DNA from: Corynebacterium sp. BD556
GTDB taxonomy: Bacteria; Actinomycetota; Actinomycetes; Mycobacteriales; Mycobacteriaceae
DNA: 64,000 bases
Direction of reading: 5' to 3'
Assembly (NCBI RefSeq): GCF_038452275.1
Contig: NZ_CP141643.1
Coordinates: forward strand, 1,178,001-1,242,000
Translations under genes and position numbers: made by a program
Part shown: positions 1 through 64,000 of the stretch, piece after piece
Layout: each line of letters starts with the position of its first letter
Position numbering within the stretch: the first letter of the stretch is position 1
The notes under the pieces: generated by a model
What the model was told of the DNA's origin: nothing
Database searches by the model: none
What the model saw: the letters and a program-made list of their open reading frames with translations, nothing else

Positions 1-600
1 GGTGTGGCGCAGGTCGATCTCCTGCTGGCCGGGACTTGCCTCATGGTGGGAAAACTCGGTGACTACGCCCATGTACTCAAGAGCGGAGATGACGTGGCGG
101 CGCAGCTTCGGAGCTTCGTTGCGTTTGGCTTGGTCGAAGTAGCCCCCTTTGTCCGCAGGTCGCGGGTTCATCCCGTCGGCCCCAACATTGACCAGGTAAA
201 ACTCAATTTCTGGGCTGGCCATCGGGGTAAAGCCAAGGTTTTCAGCCGCCTCGATCTGGCGGCGCAGGATTTGGCGTGGATCTCCGTAGAGCGGGTCGCC
301 GTCGGGCATCGTGATGTCGCAGAACATCCGGGCAGTTTGCAGGCCCTCGTCGACGTCGAAAGGCAACGCCTGGTACGTCGAGGGGTCGGGGCGCAAAAGG
401 GTGTCCGACTCGGAAACACGGGAGAAACCCTCGATTGAGGAGCCGTCAAAACCCACGCCCTCGGCGAAGGCGGCCTCCAGCTCGGAGGGCGACATCATCA
501 CCGTCTTGAGGGAGCCGAACATGTCGGTAAACCACAGTCGGATGAACGCGATGTCTTGGTCGTGGACCTTACGCAGGACGTTTTCCTGTTGGCTGCTCAT
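1..600 (-). CDS. glnA: Glutamine synthetase type I, N-terminal 200 residues (partial)
   Basis: Makes glutamine from glutamate, ammonia and ATP in the cytoplasm. The gene runs off the left edge, so only the N-terminal 200 residues are present. The beta-grasp domain carries the conserved FDGSSIEGF segment at residues 51-59, and EIEFYL at 131-136 begins the catalytic domain with its metal-binding glutamate. The start is the ATG complementary to 598-600 (MSSQQENVLRK). It resembles the second, GlnA2-like enzyme of actinobacteria more than a nitrogen-regulated GlnA, but the adenylylation-loop region is outside the window, so that distinction is inference. It is divergent from the CYTH-CHAD gene, with a 112-bp shared upstream region. 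Confidence 0.93.
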   Translation of the reverse strand, partial: MSSQQENVLRKVHDQDIAFIRLWFTDMFGSLKTVMMSPSELEAAFAEGVGFDGSSIEGFSRVSESDTLLRPDPSTYQALPFDVDEGLQTARMFCDITMPDGDPLYGDPRQILRRQIEAAENLGFTPMASPEIEFYLVNVGADGMNPRPADKGGYFDQAKRNEAPKLRRHVISALEYMGVVTEFSHHEASPGQQEIDLRHT

Positions 601-712
601 ACAGCCACACTTTAGTGCCTCGCGCTGAGACCCTCCCACGCACCGACGGCACGGGTAGAATTGCGCAGCAGAAGCCCCTGCAGCACTGACCATCAAAGGA
701 AAGGGATCAACC

Positions 713-2281
713 GTGACCAAGAAGAAGATCGCCAGTTTCCTGGAAGTTGAGGTCAAGCTCTCCGTCGACGAGTCAACGGGTATCCCCGATTTGACCCAGT
801 TGCCGGGCGTGGAGAAGATTCTGGGCACCACCGAACACAAGTTATCCGCCATCTATTACGACACTGAAGACCTCCGCCTGACGCGAGAGAAAATCACGCT
901 GCGGCGCCGCACCGGCGGCGACGACGACGGTTGGCACCTCAAACTGCCAGCCGGTTCGGCCCGCCGTGAGCTGCGCGCCGAGTTGGACGACCCGTCCACT
1001 ATCCCGGATGAGCTTGTCTCCCACGTCCGCGCGATCGTGCGCCACCACTCTTTGCAGCCGGTCGCTCAGGTAGATAACCGCCGCGTTGTGATCGAGTTGG
1101 GTTCCTCCGCCGGTGAGCAGGTCGCTGAGTTTTGCGACGATCACGTCACCGCTTGGTCGCTGTTGCCGGGCGGCGAGCGCACAAATTGGCGCGAGTGGGA
1201 GGTGGAACTAAGCGACTTTACTTCCGGCACGGAGGCCGGCGCGGACTTGATTAACCAGGCGACGTCCTTTCTCATCTCTGCTGGCGCACGTAAATCTTCC
1301 TCCCCCTCAAAGCTGTCCAGCGCCTTGGGAGAATCAATCAAAACTGCGCCTGTCCCGAACCATTTGCAGCTCAGCTCACTCGACCCGGATTCGCCGGCGG
1401 CGTCCGTGGTGGAGTCCTTGCGCGCCCAGCGCGACAAAATCATCCACTGGGAGCCGCGTGTGCGCGCCGATGAGTGGGATTCCGTCCACCAACTGCGTGT
1501 GTCTACCCGTGAAATGCGCTCGCTTTTGGAAACTTTCGAGGGCATTCTCGAAGGCGATCAGCTCCACCACCTTGAGGCCGAGTTGAAACAAGCCGCGGCG
1601 GTGCTGGGTGAGGCACGCGACGCGGAGGTTGTCGAGGAGCGTTTCATCGACTTGCTCGACAGCGACGACAGTGGGCTTATCGATTCCACCGCGGCCCAGC
1701 ACATCCGTGGCGACATGCGCGCCGAGTACGAAGCTGCCCACGAGCGCATCATCGCAATGCTCGACGCCGACCGTTTCCTGCAGCTCCTTGAGGACATTGA
1801 CGCCCTGTTGGCGCAGCCGCCTGTGGTGAGCGCCGGGGAGGTACTGGAAAGCAAAGAAACGCTCCACGACCACCTCAAAGGTGCGTACAAGAAGCTGCGT
1901 CGGCGCCACAAGAAGGTGCAGGAGTTCTACCACGACGCCACCTTGACATTGCATCAGCGCGAAGAATACGTCCACGACGTGCGCAAGGCCGCGAAGAAGT
2001 TGCGCTACGCCTCCGCTGCCGCCGAGGACGCAGGCCTGCGGACGAAACGGCTGACTAAGGCGTGCAAGGCCCTGCAGTCGCAGCTTGGCGACTTCCAGGA
2101 CGCGGTGACTTCGCGCGACCGCATCGAGCGCCTCGCCGCGGCTGCCCGCGAGCGCGGCGAGGACACCTTCGCCTACGGCATCCTCTACCAACGCGAACTC
2201 GCCCGCGGGCAAAAGGCCCTCGCTGGCTATGAGGAGACAGTCGCCGAGATCAAGAAGGCTTTTTCTAAGGTCAAGGCTTAA
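713..2281 (+). CDS. CYTH and CHAD domain-containing protein
   Basis: A 522-residue two-domain protein. The N-terminal CYTH (triphosphate tunnel) domain, about residues 8-200, shows the ExExK signature as E11, E13 and K15. The C-terminal CHAD domain, about 225-515, is helical and rich in conserved His and basic residues, for example the HQLRVSTREMRSLL stretch and HDVRKAAKKLRYA. CYTH domains bind or hydrolyse triphosphates and CHAD domains bind polyphosphate, so a role in phosphate or polyphosphate metabolism is likely; the substrate cannot be read from sequence. The start is GTG at 713 after an AAAGGAAAGGGA ribosome-binding region. The gene sits at this place beside glutamine synthetase in many actinobacteria. 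Confidence 0.9.
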   Translation: MTKKKIASFLEVEVKLSVDESTGIPDLTQLPGVEKILGTTEHKLSAIYYDTEDLRLTREKITLRRRTGGDDDGWHLKLPAGSARRELRAELDDPSTIPDELVSHVRAIVRHHSLQPVAQVDNRRVVIELGSSAGEQVAEFCDDHVTAWSLLPGGERTNWREWEVELSDFTSGTEAGADLINQATSFLISAGARKSSSPSKLSSALGESIKTAPVPNHLQLSSLDPDSPAASVVESLRAQRDKIIHWEPRVRADEWDSVHQLRVSTREMRSLLETFEGILEGDQLHHLEAELKQAAAVLGEARDAEVVEERFIDLLDSDDSGLIDSTAAQHIRGDMRAEYEAAHERIIAMLDADRFLQLLEDIDALLAQPPVVSAGEVLESKETLHDHLKGAYKKLRRRHKKVQEFYHDATLTLHQREEYVHDVRKAAKKLRYASAAAEDAGLRTKRLTKACKALQSQLGDFQDAVTSRDRIERLAAAARERGEDTFAYGILYQRELARGQKALAGYEETVAEIKKAFSKVKA

Positions 2282-2290
2282 ACTGCGGGT

Positions 2291-2497
2291 TTATTTTTCC
2301 CACGCGGCGGGCTTGCCCCAGTTATCATCGGCTTCGTCGATCGCGTCGGCCTGTTTGTTGCGCGCGGCGGCGATGTCCATGGCTTGCTGCGCTTGTTCAC
2401 GTGTGGCATAAGGCCCCATGCGTTCGTCCCAGCTTTCCGTCTTGCCTTCAGTGACTTCGCCGGTGGTCGGATTGTAATAAAACTGCTCGTCAGACAT
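2291..2497 (-). CDS. Small conserved protein, SPOR-like (68 residues)
   Basis: A 68-residue acidic and glutamine-rich protein, convergent with the CYTH-CHAD gene (9 bp apart). It begins MSDEQFYYNPTTGEV and has a YATREQAQQAMDIAAARN stretch that resembles the short SPOR-like helical proteins found in corynebacteria. No signal peptide or membrane segment is visible. An AGGAGAA sequence lies just upstream of its ATG on the minus strand. The function is unknown; the assignment rests on composition and position, and the family name is tentative. Confidence 0.7.
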   Translation of the reverse strand: MSDEQFYYNPTTGEVTEGKTESWDERMGPYATREQAQQAMDIAAARNKQADAIDEADDNWGKPAAWEK

Positions 2498-2603
2498 GTT
2501 TCTCCTGGGGTTTGTGTGGTCTTTTTCTTCCCGTTCACCCTACCTGTGGTCTTGGTAGGGTGGGGGAGGAAAAGGTGGCCGGGTTGATAAGGAGATGGTG
2601 GTC

Positions 2604-3812
2604 ATGGCCGTGTGGTCCGCAGAGGGTCCTTCCCCGGTTGATCGTGTCGTTGAGGCGCACACCACGCTCACCGGGAGTGCGCCGCGAACTGTAGGCTCCG
2701 CACCGGGGACGTGGGTACTCATCGGCGAAAACGTCGATCACTTCGGTGGGGTGACTCTTTTGGGGTTGTCTTCCCTTCGCGCCGCCGCCGCTGTTTCGCC
2801 GCGCGAGGATGACACCATCGCTTTGCAGGTCTACGGCCCCGGCGGCTATAGCTTTTCCGATGCTGGGACGCTAGGTCAGCTTTCCGCCGAGACCTCGATG
2901 GACCGCCTTACCCGGCGCACGCTAGGTTTGGTGCAAACCATGATCTCGCGCCAGGTGCTCTCCCGCGACACCCGAGGTTTAGACATCACCATGGTGACCG
3001 AGGTTTTGCCTGGTGCGGGCCTTGGTGCCCTTTATGCCGGCGATGCAGCCTTGGCCCTAGCGTTGGCTGCCGACGACGCCGACGTCGACGAAGCTCCGTT
3101 TCGGGCCAAACTGGCGGAGCTGTGTTCCCAAAATGTCTCTGCCCATTCGGGGTTGGCTGTCCTGCGGGCCCGCCACACTGCCGCGTTGCGCGGCAAGGCG
3201 GAGACGATTTCGGTGGTGGATTATTCGGACGGCTCACTTACCCAAGCTCCGCATCCCGGCAAGTTGGGGGTGCGGATCTTCTCAGTCACCGACACCTGGG
3301 GCGAGCCTTATGACGCTCAGACGCAGCGCATTGCCGCGCGTCGCGCGTTTATCGACGAGGCCTGTTCGAACTTTGGGGTCTCCTCGCTGCGCCAGCTTCC
3401 CGACGCCGCCGAACGCGTCGTCGCCTGGGTGGAGGCGCGGCGCCAAGCCAACGGCCCGGACTCCGCACCTAAACCTGAGGTGGCGCGCCAGTGGGTGAGT
3501 TTCTGCGGCACCGAAACGCTGCGTTCCCTGGCCGCGGCCAAGGCCTTGCGCTCGCGCCGCGACAACGAGCTATTTACCCTGCTTAATTCCCCCTCTGAGT
3601 ACCACGATTTAGATACACCAGATGAGTTGGTCGCCACCGCTTTAGAAGCCGGGGCGCTGTCGGCTCGTCCCGCTGCCGCTGGCAACTCCCCTGCCGTTTT
3701 GGCTTTCGTGCCGGTGCGGCAAGCGCAGCGGTTCGTGGACTCGCTCAGTCAGGACTTCGAAATCATTGAGGTGCTGCCAGGCGAGGTGGGCCGGGTCGAG
3801 CACGTGCTCTAG
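2604..3812 (+). CDS. GHMP-family sugar kinase, galactokinase-like
   Basis: A 402-residue protein related to galactokinases. The N-terminal signature reads PGTWVLIGENVDHFGG, the counterpart of the galactokinase motif GRVNLIGEHTDY, and the phosphate-loop region is TEVLPGAGLGA near residue 130. Both motifs deviate from true GalK: His of the HTDY motif is replaced (ENVDH) and the GLSSS loop is GAGLGA, so the substrate may not be galactose and activity is uncertain. The start is placed at ATG 2604 because AAGGAG at 2589-2594 lies at proper distance from it; ATG 2595 directly abuts that motif. It is convergent with the RNB nuclease gene. Confidence 0.82.
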   Translation: MAVWSAEGPSPVDRVVEAHTTLTGSAPRTVGSAPGTWVLIGENVDHFGGVTLLGLSSLRAAAAVSPREDDTIALQVYGPGGYSFSDAGTLGQLSAETSMDRLTRRTLGLVQTMISRQVLSRDTRGLDITMVTEVLPGAGLGALYAGDAALALALAADDADVDEAPFRAKLAELCSQNVSAHSGLAVLRARHTAALRGKAETISVVDYSDGSLTQAPHPGKLGVRIFSVTDTWGEPYDAQTQRIAARRAFIDEACSNFGVSSLRQLPDAAERVVAWVEARRQANGPDSAPKPEVARQWVSFCGTETLRSLAAAKALRSRRDNELFTLLNSPSEYHDLDTPDELVATALEAGALSARPAAAGNSPAVLAFVPVRQAQRFVDSLSQDFEIIEVLPGEVGRVEHVL

Positions 3813-3839
3813 CGGGCCGCGCCGGTGTAGTCAGCCGGT

Positions 3840-5234
3840 TTAGTCAGCCGGCCAAGCAAAAACTACCTCGCGTTTTCCCACGTCGGCGCAGACGAGAGAG
3901 ACTGATGTTTCCTTCCCTTCGTCGGGGTGACCCAAACATGGGGCGAGCACCGGCGGATCAACAACGAAAATGCGGGACTGGTCGGCCTCCGCATCCGAGG
4001 TGAGCACCACCGCGTCGAAATTGTGGCCCACCCAGGGGTTTAACACTTTCGCTTCGGTGAGGTTGAGGCAAGCTTTGTCGACTGTGGCGGCTAGCTGGGA
4101 GGTGCGCCCCATCGTTTTGACCACCCGGTTGCCGTCTTCTTCCACCCAGTGCGGGATGTCGCTGCCGGCGCAGATGGCGAGGCAAATTTCGGTGGCGTAG
4201 CGGTCAATGAGGCGGCGCAAGGGTGCGGTGACGTGGCTGTAGTAACCGCCGATACCGGCGTGAACTTCGGGGGCTTTTTCCGCTAAGTTAACGTAGCCCG
4301 AGCCGCGCAGCAGCTTCTGCGCTTCGCGCATCACGGCCATGCCGCGTGGGGTGTCGGGGTCAATCGTGGCTAAAAACTCCCCAATGTGCTCCCCAGGTTC
4401 GTAGCCCAGGTTGCGGACCTCCTGCCGAAAATCTTCCACCGCGCCGTTGTCCGCCGGGCCCAGGGTACGCAAGAAACCCACGCCGGCTTTGACCATCATG
4501 CCGCCGGCGACCATGCCGGTAAGCAGCGAAATTTCGGAGTTGTAGTCCATCACTGGGTGGCGCGGCTCAATGACTAACTCAAAGGTGCCGTCTAATTCAT
4601 CGTCCACCACCCGCACGGAGGGCAGGCGCAGGTTGATTGCCTCGCGGCGCAAAGAGGATTCTTGACGCAGCTTTCCCACCGCCGGCAGGTGCTCGATGGA
4701 TGGGTGCATGCGTCCGTTGTCGAGGTCTTCTTGGACCCCGTCGTAGTCCAGGCGGGCCACGCTGTGCACCAGTGCGCGCTCAACGTGGGCGTTTGTGACT
4801 TCCCCGCCGGCGTCGAGGTGGAAGGTCCACAGCGCCGCCGGCCTGTCCACGTCCGGCAGCAGGGAGGCGGCGTCTTCGCTGAGCTCCGCCGGGTGCAGGC
4901 GCGCCGGCTCATCCGGCAGGTAAATCGTCTGGCCGCGTTCCAGCGATTCCTCTTTGACGAGGCTGTCGGGTTCCACGAAGGCGGCAACATCGGCGATCGC
5001 GTAGTAGACGATGTAGCCTTCGCCGTCTTTTTCAATGCACACGGCTTGGTCGAGGTCTTTCGAGCCGGCTGGGTCGATGGTGACAAAGGGGATGTTGCGG
5101 GCGTCGCGGCGGTTGTTGGGGTGGGCGTCGACAAGCTCTGCTGCTTCTTTGTGCACCTCCTCCGGGAAATCGGTCGGCACACCGTATTCACGCGCGATGT
5201 CGCGGAAGTCTAAGGGTGCGGCGTAGAGCTTCAT
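3840..5234 (-). CDS. RNB-domain 3'-5' exoribonuclease (RNase II/R family)
   Basis: A 464-residue protein consisting essentially of an RNB catalytic domain. The metal-binding motif DPAGSKDLDQA lies near residue 55, and the C-terminal YYSHVTAPLRRLIDR segment matches the family's RNA-binding/catalytic region. It is shorter than RNase R (about 800 residues) and shows no clear S1 or cold-shock domains, as in the short actinobacterial RNB proteins. It should degrade single-stranded RNA. The start is taken as ATG complementary to 5232-5234 (MKLYAAPLDFRD); a longer reading back to 5348 would run into the RNase P RNA gene and has no homologous character. Confidence 0.88.
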   Translation of the reverse strand: MKLYAAPLDFRDIAREYGVPTDFPEEVHKEAAELVDAHPNNRRDARNIPFVTIDPAGSKDLDQAVCIEKDGEGYIVYYAIADVAAFVEPDSLVKEESLERGQTIYLPDEPARLHPAELSEDAASLLPDVDRPAALWTFHLDAGGEVTNAHVERALVHSVARLDYDGVQEDLDNGRMHPSIEHLPAVGKLRQESSLRREAINLRLPSVRVVDDELDGTFELVIEPRHPVMDYNSEISLLTGMVAGGMMVKAGVGFLRTLGPADNGAVEDFRQEVRNLGYEPGEHIGEFLATIDPDTPRGMAVMREAQKLLRGSGYVNLAEKAPEVHAGIGGYYSHVTAPLRRLIDRYATEICLAICAGSDIPHWVEEDGNRVVKTMGRTSQLAATVDKACLNLTEAKVLNPWVGHNFDAVVLTSDAEADQSRIFVVDPPVLAPCLGHPDEGKETSVSLVCADVGKREVVFAWPAD

Positions 5235-5285
5235 AACCAGCCATTGTTTCAGAAAACCGTGCGGTGTGTGGGATGAAGATGTGGG

Positions 5286-5703
<418 letters not shown>

Positions 5704-5744
5704 GGAAGTCAGTCTACGCGCTTCGACCCCGCGAAGGGAAATGC

Positions 5745-6869
5745 TCAGCGGTGGTGGGCGACATCGTTGACGCAGCGGACCACGCCGAGATCGCCATAGA
5801 ACTCGACGACGCTAATGGAGGCCAAATCCAAAAAGACGTGGCGGAAAACTTGCGCGCCGACGCCGAGCCCTTGCCTGATGAAGGATTTGATCGGCGTCAT
5901 GTGCGTGACCACGAGGATGGTTTTGCCGCTGTGTTTTTCTTGCAGTTGCAGCCGGGCGCGCGTGACGCGGCGGTTAAGTTGCGACAGCGACTCTCCGTTG
6001 GGCGGAGCATTGCTTGCCGACGCCTCCCAGACCTCGAACTCCTCCGCGTAGCGCTCTTTGGCTTCGTCGCGAGTCAGCCCTTCGAAGTCACCGAAGTTCA
6101 TCTCGCGCAACGCCTCATCAACTTCGATCTGTGCTCCCCCGAGCGCGGCCGCGCAAGCCTCGGCGGTGGCCACGGCGCGCTTCAGGGGGGAAGTGACCAC
6201 CACGTCGATTGTCCCCATTTTGGCTACGGCCGCGGCGGCCCGGCGCGCCTGTTGCACACCGATCTCGCTTAGTTCCGGGTCGGAAGAACCACTGTAGCGA
6301 CGCTCGACTGACTGCGCGGTTTGGCCGTGGCGCAGCAAAACGAAGCGGGTGCGCGGCTCGTCGCTGCCCGACCAGTGCTGCGGCGAGGCAGTGACGTGGG
6401 AATCTTTGGGCGCTGTTTTCTGCGGCGCGTTAAAACCTGTATCGACTGGGCCGCGTTTGGCTCCCCTGGCGGCGGCATCCATGGCCAGATTTGATAACTC
6501 GTCGGCCTTTGTGTTCTCCGCTCGCGGAACCCAACTGTAGGTGACCTTGTCAAATTTTTGGGCCAGGGTGCGAGCGGCGGTGGCGAGTTTTTGCATATCG
6601 GGGTGCTTGATTTTCCACCGCCCCGTCATCTGTTCGACAACGAGTTTGGAGTCCATGTATACATCTACCTCGGTAGCCCCCAGGGCCGCTGCCGCCTCCA
6701 ACCCACGCACTAGCCCGGTGTACTCCGCGACGTTGTTGGAGGCTTTTTGCCCCACCACGAAAGCGTCCTCGGCGAGGATGTCACCCTCAGGGCCGTAGAC
6801 AACCGAGCCGGAGCCGGCCACGCCTGGGTTTCCGCGAGAGCCCCCGTCGGTAAACATCTTCACCTGCAT
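5745..6869 (-). CDS. Bifunctional RNase H / histidine phosphatase (acid phosphatase)
   Basis: A 374-residue fusion. Residues 1-135 form an RNase HI domain with FTDGGSRGNPG at the start (catalytic D8), an NVAEYTGLVRGL Glu motif near 48 and VYMDSKLVVEQM with the next Asp. Residues 175-374 form a histidine phosphatase domain with LLRHGQT, the phosphohistidine motif, and the downstream VVTHMTPIK motif. It corresponds to the mycobacterial RNase HI/CobC-like fusion (Rv2228c type). It removes RNA from RNA-DNA hybrids; the phosphatase substrate is not certain. It follows the zinc-ribbon gene by 5 bp, so the two are co-transcribed with the Nif3 gene. Confidence 0.92.
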   Translation of the reverse strand: MQVKMFTDGGSRGNPGVAGSGSVVYGPEGDILAEDAFVVGQKASNNVAEYTGLVRGLEAAAALGATEVDVYMDSKLVVEQMTGRWKIKHPDMQKLATAARTLAQKFDKVTYSWVPRAENTKADELSNLAMDAAARGAKRGPVDTGFNAPQKTAPKDSHVTASPQHWSGSDEPRTRFVLLRHGQTAQSVERRYSGSSDPELSEIGVQQARRAAAAVAKMGTIDVVVTSPLKRAVATAEACAAALGGAQIEVDEALREMNFGDFEGLTRDEAKERYAEEFEVWEASASNAPPNGESLSQLNRRVTRARLQLQEKHSGKTILVVTHMTPIKSFIRQGLGVGAQVFRHVFLDLASISVVEFYGDLGVVRCVNDVAHHR

Positions 6870-6874
6870 CGCAT

Positions 6875-7561
6875 TTACTCCTCGTCGGGGCTCACGCGCA
6901 CTAACAGGCAGCCGCAGTTCGGGCAGGTGGGAACTTCGTCGACGGGCGTTGCCATGACCTCAACGCGCTCAGTCGGCGGCAACTGCAAAAAACAGGACTG
7001 GCACGTGCGGCCGATGAAGGCGGCGGCGCCGACAGTGTCGTACAACGACAGGATCTGTGCGGGAAGCTTCGCGCGCAGCGCTTCGGTGTCGACGTGTTCC
7101 GGGGCCGGAAGTGCCTCCACTGCCCGGCGGGCAAGAGCGATCTTGCGGTCCACCTCGTCTAGGCGCGCACCATGGTTGTCGCGGTTGTTGCGCAGCGCCT
7201 TAATTTCGTTATGTGCTTCCTTCAACTCGGACAGCAGGTCCGCAATGCGAGACTTCGCGGCGTAGCGGTCGTGCTCTAAATCTTTGCGGCGCTCCGGGTC
7301 AGTCTCGGCGGAGAGCTGACGCTTGTCGTCGAGCTCACGCTTTTTTAACTTGCGCTCATCTTCTTGGATGCGCAAAATCTCCAGCTCCATATCGTCAACC
7401 GCCATCTGCGCGGCCGCCGAAGCCGAAACAAGGCGCTCACGTTCGTGCAGCAGATTCTCCAGCTCGCGTTGCTCCGGCGGCACGGCGTCCGGGTGTGCCT
7501 TTAGTCGGTCGGCTTTTGACAGCTCCAGCAGGGTCTCCTGCAGCTCGCGGGACAGTTTCAC
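6875..7561 (-). CDS. Coiled-coil protein with C-terminal C4 zinc ribbon (DUF164)
   Basis: A 228-residue protein. Most of residues 1-170 is charged, heptad-rich coiled coil. The C-terminus has a C4 zinc ribbon, CQSC near residue 186 and CPNC near 216. The family is common next to nif3 in bacteria and is thought to bind nucleic acid or protein, but its function is not established. The start is GTG complementary to 7559-7561, preceded by GAGGAG; the gene starts 3 bp after the Nif3 stop codon, which implies translational coupling. Confidence 0.88.
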   Translation of the reverse strand: MKLSRELQETLLELSKADRLKAHPDAVPPEQRELENLLHERERLVSASAAAQMAVDDMELEILRIQEDERKLKKRELDDKRQLSAETDPERRKDLEHDRYAAKSRIADLLSELKEAHNEIKALRNNRDNHGARLDEVDRKIALARRAVEALPAPEHVDTEALRAKLPAQILSLYDTVGAAAFIGRTCQSCFLQLPPTERVEVMATPVDEVPTCPNCGCLLVRVSPDEE

Positions 7562-7564
7562 TGG

Positions 7565-8740
7565 CTAAACTCCTCGTGTCGTTGAATCGTGGGCGTGGTT
7601 GTGGCGCGGGTGCGCAGAAATCGTCCACGGGTCGGTGCGCAGCGCAATAATCTCAGTGTCCACGCCCAAAGGTTTGACGATACCCTCCGCCTGCGACGTC
7701 CAGGGATACTCGCTGGCCCAATGCGCGGTATCGACAACTGCTGGCCCGCCGGCAGCGAGGTGCTCGTCGACGGGGTGGTGGCGCAGATCCGAAGTGACGT
7801 AAACATCGACACCCAACGCGGCAACATCGCTAAGAAAACTATCCCCCGACCCGGAAGACACCGCCACCGTGCGCACCATTTGCTCTGGATCACCCGCAGC
7901 GCGCACGCCCCAAGCGGTGGGAGGCAAAGCGTCAGCGACCTGCTGAGTGAACTGGCGAAGCGTCATCGGCTCCGGCAGCTCACCAATGCGCCCCAAACCA
8001 GTAGCCTGCGATAAATCACCCACCTGAGGCATGGGGCAAATGTCGAAGGCGGGTTCCTCGTAGGGGTGGACGCGACGCAAGGCGTCGATAAGCGAGCGGC
8101 GAAGACTAGTCGGCGCAACAAACTCAACGCGCGTTTCCGGCGCCGAATAATGCTGCCCGACCGTCCCCTCCGCCGGCTCCGCACCCTCCATCGGCGTAAA
8201 ACCACCAGTGCCCTCCCACTCGAAAGAGCACCGCGTGTAATTGCCGATGCGTCCAGCGCCGACGTCGAAAAGCGCGTGCATGACATGCTCAACATCCGCC
8301 GGCGGGATGTGCACACCCCACTTGTCGGTGCCGCCAACACTCACCGGCTTAATCGGCCGGCCCGGCACAATACCGATCAATTCCGCGAGCCTGTCAGACA
8401 CCCCCGGACGAGCCGAATCAGCGTTGGTGTGAGCGGCAAACAACGCCACACCGTTAGTCATCAATGTGTGCAACACCCGGCCCTTTGGCGTATTCGCCGC
8501 CACCGAACTGACCCCCCGAAAAAGCAACGGATGATGAACCACCAACATCTGCGCACCATCTGCCACCGCGCGCTGGGCAACCGCAAGCGTGCAATCAAGC
8601 GCGAAGGCGATCTTGCCCACCGGCGCCCCCGGGTCCCCACAAATCAAACCCACCCTGTCCCAACTCTCCGCAAGCGCGGGCGGGTAAGCAGCTTCAAGCG
8701 CATCCACAACATCAGCGACAGTCACTGGCGAATCAGTCAT
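7565..8740 (-). CDS. Nif3-like dinuclear metal centre protein (GTP cyclohydrolase I type 2 family)
   Basis: A 391-residue member of the NIF3/YbgI family. Metal ligands are visible in VVHHPLLFRG near residue 65 and, at the C-terminus, in VTSDLRHHP and VVDTAHWASE. The length is above that of short YbgI proteins because of the inserted PII-like middle domain (about 120-230), as in Gram-positive members. The start is ATG complementary to 8738-8740 (MTDSPVTVADVV); the longer reading to 8782 overlaps the divergent phosphatase gene. It is the first gene of a three-gene minus-strand operon with the zinc-ribbon and RNase H genes. The biochemical role remains unclear. Confidence 0.9.
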   Translation of the reverse strand: MTDSPVTVADVVDALEAAYPPALAESWDRVGLICGDPGAPVGKIAFALDCTLAVAQRAVADGAQMLVVHHPLLFRGVSSVAANTPKGRVLHTLMTNGVALFAAHTNADSARPGVSDRLAELIGIVPGRPIKPVSVGGTDKWGVHIPPADVEHVMHALFDVGAGRIGNYTRCSFEWEGTGGFTPMEGAEPAEGTVGQHYSAPETRVEFVAPTSLRRSLIDALRRVHPYEEPAFDICPMPQVGDLSQATGLGRIGELPEPMTLRQFTQQVADALPPTAWGVRAAGDPEQMVRTVAVSSGSGDSFLSDVAALGVDVYVTSDLRHHPVDEHLAAGGPAVVDTAHWASEYPWTSQAEGIVKPLGVDTEIIALRTDPWTISAHPRHNHAHDSTTRGV

Positions 8741-8780
8741 ACCCACCAGACTACAAATACGGCCTACTAGGGTGGAGCCC

Positions 8781-9263
8781 ATGACTCAACCACTGCACAT
8801 CGACTTCGTCTGCACCGGCAACATCTGCCGCTCCCCCATGGCCGAAATCATCGTGCGCACCAAACTCAAAGAGGCAGGGCTTGACGGCACCGCCCGCGTC
8901 TCATCCTCCGGCATCGGCGCCTGGCACATCGGCGACAGCGCCGATGAGCGCGCCCTCGAAGAACTCGAAGACCACGGCTACGACGGCTCCCGCCACCGCG
9001 CGCAACAATTCGGCGCCGACCAACAACAAGCCGACCTCATCGTCGCCCTTGAAGCCAAACATGTCTCCGAACTAATCGCGCGCGGCGTACCGGAAGAAAA
9101 AATCCGCCTCCTGCGCTCTTTCGACCCCGCCTCCCCCGCAGGCGCCAGCGTCGAAGACCCCTACTACGGCGGACAAGAAGGATTTGCCACCACCCGCGAA
9201 CAAATCGAGGCCGCAGCGCCCGGTATCCTCGCCTGGGTCCAAGAACACGCCGATCATTCTTAA
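8781..9263 (+). CDS. Low-molecular-weight protein-tyrosine phosphatase
   Basis: A 160-residue phosphatase. The P-loop signature C-x5-R reads VCTGNICRSPMAE near the N-terminus, and the general-acid motif is in the C-terminal DPYYGG segment. It resembles mycobacterial PtpA. It removes phosphate from tyrosine in proteins, and the Asp-Pro-Tyr-Tyr loop suits a true LMW-PTP. The start is ATG 8781, with GGTGGAG just upstream; GTG 8772 is an alternative. It diverges from nif3 and precedes the SURF1 gene by about 20 bp, so both are probably one transcript. Confidence 0.92.
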   Translation: MTQPLHIDFVCTGNICRSPMAEIIVRTKLKEAGLDGTARVSSSGIGAWHIGDSADERALEELEDHGYDGSRHRAQQFGADQQQADLIVALEAKHVSELIARGVPEEKIRLLRSFDPASPAGASVEDPYYGGQEGFATTREQIEAAAPGILAWVQEHADHS

Positions 9264-9284
9264 GTTGTAGAATCATTCCTTGTG

Positions 9285-10211
9285 ATGCCCGCGAAGAACC
9301 AAGAAAAACCCTGGTGGAAGACATTCCTCTCGCCCGGGTGGATCATCGCCGCCATTGCGATCGCGGCGTTTTCCTACTTCGCCTTCACCTTCCTCGCCCC
9401 CTGGCAACTCGGCAAAAACGACGCCCTAGTACAGCGCAACGAAAACATCGAGCGCGCCTTCGAAAACGACCCGCTGCCCTTCCAGGACATCCTCGGGCCC
9501 AACGCCTCCCTCGACCCCGCCGACGAATGGGCCAGAGTCACCCTCACCGGCCACTACCTGCCCGATAACGAAGTGGTCCTGCGCCTGCGCCCAGTGGAAA
9601 AAACCCCCGCCTTCCAAGCCCTGACCCCCTTTGAAACCACCGACGGCACCGTCGTCCTTGTCAACCGCGGCTGGGCCGCTGCCCGCGACGGCGGCACCCA
9701 ACTGCCTGAACTACCCCCCGCCCCAACCCAACACACCACCATCACCGGCTTCCTCCGCTTCAGCGAAGCCGCAGCCCCCCAACAACCCATGTACGACCAA
9801 GGCCGCCACATGGTGTACTCCATCAACACCGGCCAAATCTCCGACCTCACCGGCACCGACCTGACCGCCTTCTACCTGCAACTCGCCCAAGACGAACCCG
9901 GCGAAATCCAAGCCATTCCGCTGCCCCAACTCGAAACCGGCAACCACCTGTCCTACGGCCTGCAATGGATCGCCTTCGGACTACTGGCACCCACCGGACT
10001 TATCTACTTCGTCTGGGCCGAAACCCGCGAACGCCGCCGCTTCCGCGAAGAACAAGAAGCGATGGATGCAAGCACCGCGCTCGCCGCCGCCGCTGGGGGT
10101 GCCGGCGATGGTGACAAAGCCGGTGAGGCTGCTAAACGTCCACGCACCCGCTACGGAAACTCACGGCGCAACGCCTGGGCCGCAAGCTACGAGAAAGAAC
10201 AAGAACGCTAA
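9285..10211 (+). CDS. SURF1 family protein (cytochrome oxidase assembly)
   Basis: A 308-residue membrane protein that helps assembly of haem-copper cytochrome c oxidase. It shows the two-helix SURF1 layout: one membrane segment at about residues 18-40 that ends in APWQLGKN, a large extracytoplasmic domain with NRGW (VVLVNRGWAA) near residue 128, and a second segment near 225-247 (LQWIAFGLLAPTGLIYFVWA). The C-terminal tail is charged and extends into the cytoplasm. The start is ATG 9285 (GTG 9282 is directly adjacent). A hairpin terminator lies downstream at 10345-10380. Confidence 0.9.
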   Translation: MPAKNQEKPWWKTFLSPGWIIAAIAIAAFSYFAFTFLAPWQLGKNDALVQRNENIERAFENDPLPFQDILGPNASLDPADEWARVTLTGHYLPDNEVVLRLRPVEKTPAFQALTPFETTDGTVVLVNRGWAAARDGGTQLPELPPAPTQHTTITGFLRFSEAAAPQQPMYDQGRHMVYSINTGQISDLTGTDLTAFYLQLAQDEPGEIQAIPLPQLETGNHLSYGLQWIAFGLLAPTGLIYFVWAETRERRRFREEQEAMDASTALAAAAGGAGDGDKAGEAAKRPRTRYGNSRRNAWAASYEKEQER

Positions 10212-10344
10212 AAGGGGTTAAGCTGCGCCGATTAGTGCCACGGTGGAAACCTTCCGCGGTGGTATCTGGCACAAGCCAACACTGCGCTTACCGGTTGAGA
10301 CACCAGTGCGCCTCGCAGTGCCGGGGAAATGTCGTGGGAAAGTG

Positions 10345-10380
10345 AAAACCCCTCTCCGTTTTTTGGTGGAAAGGGGTTTT
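10345..10380. terminator. Bidirectional hairpin terminator
   Basis: AAAACCCCTCTCC at 10345-10357 pairs with GGAAAGGGGTTTT at 10368-10380 (one G-U pair) around a short loop. The A-rich and T-rich flanks make it usable from both sides: it ends the SURF1 transcript on the plus strand and the tRNA-Val transcript on the minus strand. Confidence 0.75.
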
Positions 10381-10384
10381 GACC

Positions 10385-10460
10385 TGGTGCGCCATGACGG
10401 GCTCGAACCGCCGACCTACTGGGTGTAAACCAGTTGCTCTTCCAGCTGAGCTAACGGCGC
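10385..10460 (-). tRNA. tRNA-Val (anticodon TAC)
   Basis: Read on the minus strand, the 76-nt gene has acceptor stem GCGCCGT/ATGGCGC, a D arm with TAGCTCAGCTGG, the anticodon arm ACTGG-TTTACAC-CCAGT (anticodon TAC), the T arm with GGTTCGAGCC, and an encoded 3' ACCA. All stems pair. It lies immediately upstream of a hairpin terminator. Confidence 0.96.
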
Positions 10461-10500
10461 GCGCCTGGAAACCTTAGCACGGTCCGCGACTGAGCCACAA

Positions 10501-10941
10501 CTAGCGTTTGGTGCTGGCGCTGGTGAGGCAGGAACCCTGCCATTGTCCGACACGGTTGGCCTTGGTTTGCACCAGGCCAGCGAGTTGGGCGGATTCAGAA
10601 ATATCTCCGGGGGCGACGGCGTCCGGCTTGGTGGCTGAGGGGGTGAGAAGCCAGACGCGACCGCCGTCAGCGAGGTTTCGGGTGGCGTCGACAAGCACGT
10701 CGACGAGGTCGCCGTCGTCGGCGCGATACCAAAGCAAGACGACGTCGCAAAGCTCGTGCGAATCTTCGTCGAGCAGGGGCCCGCCGAGCACGTCCTCAAT
10801 GTCTTCAGAAATAGTGGAATCCGCGTCCTCGTCCCAACCGATTTCCTGGACGATATCGCCCTTAGTGATGTTGAGACGCTCGGCGTAATTTCCGACACCA
10901 GCGGTGCCCAAGAGTGTGTCCTCCTCATTTTCAAAGTGCAT
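10501..10941 (-). CDS. DUF3052 family protein
   Basis: A 146-residue acidic protein of the DUF3052 family, which in actinobacteria lies next to aceE (compare M. tuberculosis Rv2239c/Rv2240c near aceE). Features are an N-terminal NITKGDIVQEIGWDEDAD segment and a central LLWYRADDGDLVDVLVDA stretch; no membrane helix is seen. The start is taken at ATG complementary to 10939-10941 (MHFENEED); an in-frame alternative lies 11 codons upstream at 10974. It is divergent from aceE with about 125 bp between. The function is unknown. Confidence 0.85.
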   Translation of the reverse strand: MHFENEEDTLLGTAGVGNYAERLNITKGDIVQEIGWDEDADSTISEDIEDVLGGPLLDEDSHELCDVVLLWYRADDGDLVDVLVDATRNLADGGRVWLLTPSATKPDAVAPGDISESAQLAGLVQTKANRVGQWQGSCLTSASTKR

Positions 10942-11065
10942 GTTCACAAAGATGATAACCCCGATATCTCGCAAAGTCTGGAGAACAACCCGGCCGAAGA
11001 CACCCGGCGGGGTCGGCGGGTACGCTTGGGCAAGACCTAATTAGAAGCAACCAACGGAGGTTCCC

Positions 11066-13846
11066 GTGGCTGATTCCGACCTCAGCAATAAGGATCCGTA
11101 CGGCAACGACCGCGAATCCAACATTCCCCTCATCCGCGATGGTGTCGCCTCTTACCTGCATGATCAGGACCCGGAGGAAACCGACGAATGGATGGAGTCT
11201 TTCGACGGCCTCCTCGATTCCTCCTCCCCCGAGCGTGCGCGCTACTTGATGCTGCGCCTGATCGAACGCGCTTCCGCCAAGCGCGTGCCGCTGCCCGCGC
11301 TGTCTTCCACGGACTTCGTTAACACCATCCCCACCACCATGGAGCCGGAGTTTCCCGGCGACGAGCAAATTGAGAAGCGCTACCGCCGCTGGATGCGCTG
11401 GAACGCCGCGATCATGGTGCACCGCGCTCAACGCCCCGGGGTCAAAGTCGGCGGCCACATCTCCTCCTACGCTTCCGCCGCCGCCCTCTACGAAGTTGGT
11501 TTCAACCACTTCTTCCGCGGCAAAGACGCCGAGCAGGGCGGCGACCACATTTTCTTCCAGGGCCATGCGTCCCCCGGCATGTACGCCCGCGCCTTCCTCG
11601 AAGGTCGCCTGAGCGAGGACGACCTCGACGGTTTCCGCCAGGAAGTCTCCCGCCCGCAAGGTGGTTTGCCGTCCTACCCGCACCCGCACGGCATGCCGGA
11701 GTTTTGGGAGTTTCCGACCGTGTCCATGGGCCTTGGCCCAATGAACGCGATTTACCAGGCGCGCTTCAACAAGTATCTGCAAGACCGCGGCATTAAAGAC
11801 ACCGACCAGCAGCACGTTTGGGCTTTTCTTGGCGACGGCGAGATGGACGAACCGGAATCCCGCGGCCTTATCCACATGGCTTCTTTGTACGGCCTGGACA
11901 ATTTAACTTTCGTGGTCAACTGCAACTTGCAGCGTCTCGACGGCCCGGTGCGCGGCAACGGCCAAATCATCCAAGAGCTGGAGGCCTTCTTCATCGGCGC
12001 CGGCTGGAACGTGATCAAGGTCGTGTGGGGCCGCGAGTGGGACGAGCTGCTGGAAAAGGATGAGGACGGTGCCCTCGTCCACATCATGAACACCACGAAA
12101 GACGGCGACTACCAGACGTTCAAAGCCAACGACGGCGCCTACGTCCGCGAGCATTTCTTCGGCCGCGATGAACGCACCCGCAAACTCGTCGAGGACATGA
12201 CCGACGACGAGATCTGGCAATTGCGCCGCGGCGGCCACGACTACCGCAAGGTTTACGCGGCCTACAAACGCGCCCTGGAAACCAAGGGCCGCCCCACCGT
12301 CATTCTCGCCCACACCATCAAGGGCTACGGGCTCGGCCATAACTTCGAGGGCCGCAACGCGACCCACCAGATGAAAAACCTCACGCTGGATGATTTGAAG
12401 CATTTCCGCGATAAGCAGGAAATCCCCATCACGGATGAGGAGCTGGAGCGCGACCCCTACATGCCGCCCTACTACCACCCGGGCGAGGACGCGGAGGAAA
12501 TCAAGTACCTCAAGGAGCGCCGCAAAGAGCTCGGCGGGTTCCTCCCGCAGCGCCGCGTCAACTTCACACCGCTGGAATTGCCGGACTTTGAACAAACTTT
12601 CAAGGCCAATTTCAAAGATTCCGGCAAGCAGGAAGTTGCCACCACCATGGCGTTGGTGCGCACTTTCCGCGCCCTGATGCGCGATAAGGAGATCGCGCGC
12701 CGGGTCGTGCCGATCATTCCCGATGAGGCCCGCACTTTCGGCCTCGACTCGTGGTTCCCGACGTTGAAGATTTACAACCCCGTCGGCCAAAACTACACCC
12801 CGGTTGACCATGACCTGCAGCTTTCTTACCGTGAAGCCACCGATGGCCAGATTCTGCATGAGGGCATCAACGAGGACGGTTCTTCGGCGTCTTTCATTGC
12901 CGCTGGCACAAGCTATGCGACGCACGGCGAGCCGATGATCCCGATGTATATCTTCTACTCGATGTTCGGGTTCCAGCGCACCGGCGACAACTTCTGGGCC
13001 GCCGGTGACCAGATGGCCCGCGGTTTCGTCATCGGCGCTACCGCTGGGCGCACCACCTTGTTCGGTGAGGGTTTGCAGCACATGGACGGCCACTCCCCGA
13101 TTTTGGCTTCCACCAACCCGGCCGTTGTCACCTATGACCCGGCGTTCGCCTACGAGATGCCTTACATCATCTCCCGGGGCATCGAGCGCATGTACGGCAA
13201 AGACGGCGGCGAGAATGTGATGTATTACCTCACCGTTTATAACCAGCCGACGCACCAGCCGGCCCGCCCCGACGACCTTGATGTGGAAGGCCTGCACCGC
13301 GGTGTTTACCTCTACGACCGCGGCGATGAAACGAAAGACCTCAGGGTGTCTTTGCTTGCTTCGGGTGTGGGTATGCAGCAGGCGCTGCGCGCCCAGGTGA
13401 TCTTGCAGGACAACTACGGCGTGGGCGCTGCGGTGTACTCCGTTACTTCCTGGGTGGAGCTGGCCCGCGACGGTGCGGCTGTAAATAAGGAGCAGTTGCG
13501 CAACCCCTCTGCGAAGGTGCGCACGCCTTTCGCCACGTCCCAGCTTAAGCGGACCTCCGGCCCGTACATCGCAACCAGTGATTTTGCGACGGACCTCCAG
13601 GAGCAAATCCGCCCTTACGTCCCCGGCCAGTACATCGTGCTCGGCGCCGACGGCTTCGGTTTTTCCGACACCCGCGAGGCCGCCCGCCGCTTCTTCAACA
13701 TTGACGCCGAGTCGATGGTTGTAGCGGCGCTGATGGGCTTGGCCCGCGAGGACAAGATCGACATGTCGGTTGCGGAGCAGGCCGCTAAGGACCTGCACAT
13801 CGACGACCCGACCGAGCCGACCCCGAACGGCGGCACCGAGGACTAA
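11066..13846 (+). CDS. aceE: Pyruvate dehydrogenase E1 component, homodimeric
   Basis: A 926-residue thiamine-diphosphate enzyme that decarboxylates pyruvate and passes the acetyl group to the lipoyl domain of E2 in the pyruvate dehydrogenase complex. Length and sequence fit the single-chain AceE of corynebacteria and Gram-negatives. The ThDP/Mg motif starts at [12 protein letters not shown] near residue 255 and ends with VNCNLQ about 30 residues later. The pyrimidine-binding and C-terminal domains follow. The start is GTG 11066 after ACGGAGG. As usual in actinobacteria, it is not clustered with the E2 and E3 genes. Confidence 0.97.
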
Positions 13847-13863
13847 ATCGCCGTCGGGTGTGG

Positions 13864-13899
13864 GGTTGCGTGCTGTTTCAAGGCAAACAGCACGCAACC
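13864..13899. terminator. Strong hairpin after aceE
   Basis: A perfect 15-bp stem, GGTTGCGTGCTGTTT at 13864-13878 against its complement at 13885-13899, with a 6-nt loop. No long T tract follows on the plus strand. It lies 17 bp after the aceE stop and between convergent genes, so it can end both transcripts. Confidence 0.75.
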
Positions 13900-13968
13900 G
13901 CCTTGGGCCCGCACTCCACACGTGGATTTTCTGCCTGTGGTGGTTGTCTCGGCCCGAAAGCTCGCCGG

Positions 13969-14961
13969 CTAGGGGTGGGCTTGGCTAGTCTTCGTGGTCG
14001 GCCACACGTCGCGAATGAGCCGAAAGATGGCGGCGCTGACGGCTGCGGGGGCGTCGAGAGGTGGCATGTGCCCGCTTTCGGGGAGGATGTTGAGGTAGCC
14101 GCGTGGCCAGATTTCGCTGAGGCGTTCGCTCTGGGTCACTGGTGTGATGGTGTCTCGGTCGCCGACGAGGATGTAGCCGGGGATGGTGGAAAGGACGTCG
14201 GCTGCGTCAAGTTCGGAGTGGTTGACTAGGTCGTCGAAGTACCCGGCGTAGGTTTCCAGGGGTGTCAACTGCATCATCGCGGCGTGGAATTTCACCACGG
14301 CGTAGCCCACGGGCCGGAAGTAGAAACCGGCGGCTAGAACGGGTGCGATGACGGCAGTGCCAAGGTTGAGCAGCGCTTCGGCAACTGTAGGTGCCGCTCG
14401 GTAGGTCTTTTTCAAAACGGTGCCCGCTTTTCCGGCGAGCATTTGTGGCATGCCCATCTCGGCGAAGGGCTCGACAGCAGATGAGATTTGTACGGTGCCG
14501 GCGAGGTTGAGTGTGGAGCGGTAGCGGCGCATCAGGGACAGGGAGACGGGCCCGCCGAGTGAGTGGCCGACGACGATTAGCGGTTCGGTGACGCCGCGGT
14601 CGCGCAGCACTGCGTAGACGTCGTCGGCGGCGCCGTCGATGGTGCACAGGTGCGGTTCGACTTCACCGGTGCCGCCATGTCCACGCAGGTCGACGAGGAG
14701 TTGGCGGACGGGCAGGGAGGCAATGTCGTCGACCTGCATGTAGAACTCGTCGGATGAGATGTTAAAGCCGTGGACGTAGACGACGGTCAAGACGGGGTTT
14801 TCGGGGCCTCGTTCGTACCACTGGACACGGATGCCGTCGTTGAGCGTGGTGCCTTTGCGGTCGAAGGTGAGCCCGGCCACTGGTTGCGGGCTGAGGGATT
14901 CGAGGAAGTTGCGTGGCCGGCGCGGCCTTAAGCTGCGGGTGTGGTCCGCTTCGGGCTTCAT
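13969..14961 (-). CDS. Alpha/beta hydrolase
   Basis: A 330-residue alpha/beta-hydrolase fold protein. The nucleophile elbow is GHSLGG near residue 125, the oxyanion region YVHGFN near 65, and the C-terminal catalytic His is in SGHMPPLDAP. A VGDRDTITP segment contains the likely acid. The substrate is unknown; lipid ester or acyl-thioester hydrolysis is possible given the divergent acyl carrier protein gene. The start is the ATG complementary to 14959-14961 (MKPEADH). Longer readings overlap the carrier-protein gene and are unlikely. Confidence 0.85.
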   Translation of the reverse strand: MKPEADHTRSLRPRRPRNFLESLSPQPVAGLTFDRKGTTLNDGIRVQWYERGPENPVLTVVYVHGFNISSDEFYMQVDDIASLPVRQLLVDLRGHGGTGEVEPHLCTIDGAADDVYAVLRDRGVTEPLIVVGHSLGGPVSLSLMRRYRSTLNLAGTVQISSAVEPFAEMGMPQMLAGKAGTVLKKTYRAAPTVAEALLNLGTAVIAPVLAAGFYFRPVGYAVVKFHAAMMQLTPLETYAGYFDDLVNHSELDAADVLSTIPGYILVGDRDTITPVTQSERLSEIWPRGYLNILPESGHMPPLDAPAAVSAAIFRLIRDVWPTTKTSQAHP

Positions 14962-14986
14962 GGGCTTTAAGTGTATATATGGGTGC

Positions 14987-15310
14987 ATGGAGCTTTCGGA
15001 ACGGCTGGGCCAGCAGCTTGACTTGTCGGGTTTTCTCCTTGAGCATGAGGAGGAGGATGGCCCCGACCGCAGCGTCATGGGGCGTCTGGTCGCTTTGCTT
15101 TCTGAGCTCACCGGCTCTGCCCCCGAGTCGATCACCGCTGAGCGCACGCTTGACGACGTCGGCGTGTCCTCCCTCGACCGCATCGAGCTCGCTGTGCGCG
15201 CCGAAGATGAATTTGGGGTTCGCGCTGAGGCTGTTGTGCCCGTCGATGACCCGGGTGCGCTGAGCGTGGGGGAAATCGCCGAGCGACTCACCGAGATGGA
15301 CGACAGTTAG
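14987..15310 (+). CDS. Acyl carrier protein
   Basis: A 107-residue acidic carrier protein. The phosphopantetheine site is DDVGVSSLDRIEL near residue 68, with Ser of SSL in place of the usual DSL. Length and the helix pattern (LVALLSELTGSAPESIT ... AVRAEDEFGV) resemble mycobacterial AcpM-type proteins. In mycobacteria acpM also lies close to aceE, so this may be the remnant of the fabD-acpM-kasA neighbourhood. The start at ATG 14987 lies only about 8 bp after a TATATAT sequence, which suggests a leaderless or near-leaderless mRNA. Confidence 0.85.
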   Translation: MELSERLGQQLDLSGFLLEHEEEDGPDRSVMGRLVALLSELTGSAPESITAERTLDDVGVSSLDRIELAVRAEDEFGVRAEAVVPVDDPGALSVGEIAERLTEMDDS

Positions 15311-15311
15311 C

Positions 15312-15354
15312 TTTCGGCCAGGAGACACCCTGCGAATGGGCCGTTGGCCGAAAA
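15312..15354. terminator. Inverted repeat between convergent genes
   Basis: TTTCGGCCA at 15312-15320 pairs with TGGCCGAAA at 15345-15353, with a 24-nt loop, between the convergent carrier-protein and aldehyde dehydrogenase genes. The large loop makes it a modest candidate. Confidence 0.45.
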
Positions 15355-15431
15355 TAGATCCATGCGGCTGTGCTCTCAGCCGCAGCTCGGTTTGATACGG
15401 GTTTTTTCAAGTCTTGTGTTGGCCAATGGAG

Positions 15432-16805
15432 TTAGTCAGCGATGTAGTAGAGCTGCTTGTTGACAAACTCATCCATGCCTAAAGGCCCGAGTTCGCGGCC
15501 GAAGCCGGAGTTCTTCACACCACCGAAGGGCAGCTCGGCACCGCCGGCCTGCGGGATATTGATGTGGATCATGCCGGTTTCGATTCTGTTGGCCACCTTG
15601 CGGGCGCGTTCGATGTCGGAGGAAAACACCGCCCCGCCGAGTCCGTAGTTGGAGTCGTTGGCTAGTGCGATCGCTTCTTCGTCGGAGAAAACTTTGTAGA
15701 TCTGCGCGACGGGGCCGAAGAATTCATCGTAGAAGGACTCGGAGCCGACCGGGATGTCAGTGATGACGGCTGGGCTGAAGTAGGCTCCGTCGCCGGTGAG
15801 CTCACCGCCGACATGCAAGGTGGCGCCGGCTTCGACGGCGGTTGTGACCTGCTTGTGCAAAAGCTCGGCGGCGTCGCGAGACGATAGCGGGTAGTACTCG
15901 CCGCGGCCCGGGTTCATGGGGTCGCCCTGGGTAAATTCGGAGGCGAGGCGGATCATTTCGGCCAAAAACTCCTCGTAGATGTCCTCCATGACGATAATGC
16001 GTTTGTTGGAGGTGCAGGCTTGGCCGGTGTTGGCGATGCGCTTTCGCCAGGCGGTCTTGGCGGCCTTGGCCACGTCATCGGTGTCGAGGACGATGTAGGC
16101 GTCGGTGCCGCCGAGTTCGAGAAGCGCCTTCTTCAGGTTCTCGCCGGCGGTTTTGGCCACGGCACGCCCGGCGCGCTCTGAACCGGTCAGTGACACACCC
16201 TGGACACGCTTGTCGGCGATGAGTGCGGCGACCTGGTCGTGGGTGGCGTAGATGTTGGTGTACAAACCGGCTGGCGCACCGGCTTGAAGGAAAATGTCGT
16301 GGATGGCCTGGGAGGAGCGCGGGCAGATCTCTGCGTGCTTGAGCAGGATCGTGTTGCCGGCCATCAGGTTCGGCGCGGCGAAGCGGGCGACCTGGTAGTA
16401 GGGGAAGTTCCACGGCATCACACCCACGAGCACGCCAAGCGGCTCGCGGCGCAAAACGGCGGTGCCGCCGCTGTGCTCTAGTGGCTCGTCAGCGCCGAAG
16501 ACGGCGCCGTGGTCGGCGTAGTAGGTGAAGATGTCTACGACCATGTCGAGTTCGCCGTTGCCCTGGTTGAGTGGTTTGCCCATTTCTTCGGCGATGATGG
16601 CGGCGAGTTCGTCGCGTTTGGCGTCGAAAAGCGCAGCGACCTTGCGCAGCACTGCGGCGCGGTCCTCGTAGCTGGTTCTGCGCCACGTTTGGAAAGTATC
16701 GTGCGCCTGGGCAAGCGCGGTTTCGAGTTCATCGTCGGTGATGAAGTCGAAGGTTTCGACAACGGTGTTCGTTTTCGGGTTTTGTACTCGATACTGCTTA
16801 GACAT
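15432..16805 (-). CDS. NAD(P)-dependent aldehyde dehydrogenase (succinate-semialdehyde type)
   Basis: A 457-residue aldehyde dehydrogenase. The catalytic Cys lies in [11 protein letters not shown] near residue 243, and the general-base Glu in LELGGTDAY near 210. The segment [12 protein letters not shown] near residue 112 and [10 protein letters not shown] are the usual cofactor-binding signatures. The overall form matches the GabD/succinate-semialdehyde dehydrogenase group, but the true aldehyde is not certain. The start is ATG complementary to 16803-16805; ATG three codons upstream is an alternative. Its start overlaps the end of the upstream minus-strand gene by 8 bp, so the two are translationally coupled. 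Confidence 0.9.
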
Positions 16806-17142
16806 GCTGCCCATGGTACGGGCGCATCTCCACTCGCGCCGTGAAGTTGTATTCGCGTGAAATCTTGTCCAGGGCGCGTTCGAACTCGCGCAGTTCGGCG
16901 GCCGGGGCGTGGAGGATTTCGCGGCAGAAGTACCCTGCGGGGGTGCGTTGCCAGCGAGTGAACCAGGCGGTGTCGAGTTCGTCGCACAGGGGCGCGACGA
17001 CGGGCGCGGCGGGCAGGGAGCACAAAAGCTTTTCAACGCCCCACCTCGCCTGTGCGGGCATCTCCTCGATGCGCAACACAGCGGTGGCAGGAAAGGCGCA
17101 GGTGGTGCGCCATGGTGAGGGGGCGGCCAGGGTCGTTGTCAT
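16798..17142 (-). CDS. Small conserved hypothetical protein upstream of aldehyde dehydrogenase
   Basis: A 114-residue protein of unrecognised family. It contains a proline- and leucine-rich central part (LCSLPAAPVVAPLCDELDTAWF) and a C-terminal acidic/aromatic segment (REFERALDKISREYNF). No signal peptide or membrane helix is visible. The start is chosen at the ATG complementary to 17140-17142 because GGAAGG lies at proper distance; ATG 17157 is an alternative without such a site. It overlaps the dehydrogenase start by 8 bp. About 220 bp upstream, to the ABC transporter genes, holds no visible gene. Confidence 0.65.
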   Translation of the reverse strand: MTTTLAAPSPWRTTCAFPATAVLRIEEMPAQARWGVEKLLCSLPAAPVVAPLCDELDTAWFTRWQRTPAGYFCREILHAPAAELREFERALDKISREYNFTARVEMRPYHGQHV

Positions 17143-17360
17143 GCGGGGACCTTCCATCGGCAGAAACGATGATCACCTCGTGTCGCGTCGGGGTGGCCGG
17201 TGACTAATCGGCTCCCGGGCGGCAAGTGAGGTGCAAGACGAGGTTCGTCTTCCCCAACGGCCTCAAATTTTCTCTGGGCCGATCTTGCTTCACTTCCACC
17301 CCACCTGACAACCTTAAACCTCAGGTTGATCCCCCTATTTATTCAAGTTCAACTTGAGAT

Positions 17361-18137
17361 TTAGCGGTAGGGCACGGGCAAAACACGCCCAGTGTCCGGG
17401 TCCGTCACACTCAAACACTCCACCCCGAAAACCTCATGAACCAACTCCACAGTCAGCACCTCAGGCGCCGGGCCCGCCGCAACAACCCGACCACGGTCAA
17501 GTGCCACAACGTTATCGGCAAAACGGGCAGCATGAGTCATATCGTGCAGCACCATCACAATCGTGCGGCCCGTACGCTTCAAGGCAACAACCTGATCCAA
17601 AATACCAAGCTGGTGGGCGGGATCAAGGTAGGTTGTGGGCTCGTCGAGAAGCAGAATTGGGGTCTCTTGCGCCACCGCCATCGCCACCCACACACGCTGG
17701 CGCTGACCACCGGAGATGTCGGTCGCGGGAACGTCAAGAAGCCCGCTTACCCCCGTCGTCTCAGCAGCTTTGACAATGGCTTGATGATCCCGCGGACGCA
17801 ACGCAGCAAAGGGGCCCGTGTAGGGGTAGCGACCATAAGCAATAACCTCGCGCACCGTCACCCCCTCCGGGGTCGTCGGCTCCTGCGGCAAAAAAGCCAC
17901 CGAGCGGGCGAACTCGCGCGGACGAAGCGTAAAAATGTTACGCCCACCCAAACTCACCTGCCCCTGCAAGGGCGGCAAATGACGCCCCAACGCCTTTAGC
18001 AACGTCGACTTGCCCGAACCGTTCGGCCCAACAAACACGGTGATTTCGCCTTGCGCAATCGTGACATCGACGCCGCGCACCACCGGATCATCACCGTAGC
18101 CCACGTGCAACCCGGAAGCTGTAAGTAAATCCGTCAT
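17361..18137 (-). CDS. Iron-siderophore ABC transporter ATP-binding protein (FecE/FepC type)
   Basis: A 258-residue ATPase that powers siderophore import. Walker A is GPNGSGKST at residues 37-45, the signature is ISGGQRQRV near 137, Walker B is ILLLDEPT near 158, and the switch His is in VLHDMTHA. Its start overlaps the stop of the upstream permease by 4 bp (18134-18137). It is the last gene of a four-gene minus-strand operon. Confidence 0.93.
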   Translation of the reverse strand: MTDLLTASGLHVGYGDDPVVRGVDVTIAQGEITVFVGPNGSGKSTLLKALGRHLPPLQGQVSLGGRNIFTLRPREFARSVAFLPQEPTTPEGVTVREVIAYGRYPYTGPFAALRPRDHQAIVKAAETTGVSGLLDVPATDISGGQRQRVWVAMAVAQETPILLLDEPTTYLDPAHQLGILDQVVALKRTGRTIVMVLHDMTHAARFADNVVALDRGRVVAAGPAPEVLTVELVHEVFGVECLSVTDPDTGRVLPVPYR

Positions 18138-19111
18138 GCTTTCCTTCCATTTCGGGCAGACAAACGCACCACCAAGGAGACAAAATAAGGCGCGCCGACA
18201 ACCGCGATCAAAGCACCGACCGGAATTTCAGTAGGCGCAAACATCCACCGCCCAACCGCATCACACAGCGTCACCAGCACCGCTCCCCCCAGCGCCGAAA
18301 CCGGGATAACCCGGCGCATCGCAGTGCCCACCAGCAAACGCGCCGCGTGCGGGACGATCAGACCGGCAAAACCCAGCACACCAGCCGCAGCCACCGCCGC
18401 CGCCCCGCACGCAATAGCGCACAACACAGCAATGGTGCGCCAGCGTGTTTCGGCCACACCCACCCCCTGTAAAGTGTCCGAATCAAGGTTGAGCATGTCC
18501 ACGTGGCGCGAAATCACCAACGCAACCACCACGGCAGCGAGGATGACGGGGCCGGTGACGAAAGCGTCGTTAAGCGTGCGCGCATATAACGAACCTTTCA
18601 GCCACGTCATCGCGGCACCCGCCTCGGGAGCGGCGCGCACCAGCAACAACTGGGTCAGCGCGCCAAGACCCACAGAAACCGCCACACCCGTCAACGTCAA
18701 CCGAATCGGATCTCGCGCAGCACGCCCCGCCAACACCAACACCAAGCCCGCGCCACAGCACGCACCCACAAAAGCAATCGGAGTAAGAGCCTGCGCAGGC
18801 AACGCACCAAAGCCCAGCAAAGCAGCCACAGCGGCCAACCCCCCACCAGCGGTAACACCCACCGTGTCGGGTGCAGCAAGCGGATTGCGCAGCGCCACCT
18901 GCAGCAACGCACCGCTGACCGCCATCGCCGCACCCGCGAAAATGCCCACAGCCACGCGCGGCATGCGGTATCTCCACACCAGCTTCCCGCCGCCAAGAAA
19001 CTGCTCGACCACCTCATCTAGCGGCATCATCACCGCCCCAATGGCCAGGCCAAGCAAAACACTGCCGATCAACAAAGCGATCAGCGTTGCCACAACTGTA
19101 AAAAAGCGCAC
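18134..19111 (-). CDS. Iron-siderophore ABC transporter permease (FecCD/BtuC family)
   Basis: A 325-residue polytopic permease with about nine to ten hydrophobic segments, beginning with FFTVVATLIALLIGSVLLGL. The family signature RNPLAAPDTVGVTAGGGLA lies near residue 75, and the ATPase-contacting GFAGLIVPHAARLLVG region near 225. It partners with the adjacent permease to form the membrane channel. It starts 2 bp after the neighbouring permease ends. Confidence 0.92.
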   Translation of the reverse strand: MRFFTVVATLIALLIGSVLLGLAIGAVMMPLDEVVEQFLGGGKLVWRYRMPRVAVGIFAGAAMAVSGALLQVALRNPLAAPDTVGVTAGGGLAAVAALLGFGALPAQALTPIAFVGACCGAGLVLVLAGRAARDPIRLTLTGVAVSVGLGALTQLLLVRAAPEAGAAMTWLKGSLYARTLNDAFVTGPVILAAVVVALVISRHVDMLNLDSDTLQGVGVAETRWRTIAVLCAIACGAAAVAAAGVLGFAGLIVPHAARLLVGTAMRRVIPVSALGGAVLVTLCDAVGRWMFAPTEIPVGALIAVVGAPYFVSLVVRLSARNGRKA

Positions 19112-19113
19112 CC

Positions 19114-20136
19114 CTAGACCACCTCCCTGCGCCTATTCACCAAGCGGCTGCGGCTTCGCTGGCGTGTACCAAGCCGGTTAATACCCCACAAAAGAAGCGG
19201 CACCCCGGCAAGGGAGGTAACCACACCCACCGGAGTTTCCGCTGGGGCCCACAGGGCCTGGGCGATCGCGTCGGCAACCAAAAGCACAGCCGCGCCGATC
19301 AGGGGCGCAAGGATAAGCAAGAAGCGGTGTCTCGGCCCGGCAAGACGCTCAGCCACCACGGCCGACATCAAACCCAAAAAACCGATCGGGCCAGCGGCGG
19401 CCACAGCGGGCGCGACCAGCAGCACGGCGAAAATTACCGCAGTCACCCTCATAATGCGCGGGCGCGCCCCCACCGAAGCGGCAGTGGCATCGCCTGCACC
19501 GAGCAGGTCGAAGCCGCGCGCGGCGACGAACGCAAGCGGCACCACCACCGCGACAGCGACCATGCTGGGCCAAATGTCGCCCATGCGCACCCCTCCCAAA
19601 CGACCGGAAAGCCACGACAAAACGGTGGATAACTGCGCCTCGTCGAGCACCAGCACGATAGAGGTCAGGGCACTAAACAGCGCGGAGATCGCGATACCTA
19701 ATAACACCATGCGCTGGATCGCGCCTGCACCGGAGGCATCACCAGAGCTCATCCCTAAGCCCACCCCTACTGTGATGGCGGCGGCGACGCAGGCGCCGGC
19801 CAGCGCGCCCGGCAGGACCACACCCGCGTTCGTGCCCAGCAGCGCGGTGGCGGTGACTGCGCCGAAAGCAGCACCGGAGTTCACACCGGTGATTTCGGGG
19901 TCCGCGAGCGGGTTGCGCGTGGCGGTGCGCAGCAGCACACCTGCCGCCCCCAAACTCATCCCAATAATGGTGGCTGAAAGGAGGCGGTCGCGGGCCACGG
20001 CGTGGACTTCACTAGCCAACTGCGGGGCGTTGTCCGGCACCACCACTGCCTGCAGCCGCAGCACCCACAACACAGCAATCAGCAAAATGCTCGCGAGGCA
20101 ACTCGCGAGCACACGTGCGGGGATGCTCAGTTGCAT
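19114..20136 (-). CDS. Iron-siderophore ABC transporter permease (FecCD/BtuC family)
   Basis: A 340-residue permease and the second half of the heterodimeric channel. The RNPLADPEITGVNSGAAFG family signature lies near residue 73, and the FLGLMSAVVAERLAGPRH coupling region near 245. About ten hydrophobic segments are seen, with the first at residues 8-28. It is 9 bp downstream of the binding-protein gene. Confidence 0.92.
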   Translation of the reverse strand: MQLSIPARVLASCLASILLIAVLWVLRLQAVVVPDNAPQLASEVHAVARDRLLSATIIGMSLGAAGVLLRTATRNPLADPEITGVNSGAAFGAVTATALLGTNAGVVLPGALAGACVAAAITVGVGLGMSSGDASGAGAIQRMVLLGIAISALFSALTSIVLVLDEAQLSTVLSWLSGRLGGVRMGDIWPSMVAVAVVVPLAFVAARGFDLLGAGDATAASVGARPRIMRVTAVIFAVLLVAPAVAAAGPIGFLGLMSAVVAERLAGPRHRFLLILAPLIGAAVLLVADAIAQALWAPAETPVGVVTSLAGVPLLLWGINRLGTRQRSRSRLVNRRREVV

Positions 20137-20145
20137 TGACCCCGG

Positions 20146-21042
20146 TTATTTCTGGGCGGTTTCGATGATCTGGTCTAGCATGGCCTCGGCTGCCAGGGGT
20201 CCACGGGCGCGCGACCAAGTGTCTTGTTCAACCTCGACGATGTTGTCCACCACGGAGGCGTAGGGGCTGGATTTAAAGCCCTCAATGTCGTTGTAGAGGA
20301 AGACCACGTCGAGGTTCATCTCGGGCAGTTTGTCACCGGTTAGCTCAGCGACATCGGTTTTGGATTCGATATTGGAGCGCTCGCCGGTGTAGCCGTAGTC
20401 ATAGCCGGCGTCGGTCAGCAGCGAGCCGGAGAAGGACTGGTCAATCCAGGTGTAGAGCGTGTCATTGGACCATCCAACGAGAGCGGCGCGGGTGCCGGGC
20501 TGGACGGCGTTTTTGGCTTGGTCCACCTTGTCTAAGATGCGGGTGCGTACTTCGTCTGCCTTCTCGGGGGCGTCGCCGCCGATGAGCGCGGCGATTTCGT
20601 CCATGGAGTCGAGAACGTCGATGTAGGTCGCATCGGAATAGGCTTTCGTCTCTGCGATCTCGGACAGCTGCGGCATGATCGCTTCGTGGCGGGTGGGGCT
20701 AGCCAGGATGAGATCTGGTTCGAGAGACTGGATGACTTCCAGGTTCGGCTGTTTCGCCTGGCCGACGCTGGTGATTCCGGTGAGCTGGCCGGCCAAAGTG
20801 GCCGGTTCCGTCGATTGGCCGATCTCAACGATGCCGACCGGTTCCACGCCGATAGCTACCAGGATTTCTTCGTAGCGCCAGTCGAGGGCGACAACGCGCG
20901 GGGTTTCCGTGCCTGACCGCATTCGTGGTTCGCTTGTCGGTTCTGCTTCGTCCGCCCCGGCGCACGCCGTGAGCATGACGGCGCCCAGGAGGGCGACGAA
21001 GAAGGCGGCAAGTTTGGCGGAGAGGTTTCCGTGTTTTTGCAT
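20146..21042 (-). CDS. Siderophore-binding lipoprotein of ABC transporter
   Basis: A 298-residue exported lipoprotein that captures the iron-siderophore complex at the cell surface. The N-terminal signal peptide ends in a lipobox, VMLTAC, with the lipid-modified Cys at residue 27. The rest is a FecB/FepB-type fold (RVVALDWRYEEILVAIG, PDLILASPTRHEAIMPQL). It is the first gene of the importer operon and lies just downstream of two DtxR-like boxes, so it is expected to be induced in iron limitation. Confidence 0.92.
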   Translation of the reverse strand: MQKHGNLSAKLAAFFVALLGAVMLTACAGADEAEPTSEPRMRSGTETPRVVALDWRYEEILVAIGVEPVGIVEIGQSTEPATLAGQLTGITSVGQAKQPNLEVIQSLEPDLILASPTRHEAIMPQLSEIAETKAYSDATYIDVLDSMDEIAALIGGDAPEKADEVRTRILDKVDQAKNAVQPGTRAALVGWSNDTLYTWIDQSFSGSLLTDAGYDYGYTGERSNIESKTDVAELTGDKLPEMNLDVVFLYNDIEGFKSSPYASVVDNIVEVEQDTWSRARGPLAAEAMLDQIIETAQK

Positions 21043-21061
21043 GCGCGAAATCTTACACGGA

Positions 21062-21095
21062 TTAGGTCAACCTAAGCAAGGGTGGCCTAACTTAA
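21062..21095 (-). promoter_or_regulatory. Two overlapping DtxR-like iron boxes
   Basis: Two 19-mers, at 21062-21080 (starting TTAGGTCAACCTAA) and 21077-21095 (ending GGCCTAACTTAA), each match the DtxR consensus TTAGGTTAGSCTAACCTAA at about 14 of 19 positions by eye. They lie 20-53 bp upstream of the siderophore-binding lipoprotein start. Iron-bound DtxR should repress the operon here. Confidence 0.75.
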
Positions 21096-21901
21096 TTTTT
21101 GTGCTGGAGTTCGCCGTAGATCGCAGTGTTCGTTTCCTGCCATAAAGGCTTAGCCCAGTCGCCGAACTGCCGGTCGCTCAAAACCACCATCGCCTGCCGG
21201 CCCGGGACGACCCACAGGTAAGTCCCCGCCATGCCGAAATGCCCGACGGTTTGCGCCGGCATATTATCGCCAGTCCAATGCGGCGATTTCTCCCCCTTGA
21301 TTTCAAAACCAAGACCCCACGGGCAGGGCGTTTGCATGCCGTAGCCGGGAACAACGCCGCGCAGCTCACCAAATTGATTGCGGAAGGCTTCCCGTAGGGT
21401 CTGCTCGCTAAGCAGCATCGGTTGCACAAGCTCGGCGGCAAAAGATCGCAGATCGCTTAACGACGCTTTCCCCTCGTGCCCCGGCGAACCATAAATCTGC
21501 GCCGAGTTCATCCCGAGCGGAACAAAAACTGCCTCCCGGACGTAATCGGCAAAGCTCATCCCCGTCTCCTGCTCCAGCAGATCGCCCAAGATCTCGAAAC
21601 CTGCCGAGGAGTAAATGCGTCTTTCCCCCACGCCGCGCTGCGGCTCACGCGAGTCGAAGCCGACACCGCTGGCATGCGCCAACAAGTGGCGTACCGTGGC
21701 GCCCTGCGGCCCGGCTGGGGAGTCAAGCTCCAGTGCTCCTTCTTCCACCGCAAGCAAAAAGGCATAAGCACTGAGCAGCTTGGTGACACTCGCCAACTCG
21801 TAGACCCGGTCCTCATCGCCCACGCTCGCCTCAGTGTCGCCGACGAGTGCGGCGCAGACATTGTCTACCGGCCAATTGCTCAAATGCGCACGCAAATCCA
21901 T
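21092..21901 (-). CDS. Serine hydrolase, beta-lactamase/class C-like
   Basis: A 269-residue member of the serine beta-lactamase-like family. The SxxK motif reads ASVTKLL near residue 40, and the YxN counterpart is in RIYSSAGFEILGDLLEQ near 98. HFGMAGT near 225 is the likely third motif region. No signal peptide is seen, so it is probably cytoplasmic, with an esterase-type rather than antibiotic-degrading role. The start is ATG complementary to 21899-21901 (MDLRAHLSN). Its 3' end approaches the DtxR boxes of the downstream importer operon. Confidence 0.85.
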   Translation of the reverse strand: MDLRAHLSNWPVDNVCAALVGDTEASVGDEDRVYELASVTKLLSAYAFLLAVEEGALELDSPAGPQGATVRHLLAHASGVGFDSREPQRGVGERRIYSSAGFEILGDLLEQETGMSFADYVREAVFVPLGMNSAQIYGSPGHEGKASLSDLRSFAAELVQPMLLSEQTLREAFRNQFGELRGVVPGYGMQTPCPWGLGFEIKGEKSPHWTGDNMPAQTVGHFGMAGTYLWVVPGRQAMVVLSDRQFGDWAKPLWQETNTAIYGELQHKN

Positions 21902-21967
21902 GGGCCCGATGCTACGTCTGCGAAGCAACCGGGGGTGTGCAGCACAACCCCCCGAGCGCAACGATGG

Positions 21968-22361
21968 CTACTTCCACTGCACAACGACGGTGTAGTCACT
22001 CATCGCGGTGCTTTGAGTCAACGCTTCCCCGTGATTGCGCAAAAGCTCCTCAGTACGAACCGAAGCACGGTCAAGGAGGCCATTGTCGACGGCTTCCTGT
22101 TGCGCCACCTCCTCCTCAGCGGCGAGGAAACCAGAAACATCCTCAAACCTCAACTGGTTAAGCGGGTTGAGCGACTGATCCATCACAGCAATCGAACCCG
22201 GGTCGATGGTCGTGTCAATGACCCCAACCTCAGGAGCTGCAATAGTAATAGTGCGCTCCAGGTCGTCGACGGTGACGTCGATAAGCTCGGCATTTTTGAT
22301 GCCCGCGGTCACGCGCCCTTTATACGTAATCAAGAAGTTCTTGCCGGTAAACGGCAAAGTA
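21968..22361 (-). pseudogene. DUF4230 gene, C-terminal part, split by IS256-type element
   Basis: The C-terminal about 130 codons of a DUF4230 protein, from LPFTGKN to VVVQWK. The N-terminal part lies across the insertion at 23803-24063. Removal of the element and one copy of the 25-bp duplication joins the two parts in frame at GRTLPFTGKNFLITYKG, so the gene was intact before insertion. The fragment alone has no proper start; an in-frame TTG in the duplication could start it but would yield a protein without its membrane anchor. Confidence 0.85.
22337..22361. repeat. 25-bp target duplication, left copy
   Basis: The 25 bp that begin GTTCTTGCCGGTAAACGG and end CAAAGTA are repeated exactly at 23803-23827 on the other side of the IS256-type element. 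The core is palindromic (TTGCCG-gtaaa-CGGCAA). Confidence 0.9.
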
Positions 22362-23802
22362 GAGAGTGTCCGATAGTTTGTGTGCGGGGGTTTGGTTTAC
22401 AAGTACTCCGCGAATCGGTTGGGGTATGCCACAGCTAGTTGGTTGATGGCTTGCTTCCAGCCATTGGCCTTTGCTCCTTCAACATACCCGTTGCACTCAA
22501 CGGCGCGCTTGGCTTGCTTCGAGCGTTTGGCAGCGCGTTTGTCTTCGATGTTGCAAATCATCAGCCAAAGCGTCTTCACAGCCGCTGTATCGTTCGGGAA
22601 CTGGCCCCGATTCCGGGTAGCTTTGCGCAGCTCAGCGTTAAGTGACTCGATCGAATTCGTGGTGTACAACACCTTGCGCGCTGCTGGCGGGAACTGCAAA
22701 AACGGCACGAACCGTTCCCACGCATCACGCCACACCTTCACCGACTGCGGGTATTTCTGGCCAAGCTCAGAGGTTTCGAACGCATCTAAGCTGGCACGGG
22801 CGGTATCTTCGTTTGCGGCCGTGTAGATCGCACGTAACGCGCTGGAGACAGCTTTTCGGTCCTGATAGGACACCCACCGGTTCGCCGCCCGGATCAGGTG
22901 CACGATGCAGGTCTGCACCATCGAATTCGGCCAGGTCGCCTCCACGGCTTCCGCTAAGCCTTTAAGCCCATCACAGCAGACGATGAAGACATCCTGGACG
23001 CCACGGTTGGCCAGATCTGCGCACACCGATGCCCACAAGGCGGCGCCTTCATTATCAGCAATCCACAAGCCCAGGATGCGCTTGATACCGTCGATGTCGA
23101 TGCCCACCGCCATGTAGCACGCCTTGTTGACTACACGGTGGCCATCGCGGATCTTCACGCGTAGCGCATCAAGGAAGATTACTGGGTAAAACTCGTCGAG
23201 CTGACGGTTCTGCCAGATCATGACCTCGTCTAAGACTGCATCGGTAATGGTGCTGATCGTATCCGGGCTCATATCCACCCCCAGGGTGGACCCAAGATGG
23301 TGCTGAATATCACGCACTGTCATCCCACCGGCGTACAGCGAGATGATCATGTCATCGAGCTCTGTCAGCCGGCGTGCGCTATTGGGCACCATCTGGGGCG
23401 TAAACGTGCCGCAACGATCCCTGGGTACAGTCACTTCCAACGTGCCGTAACCAGAGTTAACCGTCTTGGTGTACGACCCGTTGCGGTGGTTACCACCCTG
23501 TGTTGGTTCAACCTGGGCCTTCATCTTCCGGTCGGAATGACGGTAGCCCAAATGGGCATCCATTTCCGCCTGCAGACCAGCGTTAATCGACGCCTGCAAC
23601 AGACCTTTGACCAGGTCACTGGCGTCACCGGTGGACGTCGACAACTCGCCAATCAGCTTGGCGAGCTCAGGATTTTCCATCAGCTTCTCGCTGATCTCGT
23701 TGACCTTGTCCTGGTCATGGTTTTTCTTCGTTGTCACCGTTGTCATTATCGGTGAAACTCCTTCTGTATCAGAGCCTCACACACAAACTTCCTGACACCC
23801 TC
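22362..23802 (-). mobile_element. IS256-family insertion sequence (1441 bp)
   Basis: The element carries one Mutator-type transposase gene. Imperfect terminal inverted repeats are GAGAGTGTCCGATAGTTTGT at the left and, read inward from the right, GAGGGTGTCAGGAAGTTTGT. It is flanked by an exact 25-bp direct repeat and interrupts a DUF4230 gene. The boundaries follow from where the duplication ends and the inverted repeats begin. Confidence 0.92.
22397..23746 (-). CDS. IS256-family (Mutator-type) transposase
   Basis: A 449-residue transposase with an intact DDE triad: Asp in YPVIFLDALRVKI near residue 195, Asp in IVCCDGLKGL near 260, and Glu in TTNSIESLNAELR near 370. The Mutator signature segment is seen around the second and third acids. 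The gene appears full length, so the element may still be mobile. It starts at ATG complementary to 23744-23746. Confidence 0.95.
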   Translation of the reverse strand: MTTVTTKKNHDQDKVNEISEKLMENPELAKLIGELSTSTGDASDLVKGLLQASINAGLQAEMDAHLGYRHSDRKMKAQVEPTQGGNHRNGSYTKTVNSGYGTLEVTVPRDRCGTFTPQMVPNSARRLTELDDMIISLYAGGMTVRDIQHHLGSTLGVDMSPDTISTITDAVLDEVMIWQNRQLDEFYPVIFLDALRVKIRDGHRVVNKACYMAVGIDIDGIKRILGLWIADNEGAALWASVCADLANRGVQDVFIVCCDGLKGLAEAVEATWPNSMVQTCIVHLIRAANRWVSYQDRKAVSSALRAIYTAANEDTARASLDAFETSELGQKYPQSVKVWRDAWERFVPFLQFPPAARKVLYTTNSIESLNAELRKATRNRGQFPNDTAAVKTLWLMICNIEDKRAAKRSKQAKRAVECNGYVEGAKANGWKQAINQLAVAYPNRFAEYL

Positions 23803-23827
23803 GTTCTTGCCGGTAAACGGCAAAGTA
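23803..23827. repeat. 25-bp target duplication, right copy
   Basis: Exact copy of 22337-22361. It belongs to the reading frame of the interrupted DUF4230 gene. Confidence 0.9.
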
Positions 23828-24063
23828 CGCCCAACGAACTGATAACCTTGCTCATCGAATTTACCCACGCGAGAAAAGGCGTACTCCTCAGTGGCGAGTT
23901 CAGCAATCTCATTGAAAGACGAACCCAAAGACTCAGCAGTAATGGTCTGCTTGCCGCGACCGAAAAGCTCAGGACGCAACATCACAGCAGCGACCGCCAG
24001 CGCAACCACAAGCGCAACAACCGCCAACACCACAACACCACCACGGCGCACAAGAGCGAGCAT
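23803..24063 (-). pseudogene. DUF4230 gene, N-terminal part, split by IS256-type element
   Basis: The N-terminal about 87 codons of the DUF4230 protein: a single membrane segment at about residues 9-28 (VVVLAVVALVVALAVAAV) followed by the start of the external domain (ELATEEYAFSRVGKF). The frame runs through the duplication into the IS and stops soon after. ATG complementary to 24061-24063 is preceded by GAGGTGGG; TTG 24066 is an alternative. The pre-insertion protein was about 208 residues. DUF4230 proteins have no firmly known function. Confidence 0.85.
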
Positions 24064-24233
24064 CAACCCACCTCAACATCCCTTGAACTACACACAAACA
24101 ATTAACTGTGAACTGTACACAGAAAACCTACATCCCTTTGCCAGAAAGATGCCCTAAGTGCTACAAAATGTGACCGAGCGCATAGGGTGGGAAACACTTC
24201 CCTCCCCCTTTGACCCCGACCAGGAAGACTCCC

Positions 24234-25847
24234 ATGTCAGGTTCCACGCAAACAGCCCCAACCCACCCCGAGAAGAAACCACCACAAGAAACAGCTGGCT
24301 TCCTCGGCGTCGTAGAAAAGCTAGGCAACAAACTTCCCGACCCCTTCTGGCTGTTTATCATCCTCTCCGGCCTCGTCGTCATCACCTCCCGGATCGGCTC
24401 CGCAGCCGGAATGCAAGCCGAAGACCCCGGCACCGGCGAACTAATCAAAGTTGAATCACTCGCCACCGAAGAAAACATCAAACGGATGGTCGCCGAAGCC
24501 GTCAACAACTTCATCACCTTCCCGCCCCTAGGCGTAATCCTCGCAGTGATGCTGGGTGTGGCCGTCGCCGAACAAACCGGGCTGCTCTCCGCCCTAGTGC
24601 GCGCCATGGTCGCCCGAGTCAGCCCCGTACTACTCACCTTCATGGTCGCGCTCGCCGGCGTCACCGGCTCAGTCGCATCCGACGCCATCTACGTCATCAT
24701 CATCCCGCTCGGTGCCATGGCCTTCTACGCAGTAGGCCGCTCCCCCATCGTCGGCGCCATGGTCGCCTTCGCCGCATCCTCCGCAGGCTTCAACGCCTCA
24801 CTGATCCTCAACATCACCGACCTTCTACTCGCCGGCATCTCAACCTCAGCAGCCGAAATCGTCGACCCCGACTATCAAGTCTCACCCGTAGCAAACATCT
24901 TCTTCGTCATCCCCTCAGCTATCGTCCTAGCCCTCATCATCACCGCAGTAACCGAACTATTCGTCGACAAGAAAGCACGCCAGCTTATCGACCACGACGA
25001 CCTCGAAGAAGACGAACTGACCTTCGACAACGCCACCGAAGGCGACAGACCAGCCGACGCAACCGACGACGATTTGTCGCTGTCGCCCACCGAGTCCAAA
25101 GCACTCGCCTTATCCGGTGTGGTGCTGCTAGTCTTCCTGGCCGCATTCTTCCTCCTGCTGTTCGTGCCGGGCTCACCCCTAGCCAACCCAGACGAAGGCT
25201 TCATGAAATCCCCGCTGATCACAGCCATCGCAGTACCAATCTCACTGTGCTTCTTCCTCTGCGGCCTCACCTACGGACTAACCGCACACACCATCACCTC
25301 CAGCGCCGACATCCCCGACATGATGGCCAAAGGACTAAAGACCCTGCTCCCAATGCTGGTGCTATTCTTCGCCGTCTCCCAATTCCTCGCCTGGTTCAAA
25401 TGGTCAAACCTCGGGGCATGGACCGCAATCCGCGGCGCCGAACTACTCCAGCGCTGGGACCTCCCAGTCATACTGCTCTTCGCCGGATTCGTCCTCATGG
25501 TCGCACTGATCAACCTGCTACTGACCTCCGGCTCCGCCCAATGGGCACTCATGGCACCCGTAGTCGTGCCGATGATGATGTACGTCGGCGTCTCCCCCGA
25601 AGTCACACAAATGCTATTCCGCATCGGCGACTCACCCACCAACATCATCACCCCGATGTCACCCTACTTCGCCCTCGCCCTGACCTTCCTCCAGCGCTAC
25701 TACAAAAAAGCCGGCGTGGGCACCCTCATGTCCCTCGCCCTGCCCTACTCCATCGCCATGGTCGTCGGCTGGTTCATCTTCTTCATCATCTGGTACTTCC
25801 TAGGCATCCCACTTGGCCCAGGCTCACCAATGACCTACGAAGGCTAA
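24234..25847 (+). CDS. AbgT-family transporter
   Basis: A 537-residue polytopic membrane protein of the AbgT family, whose members transport p-aminobenzoyl-glutamate or export sulfonamide-like compounds. About eleven hydrophobic segments are seen, starting at PFWLFIILSGLVVIT. Family signatures include GVAVAEQTGLLSALVR near residue 112 and the C-terminal GDSPTNIITPMSPYF near 468. An acidic loop (HDDLEEDELTFDN) joins the halves. The start is ATG 24234 with AGGAAG seven bases upstream. Its direction, import or export, cannot be told from sequence. Confidence 0.92.
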   Translation: MSGSTQTAPTHPEKKPPQETAGFLGVVEKLGNKLPDPFWLFIILSGLVVITSRIGSAAGMQAEDPGTGELIKVESLATEENIKRMVAEAVNNFITFPPLGVILAVMLGVAVAEQTGLLSALVRAMVARVSPVLLTFMVALAGVTGSVASDAIYVIIIPLGAMAFYAVGRSPIVGAMVAFAASSAGFNASLILNITDLLLAGISTSAAEIVDPDYQVSPVANIFFVIPSAIVLALIITAVTELFVDKKARQLIDHDDLEEDELTFDNATEGDRPADATDDDLSLSPTESKALALSGVVLLVFLAAFFLLLFVPGSPLANPDEGFMKSPLITAIAVPISLCFFLCGLTYGLTAHTITSSADIPDMMAKGLKTLLPMLVLFFAVSQFLAWFKWSNLGAWTAIRGAELLQRWDLPVILLFAGFVLMVALINLLLTSGSAQWALMAPVVVPMMMYVGVSPEVTQMLFRIGDSPTNIITPMSPYFALALTFLQRYYKKAGVGTLMSLALPYSIAMVVGWFIFFIIWYFLGIPLGPGSPMTYEG

Positions 25848-25858
25848 ATAGTTGTGCG

Positions 25859-25888
25859 GGCCCAGCCGCGCTCACCGGAAGGTGGGCC
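25859..25888 (+). terminator. Possible terminator after the AbgT gene
   Basis: GGCCCA at 25859-25864 pairs with TGGGCC at 25883-25888, 12 bp after the stop codon. The stem is short and no T tract follows, so it is a weak candidate. The rest of 25848-25947 shows nothing before the CRISPR array. Confidence 0.35.
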
Positions 25889-25947
25889 GGGTTAGGCAAG
25901 TGTGCAGGGAGCGCTCCCAGTAGAACTGACCTCTACCAGGGTCGGTG

Positions 25948-28900
25948 GGCTCATCCCCGCTCACGCGGGGAGCACACACATCCATGAGTACTCCCCTGTC
26001 ACTTGTGGGGCTCATCCCCGCTCACGCGGGGAGCACCAAGGACGCCGCCGCGGGAGACAACGAAGCCGGGGGCTCATCCCCGCTCACGCGGGGAGCACAC
26101 ACATCCATGAGTACTCCCCTGTCACTTGTGGGGCTCATCCCCGCTCACGCGGGGAGCACTCCACGCTGAGTGCCTATGCCAATGGCAGGACGGGCTCATC
26201 CCCGCTCACGCGGAGAGCACCCATTTTCCAGCTCTAGCGCGAGGCTGGCACGCGGCTCATCCCCGCTCACGCGGAGAGCACGGGCTAAACGAGCGTATAG
26301 ACCATCTGGAGTCGGGCTCATCCCCGCTCACGCGGGGAGCACTCAACCAGCTCACGGATCTGTCGACTGACCGCGGGCTCATCCCCGCTCACGCGGGGAG
26401 CACGCAGGTCGGTCTCGATCAGTTGTGCGATACCCAGGCTCATCCCCGCTCACGCGGGGAGCACTGGTCGCCTGGTCAGAGTTCCGAACAGGACCCGGGC
26501 TCATCCCCGCTCACGCGGGGAGCACTATCGGTTCAGTGGAGTGGGGCTGGAGGGGTGGGGCTCATCCCCGCTCACGCGGGGAGCACTATCGGTTCGGTGG
26601 AGTGGGGCTGGAGGGGTGGGGCTCATCCCCGCTCACGCGGGGAGCACGAGGAGGTCACGCCGTTCTCGCTGGTCACGGCGGGCTCATCCCCGCTCACGCG
26701 GGGAGCACCAAACACCAGGTGCGAGATTGTCGCCTCCACCCGGCTCATCCCCGCTCACGCGGGGAGCACGCGTGATGCGCTACACCGCCCCCTCTGGCAA
26801 GGGGCTCATCCCCGCTCACGCGGGGAGCACTCCGGTCTCTTGGTAGCTCATTTAGTACTCTCCGGCTCATCCCCGCTCACGCGGGGAGCACGATTCCGCA
26901 CCCTGCTCGATCTCACCTCCGCTGGGCTCATCCCCGCTCACGCGGGGAGCACGCGAGTACGACGCCCTGTGGTACGCCGCCTGGGGGCTCATCCCCGCTC
27001 ACGCGGGGAGCACCAACACCTGCGGTAGCGGCGCCGACCTTGAGAGGGCTCATCCCCGCTCACGCGGGGAGCACCTGTCCAGCCAGTTGCATACCGCCCC
27101 GGACGGGGGCTCATCCCCGCTCACGCGGGGAGCACCACGACGGTTCACCGCGCCCTGGGGGTGCTGCGGGCTCATCCCCGCTCACGCGGGGAGCACGGTG
27201 GGGCCGCTGCGGCTGCGTCGCACCCGCAGGGCTCATCCCCGCTCACGCGGGGAGCACCTCAGCTTCGGTCGCTGGGCTGGCGGTTCCATCGGCTCATCCC
27301 CGCTCACGCGGGGAGCACTTTGTGTGCGGGGTGCCATTGAACCTCGCTAGAGGCTCATCCCCGCTCACGCGGGGAGCACTGCAGCGGCGGTGGCTTGGTG
27401 CTCGGCCTCAGCGGCTCATCCCCGCTCATGCGGGGAGCACGCCGGATCAATCCCCGACAAATCCCACTCCCTCAGGCTCATCCCCGCTCACGCGGGGAGC
27501 ACGTGGTCATGCGGCTGTCCTTTCGGGTTGTGGGCGGCTCATCCCCGCTCACGCGGGGAGCACTGTCCTACGGCGTATCCGGCAGCCCCAACACGGGGCT
27601 CATCCCCGCTCACGCGGGGAGCACTCTGATTTCTGGACGTCGCCATGCTGGGGTAGGGGCTCATCCCCGCTCACGCGGGGAGCACGGAATAGAAATCATT
27701 AATCTGCCGCACCGCGACGGCTCATCCCCGCTCACGCGGGGAGCACACGATGGAAGATCGTGCACGCCTTCGTATTCAGGGCTCATCCCCGCTCACGCGG
27801 GGAGCACTGGTCCTTTCGGGGTTGTGGACTTGCGCCCGTCGGCTCATCCCCGCTCACGCGGGGAGCACATCTCGAGTGCGATCAAGTCACGGAACATCAT
27901 GGGCTCATCCCCGCTCACGCGGGGAGCACTTCTGTGCCCTCGAAGCACTGGGCCCGGTGTTGGGCTCATCCCCGCTCACGCGGGGAGCACTGACCCCGGA
28001 GCTAGTCGTGTCGAATGGGATGGGGCTCATCCCCGCTCACGCGGGGAGCACCAGCGTTGGTTGAAGAACGGAACGATGGATATGGGCTCATCCCCGCTCA
28101 CGCGGGGAGCACCCGTCCTCGATGCTGATCCCGTCGTCGGCTGGCGGCTCATCCCCGCTCACGCGGGGAGCACCGCCAGGGACGATCTGCGTCGTGCAGC
28201 GATCGCGGCTCATCCCCGCTCACGCGGGGAGCACTTAAGGAGCTCAGTGGTGAGGTTGACCAGCAGGGGCTCATCCCCGCTCACGCGGGGAGCACTCTTG
28301 TCAGGGCCTTCAAAAGCAATGAGCATGGGGCTCATCCCCGCTCACGCGGGGAGCACCCACCCAACGTACGCAGTAGTGTGGCAAAGGCGGGCTCATCCCC
28401 GCTCACGCGGGGAGCACTGGTGTGTTCCTGTCTTGCTGACACTCTTTAAGGGCTCATCCCCGCTCACGCGGGGAGCACTCGTGTTGTCGGGTTTTACGCT
28501 GACCCATCAGGGGCTCATCCCCGCTCACGCGGGGAGCACGCGCTTGATTTGCCGCGACCGCCTTTTAAAACGGGCTCATCCCCGCTCACGCGGGGAGCAC
28601 CCTGGGTGAGGCTATTAGTCGATGGTGAAATGCGGCTCATCCCCGCTCACGCGGGGAGCACTAGACGCACCGGAAGGGCAACTTTTTGAACTGCGGCTCA
28701 TCCCCGCTCACGCGGGGAGCACTGGAATGCCCGCGCACCGAGCGTTCACCAGCAGGGCTCATCCCCGCTCACGCGGGGAGCACTACAGACTCGTTCACAT
28801 CGGTCGCGCTCACAGCGGCTCATCCCCGCTCACGCGGGGAGCACGCGCAGCCTGTCCCGCCGACGGAGGGAACTCTGGGCTCATCCCCGCTCACGCGGGG

Positions 28901-31344
28901 AGCACCAGCCGCGCCGAGAACTGGGTGCCCTTCCCCAGGGCTCATCCCCGCTCACGCGGGGAGCACGCAAGTCGGGGTGGGTTGATCTGGAACGAATCGG
29001 GCTCATCCCCGCTCACGCGGGGAGCACCTCGCTGAGGATGGGCGCCCTGTCCTTGCGTCGGGCTCATCCCCGCTCACGCGGGGAGCACGTTTTCGAGCGG
29101 CCTGTTCTTCCTCGTGCAAAAGGCTCATCCCCGCTCACGCGGGGAGCACACCAGCGGATGCACGCGATTGCGCTTGACCCTCGGCTCATCCCCGCTCACG
29201 CGGGGAGCACATGTGCGATAAGATCGTCCTTGTGCCAGCGGGGGCTCATCCCCGCTCACGCGGGGAGCACGGCAAGTATGGATTGACTGGTGGAGCATCA
29301 TAAGGCTCATCCCCGCTCACGCGGGGAGCACTGTTTAGTCATTGAGGAACTCCTCTAGTCGCTGGGCTCATCCCCGCTCACGCGGGGAGCACCCAAGGGC
29401 ACCAAACTTGTCGTGCATGGCAAGCGGCTCATCCCCGCTCACGCGGGGAGCACTACCCGCCGCTACCTGGCGGACTTCATCACCGGGGCTCATCCCCGCT
29501 CACGCGGGGAGCACCCCGACAAGATCGACGGCACGTATGCCGCGATGGGCTCATCCCCGCTCACGCGGGGAGCACGCAGATAGGGAAAACCCTGGGCAGA
29601 CGCATTCGGGCTCATCCCCGCTCACGCGGGGAGCACAGTGGATCTAATTGCCCCACAGCCTGCCGGGGGGGCTCATCCCCGCTCACGCGGGGAGCACCCC
29701 CTTGCAGGATGAGTACGTTGTGCTTGGTATGGCTCATCCCCGCTCACGCGGGGAGCACTAATCAATAGAGACATTGTTTCCATTGCTTACAGGCTCATCC
29801 CCGCTCACGCGGGGAGCACTCTTCTTCTAACCCATCAAGTAAGAACATACTGGGCTCATCCCCGCTCACGCGGGGAGCACGGCACCGGCATCCCCAGTGA
29901 GGTGCTGGTGCCCGGCTCATCCCCGCTCACGCGGGGAGCACTGAAAATAGGGCGTGCTGGTACAGCAAAGACCGGGCTCATCCCCGCTCACGCGGGGAGC
30001 ACGCTTGTGGAGACCGGATTCATCCAATCTAAACCGGCTCATCCCCGCTCACGCGGGGAGCACGCGACTCCGAAGCCCTTCTGCTCTCTGCGTTAGGGCT
30101 CATCCCCGCTCACGCGGGGAGCACTTCCTGCGGGACATTCCACCGCTCTCTATACTGGGCTCATCCCCGCTCACGCGGGGAGCACTTCCTGCGGGACATT
30201 CCACCGCTCTCTATACTGGGCTCATCCCCGCTCACGCGGGGAGCACCGCCTGGAAACAGTTCAGCTCCCGCAGCTCGCGGGCTCATCCCCGCTCACGCGG
30301 GGAGCACGGGAGAGGTCTACAGCCAAACCCTCACCGATGGGGCTCATCCCCGCTCACGCGGGGAGCACGCACCGAAGTCAGAAAGATGCTGCGACTTATG
30401 GGGCTCATCCCCGCTCACGCGGGGAGCACGCGACTCCGAAGCCCTTCTGCTCTCTGCGTTAGGGCTCATCCCCGCTCACGCGGGGAGCACTCTATCGCCC
30501 CCAGTACGCAAAAATCTTCCGTGGGCTCATCCCCGCTCACGCGGGGAGCACTGGGGGTTAGTCCTCGTCTTCTTCGTCGTTGAGGGCTCATCCCCGCTCA
30601 CGCGGGGAGCACGATTCCTCCTTGTTGTTGACGCTTGCACCCTCGGGCTCATCCCCGCTCACGCGGGGAGCACCCGATGGTGTGTTCTTTTTCGCGCAAC
30701 GAGGAAGGCTCATCCCCGCTCACGCGGGGAGCACAGTCCCTCTGCCGCTGCCGCCGCCCCTTGTTCGGGCTCATCCCCGCTCACGCGGGGAGCACTGCAC
30801 CGGACTATTGATTGCCTGACGGAAGGCGGGCTCATCCCCGCTCACGCGGGGAGCACTAATAATTCCCGCACATCTTCCAGATGCGCCTGGGCTCATCCCC
30901 GCTCACGCGGGGAGCACAAAGTTTCCGAAACGTGATGGGGCAGTATTCGGGGCTCATCCCCGCTCACGCGGGGAGCACCAAGTCGTAGCAGTGTACTATC
31001 CTCCTCAGGAGGGCTCATCCCCGCTCACGCGGGGAGCACGCAGGAGGTGATTGTGCATGGCATTGTCCTAGGGGCTCATCCCCGCTCACGCGGGGAGCAC
31101 TACCTTAGTTACTACTCTAGTGAGGACAAGCTGGGCTCATCCCCGCTCACGCGGGGAGCACGTTCCCATTCGGTGACGAAACGGCGGACGCGGGGGCTCA
31201 TCCCCGCTCACGCGGGGAGCACCCTGGAGAGAAAGGAAATATCACAATGACATTGGGCTCATCCCCGCTCACGCGGGGAGCACTCCACTGTTCCTTCAGT
31301 TCTTGAATAACTTCTTGGCTCATCCCCGCTCACGCGGGGAGCAC
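25948..31344 (-). CRISPR. Type I-E-like CRISPR array, 89 repeats and 88 spacers
   Basis: A 28-nt repeat, on the plus strand starting GGCTCATCCCCGC and ending GCGGGGAGCAC with an internal hairpin, recurs every 61 bp; spacers are 33 nt except spacer 2 (34 nt). The reverse complement GTGCTCCCCGC...GGGGATGAGCC has the form of type I-E repeats, so crRNA is probably transcribed on the minus strand, with the leader expected on the right. Consistent with this, variant repeats occur toward the left: GGAGAGCAC in repeats 5 and 6 (26193 and 26254) and CTCATGCG in repeat 25 (27413). The base before GGC is usually G. No cas gene is present in the window. Three exact or near-exact spacer pairs and one adjacent identical pair occur. 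Confidence 0.98.
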
Positions 31345-31376
31345 TTCTCTAGACTGAGGAATTCCAGCAAGGGGTC
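31345..31376. other. Residual leader-side flank of the CRISPR array, including IS3 target duplication
   Basis: Only about 28 bp (TTCTCTAGACTGAGGAATTC...) lie between the last repeat and the 4-bp target duplication GGTC (31373-31376) of the IS3 element. No AT-rich leader or promoter is seen. On the other side of the IS3 element lies istB-like sequence, so the leader was already lost or moved before the IS3 insertion. Confidence 0.6.
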
Positions 31377-31403
31377 TGAACCCCGGAAAGTGGACACGGA
31401 GTT

Positions 31404-32306
31404 TTAATCAGATGCGGTTTTGAGTATAGCTGTTTCGGAAGATTCAAAGGCGTTCGGCGAACGATAGCCGCACCTCGAGTGCAGGCGTTTGGTGTTGTAG
31501 CGACTGCACCATTGGAACACGTCCCGGCGACACACCAGCTGACTGGCGAAAACAGGTGCATCTTGAAGGACTTCCCGTTTCAACGTGGCGTTGAACGACT
31601 CCGCCAGAGAATTATCCGCGCTGGTACCAATTGCTCCCATCGATTGGGTAACACCGAGACGTTCACATAGTCTTCGGTACCGATCAGAGGTGTATACACT
31701 GCCATGATCGGAGTGGAAAATCGCTCCGTCAAGCCCGCCACGGATCCCGTAAGCCATCATCAAAGCCTCTTCAACTAACTCCGTACGCATGTGGACGGCG
31801 ATCGCGAAACCGGTCAACTGCCGCGAGTAGCAGTCGATGACCGTCGCCAGGTACATATTCGACCCATCTGCAATCGGGAGGTAGGTGATATCGCCGACGT
31901 AGACCGTGTTTGGTTTCTCCGCGGTGAAACGGCGTGCGAGCAGATCCGGAAACGTCGGAGCGCGTTTCGCAGACACCGTGGTCTTTACGCGGCGTTTCTT
32001 GGTGTAGCCGAACAATTCCATCTGGCGCATCAGCCTGGCGGTGCGCTTGTGATTGAGGCGATCATCGCTGGTCGGATCCGAGTTGATGGCCGCTGTGATG
32101 CGTTTCGCCCCGTAACAGCCGTTCTCAGCTGTGAACACGGCCTTGATCCTCGCTCCCAGCGCCGCGTCAGCGACGAGGCGTCGCCGGCGGGCAGGAGCAG
32201 CAGATTTCCACTTGTAGTAGGAGGACCGGTTGATCTTCAGGACCTCACATAACCGCTTGACCTCGTAGAAGTCTCGGTGGTCATCAACGAACTGAAAGCG
32301 GTTCAC
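31404..32306 (-). CDS. IS3-family transposase OrfB (DDE domain)
   Basis: A 300-residue integrase-like transposase. An N-terminal HTH_21-type segment (DFYEVKRLCEVLKINRSS) precedes the rve core. Catalytic acids lie in VYVGDITYLPI, in FHSDHGSVYTS and in NSLAESFNATLKRE. It starts with GTG that overlaps the orfA stop by 4 bp; IS3 elements usually make an OrfAB fusion by -1 frameshifting, but simple coupling is also possible here. Confidence 0.93.
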   Translation of the reverse strand: MNRFQFVDDHRDFYEVKRLCEVLKINRSSYYKWKSAAPARRRRLVADAALGARIKAVFTAENGCYGAKRITAAINSDPTSDDRLNHKRTARLMRQMELFGYTKKRRVKTTVSAKRAPTFPDLLARRFTAEKPNTVYVGDITYLPIADGSNMYLATVIDCYSRQLTGFAIAVHMRTELVEEALMMAYGIRGGLDGAIFHSDHGSVYTSDRYRRLCERLGVTQSMGAIGTSADNSLAESFNATLKREVLQDAPVFASQLVCRRDVFQWCSRYNTKRLHSRCGYRSPNAFESSETAILKTASD

Positions 32307-32644
32307 CAGTTCGTCTCTTCCGCGAAATATTTGGCCGCCTTGCGCAGGATCTCTCGTTCTTCCCGTAGCGTGGCGTTTTCGCGTTCCAGCATGCGGATGC
32401 GTTCGGCATCGGAGAGTCCTTGAGCAGGAGTACGTTCGCTGTTGGCTGCGGCGATCGGGCTGGCGACTTTTTCACCGTTGGCGTTGGTTTTGGTGCCGGT
32501 GCCGAAGGCGTCGAGCCAGGTGCGCAGGGAGTTGCGGTTGACCCCGAGATCGGAGGCGATCGCGTTGATCGTGGCTCCAGGGGTCGACTCGTACAACGTC
32601 ACTGCGTCACGCTTAAACTGCTCGGTGTAGGTCTTGCGTGGCAT
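32303..32644 (-). CDS. IS3-family transposase OrfA (helix-turn-helix)
   Basis: A 113-residue DNA-binding partner of OrfB. It opens with MPRKTYTEQFKRDAV, followed by an HTH (INAIASDLGVNRNSLRTWL) and a C-terminal leucine-zipper-like coil (IRMLERENATLREEREIL). The start is ATG complementary to 32642-32644; an in-frame ATG six codons upstream lies close to the inverted repeat. Confidence 0.92.
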   Translation of the reverse strand: MPRKTYTEQFKRDAVTLYESTPGATINAIASDLGVNRNSLRTWLDAFGTGTKTNANGEKVASPIAAANSERTPAQGLSDAERIRMLERENATLREEREILRKAAKYFAEETNW

Positions 32645-32709
32645 GGTGGAAAGGTACCTCACTTCCCCAGCGAAATGCTGGTTTCAGCGTGTCCACCACC
32701 AAGGGGTCA

Positions 32710-33431
32710 GGTCCGTCTACTCAACCATCGCCGATCAAGCACGTAGCCAATCCTGGACATTCGAGGAGTACCTCGCCGCCGTGCTATCTGTCGAAGCGAC
32801 CGCCCGCGCGGAATCCGGAGCATCATTACGCGTCAAACGCGCCGGCTTTCCGGCCGTGAAAACCATCGCCGACTTCGACTTCACCGCACAACCCAGTATT
32901 GACCGCACTGAAATCGCACGCCTTGAAACCGGGGCCTGGGTCGCCACAGCTGAAAACGTCGTCCTGCTCGGCCCACCCGGAACCGGCAAAACCCACCTCG
33001 CCACCGCACTTGGCATCACAGCAGCGCAGCAAGGCTATCGCGTCCTCTTCGACACCGCCGCCGGGTGGGTAAACACCCTCACCGAAGCCCACAACACCGG
33101 CAAACTCGAAACGCTGCTGAAACGATTAAACCGCTACCACCTGCTCATCATCGACGAACTCGGCTACATTCCCGTCGAAGCTGACGCGGCGAACCTGTTT
33201 TTTCAACTCGTCTCCAGACGCTACGAACACGGCTCCATCATCGTGACCTCAAACCTAGCGTTTTCCCAATGGGCGCAATGCTTCGGCGACATCACAGTAG
33301 CCACCGCCATGGTCGACCGCATCGTCCACCACGCCAAAATCTTTCAACACCGAGGAGTAAGCCACCGCATCAAAGGACGCGAAATACCCGCACCAACAAC
33401 CCCCTCACCAACCCCACATCAGGCACAATAA
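32710..33431 (+). pseudogene. istB-like ATPase, 5'-truncated
   Basis: Codons for about 240 residues of an IstB/DnaC-like ATPase, from STIADQARSQSW on. Walker A is intact, GPPGTGKTHLA, and Walker B is LLIIDELGY. Compared with the copy at 48270-49064, about 25 N-terminal residues are missing and replaced by the end of IS3 element A, in frame from ATG 32634, which could give a chimeric product. Confidence 0.8.
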
Positions 33432-33495
33432 CAACGACCACACTGGGCTACATTTCAAAGAGCGCCAGTGGGCTACATTTCGAAGAGCGCTCACA
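32710..33495 (+). mobile_element. IS21-like element remnant (istB end)
   Basis: The 3' part of an IS21-like element: most of istB and the right terminus. Two copies of the terminal motif GGGCTACATTTCRAAGAGC (33446-33495 region) are 26 bp apart, as at IS21 ends. istA and the istB 5' end are absent. The terminus TGTGAGCGC abuts a truncated IS3-B copy at 33496, so the element had inserted into that IS3 copy. Confidence 0.8.
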
Positions 33496-34059
33496 CCACT
33501 TTTCCAACGCGGCACTGATGAATTCAGGCCCGTTATCCATCCGCAGCACCCGAGGCCGCCTACCACGGGTCAGGGTGATGACATCGAGCAATTCAGTGAC
33601 CGTTGAGGCATCGATGCGGCAGTCAACGATAAACCCAATATGTTCACGGGTGAACTCATCAATAACGTTGCAGACCTTGAAGGCGTGTCCGTAGTAGTCG
33701 GAGTCAAACTGGAAATCCAGAGCCCACACATCATCCGGGCATGTCGCTGGCTCGACTCGCGGGGTCGGATCGTTGAGGTTCTTCGGTTTTGCCTTCTTTC
33801 GTGGCATTACCCTTAGTCCTTCTTGGCGCCATAAGCGGCGAACAGCATCACGGCCGACGTCAAAGCCTTCGTCACGGGCTTTAACCCAGGCCCTCCGATA
33901 GCCCCACCGGGGAAAGCTAGCCGACCAGGCGTTAAGCCAGAGCCGCAGGTCGGCGTATTTATCAGTCGTCGCCGGATTCTTAGCTAACTGCTGGGACCGT
34001 TGAAATGAGCTTCGAGAAACCCCCACAATCAGGCACGCCCGACGCTGGGATAGACCCAT
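33496..34059 (-). pseudogene. IS3-family OrfB, 3'-truncated
   Basis: Encodes the N-terminal two-thirds of OrfB and ends at the segment DNGPEFISAALEKW, where the IS21-like terminus begins. It lacks the third catalytic acid present in the full copy at 44662-45471, so it cannot be active. Confidence 0.88.
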
Positions 34060-34103
34060 CGCCTCGATGAGGTGACCGACAGCGTCATAGCGCCTCGTGG
34101 GGT

Positions 34104-34388
34104 TTAGAAGTTTCCCTCAGCCAACTCCTTGAGCGCAGCCTTCTCCAACTCGGCTTCGCCCAACAACTTCTTGAGCTTGGCGTTTTCATCACGCAGCGCT
34201 TTAAGCTCCCTGGCTTGAGTTCGGTCCATCTGCCCGTACGTCTTCGACCACCGAGCAAGAGTTGCCTCACTGATCTGTAGCTGACGAGCCACATCGGCGT
34301 TGGTCTTACCTTCCGCCTTGAGCTTGGTAGCTTTCTCGAGCTTGACCACAATCTGTTCCGGGGTGTGTTTCTTAAACTTCTTCATCAT
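34104..34388 (-). CDS. IS3-family OrfA (in truncated element)
   Basis: A 94-residue helix-turn-helix protein identical in sequence to the OrfA of the complete copy (MMKKFKKHTPEQIVV, then ADVARQLQISEATLARW and a C-terminal coil). The reading frame is whole although its element is not. The GGGAAAC slippery sequence near its end is also kept. Confidence 0.85.
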   Translation of the reverse strand: MMKKFKKHTPEQIVVKLEKATKLKAEGKTNADVARQLQISEATLARWSKTYGQMDRTQARELKALRDENAKLKKLLGEAELEKAALKELAEGNF

Positions 34389-34523
34389 TGACCATCTTCC
34401 TACCCCACAGCGGGGCAATCCTGAAAGACACTCAAGTCAAGTGGCCCGAAAAACGCAGCCCAGTCCAGGCCCACCCGAACTACTACACGTTTCTTTAAAA
34501 AGTTCGGGACTAGCCTTTACATG

Positions 34524-35513
34524 TTAAAGCGTTCGAACAGCGTCTGCGAATGATTGAACATCACCAATTGGGACACGGTGGAGGTTCCCGCGCCCTTCAT
34601 GCATATCGAGAACAGGAAGGTCGAAGCTGACGCACGATAGTCCACACGACAACGACTCGGCGATAGAATAGCCGAAAGACTCCATCAAAGAGGTCGACAA
34701 ATACGCGCCGCCGGCATCGCGAGCGGAACGGTATAGGTTAGCCATATCAGGCTGAGAAAGGTTCATGTATAGAAGAACGCGATCTCGCACCCCCATAGCG
34801 TCGCACTCGGAGAAGAACCGATTGGCGCGCAAAGGGTCGTGTTCCAGGCTGACGACGAAGACCCCAACGTAATTCGTGGGGAGCTGCGCAAGTGCCCTAA
34901 TTGCGTATTGATAGCCCTTATCCCTGTCGAATCGCCCAACCCAGACCAAAGGTTTTAAGCCCGCTGAGCTCAAAGTTTCATCATGCGCGAAAAAGTCCGA
35001 CACACCCTGCGGCGAAAACAAACCGTGATCAACCAGATTAGGGCACACGAATAGCCTTCGACGTACGCGCCGCGGTAGCAGGTCCGCAACCTTCTCCTGC
35101 ATCATTACCGACGGCACAAGGATCGAACTGAGTCGATCGAAGTCAAGGACCGACATCTCATTTTCGATCACAGTCATGTTCGAAGAATGGAACTCATAGG
35201 TGATGGCGAGCCCATCGTCCTCCGCCAAAGCATTAGCAATTTTGGGAGAGCTAAGGATATTAATTTCTTCATAGTCGACCCGAGTTACAAGGTATTTCAA
35301 AAAACTAATCGCGCGATCTTCCCGGACAATGCGAACATTGATGTTGTCCATATCGCGAAAGCTCGATAAACCACCCCGGTCGTTGTAAAAAACAACGTCA
35401 AACTGAGTTTGCCTCTCGCTCGCCGCGCGTCCGCGGATCACGGAGGTCACTCCCCCCTTGGAGCAGTTAGGATAAACTATCAGTTTCCGCATTTCGAATT
35501 CCAGCTCTCTCAT
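34524..35513 (-). CDS. Glycosyltransferase family 4-like protein
   Basis: A 329-residue GT4-type transferase. The nucleotide-sugar-binding half has LVWVGRFDRDKGYQYAIRAL near residue 193 and the ExxxxxxxE-type motif in STSLMESFGYSIAESLSCG near 280. The protein ends soon after the GDVQSFADAVRTL segment, shorter than typical GT4 proteins by perhaps 20-40 residues; the IS3-B fragment begins 56 bp beyond, so the 3' end may have been trimmed. The start may be ATG 35513 or ATG 35492. It lies 3 bp downstream of the frameshifted GT and is part of the same operon. Confidence 0.85.
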   Translation of the reverse strand: MRELEFEMRKLIVYPNCSKGGVTSVIRGRAASERQTQFDVVFYNDRGGLSSFRDMDNINVRIVREDRAISFLKYLVTRVDYEEINILSSPKIANALAEDDGLAITYEFHSSNMTVIENEMSVLDFDRLSSILVPSVMMQEKVADLLPRRVRRRLFVCPNLVDHGLFSPQGVSDFFAHDETLSSAGLKPLVWVGRFDRDKGYQYAIRALAQLPTNYVGVFVVSLEHDPLRANRFFSECDAMGVRDRVLLYMNLSQPDMANLYRSARDAGGAYLSTSLMESFGYSIAESLSCGLSCVSFDLPVLDMHEGRGNLHRVPIGDVQSFADAVRTL

Positions 35514-35516
35514 TAC

Positions 35517-37392
35517 TTATCCAAAAATCCTGGCGGCTATTTCCCCTGCCCGGTAGTCCCATGTTGCGGTTTCCAGGAAAGAATTAAGGGTGCTGAGCTC
35601 AGCAGAAGTCATCTCCTCAGATAAAGCGCCCTCTATAGCATTCACGAATTCATCAACACCCCTATATACCCATGTCGACGGATATTTTTCCACCATTCCC
35701 ATCGGTGCTGTCACGCACCGCAACCCCCCAAGCGAAATACTCATAGATCTTGTTCGGGTCCACAGATCGGGTCAATGGAATGTCCGCGAAAGGAATTAGT
35801 CCAACCTTCCAACGGTGCACGGTTTGGATGAGTTCTTCATGCGTTTTTGGCCCCAGGTATGACACGTTGGCCGGTAGTGTGAGTCCATCAGGCATTCCGT
35901 GTCCGACAATCTCGAAGTTGATGAAAGGGCAACGCTTAGCAGCTTCGAGAACTAGAGGCCAATCAAACCAACTAGGCGTTAGATGACCAACGTACCCAAC
36001 CGTTGTGGAGGAATTGCGTGCAAGCATTGCCTGTTCGGTCCGCAACTCTCTAGCGACATCTAGAGTCGTCTGATTAACCGCATTCGGGCTAACACTGTGA
36101 TCCTTTATGTGTGGGTAGAGCGAGATGAGTTTCTCATCAAGTGCAGAACTAACACTTATAACCGAATCAACAATACGCAGGATTTGCCGTTCGAGTTGCG
36201 GATCGTACCACTTCGAGTAGCCGACTCGGTTGAATTCTTCCATGTCATCACGACATTCATATATCGTGGTCCACCCAGACGTTTTTAGCCGCTGCGCCGC
36301 GGTAACGCTCTGAATACTCGGCAATGAAGAACAGATAAAAGCGCTATTTGTTGAATCTCGGAGTTCCAGGCTCAGCGCAATCATCTCGTCGAAGCCAGAA
36401 CGTGGTACCTGCACAAGATTATCGTTAATAACCTGAGGAAACTCGTGCAGAGACCCAAACGGAACGAAAATAACCGCGATTCCCTGGCGGCTATAAGCGG
36501 CCGCGAGATTGTTCGGTCGCAGAGCCAAAGTATCGTGGCCCAGGGGAGGCGCAGTTGTGTCGATGATTAGCAGCTTTTGATTGGGAGGTAAATCCTTGAG
36601 AAACTCCCTCAGGTCAAAAAATTCGCTGACTGGGGCATCATGAGAAAATGGCCGCAGGAGTGTGACCTTGCTGCTCCCCCAATCCACGCCACTAATTCTC
36701 AGTTCCCGTGCGCGTGGTGGAACGCTGAGACTAAGGTCAAACTCTGTTTCCTCCTCCGGCCCTTTAGGAAAAGAAAGGTACGCGCCGAACTTAGCGCTTT
36801 GAGGCAGGTCAGCGTTTCCCAGCAGCTCATTTCCCGCTTCATCGAAGAAGTGGGCTTTAAGGGGAACAGTGGCCTTCTGCTCTTTTTGTGGAACGTATGT
36901 GGTGTGAAGGTTGAGAAGCGAAGTCCCCTGCTCGACCGGAATCGACTGATAGAAGTCCGGTGAATCGACCGGGATGTAGGCTCCAGAAGGCCATTGGTGG
37001 ACAACTTTTCCCTCGTCAAGGTTCTGTACCAGGATATTTCCAAGAACAAAGGTTTCCGTTCCGGACTTCCACTGCTTTCCAATCAACACCAGTGTTTCTG
37101 CTGATTCGGGCACAACCAAATCAATTCGATCCTGCACTAAGCCTTCATCTTCTGCGGTGGAAAGATAGAAGTAGTGTCCGACTTGCTCCGAATGATGGCT
37201 CCATCCGTCCAAAGCAACCTCATCGCCTTCGGAATTCTGGAACTCGAAAGCGATTAGCGCCTCACGGGGCTTATTTGAACTCGAGTAAGACTCTACGAAG
37301 ATAGAGATTCGTTGAGATGACGCTACGCTTTCCCTGCAAGCAACTTCCGAAACCGGAAGCTTAGGCACATTCGAAAGCTGATGTTGCTCCAC
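35517..37392 (-). pseudogene. Glycosyltransferase with N-terminal beta-rich domain, frameshifted in G6 tract
   Basis: The 5' frame gives 576 residues: an N-terminal beta-rich region (about 1-270) and a GT4-like domain with VGYVGHLTPSWFDWPLVLEA near 460 and the PNKIYEYFAWG motif near 550. At that motif a run of six G (complement of 35724-35729) shifts the frame, and translation stops 17 residues later. Reading five G instead continues as WGLRCVTAPMGMVEKYPSTW and gives about 49 further residues to a stop at 35517, a normal GT4 end. The gene is thus frameshifted by one base, by mutation, phase variation or sequencing error. Start is GTG 37392 with GGGAG upstream. Confidence 0.85.
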
Positions 37393-37613
37393 GTATTACT
37401 CCCGTACAAGTCGTTTTTCACTCAAACCGACCCGGATGGCGTTTGGGCGGTTCAATCCTCTCGATGATGATACAGGATATAAGAACGCATTTCTCAGGTT
37501 GCATACCGGGCTTTTGTAGACGTCGGTACCCAATGACCGACTTGGAACAAAAGAAGGGCTGGTCCCCGAAGCAGCTCTGAGAGATTTGAGGCGCTTACGA
37601 AAACGCACTTAAG

Positions 37614-37687
37614 TGGGGCCACCGGGGCTCGAACCCGGGACCAGCGGATTATGAGTCCGCGGCTCTAACCGACTGAGCTATAGCCCC
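37614..37687 (-). tRNA. tRNA with CAT anticodon (tRNA-Ile2 or tRNA-Met)
   Basis: Read on the minus strand: acceptor GGGGCTA/TGGCCCC, D arm TAGCTCAGTCGGTTAGAG, anticodon arm GCGGA-CTCATAA-TCCGC, variable loop TGGTC, T arm CCGGG-TTCGAGC-CCCGG. The 3' CCA is not encoded. CAT may be read as Met or, if the wobble C is lysidine-modified by TilS, as Ile (AUA). The variable-loop sequence leans toward Ile2, but this is not proof. Confidence 0.9.
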
Positions 37688-37796
37688 TTTGCAGCGAGAA
37701 AAACCTCCAAACGCTGCTATTCCAGAATATGCAATACTCAAACAAACACCAATTCGCTTTCCCCGATGCAAAGTGAAACCTGCTGGGCAAACAACG

Positions 37797-40700
37797 CTAT
37801 TGGGCAATCAACCGCAGGATTCGATTCAAAACTTGTTCCTCGGCCATGCCCGATACCGCCTCTCGAAGTCGCTCGGCCTGAGCTGGAGAGTTCTTGTTTT
37901 TAAGGATTGCATCCACTATTTCATTAGTGTTGCCATACAGCCATTCCGTTGGATAAATGCGGTCGGCACCGGGCCAATTAAGAGCAAAGGGCACGGCACC
38001 TGAAGCTGCTCCATCCGCGATAGTTAGGTGAAAGGACTCAAAATCACTCACGGAAAGGACAATGCCTACGCTCTCATACCACGAATTCATATCCGAACCG
38101 AAGCCGTCGAAAACAACCGCACCGGGGTATTTTCGGTTAATCTCCTCGATTCTCCTGTACTGATCTTTAAAGTACCGCATCTCCTCCGGCCTATTTTTCA
38201 TCCAAGGGTAATCCTCCGGAGTTTTTCCTTTAATGCGTAGCTTGTATTCCGGGTCCTGTGAAAGCAGGCCGCTCAGGATGTCCACAGCCCGATCAAGACG
38301 CTTCGACTGGGGAACTATGCCTACCATTCCAAGAGTCTTCGCAGCCCTCGGCACCTTCGGCTTGGCCAGCCCCTTCAAATTGACAGCGTTCGGGATAACT
38401 ACTGTCTTCTCTTGCGGAATACCATGGCTGTGTACAGCCGCCGCTCGGATGAGATCACCGACGAAAATAAAGGCGTCTACGACTTCGCTGGCTATCTCTT
38501 TCAAGTACGGGCGAAAGAGCTCCTGCGAGTGAACTCTAACGAACATTTTCTGTGTAGCTCGAACTCGTTGCGAATACCAAACAGCATTGCCAAGGCCCCA
38601 TTCACAAAAGACAATATCCGCCTTTGCCAGCAGCTCCTCGGATTGGCTTTCGTTATGAGCAGTGTGGCTCTCCCACTCGTCTTTGAGAACGTGTGCTCCG
38701 GCTTTTTCAAGTGCAGCTAGCAGAGACTGAGCAAATTTAAGGTCATGGCCGGCAACCACTACTACTTTTCCGTGCAAATCGTCGGAAATTTGCCCGGGCG
38801 CCTTCGGAGGAGGATCATTCGCGAAAGGCGCGGTAATGACTACTTCTCGGTCGATTACGGGGGAGTTGTCTTGACTTGGATGAGCTGGTCGAATCAGCTC
38901 AGCAACCAGTTCGTAGGTTCCGCGCCCGTTCTTGTCAGCCTCGTCTCGCATTTCAACAACGGGGTCATCTATAGCGAAGAACTTCGGAGAACGGACGTGG
39001 ACCGCGGTGAACTCCCCAAAACGCATTGGAAGTAAAACGTCTTCAGCCCACGTACGACCGGAATTCTCATTGAACTGTACTGCGAAAACGTCCCCGCAGC
39101 TTGGCACATCCTGCGCGGTTGAAAGAACTTTTACACCGTGCGCTTCAAGGAAGTGCTCTTCAGATTCGGTCAAACCACTCCGTAGCACGGCCAGCGGAGG
39201 GACAGACTGGCTAATGCAGGCCCTTAATGTTCGCTCGCGCGCTTCATCGGAGGCATGGTTGGGCATGAACTGTGCGACGTAGCGGGCCCCTTCTAGGCCG
39301 CGAACCGCAATGCCAGCAGTTCGCACTAGGATCGGCAATGCGGATTCAGTGGTGTGGGAACGATAAATCGTCCGCATTTGACGCCAGATTTCCTCAAGTC
39401 GGCTAGATGGGATGCGCGTCCAGTGATACAACCATGCCCTGTGGTCCTGGTCCGAGTTAGAGTGCGCGATATTCGACCCTATTGTTTCGGCAATTCCTCT
39501 GCCGTAGGCGCTTAGCACCAATCCCCCACACGCCGCGATTTCCACCACCCGACGGGAGAACATGGTCGGTGAATTCAGCACGGAGTTGACATTGAGGTGG
39601 GCAAAATGAGTTCTGTACGACTTGACCACTTCCTGGTAAGGAAGTGCACCACTCACGAAACTTTGATACTCAACCGGGAATGTATAAGGGGAGTCAGGGA
39701 TAGATGCCTGCCGGTCATAGATTTCCAGTGGGTAGTTCGAAGCTTCAACAAGTAGCTTTTTTAAGGACGATGAGCGTTCTTTGTAGCGATCCCCGTAGTA
39801 GGAACCTGCGTAGGCGATCGAACGGTGGAAAGGGCGATCCGTCGGCAGAGGATTATGCAGTGCAGGCTGTGCATAAAACGGCAGTGCCGAGATCGTCTGG
39901 TTTCTCTGTCCCGGGGTCTGATGATACCGAGGAATCATGTTGGCATCCGTGGTAAGCACGTGGTCAAATAGAGCCGCATTTGGGGCGAACCGCGAAAAGT
40001 GGACTGGGTCCTCCTTGTTCCAAAATACGGTTGTTATCCCCCGTTCTTGGGCCGCTTTCAAAATCTTCCTCAAGTCTGCGCTTTCATCGTCGGAGTAATG
40101 CCCCACTCCCCGATGCCACTGTCCTCCATTTCCTTCCCAGGCGGACTCAACTAGGAGCATGTCGAGTGGAGGTTCGCTGTCAATTTGTTCACGCCAACGG
40201 TTCCTCTCGATAACTGTGATGTGAAAAGCCGACTCCAGCGTTGCGCGGGTGAACTCATCCGCAATGACTCCAACACGTAGATCACGGACGTAGCGAGGGG
40301 GGTTCCCATCCCTTAAAGCTTGATGATAATTGGAACGTGCAACGCCATGGGCGCTACGCATTCTCTCTCCGAGCCTTGCCCAAGAGCGTTCTGTGACCAC
40401 CCATAAACGTGCGCTACGGCCAAGATCTAATCGAAGATCCTGATCCTTAATTAGTCTGCTGAGAACGCGCGCCAAGTCTTTCGGATCTCCAGCCCGGAAA
40501 ACCAGGGCTCTTTGCTCGTTGCTTCCTGCTTGGTCGAGGTTCGGGGCGACGTCGGAAAGCACCGTAGCTCGGCCAGCAGCGAAAGACTCTAGCGGCTTGA
40601 GGGCACTGACTAATTCGGTGACTGGAGTTGATTTTCGAGGGCAACAGACGATGTCGAAAGTTGAATGCAAGCGAGGCATTTCATCTTGAGGAAAACGCCC

Positions 40701-42305
40701 CAGGAAAAGAGCATCTTTTTTTGTCAGCCCTAGCTGGGCAGCCTGCTTTTTAAGGTCACCTTCCGCCGCTCCTGAGCCAGCAATGACGACCTGGTGTTCT
40801 ACCCCCTGTTTCTTGAGTAGAGCTGCGGCCTCCAACAAGACGTCAAGTCCCTCATAATCGACGATGGAACCGGCAAAGCCAATAACCGGGACTTCCCTAG
40901 AGATACTCCTTGCAGACGCATAGCCTTCATCACGCGGAAACGGAAGAAAAGAGTCTGGATCAACGGCATTTGGTGCGAGATCAATTTTTTCGGCCGGAAC
41001 ACCTCGAGCAACCAATTCATCCTTCACCTGCTCGGTAATCGCAAACACCCGATCAGCTTCAGATGCGACGAATGACTCGATGCGACGCATTTCAGCGAAT
41101 CTTTCCGTCCCTTCAAAACCAGGTTTCAAAGATGCCTCTGTAAACTCCCACAACCCTCGCACCTCATAGACGAAAGGCACCCCTACCTTTCTCGCAGCAA
41201 TCAGTGCTGCGAGCGCGGTCCGGTAATTGGATGCAGCCTGAATGATGGAGGGACGCTGACGTCTGGCTTCTCGCACAAAGGCATCGGCGCACTGCAGCAC
41301 ATAGCGATCGAAAGGATCGCGGTTAAGGTTTCCACCGGTGAGGTGAACATAAGGGATCGAATCGAGTTCCTGGACGTAGCGAATAGGCTTAGGCTTAACA
41401 ACATCCGCCTTTGAATCCCACGGATACCCTGATCGTGCGACAACGACAACATCTAAACCACTGCTCTGAAGCCCGCGGGCGACACCCCGCGTACGTGTGG
41501 AGTACCCATTTGAGTTGAACACTGGTGTCTGATGGACGAAATACAACACTCGCGCTGGTTCCGGCACATACGCCGGGCCTTCACTTCGCGCTGGGATCTG
41601 GTTGTGCACATCGAACCGCGCCTCACCAAGAATCCTTTCCGCCAGGATCCTAACCTTGTCCGAGGATTGTGCGAGAAGGTCCTCCTGAGCTTCAATGAGC
41701 TCTGCTGCTGCACCAATTTTTCCTTCTCGATACCACAGTTGGTTGAGCTGTTTCTCAAAAGAATGAGAGTCATGCTGATTTCCGGCGGGGGTGACTCTTT
41801 CCGTTCCCTCAACTTCTTTGGTTTGGTTTGCTGGCTTTTGGGGCTCGATGGCAAGCGTAGAAGCTTTTCGGGACAATCCAGCCTTGAGCCTTTTATTGCC
41901 AGTGGTGAGAAGTGACCCGAGAGTACCTCTCGTCCTGACGAGGGCTCGCGTTGTTTCTTCTTTCGGGTTGCGGGCGAGACGACGCGAAAAGTTCACGGGA
42001 GCCACTAGTGCTTTTCCCAATCGCATAGTCTTGGATTCGCGCAAGTTCTGCAACTGCGTTTTCGCTTGTTTGTAATCGCTTTGCAAAGCTGAGTTCTTCT
42101 TTTTCAGCTCCGCCAGTCCTCGCTCTGCCTGTTGAAGCTTCTTGAGGGCGTCATTGCGGGCAGTTTCCGAGCGCACCAATGCTTCCGCTTTTTCTTCCTC
42201 ATTGAGCTGAAAAAACTTGGCGTAGGGCCCGCGCCGGTCCGCAACAGCTTCTGCTAGACGCATCTTCTTTAACTCGTTCATACTCCGAGACTCATCCGAA
42301 AACAC
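37797..42305 (-). CDS. Giant multidomain glycosyltransferase, three GT modules
   Basis: A protein of about 1,500 residues. After an N-terminal coiled coil (about 20-100) come a GT4-type module (about 250-645; FVYEVRGLWEF, VIGFAGSIVDYEGLDVLLEA, KPLESFAAG), a CgeB/DUF3880-type module (about 660-1010; GVIADEFTRATLESAF, SIAYAGSYYGDRYKER, VEIAACGGLVLSAYG) and a third GT4-type module (about 1190-1500; VVIPNAVNL, LGMVGIVPQSKRLDRAVDIL, VSDFESFHLTIADG). It probably adds several sugars, or repeat-unit parts, of a surface polymer on the inner membrane face. Start placed at GTG 42305 behind AAGGAG; 42347 and ATG 42281 are alternatives. It is divergent from the GT/hydrolase gene. Confidence 0.88.
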   Translation of the reverse strand: MFSDESRSMNELKKMRLAEAVADRRGPYAKFFQLNEEEKAEALVRSETARNDALKKLQQAERGLAELKKKNSALQSDYKQAKTQLQNLRESKTMRLGKALVAPVNFSRRLARNPKEETTRALVRTRGTLGSLLTTGNKRLKAGLSRKASTLAIEPQKPANQTKEVEGTERVTPAGNQHDSHSFEKQLNQLWYREGKIGAAAELIEAQEDLLAQSSDKVRILAERILGEARFDVHNQIPARSEGPAYVPEPARVLYFVHQTPVFNSNGYSTRTRGVARGLQSSGLDVVVVARSGYPWDSKADVVKPKPIRYVQELDSIPYVHLTGGNLNRDPFDRYVLQCADAFVREARRQRPSIIQAASNYRTALAALIAARKVGVPFVYEVRGLWEFTEASLKPGFEGTERFAEMRRIESFVASEADRVFAITEQVKDELVARGVPAEKIDLAPNAVDPDSFLPFPRDEGYASARSISREVPVIGFAGSIVDYEGLDVLLEAAALLKKQGVEHQVVIAGSGAAEGDLKKQAAQLGLTKKDALFLGRFPQDEMPRLHSTFDIVCCPRKSTPVTELVSALKPLESFAAGRATVLSDVAPNLDQAGSNEQRALVFRAGDPKDLARVLSRLIKDQDLRLDLGRSARLWVVTERSWARLGERMRSAHGVARSNYHQALRDGNPPRYVRDLRVGVIADEFTRATLESAFHITVIERNRWREQIDSEPPLDMLLVESAWEGNGGQWHRGVGHYSDDESADLRKILKAAQERGITTVFWNKEDPVHFSRFAPNAALFDHVLTTDANMIPRYHQTPGQRNQTISALPFYAQPALHNPLPTDRPFHRSIAYAGSYYGDRYKERSSSLKKLLVEASNYPLEIYDRQASIPDSPYTFPVEYQSFVSGALPYQEVVKSYRTHFAHLNVNSVLNSPTMFSRRVVEIAACGGLVLSAYGRGIAETIGSNIAHSNSDQDHRAWLYHWTRIPSSRLEEIWRQMRTIYRSHTTESALPILVRTAGIAVRGLEGARYVAQFMPNHASDEARERTLRACISQSVPPLAVLRSGLTESEEHFLEAHGVKVLSTAQDVPSCGDVFAVQFNENSGRTWAEDVLLPMRFGEFTAVHVRSPKFFAIDDPVVEMRDEADKNGRGTYELVAELIRPAHPSQDNSPVIDREVVITAPFANDPPPKAPGQISDDLHGKVVVVAGHDLKFAQSLLAALEKAGAHVLKDEWESHTAHNESQSEELLAKADIVFCEWGLGNAVWYSQRVRATQKMFVRVHSQELFRPYLKEIASEVVDAFIFVGDLIRAAAVHSHGIPQEKTVVIPNAVNLKGLAKPKVPRAAKTLGMVGIVPQSKRLDRAVDILSGLLSQDPEYKLRIKGKTPEDYPWMKNRPEEMRYFKDQYRRIEEINRKYPGAVVFDGFGSDMNSWYESVGIVLSVSDFESFHLTIADGAASGAVPFALNWPGADRIYPTEWLYGNTNEIVDAILKNKNSPAQAERLREAVSGMAEEQVLNRILRLIAQ

Positions 42306-42408
42306 AGTCCACTCCTTGCAGATGCTAAACCCTCGTCTTATGTCCACCAGAATTCGCGAACTCCAACTCTGGCATCATTCGCGTCAATGTTAGTACGGGT
42401 TTTACCCG

Positions 42409-44253
42409 ATGGCAGATAATCATTGCGGGCCCGATTCACGGCAAGAGCCGCAGGAGCCGAGGTTCGAACTTCCAAATATCATGTCTTCCACGTCTATTAT
42501 CAAAAGAATGAATAGCCCTATCGATCTGGATGGCCCTAGCTATATCATTCTTTACGAAATTATGTTTTGCGACTACGAACTGGATCCTTCTGTTCGCAAA
42601 CGTTTCATCCCGTCGTGGCTAAAAAACCTCCGACGTATGGCCGAGTTCCCGGTACCAGAAAGATGCGACCTCAAACTCATCGTGTATCTGTCGCGAGATA
42701 AAGTTGAGGAGCTTCGGGTGTTCGAGAAAATGAGAGCATCGCTTTCTCCATCCGATCAGAAGAAACTAATACTGGTTCAGTACGACCACCCTGCTGAGGG
42801 ATACGGCTTTGCCCCGGGTGACCACCCAGACTTATGGAAAAACCCCAATAAGACAGGTCCTTACCGGGACCGCATCTTCTCACGCGCAATCGAAAACATC
42901 GACTTTTCCCCCTATGACCGAATCATCCGAGGGTCGATCGATGACGACGATTTCTTACTTCCCTGGCAATTCGAACAGTTTGTCACCGCCGCAAATATTG
43001 CATTCGAGGAGGGTAAAATTGTGGCGGCAGGCCTGAGCAACGAAGTGGTTGCGTACGTAGACAAGAAAACATCTGATGTGGTGGAGTTCACCCACCACAT
43101 GCACGGCAATAAGATTTACGTGGCTAGTAAAGCAGATATGTCGAAGCTATCAGTTTTGAGCCCATGGAGTATTCCCGAGAGATTCGACGAAGAAAACCGA
43201 AGAAGAATGGCACGTGCGGGTGTCACTCTACGCACTCTTCGTGGGGGCAAACCTGGTTATATCTACTGCCGCTGGGGCAATAACCTCTCGCAATACGATA
43301 AGTCATCGTATTACGCACGCAAATTTGACTCTATTGATTACGACTCGATAGATCACTTAGTCGCTGAGTTGGACTGCCGATACGGAAACGCTTCCTCCCC
43401 CGAAGTTCAACAATTTGACGCCATTCATCTCCCCGAGGTTGAAGCACCTTCGGAAGAAGCTTCCGAGGGGTCTGTCCGGTTTTTCTATATCCCTCGCGAT
43501 TGGTGCAACAGCGATGAGGGGTTCGTCGCGATATTCAAAGACCAAAGTGGCACGACCCTGGAATCCAAGGTTGTAGCGCCCGGAATCTATTATCGCTTGG
43601 ATTTACTCCCGCAGGTCGGCTCACATACAGGGCCTAGGTTCGGATTCATTCAAGTTCGAAAGCAAGACGGGCAACGAGTAGAGCTGCCTGGGCGGGGAAA
43701 TCTGGCAAATGCCGATTTCGTTGAAAATTTTACGTTGAACGACTGGTTCCGTCCACTAGAGTCTTTCAATGAAGGAACGCAGATTCGCTTTTCGACGTCC
43801 CTTCGAACGCTTTCTTGGACGCACCGAAAGCAGACGGAGAAGCACATAAGCGATCTCTCATCTGAGCTTGCGTTCTTGTCCGCGAAGGACGTTCAAAGTA
43901 AGGGACCTACGCTGCTTGACACTGCCCTTGCCTCAGCCGAGCAACTGCCTTTGTTCTTCGTCCGGTTCTTGACCGCTGCGCGCACCGCCGCCCAAACAAT
44001 CGCAGCTACAGGCAGTAAAGACCACCTTCTTCGCGAGGGGGTCAGCAGAGTCCTTCACAATGGGTGTAATGTATCGGTCAATTTTCGCCCCGCTCCGACC
44101 AAGCCACTCGTCGTGGTCCTGCACGGAGCCAAAGCCAAGGAAGTCACGCTTCCTTACCTTCCTGGGGAGGGTCTGGTGTCGGACCTTGATGTGGCATTGC
44201 TTTCCATTTCCGATCCCTCTTTCGACGTCTTTCCGCAACTGTCTATTTCCTGG
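42409..44253 (+). pseudogene. GT/alpha-beta-hydrolase fusion gene, 5' part, split by IS3
   Basis: About 615 codons before the IS3 insertion. Residues 30-330 resemble putative rhamnosyl-transferase-like proteins (DRIIRGSIDDDDFLLPWQFEQF, with an acidic DDDD motif). Residues 350-460 form a beta-rich linker domain. From about 540 a hydrolase-like fold begins (PLVVVLHGAKAKEVTLPYLP). The frame enters the IS and stops after 12 foreign codons at 44289. It continues without loss in the 3' part at 45503-46055 once the element and one CTGG copy are removed. Truncation removes the nucleophile region of the hydrolase. Confidence 0.87.
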
Positions 44254-44332
44254 TGGACTGGGCTGCGTTTTTCGGGCCACTTGACTTGAGTGTCTTTCAG
44301 GATTGCCCCGCTGTGGGGTAGGAAGATGGTCA

Positions 44333-44617
44333 ATGATGAAGAAGTTTAAGAAACACACCCCGGAACAGATTGTGGTCAAGCTCGAGAAAGCTACCAAGCT
44401 CAAGGCGGAAGGTAAGACCAACGCCGATGTGGCTCGTCAGCTACAGATCAGTGAGGCAACTCTTGCTCGGTGGTCGAAGACGTACGGGCAGATGGACCGA
44501 ACTCAAGCCAGGGAGCTTAAAGCGCTGCGTGATGAAAACGCCAAGCTCAAGAAGTTGTTGGGCGAAGCCGAGTTGGAGAAGGCTGCGCTCAAGGAGTTGG
44601 CTGAGGGAAACTTCTAA
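44333..44617 (+). CDS. IS3-family transposase OrfA
   Basis: A 94-residue helix-turn-helix protein with a C-terminal coil (ELKALRDENAKLKKLLGEAEL). Start ATG 44333, with AGGAAG upstream. Near its end, G GGA AAC at 44605-44611 is a canonical -1 slippery heptamer; shifting there leads into the orfB frame (CTT CTA AAC CCC), which would make the OrfAB fusion transposase. Confidence 0.93.
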   Translation: MMKKFKKHTPEQIVVKLEKATKLKAEGKTNADVARQLQISEATLARWSKTYGQMDRTQARELKALRDENAKLKKLLGEAELEKAALKELAEGNF

Positions 44618-44661
44618 ACCCCACGAGGCGCTATGACGCTGTCGGTCACCTCATCGAGGCG

Positions 44662-45471
44662 ATGGGTCTATCCCAGCGTCGGGCGTGCCTGATTGTGGGG
44701 GTTTCTCGAAGCTCATTTCAACGGTCCCAGCAGTTAGCTAAGAATCCGGCGACGACTGATAAATATGCCGACCTGCGGCTCTGGCTTAACGCCTGGTCGG
44801 CTAGCTTTCCCCGGTGGGGCTATCGGAGGGCCTGGGTTAAAGCCCGTGACGAAGGCTTTGACGTCGGCCGTGATGCTGTTCGCCGCTTATGGCGCCAAGA
44901 AGGACTAAGGGTAATGCCACGAAAGAAGGCAAAACCGAAGAATCTCAACGATCCGACCCCGCGAGTCGAGCCAGCGACATGCCCGGATGATGTGTGGGCT
45001 CTGGATTTCCAGTTTGACTCCGACTACTACGGACACGCCTTCAAGGTCTGCAACGTTATTGATGAGTTCACCCGTGAACATATTGGGTTTATCGTTGACT
45101 GCCGCATCGATGCCTCAACGGTCACTGAATTGCTCGATGTCATCACCCTGACCCGTGGTAGGCGGCCTCGGGTGCTGCGGATGGATAACGGGCCTGAATT
45201 CATCAGTGCCGCGTTGGAAAAGTGGGCGAAGGAAGAAGACACGATTCGGTCGTTCATTCCGCCTGGACAGCCGTGGCATAACGGGTTTGTGGAATCCCTT
45301 CACAATCGGATGCGCGATGAACTTTTCGAACAGGAATGCTTCCTCGACGTTGCCCACGCGCGTCACTGTGTGGGCCTATGGTCGGACCGGTACAATACGT
45401 ACCATCCTCACTCGGCGCTAGGATTCATCGCCCCAGAGGAATACAAGAAACAATGGTTACAAGCCGCTTAA
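44662..45471 (+). CDS. IS3-family transposase OrfB (DDE domain)
   Basis: A 269-residue integrase-core protein. Catalytic acids lie in VWALDFQFDSDYYG, in VLRMDNGPEFISAAL and in NGFVESLHNRMRDEL. It opens as MGLSQRRACLIVGVS, but the frame is open upstream to the frameshift site at 44605, so the natural product is probably OrfAB. It is full length and likely functional. Confidence 0.93.
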   Translation: MGLSQRRACLIVGVSRSSFQRSQQLAKNPATTDKYADLRLWLNAWSASFPRWGYRRAWVKARDEGFDVGRDAVRRLWRQEGLRVMPRKKAKPKNLNDPTPRVEPATCPDDVWALDFQFDSDYYGHAFKVCNVIDEFTREHIGFIVDCRIDASTVTELLDVITLTRGRRPRVLRMDNGPEFISAALEKWAKEEDTIRSFIPPGQPWHNGFVESLHNRMRDELFEQECFLDVAHARHCVGLWSDRYNTYHPHSALGFIAPEEYKKQWLQAA

Positions 45472-45502
45472 GTCACCTGGCCCTAAAAACCAGACCACTC
45501 CA

Positions 45503-46055
45503 CTGGCACGCTGGAAACATTTACGCACCGAACCTTCAAAAGCAACTTGCAGATCTCATTTCATTGGCGGCGGATCAAAACATGTCCGACCAAATTATTT
45601 TAGTTGGCGGATCCGCTGGTGGCTTTGCTTCACTCATCCTCGCTACACTGCTGCCGAACTCGACAGCCCTCGTGTGGAACCCACAGACGGATTTGCGACG
45701 CTACCACAAATCCTTCGTGGACCAATACGAGCGTTTAGCTTGGAGGGGAAAGTTTCCTCAGGGAGATGGTCTTCCTATCTTTTCCGCAGTCTCTCTCTAC
45801 GCCGAAGCGGGAACCCAGGCACGCGTTTTGTACTTACAGGAGTTAAGCGACGAGCATCACGTCACCACCCATCTCGCCCCGTTCAAAAAGGCCGTAGAGA
45901 ATAAGCCCGGCGTTTACTTCTACGAATCACGCTGGGGAGAAGGCCATACCCCCGCCCCGAAACCTTTGGTCAAGGAGTTCATACAGATGATTATTGACAA
46001 GTCATCGGAAGAAGATCTGACAAAACGCGGTTTTACTCAAGTTAAGACGAAATAG
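45503..46055 (+). pseudogene. GT/alpha-beta-hydrolase fusion gene, 3' part
   Basis: About 183 codons completing the gene that starts at 42409. It contains the nucleophile elbow VGGSAGGFASLIL, close to the GGSAGG of Asp2-like acetyltransferase and other sugar- or lipid-esterase folds, and a C-terminal GEGHTPAP segment with the likely catalytic His. Joined in frame as QLSISWHAGNIYAP across the removed element. Alone it has no good start. Confidence 0.85.
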
Positions 46056-46061
46056 TTCCGC

Positions 46062-46913
46062 TCATTTTGCTGCCGCTTGCCTATCTCTAGTACAGAACAA
46101 CTCCTCGACGGCATCATCGAATACAACTGTCGGCGGTGTATAGAAACGCTTTAACATTGCGATAATGTCGTCGGCGTATTTATCGTCGCCCTTTGCTTTC
46201 GCATGAGACCATTTGTCGTACCACTTGATGGCAGATTTCGCGGGTACATCAGTGACTATCTCGCCTTCATGTAGCCAAATGGCACGTGTACAGTGCTTTT
46301 TGATTGTTGACGAAGAGTGCGAAACGATAACGACCGTACTCGAGCCTTCGAGGAAGTTTTTCATTCGACTCTGCGCACGCGCGTTGAAGGAAGCATCCCC
46401 GGTTGCCAGTGCCTCGTCCACAAGAAGAATCTTCGGATGCACCGCAGTAGAGATAGCGAATTTCAGCCTTGCCCCCATACCCGAAGAATAGGTACTAAGT
46501 GGACGATTAATCGCATCTCCAATGGCCGTCCATTCAGCAATTTCTTCAACCAAAGCTTTTGCTTCGTCTAACTTTAAACCTTTAGCCAGCAAGCCAAGCA
46601 ACACATTGTCGTAACCAGACAGATGGTTCTGCAATGCTGCTGAGACGCTTAGGAGAGAAGGCCTGTCGGCGACCATTATTGTGCCTGCAGTCGCATCTTC
46701 ATTACCTGCCATCATCGACAGAAGGGTGGACTTCCCCGATCCGTTCGGCCCTAAAACACCAATAGATTCACCCTCATACGCAACGAATGATGCGTTTCGG
46801 ACTGCGTGAACGACCGTCTTTTTCTTCCAAGGCAGAAAAACTCTACTGCCGTCTTTTGAGATCTCATAGTTCTTAGAAACGTTTTGGAACACCACCGTTG
46901 GCTTACCTGACAC
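46062..46913 (-). CDS. Polysaccharide ABC exporter, ATP-binding protein (Wzt/TagH-like)
   Basis: A 283-residue ATPase. Walker A GPNGSGKST is at 55-63, the signature YSSGMGARLKFA near 142 and Walker B ILLVDEALATGD near 162, as in O-antigen and teichoic-acid exporters. It lacks the C-terminal carbohydrate-binding domain of some Wzt proteins. Start is GTG complementary to 46911-46913, behind AAGGAG, overlapping the permease end by 11 bp. It is convergent with the broken GT/hydrolase gene. Confidence 0.92.
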   Translation of the reverse strand: MSGKPTVVFQNVSKNYEISKDGSRVFLPWKKKTVVHAVRNASFVAYEGESIGVLGPNGSGKSTLLSMMAGNEDATAGTIMVADRPSLLSVSAALQNHLSGYDNVLLGLLAKGLKLDEAKALVEEIAEWTAIGDAINRPLSTYSSGMGARLKFAISTAVHPKILLVDEALATGDASFNARAQSRMKNFLEGSSTVVIVSHSSSTIKKHCTRAIWLHEGEIVTDVPAKSAIKWYDKWSHAKAKGDDKYADDIIAMLKRFYTPPTVVFDDAVEELFCTRDRQAAAK

Positions 46914-47853
46914 GAGAATAAGCTCCTTCAGCTTGCCAGAAGTAGATCAGCCCAATGACAAAGATGCCCACGGACCAGCATGTCAAATACACCCACTGCC
47001 ATGGCGATGGAAATAACCCATCCAAAACGGGAGCACGAACCGAACTAAGGAACTGGTAAAGGGGGTTTAGCGTCATGATATCGGCCAAAAGAGGGTGGCT
47101 ATTGAATCGATCGATGGAGAAAAATATTCCTGAAATGAAGAAAAGTCCCTGGACGAAAACTCGTATGAAGTTCTTCGCATCCGGCAGAAAAGCCGTAAGA
47201 CGAGCGACGATCATCGTCGCTCCGGCTCCCCAAACGTGCATCAACACAAATAACACCGGAAGTGCGGTAAGCGCCCACGAAAAGCCGTGACCACCTTGGA
47301 AAATAAAAGCGCCAACGACGGCTACAAGTGCTGGAATGCTGTTCTCAAAAAAAGCTCTTACAGATGTTCCAATCGGAACCGACGCACGCGGAAAGTGGAA
47401 GGAGTCAATGACTCCCCTATTTTTTTGCACCAACCCTGATCCATTAGTAATACCCTTGGATAGAAACCGGAAATACACCACACCCAAAGTTAGAAATCCG
47501 AGGAAATTTTCAATACCTCGATTCGTATTGAGGATCAGTCCGAAGACAACTGTATATATAAGAATCTGAAAAACTGGGTCTAGGATGAGCCACAGCTTCC
47601 CCAAAAAGTTACCTTGACCTTCAGTGAAAGCTGAGCTCCGAGCTTGGAGGAGAATAAAATGGCGATTGACCCAAAGAGATCGAACATAAGCTCCAAGTGG
47701 CTGCCGCTGGTTTACGGATTCCAAGCCCCTTCGATCAACGAATACAACCGAGCCTTTTCCCCTTGTTTCCGCTTGAGCGGGCGCAGTTTCAGCTTCCCGC
47801 GAGACCGCCGAAGGGCTGCTCTTAGATGCCGAGGGGTGCTCACTCACAACCAT
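46903..47853 (-). CDS. Polysaccharide ABC exporter permease (ABC-2 type)
   Basis: A 316-residue ABC-2 membrane protein with an about 60-residue cytoplasmic N-terminus and six hydrophobic segments (LWLILDPVFQILIYTVVFGL, LVAVVGAFIFQ, ALPVLFVLMHVWGAGATMIV, and so on). The form fits Wzm/TagG/RfbA-type exporters of undecaprenyl-linked polymers. Start is ATG 47853 with AAGGAG five bases upstream. The N-terminal tail is rich in Ser and Ala and is unusually long. It is the first gene of the exporter pair. Confidence 0.92.
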   Translation of the reverse strand: MVVSEHPSASKSSPSAVSREAETAPAQAETRGKGSVVFVDRRGLESVNQRQPLGAYVRSLWVNRHFILLQARSSAFTEGQGNFLGKLWLILDPVFQILIYTVVFGLILNTNRGIENFLGFLTLGVVYFRFLSKGITNGSGLVQKNRGVIDSFHFPRASVPIGTSVRAFFENSIPALVAVVGAFIFQGGHGFSWALTALPVLFVLMHVWGAGATMIVARLTAFLPDAKNFIRVFVQGLFFISGIFFSIDRFNSHPLLADIMTLNPLYQFLSSVRAPVLDGLFPSPWQWVYLTCWSVGIFVIGLIYFWQAEGAYSRVR

Positions 47854-48204
47854 GTACTCTCCTTGACAACTGCGCTTTGATTCCTCCTACTTTACAGCAG
47901 CGCTTGCGAGCGGAATCTAAGTGAATAGTCCGAAACCTCTCCGACGCCAAAGGCCCTCATTCCGCACTAAGGGAAAAGGGAAACAACGTGGTTGGAAGAA
48001 ATCTAACCAAATGTAGTTAGTTGAGCCCGTAGCTAACCAGATGAGCGTTATTTGGCATGGATATTAGTGTCTACCAACCCTCAGGCATCGGATCCCCTAA
48101 TTCAGCCAATCCAATAAGGAAGTGCAATAGTTTTATTCTCAGGTCACCTTTGACACCTTAACTTTGGCAAGGAGCCCTCACCCTGAATACACATTAGAAC
48201 AAGT
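47854..48204. other. Intergenic region upstream of exporter
   Basis: About 350 bp with no convincing open reading frame. The exporter promoter should lie in the first part. The part up to 48204 ends at the IS21-like terminus TGTGCGCGC. A repeated AACCA motif (CTAACCAAATG and CTAACCAGATG near 48005 and 48035) is the only visible structure. Confidence 0.5.
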
Positions 48205-48269
48205 TGTGCGCGCTCTTCGAAATGTAGCCCGCTGGCGCTCTTTGAAAAGTAGCCCAGTGTGGTCGTTTG

Positions 48270-49064
48270 TTATTGTGCCTGATGTGGTTGCAGGGCGGGG
48301 GTTGTTGCGGGGTTTTCCCTTCCCTTGATGCGGTGGCTGGTGCCGCGGTGTTGGAAGATTTTGGCGTGGTGGACAATACGGTCAACCATGGCGGTGGCGA
48401 CGGTGACGTCGCCGAAGCATTGCGCCCATTGGGAAAACGCCAGGTTGGATGTCACGATGATCGACCCGTGTTCGTATCGGCGTGAGACGAGTTGGAAGAA
48501 CAGGTTCGCGGCGTCGGCCTCGACCGGGATGTAGCCGAGTTCGTCGATGATGAGCAGGTGGAAGTCGCTTAAGCGTTTCAGGGTTGGTTCTAGTTTGCCC
48601 ATCGTGTGCGCTTCGGTGAGGGTGTTGACCCACCCAGCGGCAGTGTCGAAGAGTACTCGGTAGCCTTGCTGCGCTGCGGTGACGCCGAGTGCCGTGGCAA
48701 GGTGGGTTTTGCTGGTGCCGGGTGGGCCGAGCAGGACAACGTTTTCGGCGGTGGCGACCCAGGCGCCGGTTTCAAGACGGGCGATGTTTGCACGGTCGAT
48801 GCCGGGTTGGGCGGTGAAGTCGAAGTCGGCGAGGGTTTTCATCGATGGGAAGCCGGCGCGTTTGACGCGTTGGGCGGCGCCTGATTCTGCTCTGGCAGTG
48901 GCTTCGACAGACAGCACCGCGGCGAGGTATTCCTCGTGCGTCCAGGATTCGGCGCGGGCTTGTTCGGCGATGGTGGCGTGGATGCTTGCGATGCGCGGCG
49001 CTTTGAGCTCTCTGGCGAAGCGGTGGATCGTCGCGGTGGTGTCGCTGGCTGGGGTGCGGGTCAT
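48270..49064 (-). CDS. IstB-like ATP-binding protein
   Basis: A 264-residue AAA+ ATPase that assists IstA in IS21 transposition. Walker A reads GPPGTSKTHLA: the usual second Gly of GTGKT is Ser here, whereas the remnant at 32980 keeps GTGKT. Walker B is LLIIDELGY near residue 175. The start is ATG complementary to 49062-49064, overlapping the istA stop by 4 bp. With istA damaged, it has no partner in this element. Confidence 0.9.
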   Translation of the reverse strand: MTRTPASDTTATIHRFARELKAPRIASIHATIAEQARAESWTHEEYLAAVLSVEATARAESGAAQRVKRAGFPSMKTLADFDFTAQPGIDRANIARLETGAWVATAENVVLLGPPGTSKTHLATALGVTAAQQGYRVLFDTAAGWVNTLTEAHTMGKLEPTLKRLSDFHLLIIDELGYIPVEADAANLFFQLVSRRYEHGSIIVTSNLAFSQWAQCFGDVTVATAMVDRIVHHAKIFQHRGTSHRIKGRENPATTPALQPHQAQ

Positions 49065-50174
49065 GCGGTGGTCCTTTTAATTGGTGTTGAGCAGATGCGG
49101 TCGTAGACGCTTAAGTCGGCGACATCGACATCGAGGCTGGGTTTCGGTGCGGTCACGGCCGCGCGTTGGTGGCGCAGTACTTTGGCCGCGGCTTGGTGGG
49201 CGGGGTCGGTGATTGTTCGTCCTTTCGCCCAGATTCGCTGGTGGGTGGCGATTGTCTTTCCGCCGGGTCCGGTCACGATGACGTGGTTCAAGGTGGTGTG
49301 GACCGTCACGAGCCGGTCAACGTAGCCGGGGTCGACGCTGTAATGGTTGGTGTCGACGGTGACGTAGTAGTTGCGCGGCAGCCGTACTGCGGGGCGGGTG
49401 CCGAAGGTGGGCGCATACGGTGGCAGCGGTCGCATCCCGGCCCGATCGAGTCTGAACGCTTCAGTTGGCGAGGTTTTCAGCACTGCGTGTGTTCTCACGT
49501 TGGCTACGGTGGTGAACCATTCATCGAGTTGGGTTTGCACATCTTGTCGCGTGGTGAATCGCCGTGCCGGGAAGAACGAGGTTTTCATGTACCCGTTGGT
49601 GCGCTCAACGATGCCTTTGGATTCCGGATCTCTGGGTGGGGTTTGGACGATCTTGCAGCCCAAGGCACCGGCGAACGCGGCTACTGGGTCGCACAGTCGA
49701 GCTTTGCCGATGCCGGGTTCACGGTCCCATACCAGTCGAGTGGGAACTGCCGAAAACGTGTGCTCGAGCAGGTCCCACATCCCGGCTAGCAGATCGTCGG
49801 TGGTGCGCGACGGCAAGATCTGCGCCCCGGCGAAACGGGAATGAGCAGCAACCATCACCAACACCGGCAGCGTGCGAAACGCTCCTGTGTCATCGGGCAG
49901 CCCGCCCGGGGCGAAGGTTAAGTCGCACTGGATCTCATGTCCCGGCAGGTGGTCCAACGTGTCGACCGGATCTGGTGGAAGGTATTCCGGGCGTATTTTG
50001 GCTACGTTTTTGCGGAACCATGATTCCAAGCCTTCCCACCCGACGCGCTAAGCGATGACTTTCGCGTTCAACCGGGGTGAGGAGGTTGTGCGCCTCCGCC
50101 GAGGGACCACCACCATTACGCCTCCGCCAACGTGAATTTCTGAACCATCGATGTCGTCTCGCCACTTCCGCCAA
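49061..50174 (-). pseudogene. istA-like transposase, 5' region degraded
   Basis: The open part (49061-50029) encodes 322 residues: the integrase core (IQCDLTFAPG, LVWDREPGIG and SKGIVERTNGY give the DDE acids) and the C-terminal domain. In frame upstream, NAKVIA is followed by a TAG stop (complement of 50048-50050) and then RVGWEGLESW. Typical IstA proteins read VIAxRxGW here, so a Gln codon CAG probably mutated to TAG. Further upstream the expected HTH lies in another frame and is not recognisable. The gene is therefore taken as inactive. Confidence 0.75.
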
Positions 50175-50371
50175 TACCTACTAGCCGCAAACTCGGAGTA
50201 TCGCTTCTTAGAATCTCCCAACCAATTGCCCTCATCCGAGAATCCGTGCCCTTAAAACATGGCGTTTCATCGAGACTTTTCAGCACTTCAAGATGTTCGT
50301 GTTAGCCAACGCAAGTTTGGTGATAAATGCGTCGCAGTCGGCTCAGGAGAACCACCGTATAGAGTGGATTC

Positions 50372-51094
50372 ATGCACGACGTGACAGTTTTTGGCAGTTG
50401 TATTTCTCGTGATGTCTTCTCCCAACCGCTAGAGCATCTTCGCCTCCGGGCGTATTTCGCGCGCAGCTCGTGGATTTCAGCCACCAGCGCTCCGGTACCC
50501 CGCCCCAAGCAGCCGTCATCCCTGGAGAGCTCTTTTCAACAGCGCATGCTCGAAAATGATTTCCGGTCGAGTGTTTTGCCCCAATTAGACCGCCTGGAAC
50601 CGCAAATTTTGCTTTTAGACCTAGTAGACGAAAGAAGCGGAGTTCTGAGAACCATAGACGGCGGGTATATAACAGATCTTTCGGAGCTGAAGCACTCAGG
50701 CTGGCGCGACCAGCTCCGTGGACCACGAAAGGTTCCTTTCGGCAGCGATGAACACTTCGACTTATTCCGCGCGGCCACCCCCGCTGTATTTCGTGCAGCA
50801 AAGAAACATAAGATCGTTGTGCTCCAGTCGCTTTTTGCGACGCGCGATTTGGAGGGAGAAAGACTGGCTGACCTAAACGGGAGAGAAATCACCGAATGGA
50901 ACAATCTTTACTCTCCATATTTCACATTCCTCGATGATTTTGGGGCAAATATCTTAAAAGTGCCTGAAGAACTTTGTGTGGCGGATTCCAACCATAGATG
51001 GGGAACGGCCCCTTACCACTACATCCCAGAATTCTATGAATGGGTCGCTAAAGAGCTTGAGAGGTCCGGTGGAGATGAAGACAGCAGGCGTTGA
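50372..51094 (+). CDS. DUF6270 domain protein, SGNH-like
   Basis: A 240-residue protein of the DUF6270 type, found in surface-polysaccharide loci. It starts MHDVTVFGSCISRDVF; the GSC segment and a C-terminal VADSNHRWGTAPYHY segment with Asp and His recall SGNH hydrolase-like catalytic blocks, so sugar acyl-transfer or esterase activity is possible but unproven. The 3' end overlaps the convergent glycosyltransferase gene by 61 bp. The 200 bp upstream (to 50175) hold no other gene. Confidence 0.8.
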   Translation: MHDVTVFGSCISRDVFSQPLEHLRLRAYFARSSWISATSAPVPRPKQPSSLESSFQQRMLENDFRSSVLPQLDRLEPQILLLDLVDERSGVLRTIDGGYITDLSELKHSGWRDQLRGPRKVPFGSDEHFDLFRAATPAVFRAAKKHKIVVLQSLFATRDLEGERLADLNGREITEWNNLYSPYFTFLDDFGANILKVPEELCVADSNHRWGTAPYHYIPEFYEWVAKELERSGGDEDSRR

Positions 51095-52605
51095 TACATT
51101 TCCACGAGCTTCGTCGCATTAGCTTGCCATGTGTGCTTCAACGCCCATTCAATGGATCTTTGATCCTGTGCAGGATTAGACTCCACTCCCCGAAGAACTC
51201 GTGCGAGATCCTCGACCGATTCCGGGCGATGGTACGTCGCTAGTCCACCCGTAATCTCTCGGAGAGCCGGAAGGTCACTAGCGATAACAGGAATTCCGAG
51301 AGCCTGCGCCATTAATGGTTTGATGGGAGTAACCGTACGGCACACCTCCGTGTCTTTTCGTGGGACAACAAAAGCGTCCAAACAGGCGTACCACTTCCAA
51401 ATTGATTCGTTCGGTTGTTTTCCCACGAACTTCACACGATCCGCTACGTTCAAACGATCTACCAAATTTTCCAGACGGGGTCGATCCACGCCTTCACCTA
51501 CGATGAGCAAAAACACATCGCTTACTTGAGCCACAGCGCGAATCAAGTCATCAAAGCCTTCGTATTGCACCAACGATGAGATGCTTCCTACCCAGGTAAC
51601 GTCATGGGCAAGTCCGAGCTCGGTTCGAATTCCCCTTCGGTCACATTTCATGCCGACATACTTCGCTTCAACTGCATTTGGGACAACGACAATCTTCTTT
51701 GGATCGACTCCTCTTTCAACAAGATTCTCTCGAGAGACTTCACTGAGGACCACTACTCCACTCGCTTGTTGCATCGCAAAAGTTTCACGTGCGCGGGATC
51801 CACGGTAGTAATCAGAAGCCTTGCGGAGAGGTTGTTCTGCCTTCGGCTGGCGCGAAAGCCACGTCTTTTCCGGCTCTCCCCTTACCTCATAAACCCAAGG
51901 AATTCCCAGTTCGCGAGCTGCTTTCGACACCACGAGGGCATTCTTGTAGTCCGTCGTAGTATGCAAGATCGTCGCTTCATTTTCGCGCGCAAGATCTGCC
52001 AACATCCGTGCGGATTTTTCTATGCGCACACGCATGCTCGACCTATAAATCCACGGGATTTGGCGGCAGTACTCCACATCTCCAACGCGTTCTACATCTC
52101 CGCCTGGGAACCTTCCAACCACGAGCGGATAGGCGTAACGGGTGGCCGCCAGAGTTTTGATCCCTTCATCAGAAAGCGCTTGCAACAAACCTTGGCTCCG
52201 AAAAGTGTATCCGGAGGTTGTATGAGGAAGACTATTGGTCAACATAAACAATGGGCGAATAGCGCTGTTCCTGCCCCCTACCACGCCGGGATAAATTTGC
52301 ATTCGGAGGACTTCGAGTGTTTGCCTCGCGACCCGCGGCAACGCCCTGCTCCGAGTACGAATCCATTGAGAGAAAGTTAGTCGACGAGACGCAAGAAAGC
52401 CCAAATCTCCTTTCTCGAACGCAGTTCGCAAAAACTCAGTCTCATTTCCCTGAGACTTATTTGGCGAGGCAAAAGGTACGCGCACACCAGACTGGCGGAG
52501 ACGTTCGCGGATCTTTTCTGCTAACAGCTCCGGATTTTCCATACCCAAGCGAGCTGTTGAAGTTAGAAGAACTACGACGAGTTTGAGTGGAAACAAAGCC
52601 CTCAC
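51034..52605 (-). CDS. Glycosyltransferase family 4-like protein
   Basis: A GT4 protein of about 523 residues with an N-terminal extension of about 110. The N-half has LPHTTSGYTFRSQGLLQAL and PWVYEVRGEPEKTWL; the C-half has VTWVGSISSLVQYEGFDDLI, VPRKDTEVCRTVTPIKPLMAQALG and VIASDLPALREI. Its layout is like the first GT module of the giant protein at 37797-42305, including the VYEVRG and KPL motifs, so the two may share an origin. Start set at GTG 52605 behind AAGGAA, 10 bp after the preceding gene; ATG 52638 would overlap that gene. Confidence 0.87.
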   Translation of the reverse strand: MRALFPLKLVVVLLTSTARLGMENPELLAEKIRERLRQSGVRVPFASPNKSQGNETEFLRTAFEKGDLGFLASRRLTFSQWIRTRSRALPRVARQTLEVLRMQIYPGVVGGRNSAIRPLFMLTNSLPHTTSGYTFRSQGLLQALSDEGIKTLAATRYAYPLVVGRFPGGDVERVGDVEYCRQIPWIYRSSMRVRIEKSARMLADLARENEATILHTTTDYKNALVVSKAARELGIPWVYEVRGEPEKTWLSRQPKAEQPLRKASDYYRGSRARETFAMQQASGVVVLSEVSRENLVERGVDPKKIVVVPNAVEAKYVGMKCDRRGIRTELGLAHDVTWVGSISSLVQYEGFDDLIRAVAQVSDVFLLIVGEGVDRPRLENLVDRLNVADRVKFVGKQPNESIWKWYACLDAFVVPRKDTEVCRTVTPIKPLMAQALGIPVIASDLPALREITGGLATYHRPESVEDLARVLRGVESNPAQDQRSIEWALKHTWQANATKLVEMYQRLLSSSPPDLSSSLATHS

Positions 52606-52615
52606 AGCAATTCCT

Positions 52616-53917
52616 TCAGCGCGTTTGGATGAAATCAAGCAGTGATCTCACGGCGCTCGGCACGATGTCGTCCCGCTGCTTTTTAACCCACTGGGCGCCC
52701 GTGCTATCCACGAGCAACCGCGACCTATTCGAACTAAGACTTATCCATAGATCAGCGAGTTCATGCGGAGAATTCGGCTCAACCACGTCACCGGCCCTTA
52801 GCTGTCGGGTCAGTTCAGCGCTTTCACCTCGTGCTACGCAGGAGATATGCAAACCGACCTGCATTAGCTCGTACAATTTCGAAGGTACCGTACGAGTGAG
52901 TGGTTTCCAGTCTGCAAGATGCACTAACGCCGTGTCCGCCCAAGCATAATGCTCATTGAGAGATTCGGCCGGATGACGACGCTCAAAGGTGACTAGGGTT
53001 CCCAGCTCTTTACTTAGTTTTTGCAGCGTCGGCTTCGCGGCGCCTGCTCCAACCAACCTCAGCTCGACGCGACATCCGCGATTCTTGCAAACCCTAACCG
53101 CTTCGATTGCGTTTTGCAGATCCTGAGATCGTCCCATCGTACCGGCATACAAGATATGCAATGTGTTATCGGGTTGAGTTGGACGGGATTTCTTCTGCAC
53201 TACGGTTTTCGCGGGAAACACATTGCGAACCGTCGCTATATAAGGCATCTGATCTCCCCGCTTAATCGCGGCTCGATTGCCAAGCGAGACACTCAGCTCC
53301 TCCGATGTAGAGATAATCGCATCAGAGTTGCGGAGAACGTTATTCAGTCCGTGTTGAGTTATGAAGGCAATTATCTGTAGCGGCCCTAGCGACAGGATCT
53401 TTTGCCTCATTGATTTTCTACCCAGTCCAGCGTTCCAGCTATCGCTCTGCTGCAACAAATCGGGCCAAGCATCACGCAAATCGATAACGTATGGAACTCG
53501 AAAATACTTTGCGAGCAAACGAGCAACGAAGGCTGACGGTAAGGCAGGAACCGTACCTATGATGACATCAGGGCGGTACCCATCGAGAACTTTACGCAGA
53601 CGAGCACCCTCCACGAGTTGACAGAGTGCGATAAATGCTTGAGCAATTGCGCGTGATGTCAACGATGTGCCGTTAGGAAAAGACCCGCTACGGGCTATTC
53701 TCTCATCACTCGGACCAGTTTCGACAATGTTTGTCGGTTTCCACAGCCCAGTTCGAAGCCATTGATCGAAAGATATCTTCCGGTCATACCCCGGAGGAGG
53801 GGCTATAACGGTTACTCGGTGGCCTTGGTTGTGTAGAACTTCCGCTAGCCACGTCCATCGACGCTGTGGGACCCCATTTTCGGGGTACCAATACTGCGAG
53901 ACTACTAGGATTTCCAC
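52616..53917 (-). CDS. Glycosyltransferase family 4, WbuB-like
   Basis: A 433-residue GT4 protein of the WbuB/ExoX-like group. Features: the glycine-poor N-terminal start ILVVSQYWYPENGVPQRRW, VIDLRDAWPDLLQQ near residue 140, HILYAGTMGRSQDLQNAIEA near 250, and PSKLYELMQVGLHISCVARGES near 345 with the terminal Glu motif. WbuB-like enzymes often add N-acetyl-fucosamine-type sugars, but the donor here is unknown. It forms an operon with the next GT gene downstream (10 bp). Confidence 0.9.
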   Translation of the reverse strand: MEILVVSQYWYPENGVPQRRWTWLAEVLHNQGHRVTVIAPPPGYDRKISFDQWLRTGLWKPTNIVETGPSDERIARSGSFPNGTSLTSRAIAQAFIALCQLVEGARLRKVLDGYRPDVIIGTVPALPSAFVARLLAKYFRVPYVIDLRDAWPDLLQQSDSWNAGLGRKSMRQKILSLGPLQIIAFITQHGLNNVLRNSDAIISTSEELSVSLGNRAAIKRGDQMPYIATVRNVFPAKTVVQKKSRPTQPDNTLHILYAGTMGRSQDLQNAIEAVRVCKNRGCRVELRLVGAGAAKPTLQKLSKELGTLVTFERRHPAESLNEHYAWADTALVHLADWKPLTRTVPSKLYELMQVGLHISCVARGESAELTRQLRAGDVVEPNSPHELADLWISLSSNRSRLLVDSTGAQWVKKQRDDIVPSAVRSLLDFIQTR

Positions 53918-54011
53918 GGGGCAACCTTACGCAAGAGCATCTTCACCGATCCAAAAAGGTATCACTCACCTTCTTGGGATGTGCAAATAATATTACTGGT
54001 TTATCTTCGCT

Positions 54012-55277
54012 TTATTCCCAGATCCCCTTGGTGTCAATAACTACCGCGCCTTCAAGCTGGGAGCGATCCAGGGCAACGAATTCTTTGTGGTTTACAAGGA
54101 GAAGAACAACCTCAGCATCAGCAATCGCATCTTCCAAATCTTGCTTCTTCAAATTTTCCATTTGCTGCAGCGATTCCGGAAGATCGTCAACATTCGGCTC
54201 AACAACTCGGATGTCAAGGAGAGGGTTTTCCTTCGCCAACCGCTTCACAATTTCAAGAGAAGGCGACTCTCGGAGATCATCAATATCATTCTTGAAGGCA
54301 ATACCTAGTGCCGCAACGACGGCATCGGGTCGGTCAACAACCGCCTCTTTAACCTTCTCTATAACCCAGTCCGGTTTCGAGTCGTTGACCTCACGGGCCA
54401 TCCGAATGATGCGCGAAGTCTCGGGCGCCGAAGAAACGATGAACCACGGATCGACGGCGATACAGTGACCACCGACACCCGGCCCCGGCTGAAGAATGTT
54501 CACCCTCGGGTGGTGGTTGGCAAGTTCAATAAGCTCCCAGACGTTGATACCCAAGTCGTCGCAGATCAGGGAGAGTTCATTCGCAAACGCGATGTTGACG
54601 TCTCGGAATGAGTTCTCTGTGAGCTTGGCCATCTCCGCCGTTGTTGCGTCAGTTTCGAGAAGCTCCGCAGTACAAAACGTGGAGTACAAATCAACCGCTA
54701 GCTTTGTCCCTCGAGGAGTGAGGCCACCAATCACCCGATCATTGCTCTCCATCTCCTCCATGATCCGTCCCGGCAGCACCCGCTCCGGACAGTGCGCCAC
54801 GAAAATGGCATTCTCATCATCTTCATTGATAGACAGATCAGGGCGAAGCTCAATGAGTTTTTCAGCCATGTGACGAGTCGTGCCAGGAGGCGAGGTCGAC
54901 TCGAGGACTACGAGCGCGCCGGCGGAGAGATGCGGCGCGAGCGCCGCCGAGGCGGCGTCAATGTATTTTGTATCCACTTTGTGTCCTTCAGCGAAGGGAG
55001 TGGGCACGCAAACGATGTAGGCATCGGCGGGCACATGCTCAGCCTGAGCGACGAGAAGTCCCTCCTTCACCACCCTTTCAAGCAAAGCATCGAAGCCGGG
55101 CTCAACAAAGGGCACTTCTCCTCTGTTAACCGATTCCACGTACCGAGGGTTGACATCAACCCCGGTCACTTTGATTCCTTTCGAGGCTATGAAAGCAGCC
55201 GTAGGCAAGCCTATGTAACCCAAGCCGACCACAGATACTTTCTCGAATACTGCAGAATCTTCAGCCTTCACCGACAT
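54012..55277 (-). CDS. wecC: UDP-N-acetyl-D-mannosamine dehydrogenase
   Basis: A 421-residue UDP-sugar dehydrogenase that oxidises UDP-ManNAc to UDP-ManNAcA with two NAD. The N-terminal Rossmann fold opens with VSVVGLGYIGLPTAAF; the central ESTSPPGTTR region and AKLTENSFRDVNIAFANEL surround the catalytic site; GPGVGGHCIAVDPWF holds the catalytic Cys. The C-terminal domain ends at VVIDTKGIWE. The pairing with the WecB gene at 57030 supports ManNAcA as product, though other UDP-HexNAc acids are possible. ATG 55277 is preceded by AAAGGGATGAG. Confidence 0.93.
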   Translation of the reverse strand: MSVKAEDSAVFEKVSVVGLGYIGLPTAAFIASKGIKVTGVDVNPRYVESVNRGEVPFVEPGFDALLERVVKEGLLVAQAEHVPADAYIVCVPTPFAEGHKVDTKYIDAASAALAPHLSAGALVVLESTSPPGTTRHMAEKLIELRPDLSINEDDENAIFVAHCPERVLPGRIMEEMESNDRVIGGLTPRGTKLAVDLYSTFCTAELLETDATTAEMAKLTENSFRDVNIAFANELSLICDDLGINVWELIELANHHPRVNILQPGPGVGGHCIAVDPWFIVSSAPETSRIIRMAREVNDSKPDWVIEKVKEAVVDRPDAVVAALGIAFKNDIDDLRESPSLEIVKRLAKENPLLDIRVVEPNVDDLPESLQQMENLKKQDLEDAIADAEVVLLLVNHKEFVALDRSQLEGAVVIDTKGIWE

Positions 55278-55464
55278 CTCATCCCTTTCTCAACCCGAAC
55301 CGGTACAACCTTACACCTAAACGCAGGACTTTTTAATATTCTGCCAATAACACAATTATGAAGGAACACTGTGCCAAAAAGTGCTTTTACACTGGCGATT
55401 TGTTGTTGCGGTTCGCGATCGCTAGAGTATCTACATGTTGCAGCGAGCAGCTATAACGACATAT

Positions 55465-55537
55465 TCCTCCATAGCTCAGTTGGCAGAGCATTCGACTGTT
55501 AATCGAAGGGTCACTGGTTCGAGCCCAGTTGGAGGAG
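55465..55537 (+). tRNA. tRNA-Asn (anticodon GTT)
   Basis: 73 nt: acceptor TCCTCCA/TGGAGGA, D arm TAGCTCAGTTGGCAGAG, anticodon arm TTCGA-CTGTTAA-TCGAA, T arm ACTGG-TTCGAGC-CCAGT, discriminator G. CCA is not encoded. A terminator follows. It lies between wecC and the IS1249-type element. Confidence 0.97.
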
Positions 55538-55542
55538 CGGCA

Positions 55543-55570
55543 AACCCGAGGCGAAAGTCTCGGGTTTTTT
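55543..55570 (+). terminator. Intrinsic terminator of tRNA-Asn
   Basis: AACCCGAG at 55543-55550 pairs with CTCGGGTT at 55558-55565, with loop GCGAAAGT, followed by a T tract to 55570. Confidence 0.9.
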
Positions 55571-55589
55571 GTTGTAGCGACACGCAGCC

Positions 55590-57001
55590 GGGTTAAGTAG
55601 CAAAAAGTGTGTCCGCTCGGCGTGTTGCGGGGCGGGCACACCGCTTGTTACTTCATGGGGCCTTTTCTGATTCCTATCGAGTGTTCGTACTCGGTTGGGA
55701 TAGCGTTGTCGTAGAAGGCTGGTCGGCCTGTTTCCTGGTCGGCTTTGTTGTGGTCTTCTTCGACAAGATCGTTGACTTTGGCGAGTTGATCTTGGCCGAA
55801 ATTGCACTGCCTGGCGATCTTTAATGGGTCGTCAGGCAGTTGCGTTTTCGAGTGCAGGTACCACTCGAGCATTCTGCGTTGGCGTTCCCCGGACCTGCCG
55901 CGATGCGCGTCGGCGATGCGTTTGAGCTGGGCGTTGACGCCGCCTTCCAGACTGTTTGTCGTTGAAGCCCAGCGTTGAGGCTCAAGCGCATTCGGTGGTG
56001 GCTGCAGGTAGGTAAACAGCCATCCTTTCCGTGAGAGGTGCAGCAGGGAGTTGTATGCCTTGCGAACTCGCAGATGGGTCCATTCCCACTGGTTGTTGAG
56101 TGTGCGGCGCTCTTTTGGCACGAGCGTTTTCTCATTGAGGAATGCTGTAAATGCCTGTCCGAAGTCGTGCAGGCGTAGTGTCCAGTCGCGTGCTTGGTCC
56201 AAGGTGGTGATACGGGTCAATTTCAACGCCAGGGCGTAGATGGCTTTGCCGGCGTCGGTGCGTGGTCGTGATGTGGTGTAGTGGCGGATGACGCGTTGCG
56301 CATGGACGAGGCATCGTTGGATCATCGCGTTCGGCCAGCAGGCTTTAATCGCAGTAAGTGCGCCTTGTCCGCCGTCGAGGACGACGCAGAGCGGCTCAGC
56401 GATTTTGCGGAGTAGCTGCGTGTAGGCGTGGGCGGTTTCGTGTTTGGTCCAGTGCCATGCGATGACGTGGTCGTGGCTGGCTGCGACGAGCAAGCATCCG
56501 GCGGCGGTGTAGGTGCCGTCGATGAAGATCTGGTCGTAGACGCGCTGTGGGTCACCGTCGTTGGGGATGTCGATGAGCCAGAACGGTTTGAATCGGCGGT
56601 CAAGTGTCCAACGGCTTACCCCTTGTTGCTGGGCGAGTTCAGACAACGTTGCCGTGGAGGTGGCATAAGAGACGAAGGCTTTAAAGTCGCGGGCCTGCGT
56701 GCGGTCGGTGCGGGTTCGTGTCGTGGAACTGCCGCAGTTCGGGTCCTTGCATCGCCACCTGGTTGTGCCTTTAGAAGTGGTTCCGTTTTTCTTCATTTGC
56801 CCAGCGCATATCGGGCATCGTGGTCTGTTTTTACTCACCCGGAAAGCACACCAAACCCCCGTTTAGCACATGCAGGTGCCATTCCGGTGGATTGAACACT
56901 AATCGGGCGGATATAAGGTCTTGATGCTTATTCCCGCCCGATTTACCCGTACTGATCAGTAATAATGCTGAAAGTTAGACACACTTTCTGCTACTTAACC
57001 C
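55590..57001 (-). mobile_element. IS1249-type insertion sequence (IS256 superfamily, 1412 bp)
   Basis: Terminal inverted repeats: GGGTTAAGTAGCAAAAAGTG at the left, GGGTTAAGTAGCAGAAAGTG read inward from the right. A 9-bp duplication CACGCAGCC flanks it (55581-55589 and 57002-57010). One intact transposase gene fills it. It lies 20 bp after the tRNA-Asn terminator and separates wecC from wecB. Confidence 0.94.
55648..56838 (-). CDS. IS1249-family transposase
   Basis: A 396-residue transposase with an N-terminal zinc-ribbon (CPICAGQMKKNG and RCKDPNC) and HTH (LSELAQQQGVSRWTL), then a DDE core: FIDGTYTAAG near residue 115, VVLDGGQGAL near 155 and TTNSLEGGVNAQL near 300. It matches the IS1249 group described from corynebacteria. 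The gene appears intact. Start ATG complementary to 56836-56838. Confidence 0.95.
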   Translation of the reverse strand: MSKNRPRCPICAGQMKKNGTTSKGTTRWRCKDPNCGSSTTRTRTDRTQARDFKAFVSYATSTATLSELAQQQGVSRWTLDRRFKPFWLIDIPNDGDPQRVYDQIFIDGTYTAAGCLLVAASHDHVIAWHWTKHETAHAYTQLLRKIAEPLCVVLDGGQGALTAIKACWPNAMIQRCLVHAQRVIRHYTTSRPRTDAGKAIYALALKLTRITTLDQARDWTLRLHDFGQAFTAFLNEKTLVPKERRTLNNQWEWTHLRVRKAYNSLLHLSRKGWLFTYLQPPPNALEPQRWASTTNSLEGGVNAQLKRIADAHRGRSGERQRRMLEWYLHSKTQLPDDPLKIARQCNFGQDQLAKVNDLVEEDHNKADQETGRPAFYDNAIPTEYEHSIGIRKGPMK

Positions 57002-57029
57002 CACGCAGCCAGTGCGGGCCACGCAACTT

Positions 57030-58193
57030 TTAGCCCACGACTTCTGACTCAAATTCGGGGATGCGCTCCCCCACTCCGACCAATGCCGCGATGGCTGCCA
57101 CTGCGCGCGCGGCGGCTTTGCCGTCACCGTAGGGGTTTACCGCGTTCGCCATCGCTCCATACGTTGCTTCGGAATCAAGTAACGTCGTGACCTCGGCAAC
57201 AATACGTCCGCGATCTGTCCCGACAAGTTTCACCGTTCCGGCCACAACGGCCTCTGGCCGTTCGGTATTCTTCCTCATCACGAGAACCGGTTTGCCCAAA
57301 GAAGGCGCTTCCTCTTGCACTCCACCAGAGTCGGTCAGCACGAGATAAGCCCGGTTCATCAGTGCGGTGAACTGGTCGTACGGCAGTGGGTCGGTGATTA
57401 TTACGTTTGGCAGATCCTCCACCTCCGGCAGCACCGCGTCTCGCACCTTGGGGTTGAGGTGAAGCGGCAAGGCAAAGACGTGGTCAGGGTAGGCCTTGGC
57501 CAAATCCTGGACAGCACCGCCGATCTCTTTCATTGCTTCCAAGTTTTCGCGGCGGTGTGTAGTGACGAGCACCACGCGCTGATCGGTGTCGGCGAGGGAC
57601 CGAAGACGCTCATCAAAGAAGTCGACTTTCCACCGGGATGCGGCGATGAGGGCATCGATCACGGTATTTCCGGTGACCACGATGTCCTTGCTGCGGAAGT
57701 TTTCCCGTCGCAGGTTTTCGCGGGACTCGCTGGTCGGGGCAAGATGAAGGCTGGCCACCTGCCCGATGATTTTGCGGTTCGCTTCCTCCGGAAAGGGGGA
57801 AAAGATGTTACCTGTGCGCAGTCCAGCTTCGAGATGAACGACCTTGATCCCCCGGTGAAACGCCGCTAAAGCGGCAACCATGGCGGTGCTGGTGTCGCCC
57901 TGGGCGATGATCACGTCGGGATCTTCCGACTCAATAATTTCGTCTAGTCCGGCCATAGCGCGAGATACCAATTCATTTAGCGATTGTCCGGGCTTCATCA
58001 GCTCCATGTCGTGGTCGGGCGTAATCCCAAAGCGATTGTTTACCTGCTCAAGCATTTCCCGGTGCTGCCCGGTGGAGACGACAACAGTCTCAAACCTGTC
58101 ATCCTTTTGCAAAGCTGTGATGACGGGGGCGACTTTGATTGCCTCCGGGCGCGTGCCGTAGACAGTCATGATTTTGGGTTTGGGGGCGTGCAT
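57030..58193 (-). CDS. wecB: UDP-N-acetylglucosamine 2-epimerase, non-hydrolysing
   Basis: A 387-residue enzyme that converts UDP-GlcNAc to UDP-ManNAc, the substrate of WecC. Motifs: GTRPEAIKVAPVI near residue 14, GQHREMLEQV near 42, QGDTSTAMVAALAAF near 97, HLEAGLRTG near 118 and TDSGGVQEEAPSLGKPVLVMR near 287. Full length for the family. The 3' end lies 20 bp past the IS1249-type duplication. Start ATG complementary to 58191-58193. Confidence 0.95.
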   Translation of the reverse strand: MHAPKPKIMTVYGTRPEAIKVAPVITALQKDDRFETVVVSTGQHREMLEQVNNRFGITPDHDMELMKPGQSLNELVSRAMAGLDEIIESEDPDVIIAQGDTSTAMVAALAAFHRGIKVVHLEAGLRTGNIFSPFPEEANRKIIGQVASLHLAPTSESRENLRRENFRSKDIVVTGNTVIDALIAASRWKVDFFDERLRSLADTDQRVVLVTTHRRENLEAMKEIGGAVQDLAKAYPDHVFALPLHLNPKVRDAVLPEVEDLPNVIITDPLPYDQFTALMNRAYLVLTDSGGVQEEAPSLGKPVLVMRKNTERPEAVVAGTVKLVGTDRGRIVAEVTTLLDSEATYGAMANAVNPYGDGKAAARAVAAIAALVGVGERIPEFESEVVG

Positions 58194-58315
58194 AGAAACC
58201 TCGAAAAAGTAAAAAAGTTCGCTTAATTTCTTTTCAATGTTACGGGATTTTCAGTGGATTCACAGGGGAACCGTCGGTCGGCGTCGCCAAGCGTGTGTTG
58301 GGTACGATGGGGCGC

Positions 58316-58588
58316 ATGATTCAATTCGTTGTCGGCGCCGCCGCCGGGTACGTGTTCGGCACGAAGGCGGGCAGGAAGCGCTACCACCAAATCGTCGATG
58401 CCACTCGCGCCGTGGCGAATTCGCCGCTTACTCGACAGGTGGTCAGGTCGGGGCGCAAGGCCATCGCGGACAAACTCGATCCCGAGCCCCGCATGCGGGA
58501 AGTCAAAGATTCGCGAAAACGCGGCGCGGTAAGAGGCAAAGAACATTCCTCTGAGCAGGACCAAATTTTTGAGCCCGACACTGACTAA
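58316..58588 (+). CDS. YtxH-like small protein
   Basis: A 90-residue protein with a short N-terminal hydrophobic/glycine-rich segment (MIQFVVGAAAGYVFGTKAGRKRYHQI) that resembles YtxH-type general stress and membrane-associated proteins, followed by a charged tail. The function is unknown. The start is ATG 58316; an in-frame TTG/ATG further upstream at 58295 has no better ribosome site. It is convergent with ppx and divergent from wecB. Confidence 0.8.
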   Translation: MIQFVVGAAAGYVFGTKAGRKRYHQIVDATRAVANSPLTRQVVRSGRKAIADKLDPEPRMREVKDSRKRGAVRGKEHSSEQDQIFEPDTD

Positions 58589-58656
58589 AATCAACCTAAA
58601 ATCAACCGCGACCGCTGCTGCGCCAAAGCATTTGGGCTGCGGCGGTTTTCGTGTCG

Positions 58657-59595
58657 CTAGTGGCCCTCAAGCAAACTTGCGACGATCCCATCGAGAATGT
58701 CTTTCTCGCTGATGACCACGGATTGCAAGCCGGAGGATTCCGCTAGATCGAGGATTTCCTCCACGATGAGCGAGCCGGCTGCAATGACGTCTGCGCGGCC
58801 GGGGTGGATTACCGGGTTGGCGCGGCGCTCGTCGGCAGTTTGCTTGCGCAGGGTGCGTGTGGTGGTGCGCAATGCGTCGATAGGCAACTCCGACATGTGA
58901 ATGCGTTGCGGTTCGTACATGTCGAGTCCTTGGGTGAGGGCTGACAAGGTGGTGAAGGTGCCGGCGCAGCCGATGAAGGTGCGGGAGGCGTCGATAAGCG
59001 AGGCGACCTGCGTCAGCCTCTCGCGTACATAGGCGCGCGTCTGTGCGGTCTCGTCCTCGGTGGGCGGGTCGGACTGTAAGAAGCGCTCAGTCAACCGCAC
59101 GCAGCCCATGCGCGTGGAGATGGCGTCTTGTGCGGTGACGAACTCCGTGGAGCCGCCGCCTAAGTCGATGACGCAAAACGGGCCGCGTTGCGGGTCAAGA
59201 TCCGCCGTAGCACCAGCAAACGACAGTTTCGCTTCTTCTGCGCCGCTAATGACGTCGGCGTGTTTGCCCACTTCGACGCGGCTGAGCAGGGCGCGCGTCA
59301 TGGCGAAGAACTCATCGCGGTTTTTCACATCACGCATCGCGGACGTTGCCACCATACGCACCCTTTTGACCCCTTCGCGCACCATCTCATCGACGTATCC
59401 GGCAAGCGCAACCCTCGTGCGCTCAATCGCCTCGGGGGCAAGCTCACCTGATTCGTCGACGCCTTGACCCAAACGAACGATGGTGTTGCGGCGCGAAATC
59501 TCACTCAGGCTGCCGTCAGGGTTGACCTCAACGATGAGCAGGCGGATGGAATTGGTGCCGCAATCCACCCCCGCTACGCGCAGGGAATCAGTCAC
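58657..59595 (-). CDS. Ppx/GppA phosphatase (exopolyphosphatase)
   Basis: A 312-residue member of the ASKHA superfamily that releases phosphate from polyphosphate or converts pppGpp to ppGpp. The phosphate-1 loop is VDCGTNSIRLLIVEV near residue 9, phosphate-2 VIDLGGGSTEFV near 142, and IGCAGTFTTLSAL near 208. It is the short form (about 310 residues) typical of actinobacterial Ppx proteins. It overlaps the upstream DUF501 gene by 4 bp (59592-59595) and so is coupled to it. Confidence 0.92.
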   Translation of the reverse strand: MTDSLRVAGVDCGTNSIRLLIVEVNPDGSLSEISRRNTIVRLGQGVDESGELAPEAIERTRVALAGYVDEMVREGVKRVRMVATSAMRDVKNRDEFFAMTRALLSRVEVGKHADVISGAEEAKLSFAGATADLDPQRGPFCVIDLGGGSTEFVTAQDAISTRMGCVRLTERFLQSDPPTEDETAQTRAYVRERLTQVASLIDASRTFIGCAGTFTTLSALTQGLDMYEPQRIHMSELPIDALRTTTRTLRKQTADERRANPVIHPGRADVIAAGSLIVEEILDLAESSGLQSVVISEKDILDGIVASLLEGH

Positions 59596-60137
59596 TCCAG
59601 ATCCTCCCCTGCTTCCGCAAGCGAAATGCCAAGCTCATCAGTGGTGGGCCAATCGGCGGGGATGGCGGTGCCGCGCAGGTTGCCGTGCTCGGCGGCCAAA
59701 GCAGTTGCCTCCGTACCCAAACGGAAATGCTCAGGGCCTTTTGCCAGGGCGTAGGCAATGAGCACATGGAGGCACTTCACCCGCTCCGGCATACCACCGC
59801 CCGAAAAGTCCGTGCCGAGGTCCTCGATGGCGTTGCGCTCGGCAAGATAGTGCTCGTGGGCCCGCCGGTAATCAGCTTTAAGTTCAGGGTCTTTGGCCAG
59901 GCGGGACTCCATCCACTTCATCACCTGCGCAACCTCAAGCCGACTCGCCTCAGCGGTCAAGCGTGGGTCGGTGAGGTAATACAGGGTTGGGAAGGGGGTG
60001 CCGTCATCAAGCTTCGGCGCTGTTTTTAGCACCGCAGGCTGGCCATCGGGGGTGCGATAAGCAATGGCGAGCACCCCGCGCGGGGCGCGGCCGAGCTGCT
60101 CACGGACGATGTCAAGGTCGTGCTGGCTGACGGTCAT
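59592..60137 (-). CDS. DUF501 family protein
   Basis: A 181-residue conserved actinobacterial protein. It contains ARPRGVLAIAYRTPDGQP-like and FPTLYYLTDPRLTAEASRLE segments typical of DUF501. It precedes ppx and, in the usual corynebacterial order, follows ftsB and eno; here a formamidase gene lies in between. The function is unknown. Start ATG complementary to 60135-60137. Confidence 0.88.
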   Translation of the reverse strand: MTVSQHDLDIVREQLGRAPRGVLAIAYRTPDGQPAVLKTAPKLDDGTPFPTLYYLTDPRLTAEASRLEVAQVMKWMESRLAKDPELKADYRRAHEHYLAERNAIEDLGTDFSGGGMPERVKCLHVLIAYALAKGPEHFRLGTEATALAAEHGNLRGTAIPADWPTTDELGISLAEAGEDLE

Positions 60138-60152
60138 GGGGGCGATTTTACC

Positions 60153-60190
60153 GGGGCGGTTTTATTGGGGCGGTTTTATTGGGGCGGTTT
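60153..60190. repeat. Direct repeat of GGGGCGGTTTTATT (2.7 units)
   Basis: Units at 60153-60166 and 60167-60180 and a partial third at 60181-60190, directly upstream of the DUF501 start codon. It may act as a regulator-binding array or be a slippage-prone repeat. Confidence 0.8.
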
Positions 60191-60726
60191 GGCCAGCGAT
60201 GGCAGCTCCCGGCCACGCTGCGCAACCAGCAGGATAATCTTTCGAGTTTTTTGTTTCTTCCGGTTTAGGTTGACGGTTTGAATACTCCGCACACCCTATA
60301 CCGGGACCGCAACTCAATCCTGCTGCCCCTCCCAATCTCGTACAAACGCTTGACCCCAGCCGGTTTATCGAGCGCCCTCCTTCGCCCTCCGCGAGGTTGC
60401 CTGCCATAACGAGAAGGAAAAGCGAAGTCGCGAGGCGCTCGATGCGCTGACCGCTGACGCAACTGCGAATGGGCTGTACGAGGCGATACCCGTAAAGTAC
60501 GAAAGTGCCCTACAGCGGGCGTGCAACTCCGCTTCCCCGGCTCAAAGGAGCGGGGCTCGTGGCATAGCTGGACACTTGTTAGGCCCAACTATTCGCCACA
60601 GCAGCTCGCGCTCACATATGGTGAAGTGCCCCGTAACTCAGGTGAATAACACCACGTAAACGCAACCCTAATGACAATAACTTTCAATACAAACCTATCG
60701 TTGCGATATTGAGTAGGTTGGGGTGC
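60191..60726. other. Long intergenic region with a possible gene remnant
   Basis: No convincing gene. On the plus strand, 60351-60658 is open for about 100 codons and reads protein-like in its middle (EALDALTADATANGLYEAIP), but has no ATG or GTG start and no clear homology; it may be the remains of a coding sequence. On the minus strand only short readings without family character occur. The promoter of the formamidase gene should be near 60660-60720. Confidence 0.4.
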
Positions 60727-62115
60727 ATGGCTGATCACACCTACACACTAGATTCCTCCAAACCCTTCACCGACCAGGACGTTTTGGGCCACAACCGCTG
60801 GCACCCAGAGATCCCCGCGATCATCAACGTCAAGCCGGGACAGACAGTGCGCGCCGAGTCGCGCGAATGGTTCGACGGTTTCATCAAAAACGACGACTCC
60901 GCCGAGGACATCCTCCACGTCCCCTTCACCAAACCCCACCAGCTCACCGGCCCGTTCCGCATCGAGGGTGCGAAGCCGGGTGACCTGCTCGTCGTCGAGC
61001 TTCTCGACGTCGGCCCCCTCAGCGAATCCGACAACCCCGGCGAGCTTGCCGGCGAGGGCTGGGGCTACACCGGCATCTTCGCCGCGAAGCACGGCGGCGG
61101 CTTCCTCCACGAATACTTCCCCGACGCCTACAAGGCCATTTGGGACTTCAAGGACAACAAAGCGACCTCCCGCCACATCCCCGGCGTGTCCTTCGAAGGC
61201 ATGATCCACCCCGGCGTGATGGGCACCGCGCCCAGCCCGGAGCTGCTTGCCCGCTGGAACAAGCGCGAAGCGGCCCTCATCGCCACCGACCCGCACCGCT
61301 TCCCACCCTTGGCCGTCGCCCCGCAACCCATCGACGCTCTCCTTGGAACCTACGATGGCGGGGACGCCGAGCGGATCAAGCACGAAGCAGCCGTGTCCGT
61401 TCCGCCGCGTGAGCACGGCGGCAACATGGACATCAAAAACCTCACCGCCGGCAGCCGCATCTTCTTCCCGGTTTTTGTCGAAGGCGCCAACTTCTCCTTC
61501 GGCGACCTCCACTTCTCCCAGGGCGACGGCGAGATCACTCTCTGCGGCGCGATCGAAATGGGCGGCTACGTCGAATTTGCTGTAGACATCATTCCTGACG
61601 GGATGAATACCTACAAGATTGGTGGCGCGCCGGTCTTTGTCCCCGGGCAACAAGGCCCGAAGTACGACGACTACCTCACCTTCACGGGTATTTCCGTGAC
61701 CAATGAGGGCGAACAGCGCCACTTCGATGCTTTCTTGGCTTACCAAAACGCCGTCAAGAACTGCATTGATTACTTGACCACCTTCGGATACACGAAGGAG
61801 CAGGCCTTCCTGCTTCTCGGCGCCGCGCCCATCGAGGCCCACTTCTCCGCCGTTGTGGACTACCCGAACGCTTGCGCCACGTTGTACCTGCCCACCGAAA
61901 TCTTCGACTTCGACATCAAACCGTCGACGTCTGCACCGCACCAGATCCCGGACAACAAGCAAGCCCCGCACGCCGCGGCCTCAACCCTGTCTGAGGAAGA
62001 CATCGTCCGCTCAGTGCCGCAAGGCGACGACGAGCGCCTCGCGCTGGTGAAGAAACTTGCCGGCTCCGACGCCGTTTTGCGCAGCACCCACTTCAACGAA
62101 TGGCATAAGCACTAG
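60727..62115 (+). CDS. Formamidase (acetamidase/formamidase family)
   Basis: A 462-residue enzyme that hydrolyses formamide to formate and ammonia. The sequence follows the FmdA/AmdA family: opening HNRWHPEIPAIINVKPGQTV near residue 22, ILHVPFTKPHQLTGPFRIEGA near 62, GVSFEGMIHPGVMGTAPS near 155, HGGNMDIKNLTAGSRIFFPV near 232 and FSFGDLHFSQGDGEITLCGAIE near 257. Length suits the formamidase branch. Start ATG 60727 (an upstream in-frame start at 60709 has no better site). It is alone between ftsB and DUF501, which suggests recent insertion into a conserved backbone. Confidence 0.93.
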   Translation: MADHTYTLDSSKPFTDQDVLGHNRWHPEIPAIINVKPGQTVRAESREWFDGFIKNDDSAEDILHVPFTKPHQLTGPFRIEGAKPGDLLVVELLDVGPLSESDNPGELAGEGWGYTGIFAAKHGGGFLHEYFPDAYKAIWDFKDNKATSRHIPGVSFEGMIHPGVMGTAPSPELLARWNKREAALIATDPHRFPPLAVAPQPIDALLGTYDGGDAERIKHEAAVSVPPREHGGNMDIKNLTAGSRIFFPVFVEGANFSFGDLHFSQGDGEITLCGAIEMGGYVEFAVDIIPDGMNTYKIGGAPVFVPGQQGPKYDDYLTFTGISVTNEGEQRHFDAFLAYQNAVKNCIDYLTTFGYTKEQAFLLLGAAPIEAHFSAVVDYPNACATLYLPTEIFDFDIKPSTSAPHQIPDNKQAPHAAASTLSEEDIVRSVPQGDDERLALVKKLAGSDAVLRSTHFNEWHKH

Positions 62116-62131
62116 CCAGGGCTGAAGCCAA

Positions 62132-62166
62132 GCCGGCGCCCCCGGATTCCGGGGCGCCGGCTTGTT
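62132..62166 (+). terminator. Hairpin terminator after formamidase
   Basis: GCCGGCGCCCC pairs with GGGGCGCCGGC across a loop CGGATTCC (62132-62161), followed by TTGTTTT. It also ends the convergent ftsB transcript. Confidence 0.88.
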
Positions 62167-62169
62167 TTA

Positions 62170-62790
62170 TTACTGGAGGGGCTGTTCAGGGGCCGGGGGT
62201 TGTTCAGGGGCCGGGGGCTGTTCAGGGGCGAAAGGGATCTCCGGCGCCGGTGGCTGTTCAGGTTCTACGGGTTGGGGCGGCGAAGTGGCGTCGCCCGGTT
62301 CTTCCTCCGGCAGCTCACGCAAGCTGTCAAGCATCACCTGCGGCCATGTGCGGGTGTCGGGCACTTCGTCGGTGGTGATCGCCGGGTTTTGGGTCATGCG
62401 TGGGTCGATGATGCGCCACGCTGTCTCACCCGGTTCCATCAGCCCCAGGCGGCGGCGTGCCTCCTGCCTGATGTAGTCCTCGTCGTTGTATTTCTCGGCG
62501 TCTTTTTGCAGGTTGGCTTTTTCCCGCTCCAGCGCGGCGATCGAATCTTCGAGGCGGGCGATTTCGCTGCGGCCCTCGTAATAGTTGCGCAGCGGCACCG
62601 CCACGGCTGTGAGAACCACGACCAGCACGGCGATGAGGATGGCTGCGCTGGTGATGTCGCCTTGGAAGGGCAGTTTGCGCTTCTTTTGTTTGGCTTCTGC
62701 CCGGGCGCGGTCGCGGGAGGCGACCGGAACCTCCGTCGCTTTGCGGCGGGGGCGGCGGCTGGGCTGGGAACCTGAGGCGCGTGAGGACAT
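62170..62790 (-). CDS. Septum formation initiator, FtsB/DivIC family
   Basis: A 206-residue single-pass membrane protein of the divisome. A basic cytoplasmic N-terminus is followed by a membrane helix at about residues 46-66 (SAAILIAVLVVVLTAVAVPL), then a coiled coil (RSEIARLEDSIAALEREKA) and the conserved YNDEDYIRQEARRRLGLMEPGE motif. The C-terminus is a proline-rich tail with tandem PPAPEQ units. Start is ATG complementary to 62788-62790; an upstream in-frame start at 62838 is less likely. As in other corynebacteria it follows eno. Confidence 0.92.
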   Translation of the reverse strand: MSSRASGSQPSRRPRRKATEVPVASRDRARAEAKQKKRKLPFQGDITSAAILIAVLVVVLTAVAVPLRNYYEGRSEIARLEDSIAALEREKANLQKDAEKYNDEDYIRQEARRRLGLMEPGETAWRIIDPRMTQNPAITTDEVPDTRTWPQVMLDSLRELPEEEPGDATSPPQPVEPEQPPAPEIPFAPEQPPAPEQPPAPEQPLQ

Positions 62791-62976
62791 AGTGATTAGG
62801 CAGTCTAGTGCCTTGGAGGCAAGCGGCGGTGGTGGCACAGCGGTGTGGTGTATCTACCGTGTGGTTAAAGTGGATAAAGCTATCCCCCAACGCATCGCCA
62901 TGGTGCGGGGTCCCGAAACTTATAACGGCAATCTACAGGTGGGAAGAACAAACGACGGTAGCTACCGAGAGGAATC

Positions 62977-63015
62977 GGCCCTGCCTCTCCGCCATGAGCG
63001 GGAGAGGCAGGGCCG
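62977..63015 (-). terminator. Hairpin after eno
   Basis: CGGCCCTGCCTCTCC (62977-62991 region) pairs with GGAGAGGCAGGGCCG at 63001-63015 around a 9-10-nt loop. It lies 20 bp after the eno stop on the minus strand; no long T tract is seen. Confidence 0.7.
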
Positions 63016-63034
63016 AAAAGCTGAAGAAAAGTGT

Positions 63035-64000
<966 letters not shown>

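What the first reader, a model, noticed from the sequence alone, without database searches (positions are those of the whole stretch)
25948..31344. Very large orphan type I-E-like CRISPR array without cas genes
The array has 89 repeats and 88 spacers, with exact 61-bp spacing except one spacer. No cas gene is found in the window on either side; the left neighbour is a transporter gene, the right is IS debris and a polysaccharide locus. Near-uniform repeats argue that it was active until recently. Either cas lies elsewhere in the genome or it was lost when the locus was rearranged.
Basis: partly seen in the sequence, partly recalled or inferred. Interest (0 to 1): 0.7.

Follow-up and report, generated by a model that had tools for sequence, protein, structure and literature searches.

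The report
CRISPR array stranded by IS-mediated deletion
A large, well-preserved bacterial immune-memory array (88 stored phage fragments) sits in a complete Corynebacterium genome in which no gene of the machinery that would read it was found, most likely because recombination between mobile elements deleted that machinery; this is a clean but ordinary example of a known kind of loss.

Summary
In detail: 89 repeats and 88 spacers at 25948-31344, with 86 of 89 repeats identical. Three spacers, not one, depart from the 61-bp period. The host is a complete single-contig Corynebacterium genome (2.35 Mb). The repeat occurs nowhere else in it, and no Cas7e, Cas1, Cas3-HD or Cas3/Cas8e, nor any trace of the operon at DNA level, was found. 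The repeat is type I-E: 15 of 17 Corynebacterium genomes with the identical 28-mer carry Cas7e. Polarity puts the leader on the right, where relatives carry the cas operon. Here only 27 nt survive before an IS3-family element (31372-32714). That IS has at least 24 near-identical copies, normally with 3-bp target duplications. This copy has none (aag/gtc), and its other end lies inside a broken IS21; no copy examined carries the reciprocal flank. Best explanation: recombination between two IS3 copies deleted the leader and the cas operon. Four spacers match actinobacterial phages; none is self-targeting or anti-cas. The array is probably a dead immune record: a new member of a known kind (IS-generated orphan CRISPR), of low to moderate interest.

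The parts
25948..31344 (-). CRISPR array, 89 repeats of 28 bp and 88 spacers; canonical repeat GTGCTCCCCGCGTGAGCGGGGATGAGCC on the minus strand, old end on the left
   Evidence: polarity from relatives
31345..31371 (-). 27-nt remnant between the last repeat and the IS; probably the rest of a broken spacer, no similarity to leaders of relatives
31372..32714 (-). IS3-family element (1343 bp) with no target duplication; transposase frames 31404-32306 and 32303-32662 read toward the array
32715..33496 (+). right part of an IS21-family element (istB), left part missing
33497..34468 (-). truncated second IS3-type element cut by the IS21 end (a longer copy lies at 44303-45471)
24210..25847 (+). AbgT-family transporter, left neighbour of the array

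Best explanation
[quoted passage not shown] In intact Corynebacterium relatives the order, read in the window's orientation, is array - leader - cas2 - cas1 - cas6e - cas5e - cas7e - cse2 - cas8e - cas3. One copy of a highly amplified IS3-family element inserted at the leader-proximal end of the array (probably in a spacer) and another in an IS21 farther to the right. Homologous recombination between the two removed everything between them and left one hybrid IS3 without a target duplication. What remains is a record of past phage encounters that can neither gain spacers nor be processed into crRNA by its own system; read-through from the IS3 transposase genes may still transcribe it. Shown: the array, its subtype and polarity, failure to find cas genes in the assembly, absence of a recognisable leader, and the missing target duplication with mismatched flanks. 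Inferred: that the cas operon lay in the lost stretch, that recombination rather than a transposase-made adjacent deletion did it, and functional silence.
For: Array and uniqueness of the repeat. No Cas7e, Cas1, Cas3-HD, Cas3+Cas8e or operon DNA in the complete genome, while Cas7e rings in 100 of 242 congeners. Identical repeat next to a full I-E operon in G001; 15 of 17 genomes with the repeat have Cas7e. C. senegalense shows the intact layout with cas on the side where the window has IS elements. The IS3 has 23 further full-length copies; 18 of 25 copies read have a 3-bp duplication, the array copy has aag/gtc. Its right flank is the middle of an IS21 that reads CGACAAC|GTCTACTC when intact. 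No copy examined has the reciprocal flanks. Precedent for IS-mediated CRISPR deletion: PMC3784566.
Against: No sister strain with the same spacers and an intact operon was available, so the deletion is not seen directly. Only 40 of 79 first-look IS candidates were scored, so a reciprocal junction may be unseen. The junction lies at a 1.3-kb repeat present many times, where assemblies can misjoin. Relatives carry their cas loci without any shared flanking genes.
Confidence: 0.85

Rival explanations
1. The array is still served in trans by a cas operon outside the assembly (for example on a plasmid), or by one that the searches missed.
For: Plasmids can be lost from assemblies. The repeats are nearly uniform. 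PF01867 detects Cas1e only weakly and the Cas3+Cas8e query had no positive control in its call.
Against: The assembly is one contig rated 100% complete. The Cas7e model detects I-E systems in 100 congeners with E-values mostly below 1e-70 but nothing here. No recognisable leader remains to support acquisition.
Confidence: 0.06
2. The array-IS3 junction is an assembly misjoin at a repeated IS, and the array's true neighbour is elsewhere.
For: The IS3 is 1.3 kb long and present at least 24 times almost identically; misjoins favour such places. The missing duplication would follow.
Against: None of the copies examined carries the flank that a swap would create. A misjoin would not explain the failure to find cas genes in the whole assembly.
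Confidence: 0.06
3. The array was cut off by a transposase-made adjacent deletion or by other rearrangement rather than by IS3-IS3 recombination; the outcome is the same.
For: An adjacent deletion also leaves an IS without target duplication. In L066 a second array with this repeat is cut inside a repeat with no IS at the edge, so other routes exist in the genus.
Against: The IS21 side shows exactly the gtc that a normal 3-bp duplication would leave beside an inserted IS3, though any site would offer three bases there.
Confidence: 0.25
4. The orphan array is kept as an anti-cas guard, as described for E. coli I-F orphan arrays.
For: Precedent in E. coli (Almendros et al. 2016 as described in PMC8616872). 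The IS3 genes read toward the array, so it could be transcribed.
Against: No spacer resembles the cas loci of 15 relatives much beyond what shuffled spacers give (best 9 mismatches of 33).
Confidence: 0.01

Closest known systems
Type I-E CRISPR-Cas of Corynebacterium (G001, C. senegalense G147, C. striatum PMC9944170)
   Same: Identical repeat (G001) or one differing in the loop (C. senegalense), 33-nt spacers, same first-spacer-base bias, similar array length
   Different: No leader and no cas genes found here
IS-mediated CRISPR-Cas deletions in Staphylococcus epidermidis (PMC3784566)
   Same: Loss of CRISPR function through deletions attributed to IS elements
   Different: Those were selected in the laboratory and removed the whole locus; here a natural genome keeps the array
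Orphan CRISPR arrays, including E. coli I-F anti-cas arrays (PMC8616872, PMC12814883)
   Same: Array with no cas locus found in the genome
   Different: 88 spacers, whereas the E. coli case is a small array; no anti-cas spacers found here

Membership tests
CRISPR array | Near-identical repeats at regular spacing with unique spacers | tested here: met
   89 repeats, 88 spacers, 85 of 88 spacings 61 bp
CRISPR array | Spacers derived from mobile elements | tested here: met
   Spacers 14 and 8 in one gene of Corynebacterium phage C3PO, spacers 54 and 80 in Microbacterium phages; most spacers have no known source
Type I-E CRISPR-Cas | I-E repeat | tested here: met
   Identical repeat beside I-E cas genes in relatives
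Type I-E CRISPR-Cas | Cascade, Cas3, Cas1e-Cas2e present | tested here: not met
   the locus is thus a remnant, not a system
Type I-E CRISPR-Cas | Leader next to the newest repeat | tested here: not met
   27 nt unlike relatives' leaders, then IS3
Orphan CRISPR array | No cas locus in the genome | tested here: met
   within the limits of one assembly
IS-mediated deletion scar | IS copy lacking its usual target duplication, with flanks from two sites | tested here: met
Orphan CRISPR with anti-cas spacers | Spacers match cognate cas genes | tested here: not met
   Best match 9 mismatches in 223 kb from cas loci of 15 relatives

The most novel reading that the evidence does not exclude
The array is still transcribed from the IS3 transposase genes that read into it and its RNAs act without their own Cas proteins, either with an effector acquired in trans or in a non-immune role, so that selection keeps 89 near-perfect repeats.
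Probability: 0.03. Interest if true: 0.6.

Novelty: new member of a known kind. Interest (0 to 1): 0.25.

Why it matters
It is a clean natural case in which the event that orphaned a large array can be read from the DNA: a non-duplicated IS3 whose two flanks come from different sites. It shows how an IS burst can remove adaptive immunity while leaving a long spacer record, useful as a frozen phage history and for studying cas loss. It changes no general view: IS-mediated loss and orphan arrays are documented.

Tried and rejected
Cas operon elsewhere in the genome: three cas family models, a Cas3+Cas8e protein query and operon DNA, all negative. Second array with the same repeat: none. Simple IS3 insertion: rejected, no target duplication. 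Inversion between IS3 copies: no reciprocal flank in the copies examined. Anti-cas spacers: no. Self-targeting: no match beyond chance (best E 0.59). Synteny of array flanks with the cas loci of 15 relatives: nothing shared but one weak ABC-type match in L110. Spacer search over 242 Corynebacterium genomes: only weak hits in G095 (E 2.6e-5 and 1.7e-4), and only two candidates per genome were scored, so it is insensitive. Exact pattern of spacer 14 in viral contigs: none. Plasmid BLAST of the array gave mostly diffuse 60-80% matches in Streptomyces and similar, apparently repeat-driven. Rfam: nothing. PADLOC on nine window proteins: nothing.

Full report
Observation. The array is real. A script count gives 89 copies of GGCTCATCCCCGCTCACGCGGGGAGCAC from 25948 to 31344 and 88 spacers. 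86 repeats are identical, repeats 5 and 6 share one substitution and repeat 25 has another. Spacers 1/3, 68/74 and 69/70 are identical and 10/11 differ by one base. Over the whole genome the repeat, with up to three mismatches, is found at these 89 places only.

Genome. The window is G000:C1:1178001-1242000 of a one-contig, 2,349,779-base genome rated 100% complete. The nearest named relatives of the neighbouring transporter gene are all Corynebacterium; the genus search covered 242 genomes. I could not name the species.

Cas genes. Cas7e (PF09344) is not found in the genome, while the same model rings in 100 of 242 genomes of the genus. Cas1 (PF01867) and the Cas3 HD domain (PF18019) are not found. 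PF01867 detects Cas1e only weakly (E about 1e-5 to 1e-7 in I-E loci), so the claim rests mainly on Cas7e and Cas3. The joined Cas3+Cas8e proteins of relative G001 find nothing (no positive control in that call), and 6.5 kb of its cas operon DNA finds only 21-22-base chance matches.

Subtype and polarity. The exact 28-mer occurs in 17 of 242 genomes; 15 of them have Cas7e, the exceptions being this genome and G195. In G001 the eight genes beside it are matched by NCBIfam models of Cas2e, Cas1e, Cas6e, Cas5e, Cas7e, Cse2, Cse1 and Cas3. The canonical repeat GTGCTCCCCGCGTGAGCGGGGATGAGCC therefore lies on the minus strand here, with the leader expected on the right. The repeat folds into a 7-bp GC-rich hairpin. 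Repeat variants lie only in the left third, as expected of the old end.

What replaced the leader. Leaders of the cas-bearing relatives mostly end in forms of CTGTTCAGCAAGT or ..GGGAAGG before the first repeat. The window has CTTGCTGGAATTCCTCAGTCTAGAGAA, 27 nt, unlike any of them (4-8 of 27 identities to those; 10 to the other orphan, L066; shuffled sequence does as well), and then an IS3-family element. The 27 nt are most simply the remainder of one more spacer; a diverged leader end cannot be fully excluded.

The scar. The IS3 spans 31372-32714, as defined by 23 further full-length copies in the genome at about 99-100% identity. Of 25 copies whose flanks I read, 18 have a 3-bp target duplication; the array copy has aag on the left and gtc on the right (tally by eye). 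On its right the sequence enters the middle of an IS21 istB gene; intact copies elsewhere read CGACAAC|GTCTACTC at that point. The IS21 in turn ends inside a further, truncated transposase gene. Neither reciprocal flank was seen at the copies examined, although only 40 of 79 first-look candidates were scored. This is the expected product of recombination between an IS3 in the array and an IS3 in the IS21, with loss of what lay between. An adjacent deletion made by the transposase would look alike and cannot be excluded.

Age. 3 of 89 repeats are variant; in cas-bearing relatives the figure ranges from 0 of 79 to 8 of 31. The array shows no extra decay, so the loss is probably recent. This is inference, not a date.

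Targets. Spacer 14 matches gene gp55 of Corynebacterium phage C3PO with 4 mismatches, and spacer 8 matches the same gene with 8; the lowest of 264 shuffled spacers was 9. Spacer 54 matches a Microbacterium phage terminase and spacer 80 a phage DNA polymerase I gene, each with 4 mismatches. Spacers 14, 54 and 80 have A before the first base of the match, and in the spacers this first base is C in 62 of 88, the same bias as in cas-bearing relatives; that fits an I-E PAM ending in A-C, from few cases. No spacer targets the own genome beyond chance or relatives' cas loci.

How it works now. Without a leader it should gain no spacers, and without Cas6e and Cascade it should give no I-E interference (established knowledge of type I-E). 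The IS3 transposase genes read toward the array and no minus-strand terminator-like site was found between, so read-through transcription is possible but untested.

Comparison. Loss of CRISPR-Cas through IS elements is documented: S. epidermidis escapers carried IS431- and IS256-mediated deletions (PMC3784566). Orphan arrays are substantial in number (PMC12814883) and can act in special cases such as the E. coli anti-cas arrays (PMC8616872). In C. striatum, I-E loci with up to 117 spacers lie near IS21, IS30 and IS481 transposases (PMC9944170). The present case belongs to this known kind.

Verdict. Real, explained, a well-preserved example of an IS-made orphan array; interest 0.25.

Noticed in passing
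L066:7571-8060 (MAG Corynebacterium sp. S30M_St_41; probably the same genome as G195): A second orphan-looking array with the identical repeat (8 repeats), lying between a tRNA with anticodon CAT and a helicase fragment, its leader side cut inside a repeat with no IS at the edge. G195 has no Cas7e or Cas1 match.
   Followed up: partly
window 31372-32714 and G000 at large: The genome is heavily loaded with IS elements: at least 24 full-length copies of one IS3-family element at about 99-100% identity, 7 of 25 copies read lacking a target duplication, so other recombinational losses are likely.
   Followed up: partly
window 25848-58656 against L039:11656-18910: In C. senegalense the AbgT gene and the ppx-like gene (window 58657-59595) are about 7 kb apart with other genes between; in the window 33 kb with the array, IS elements and a polysaccharide-type locus lie there, suggesting a variable site.
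   Followed up: no
window 37797-42347: A 1516-residue protein with several glycosyltransferase matches, an unusually long fused enzyme beside the IS cluster.
   Followed up: no
window 26498-26619: Neighbouring spacers 10 and 11 differ by one base: a duplicated unit that then mutated, or two samplings of related phages.
   Followed up: no
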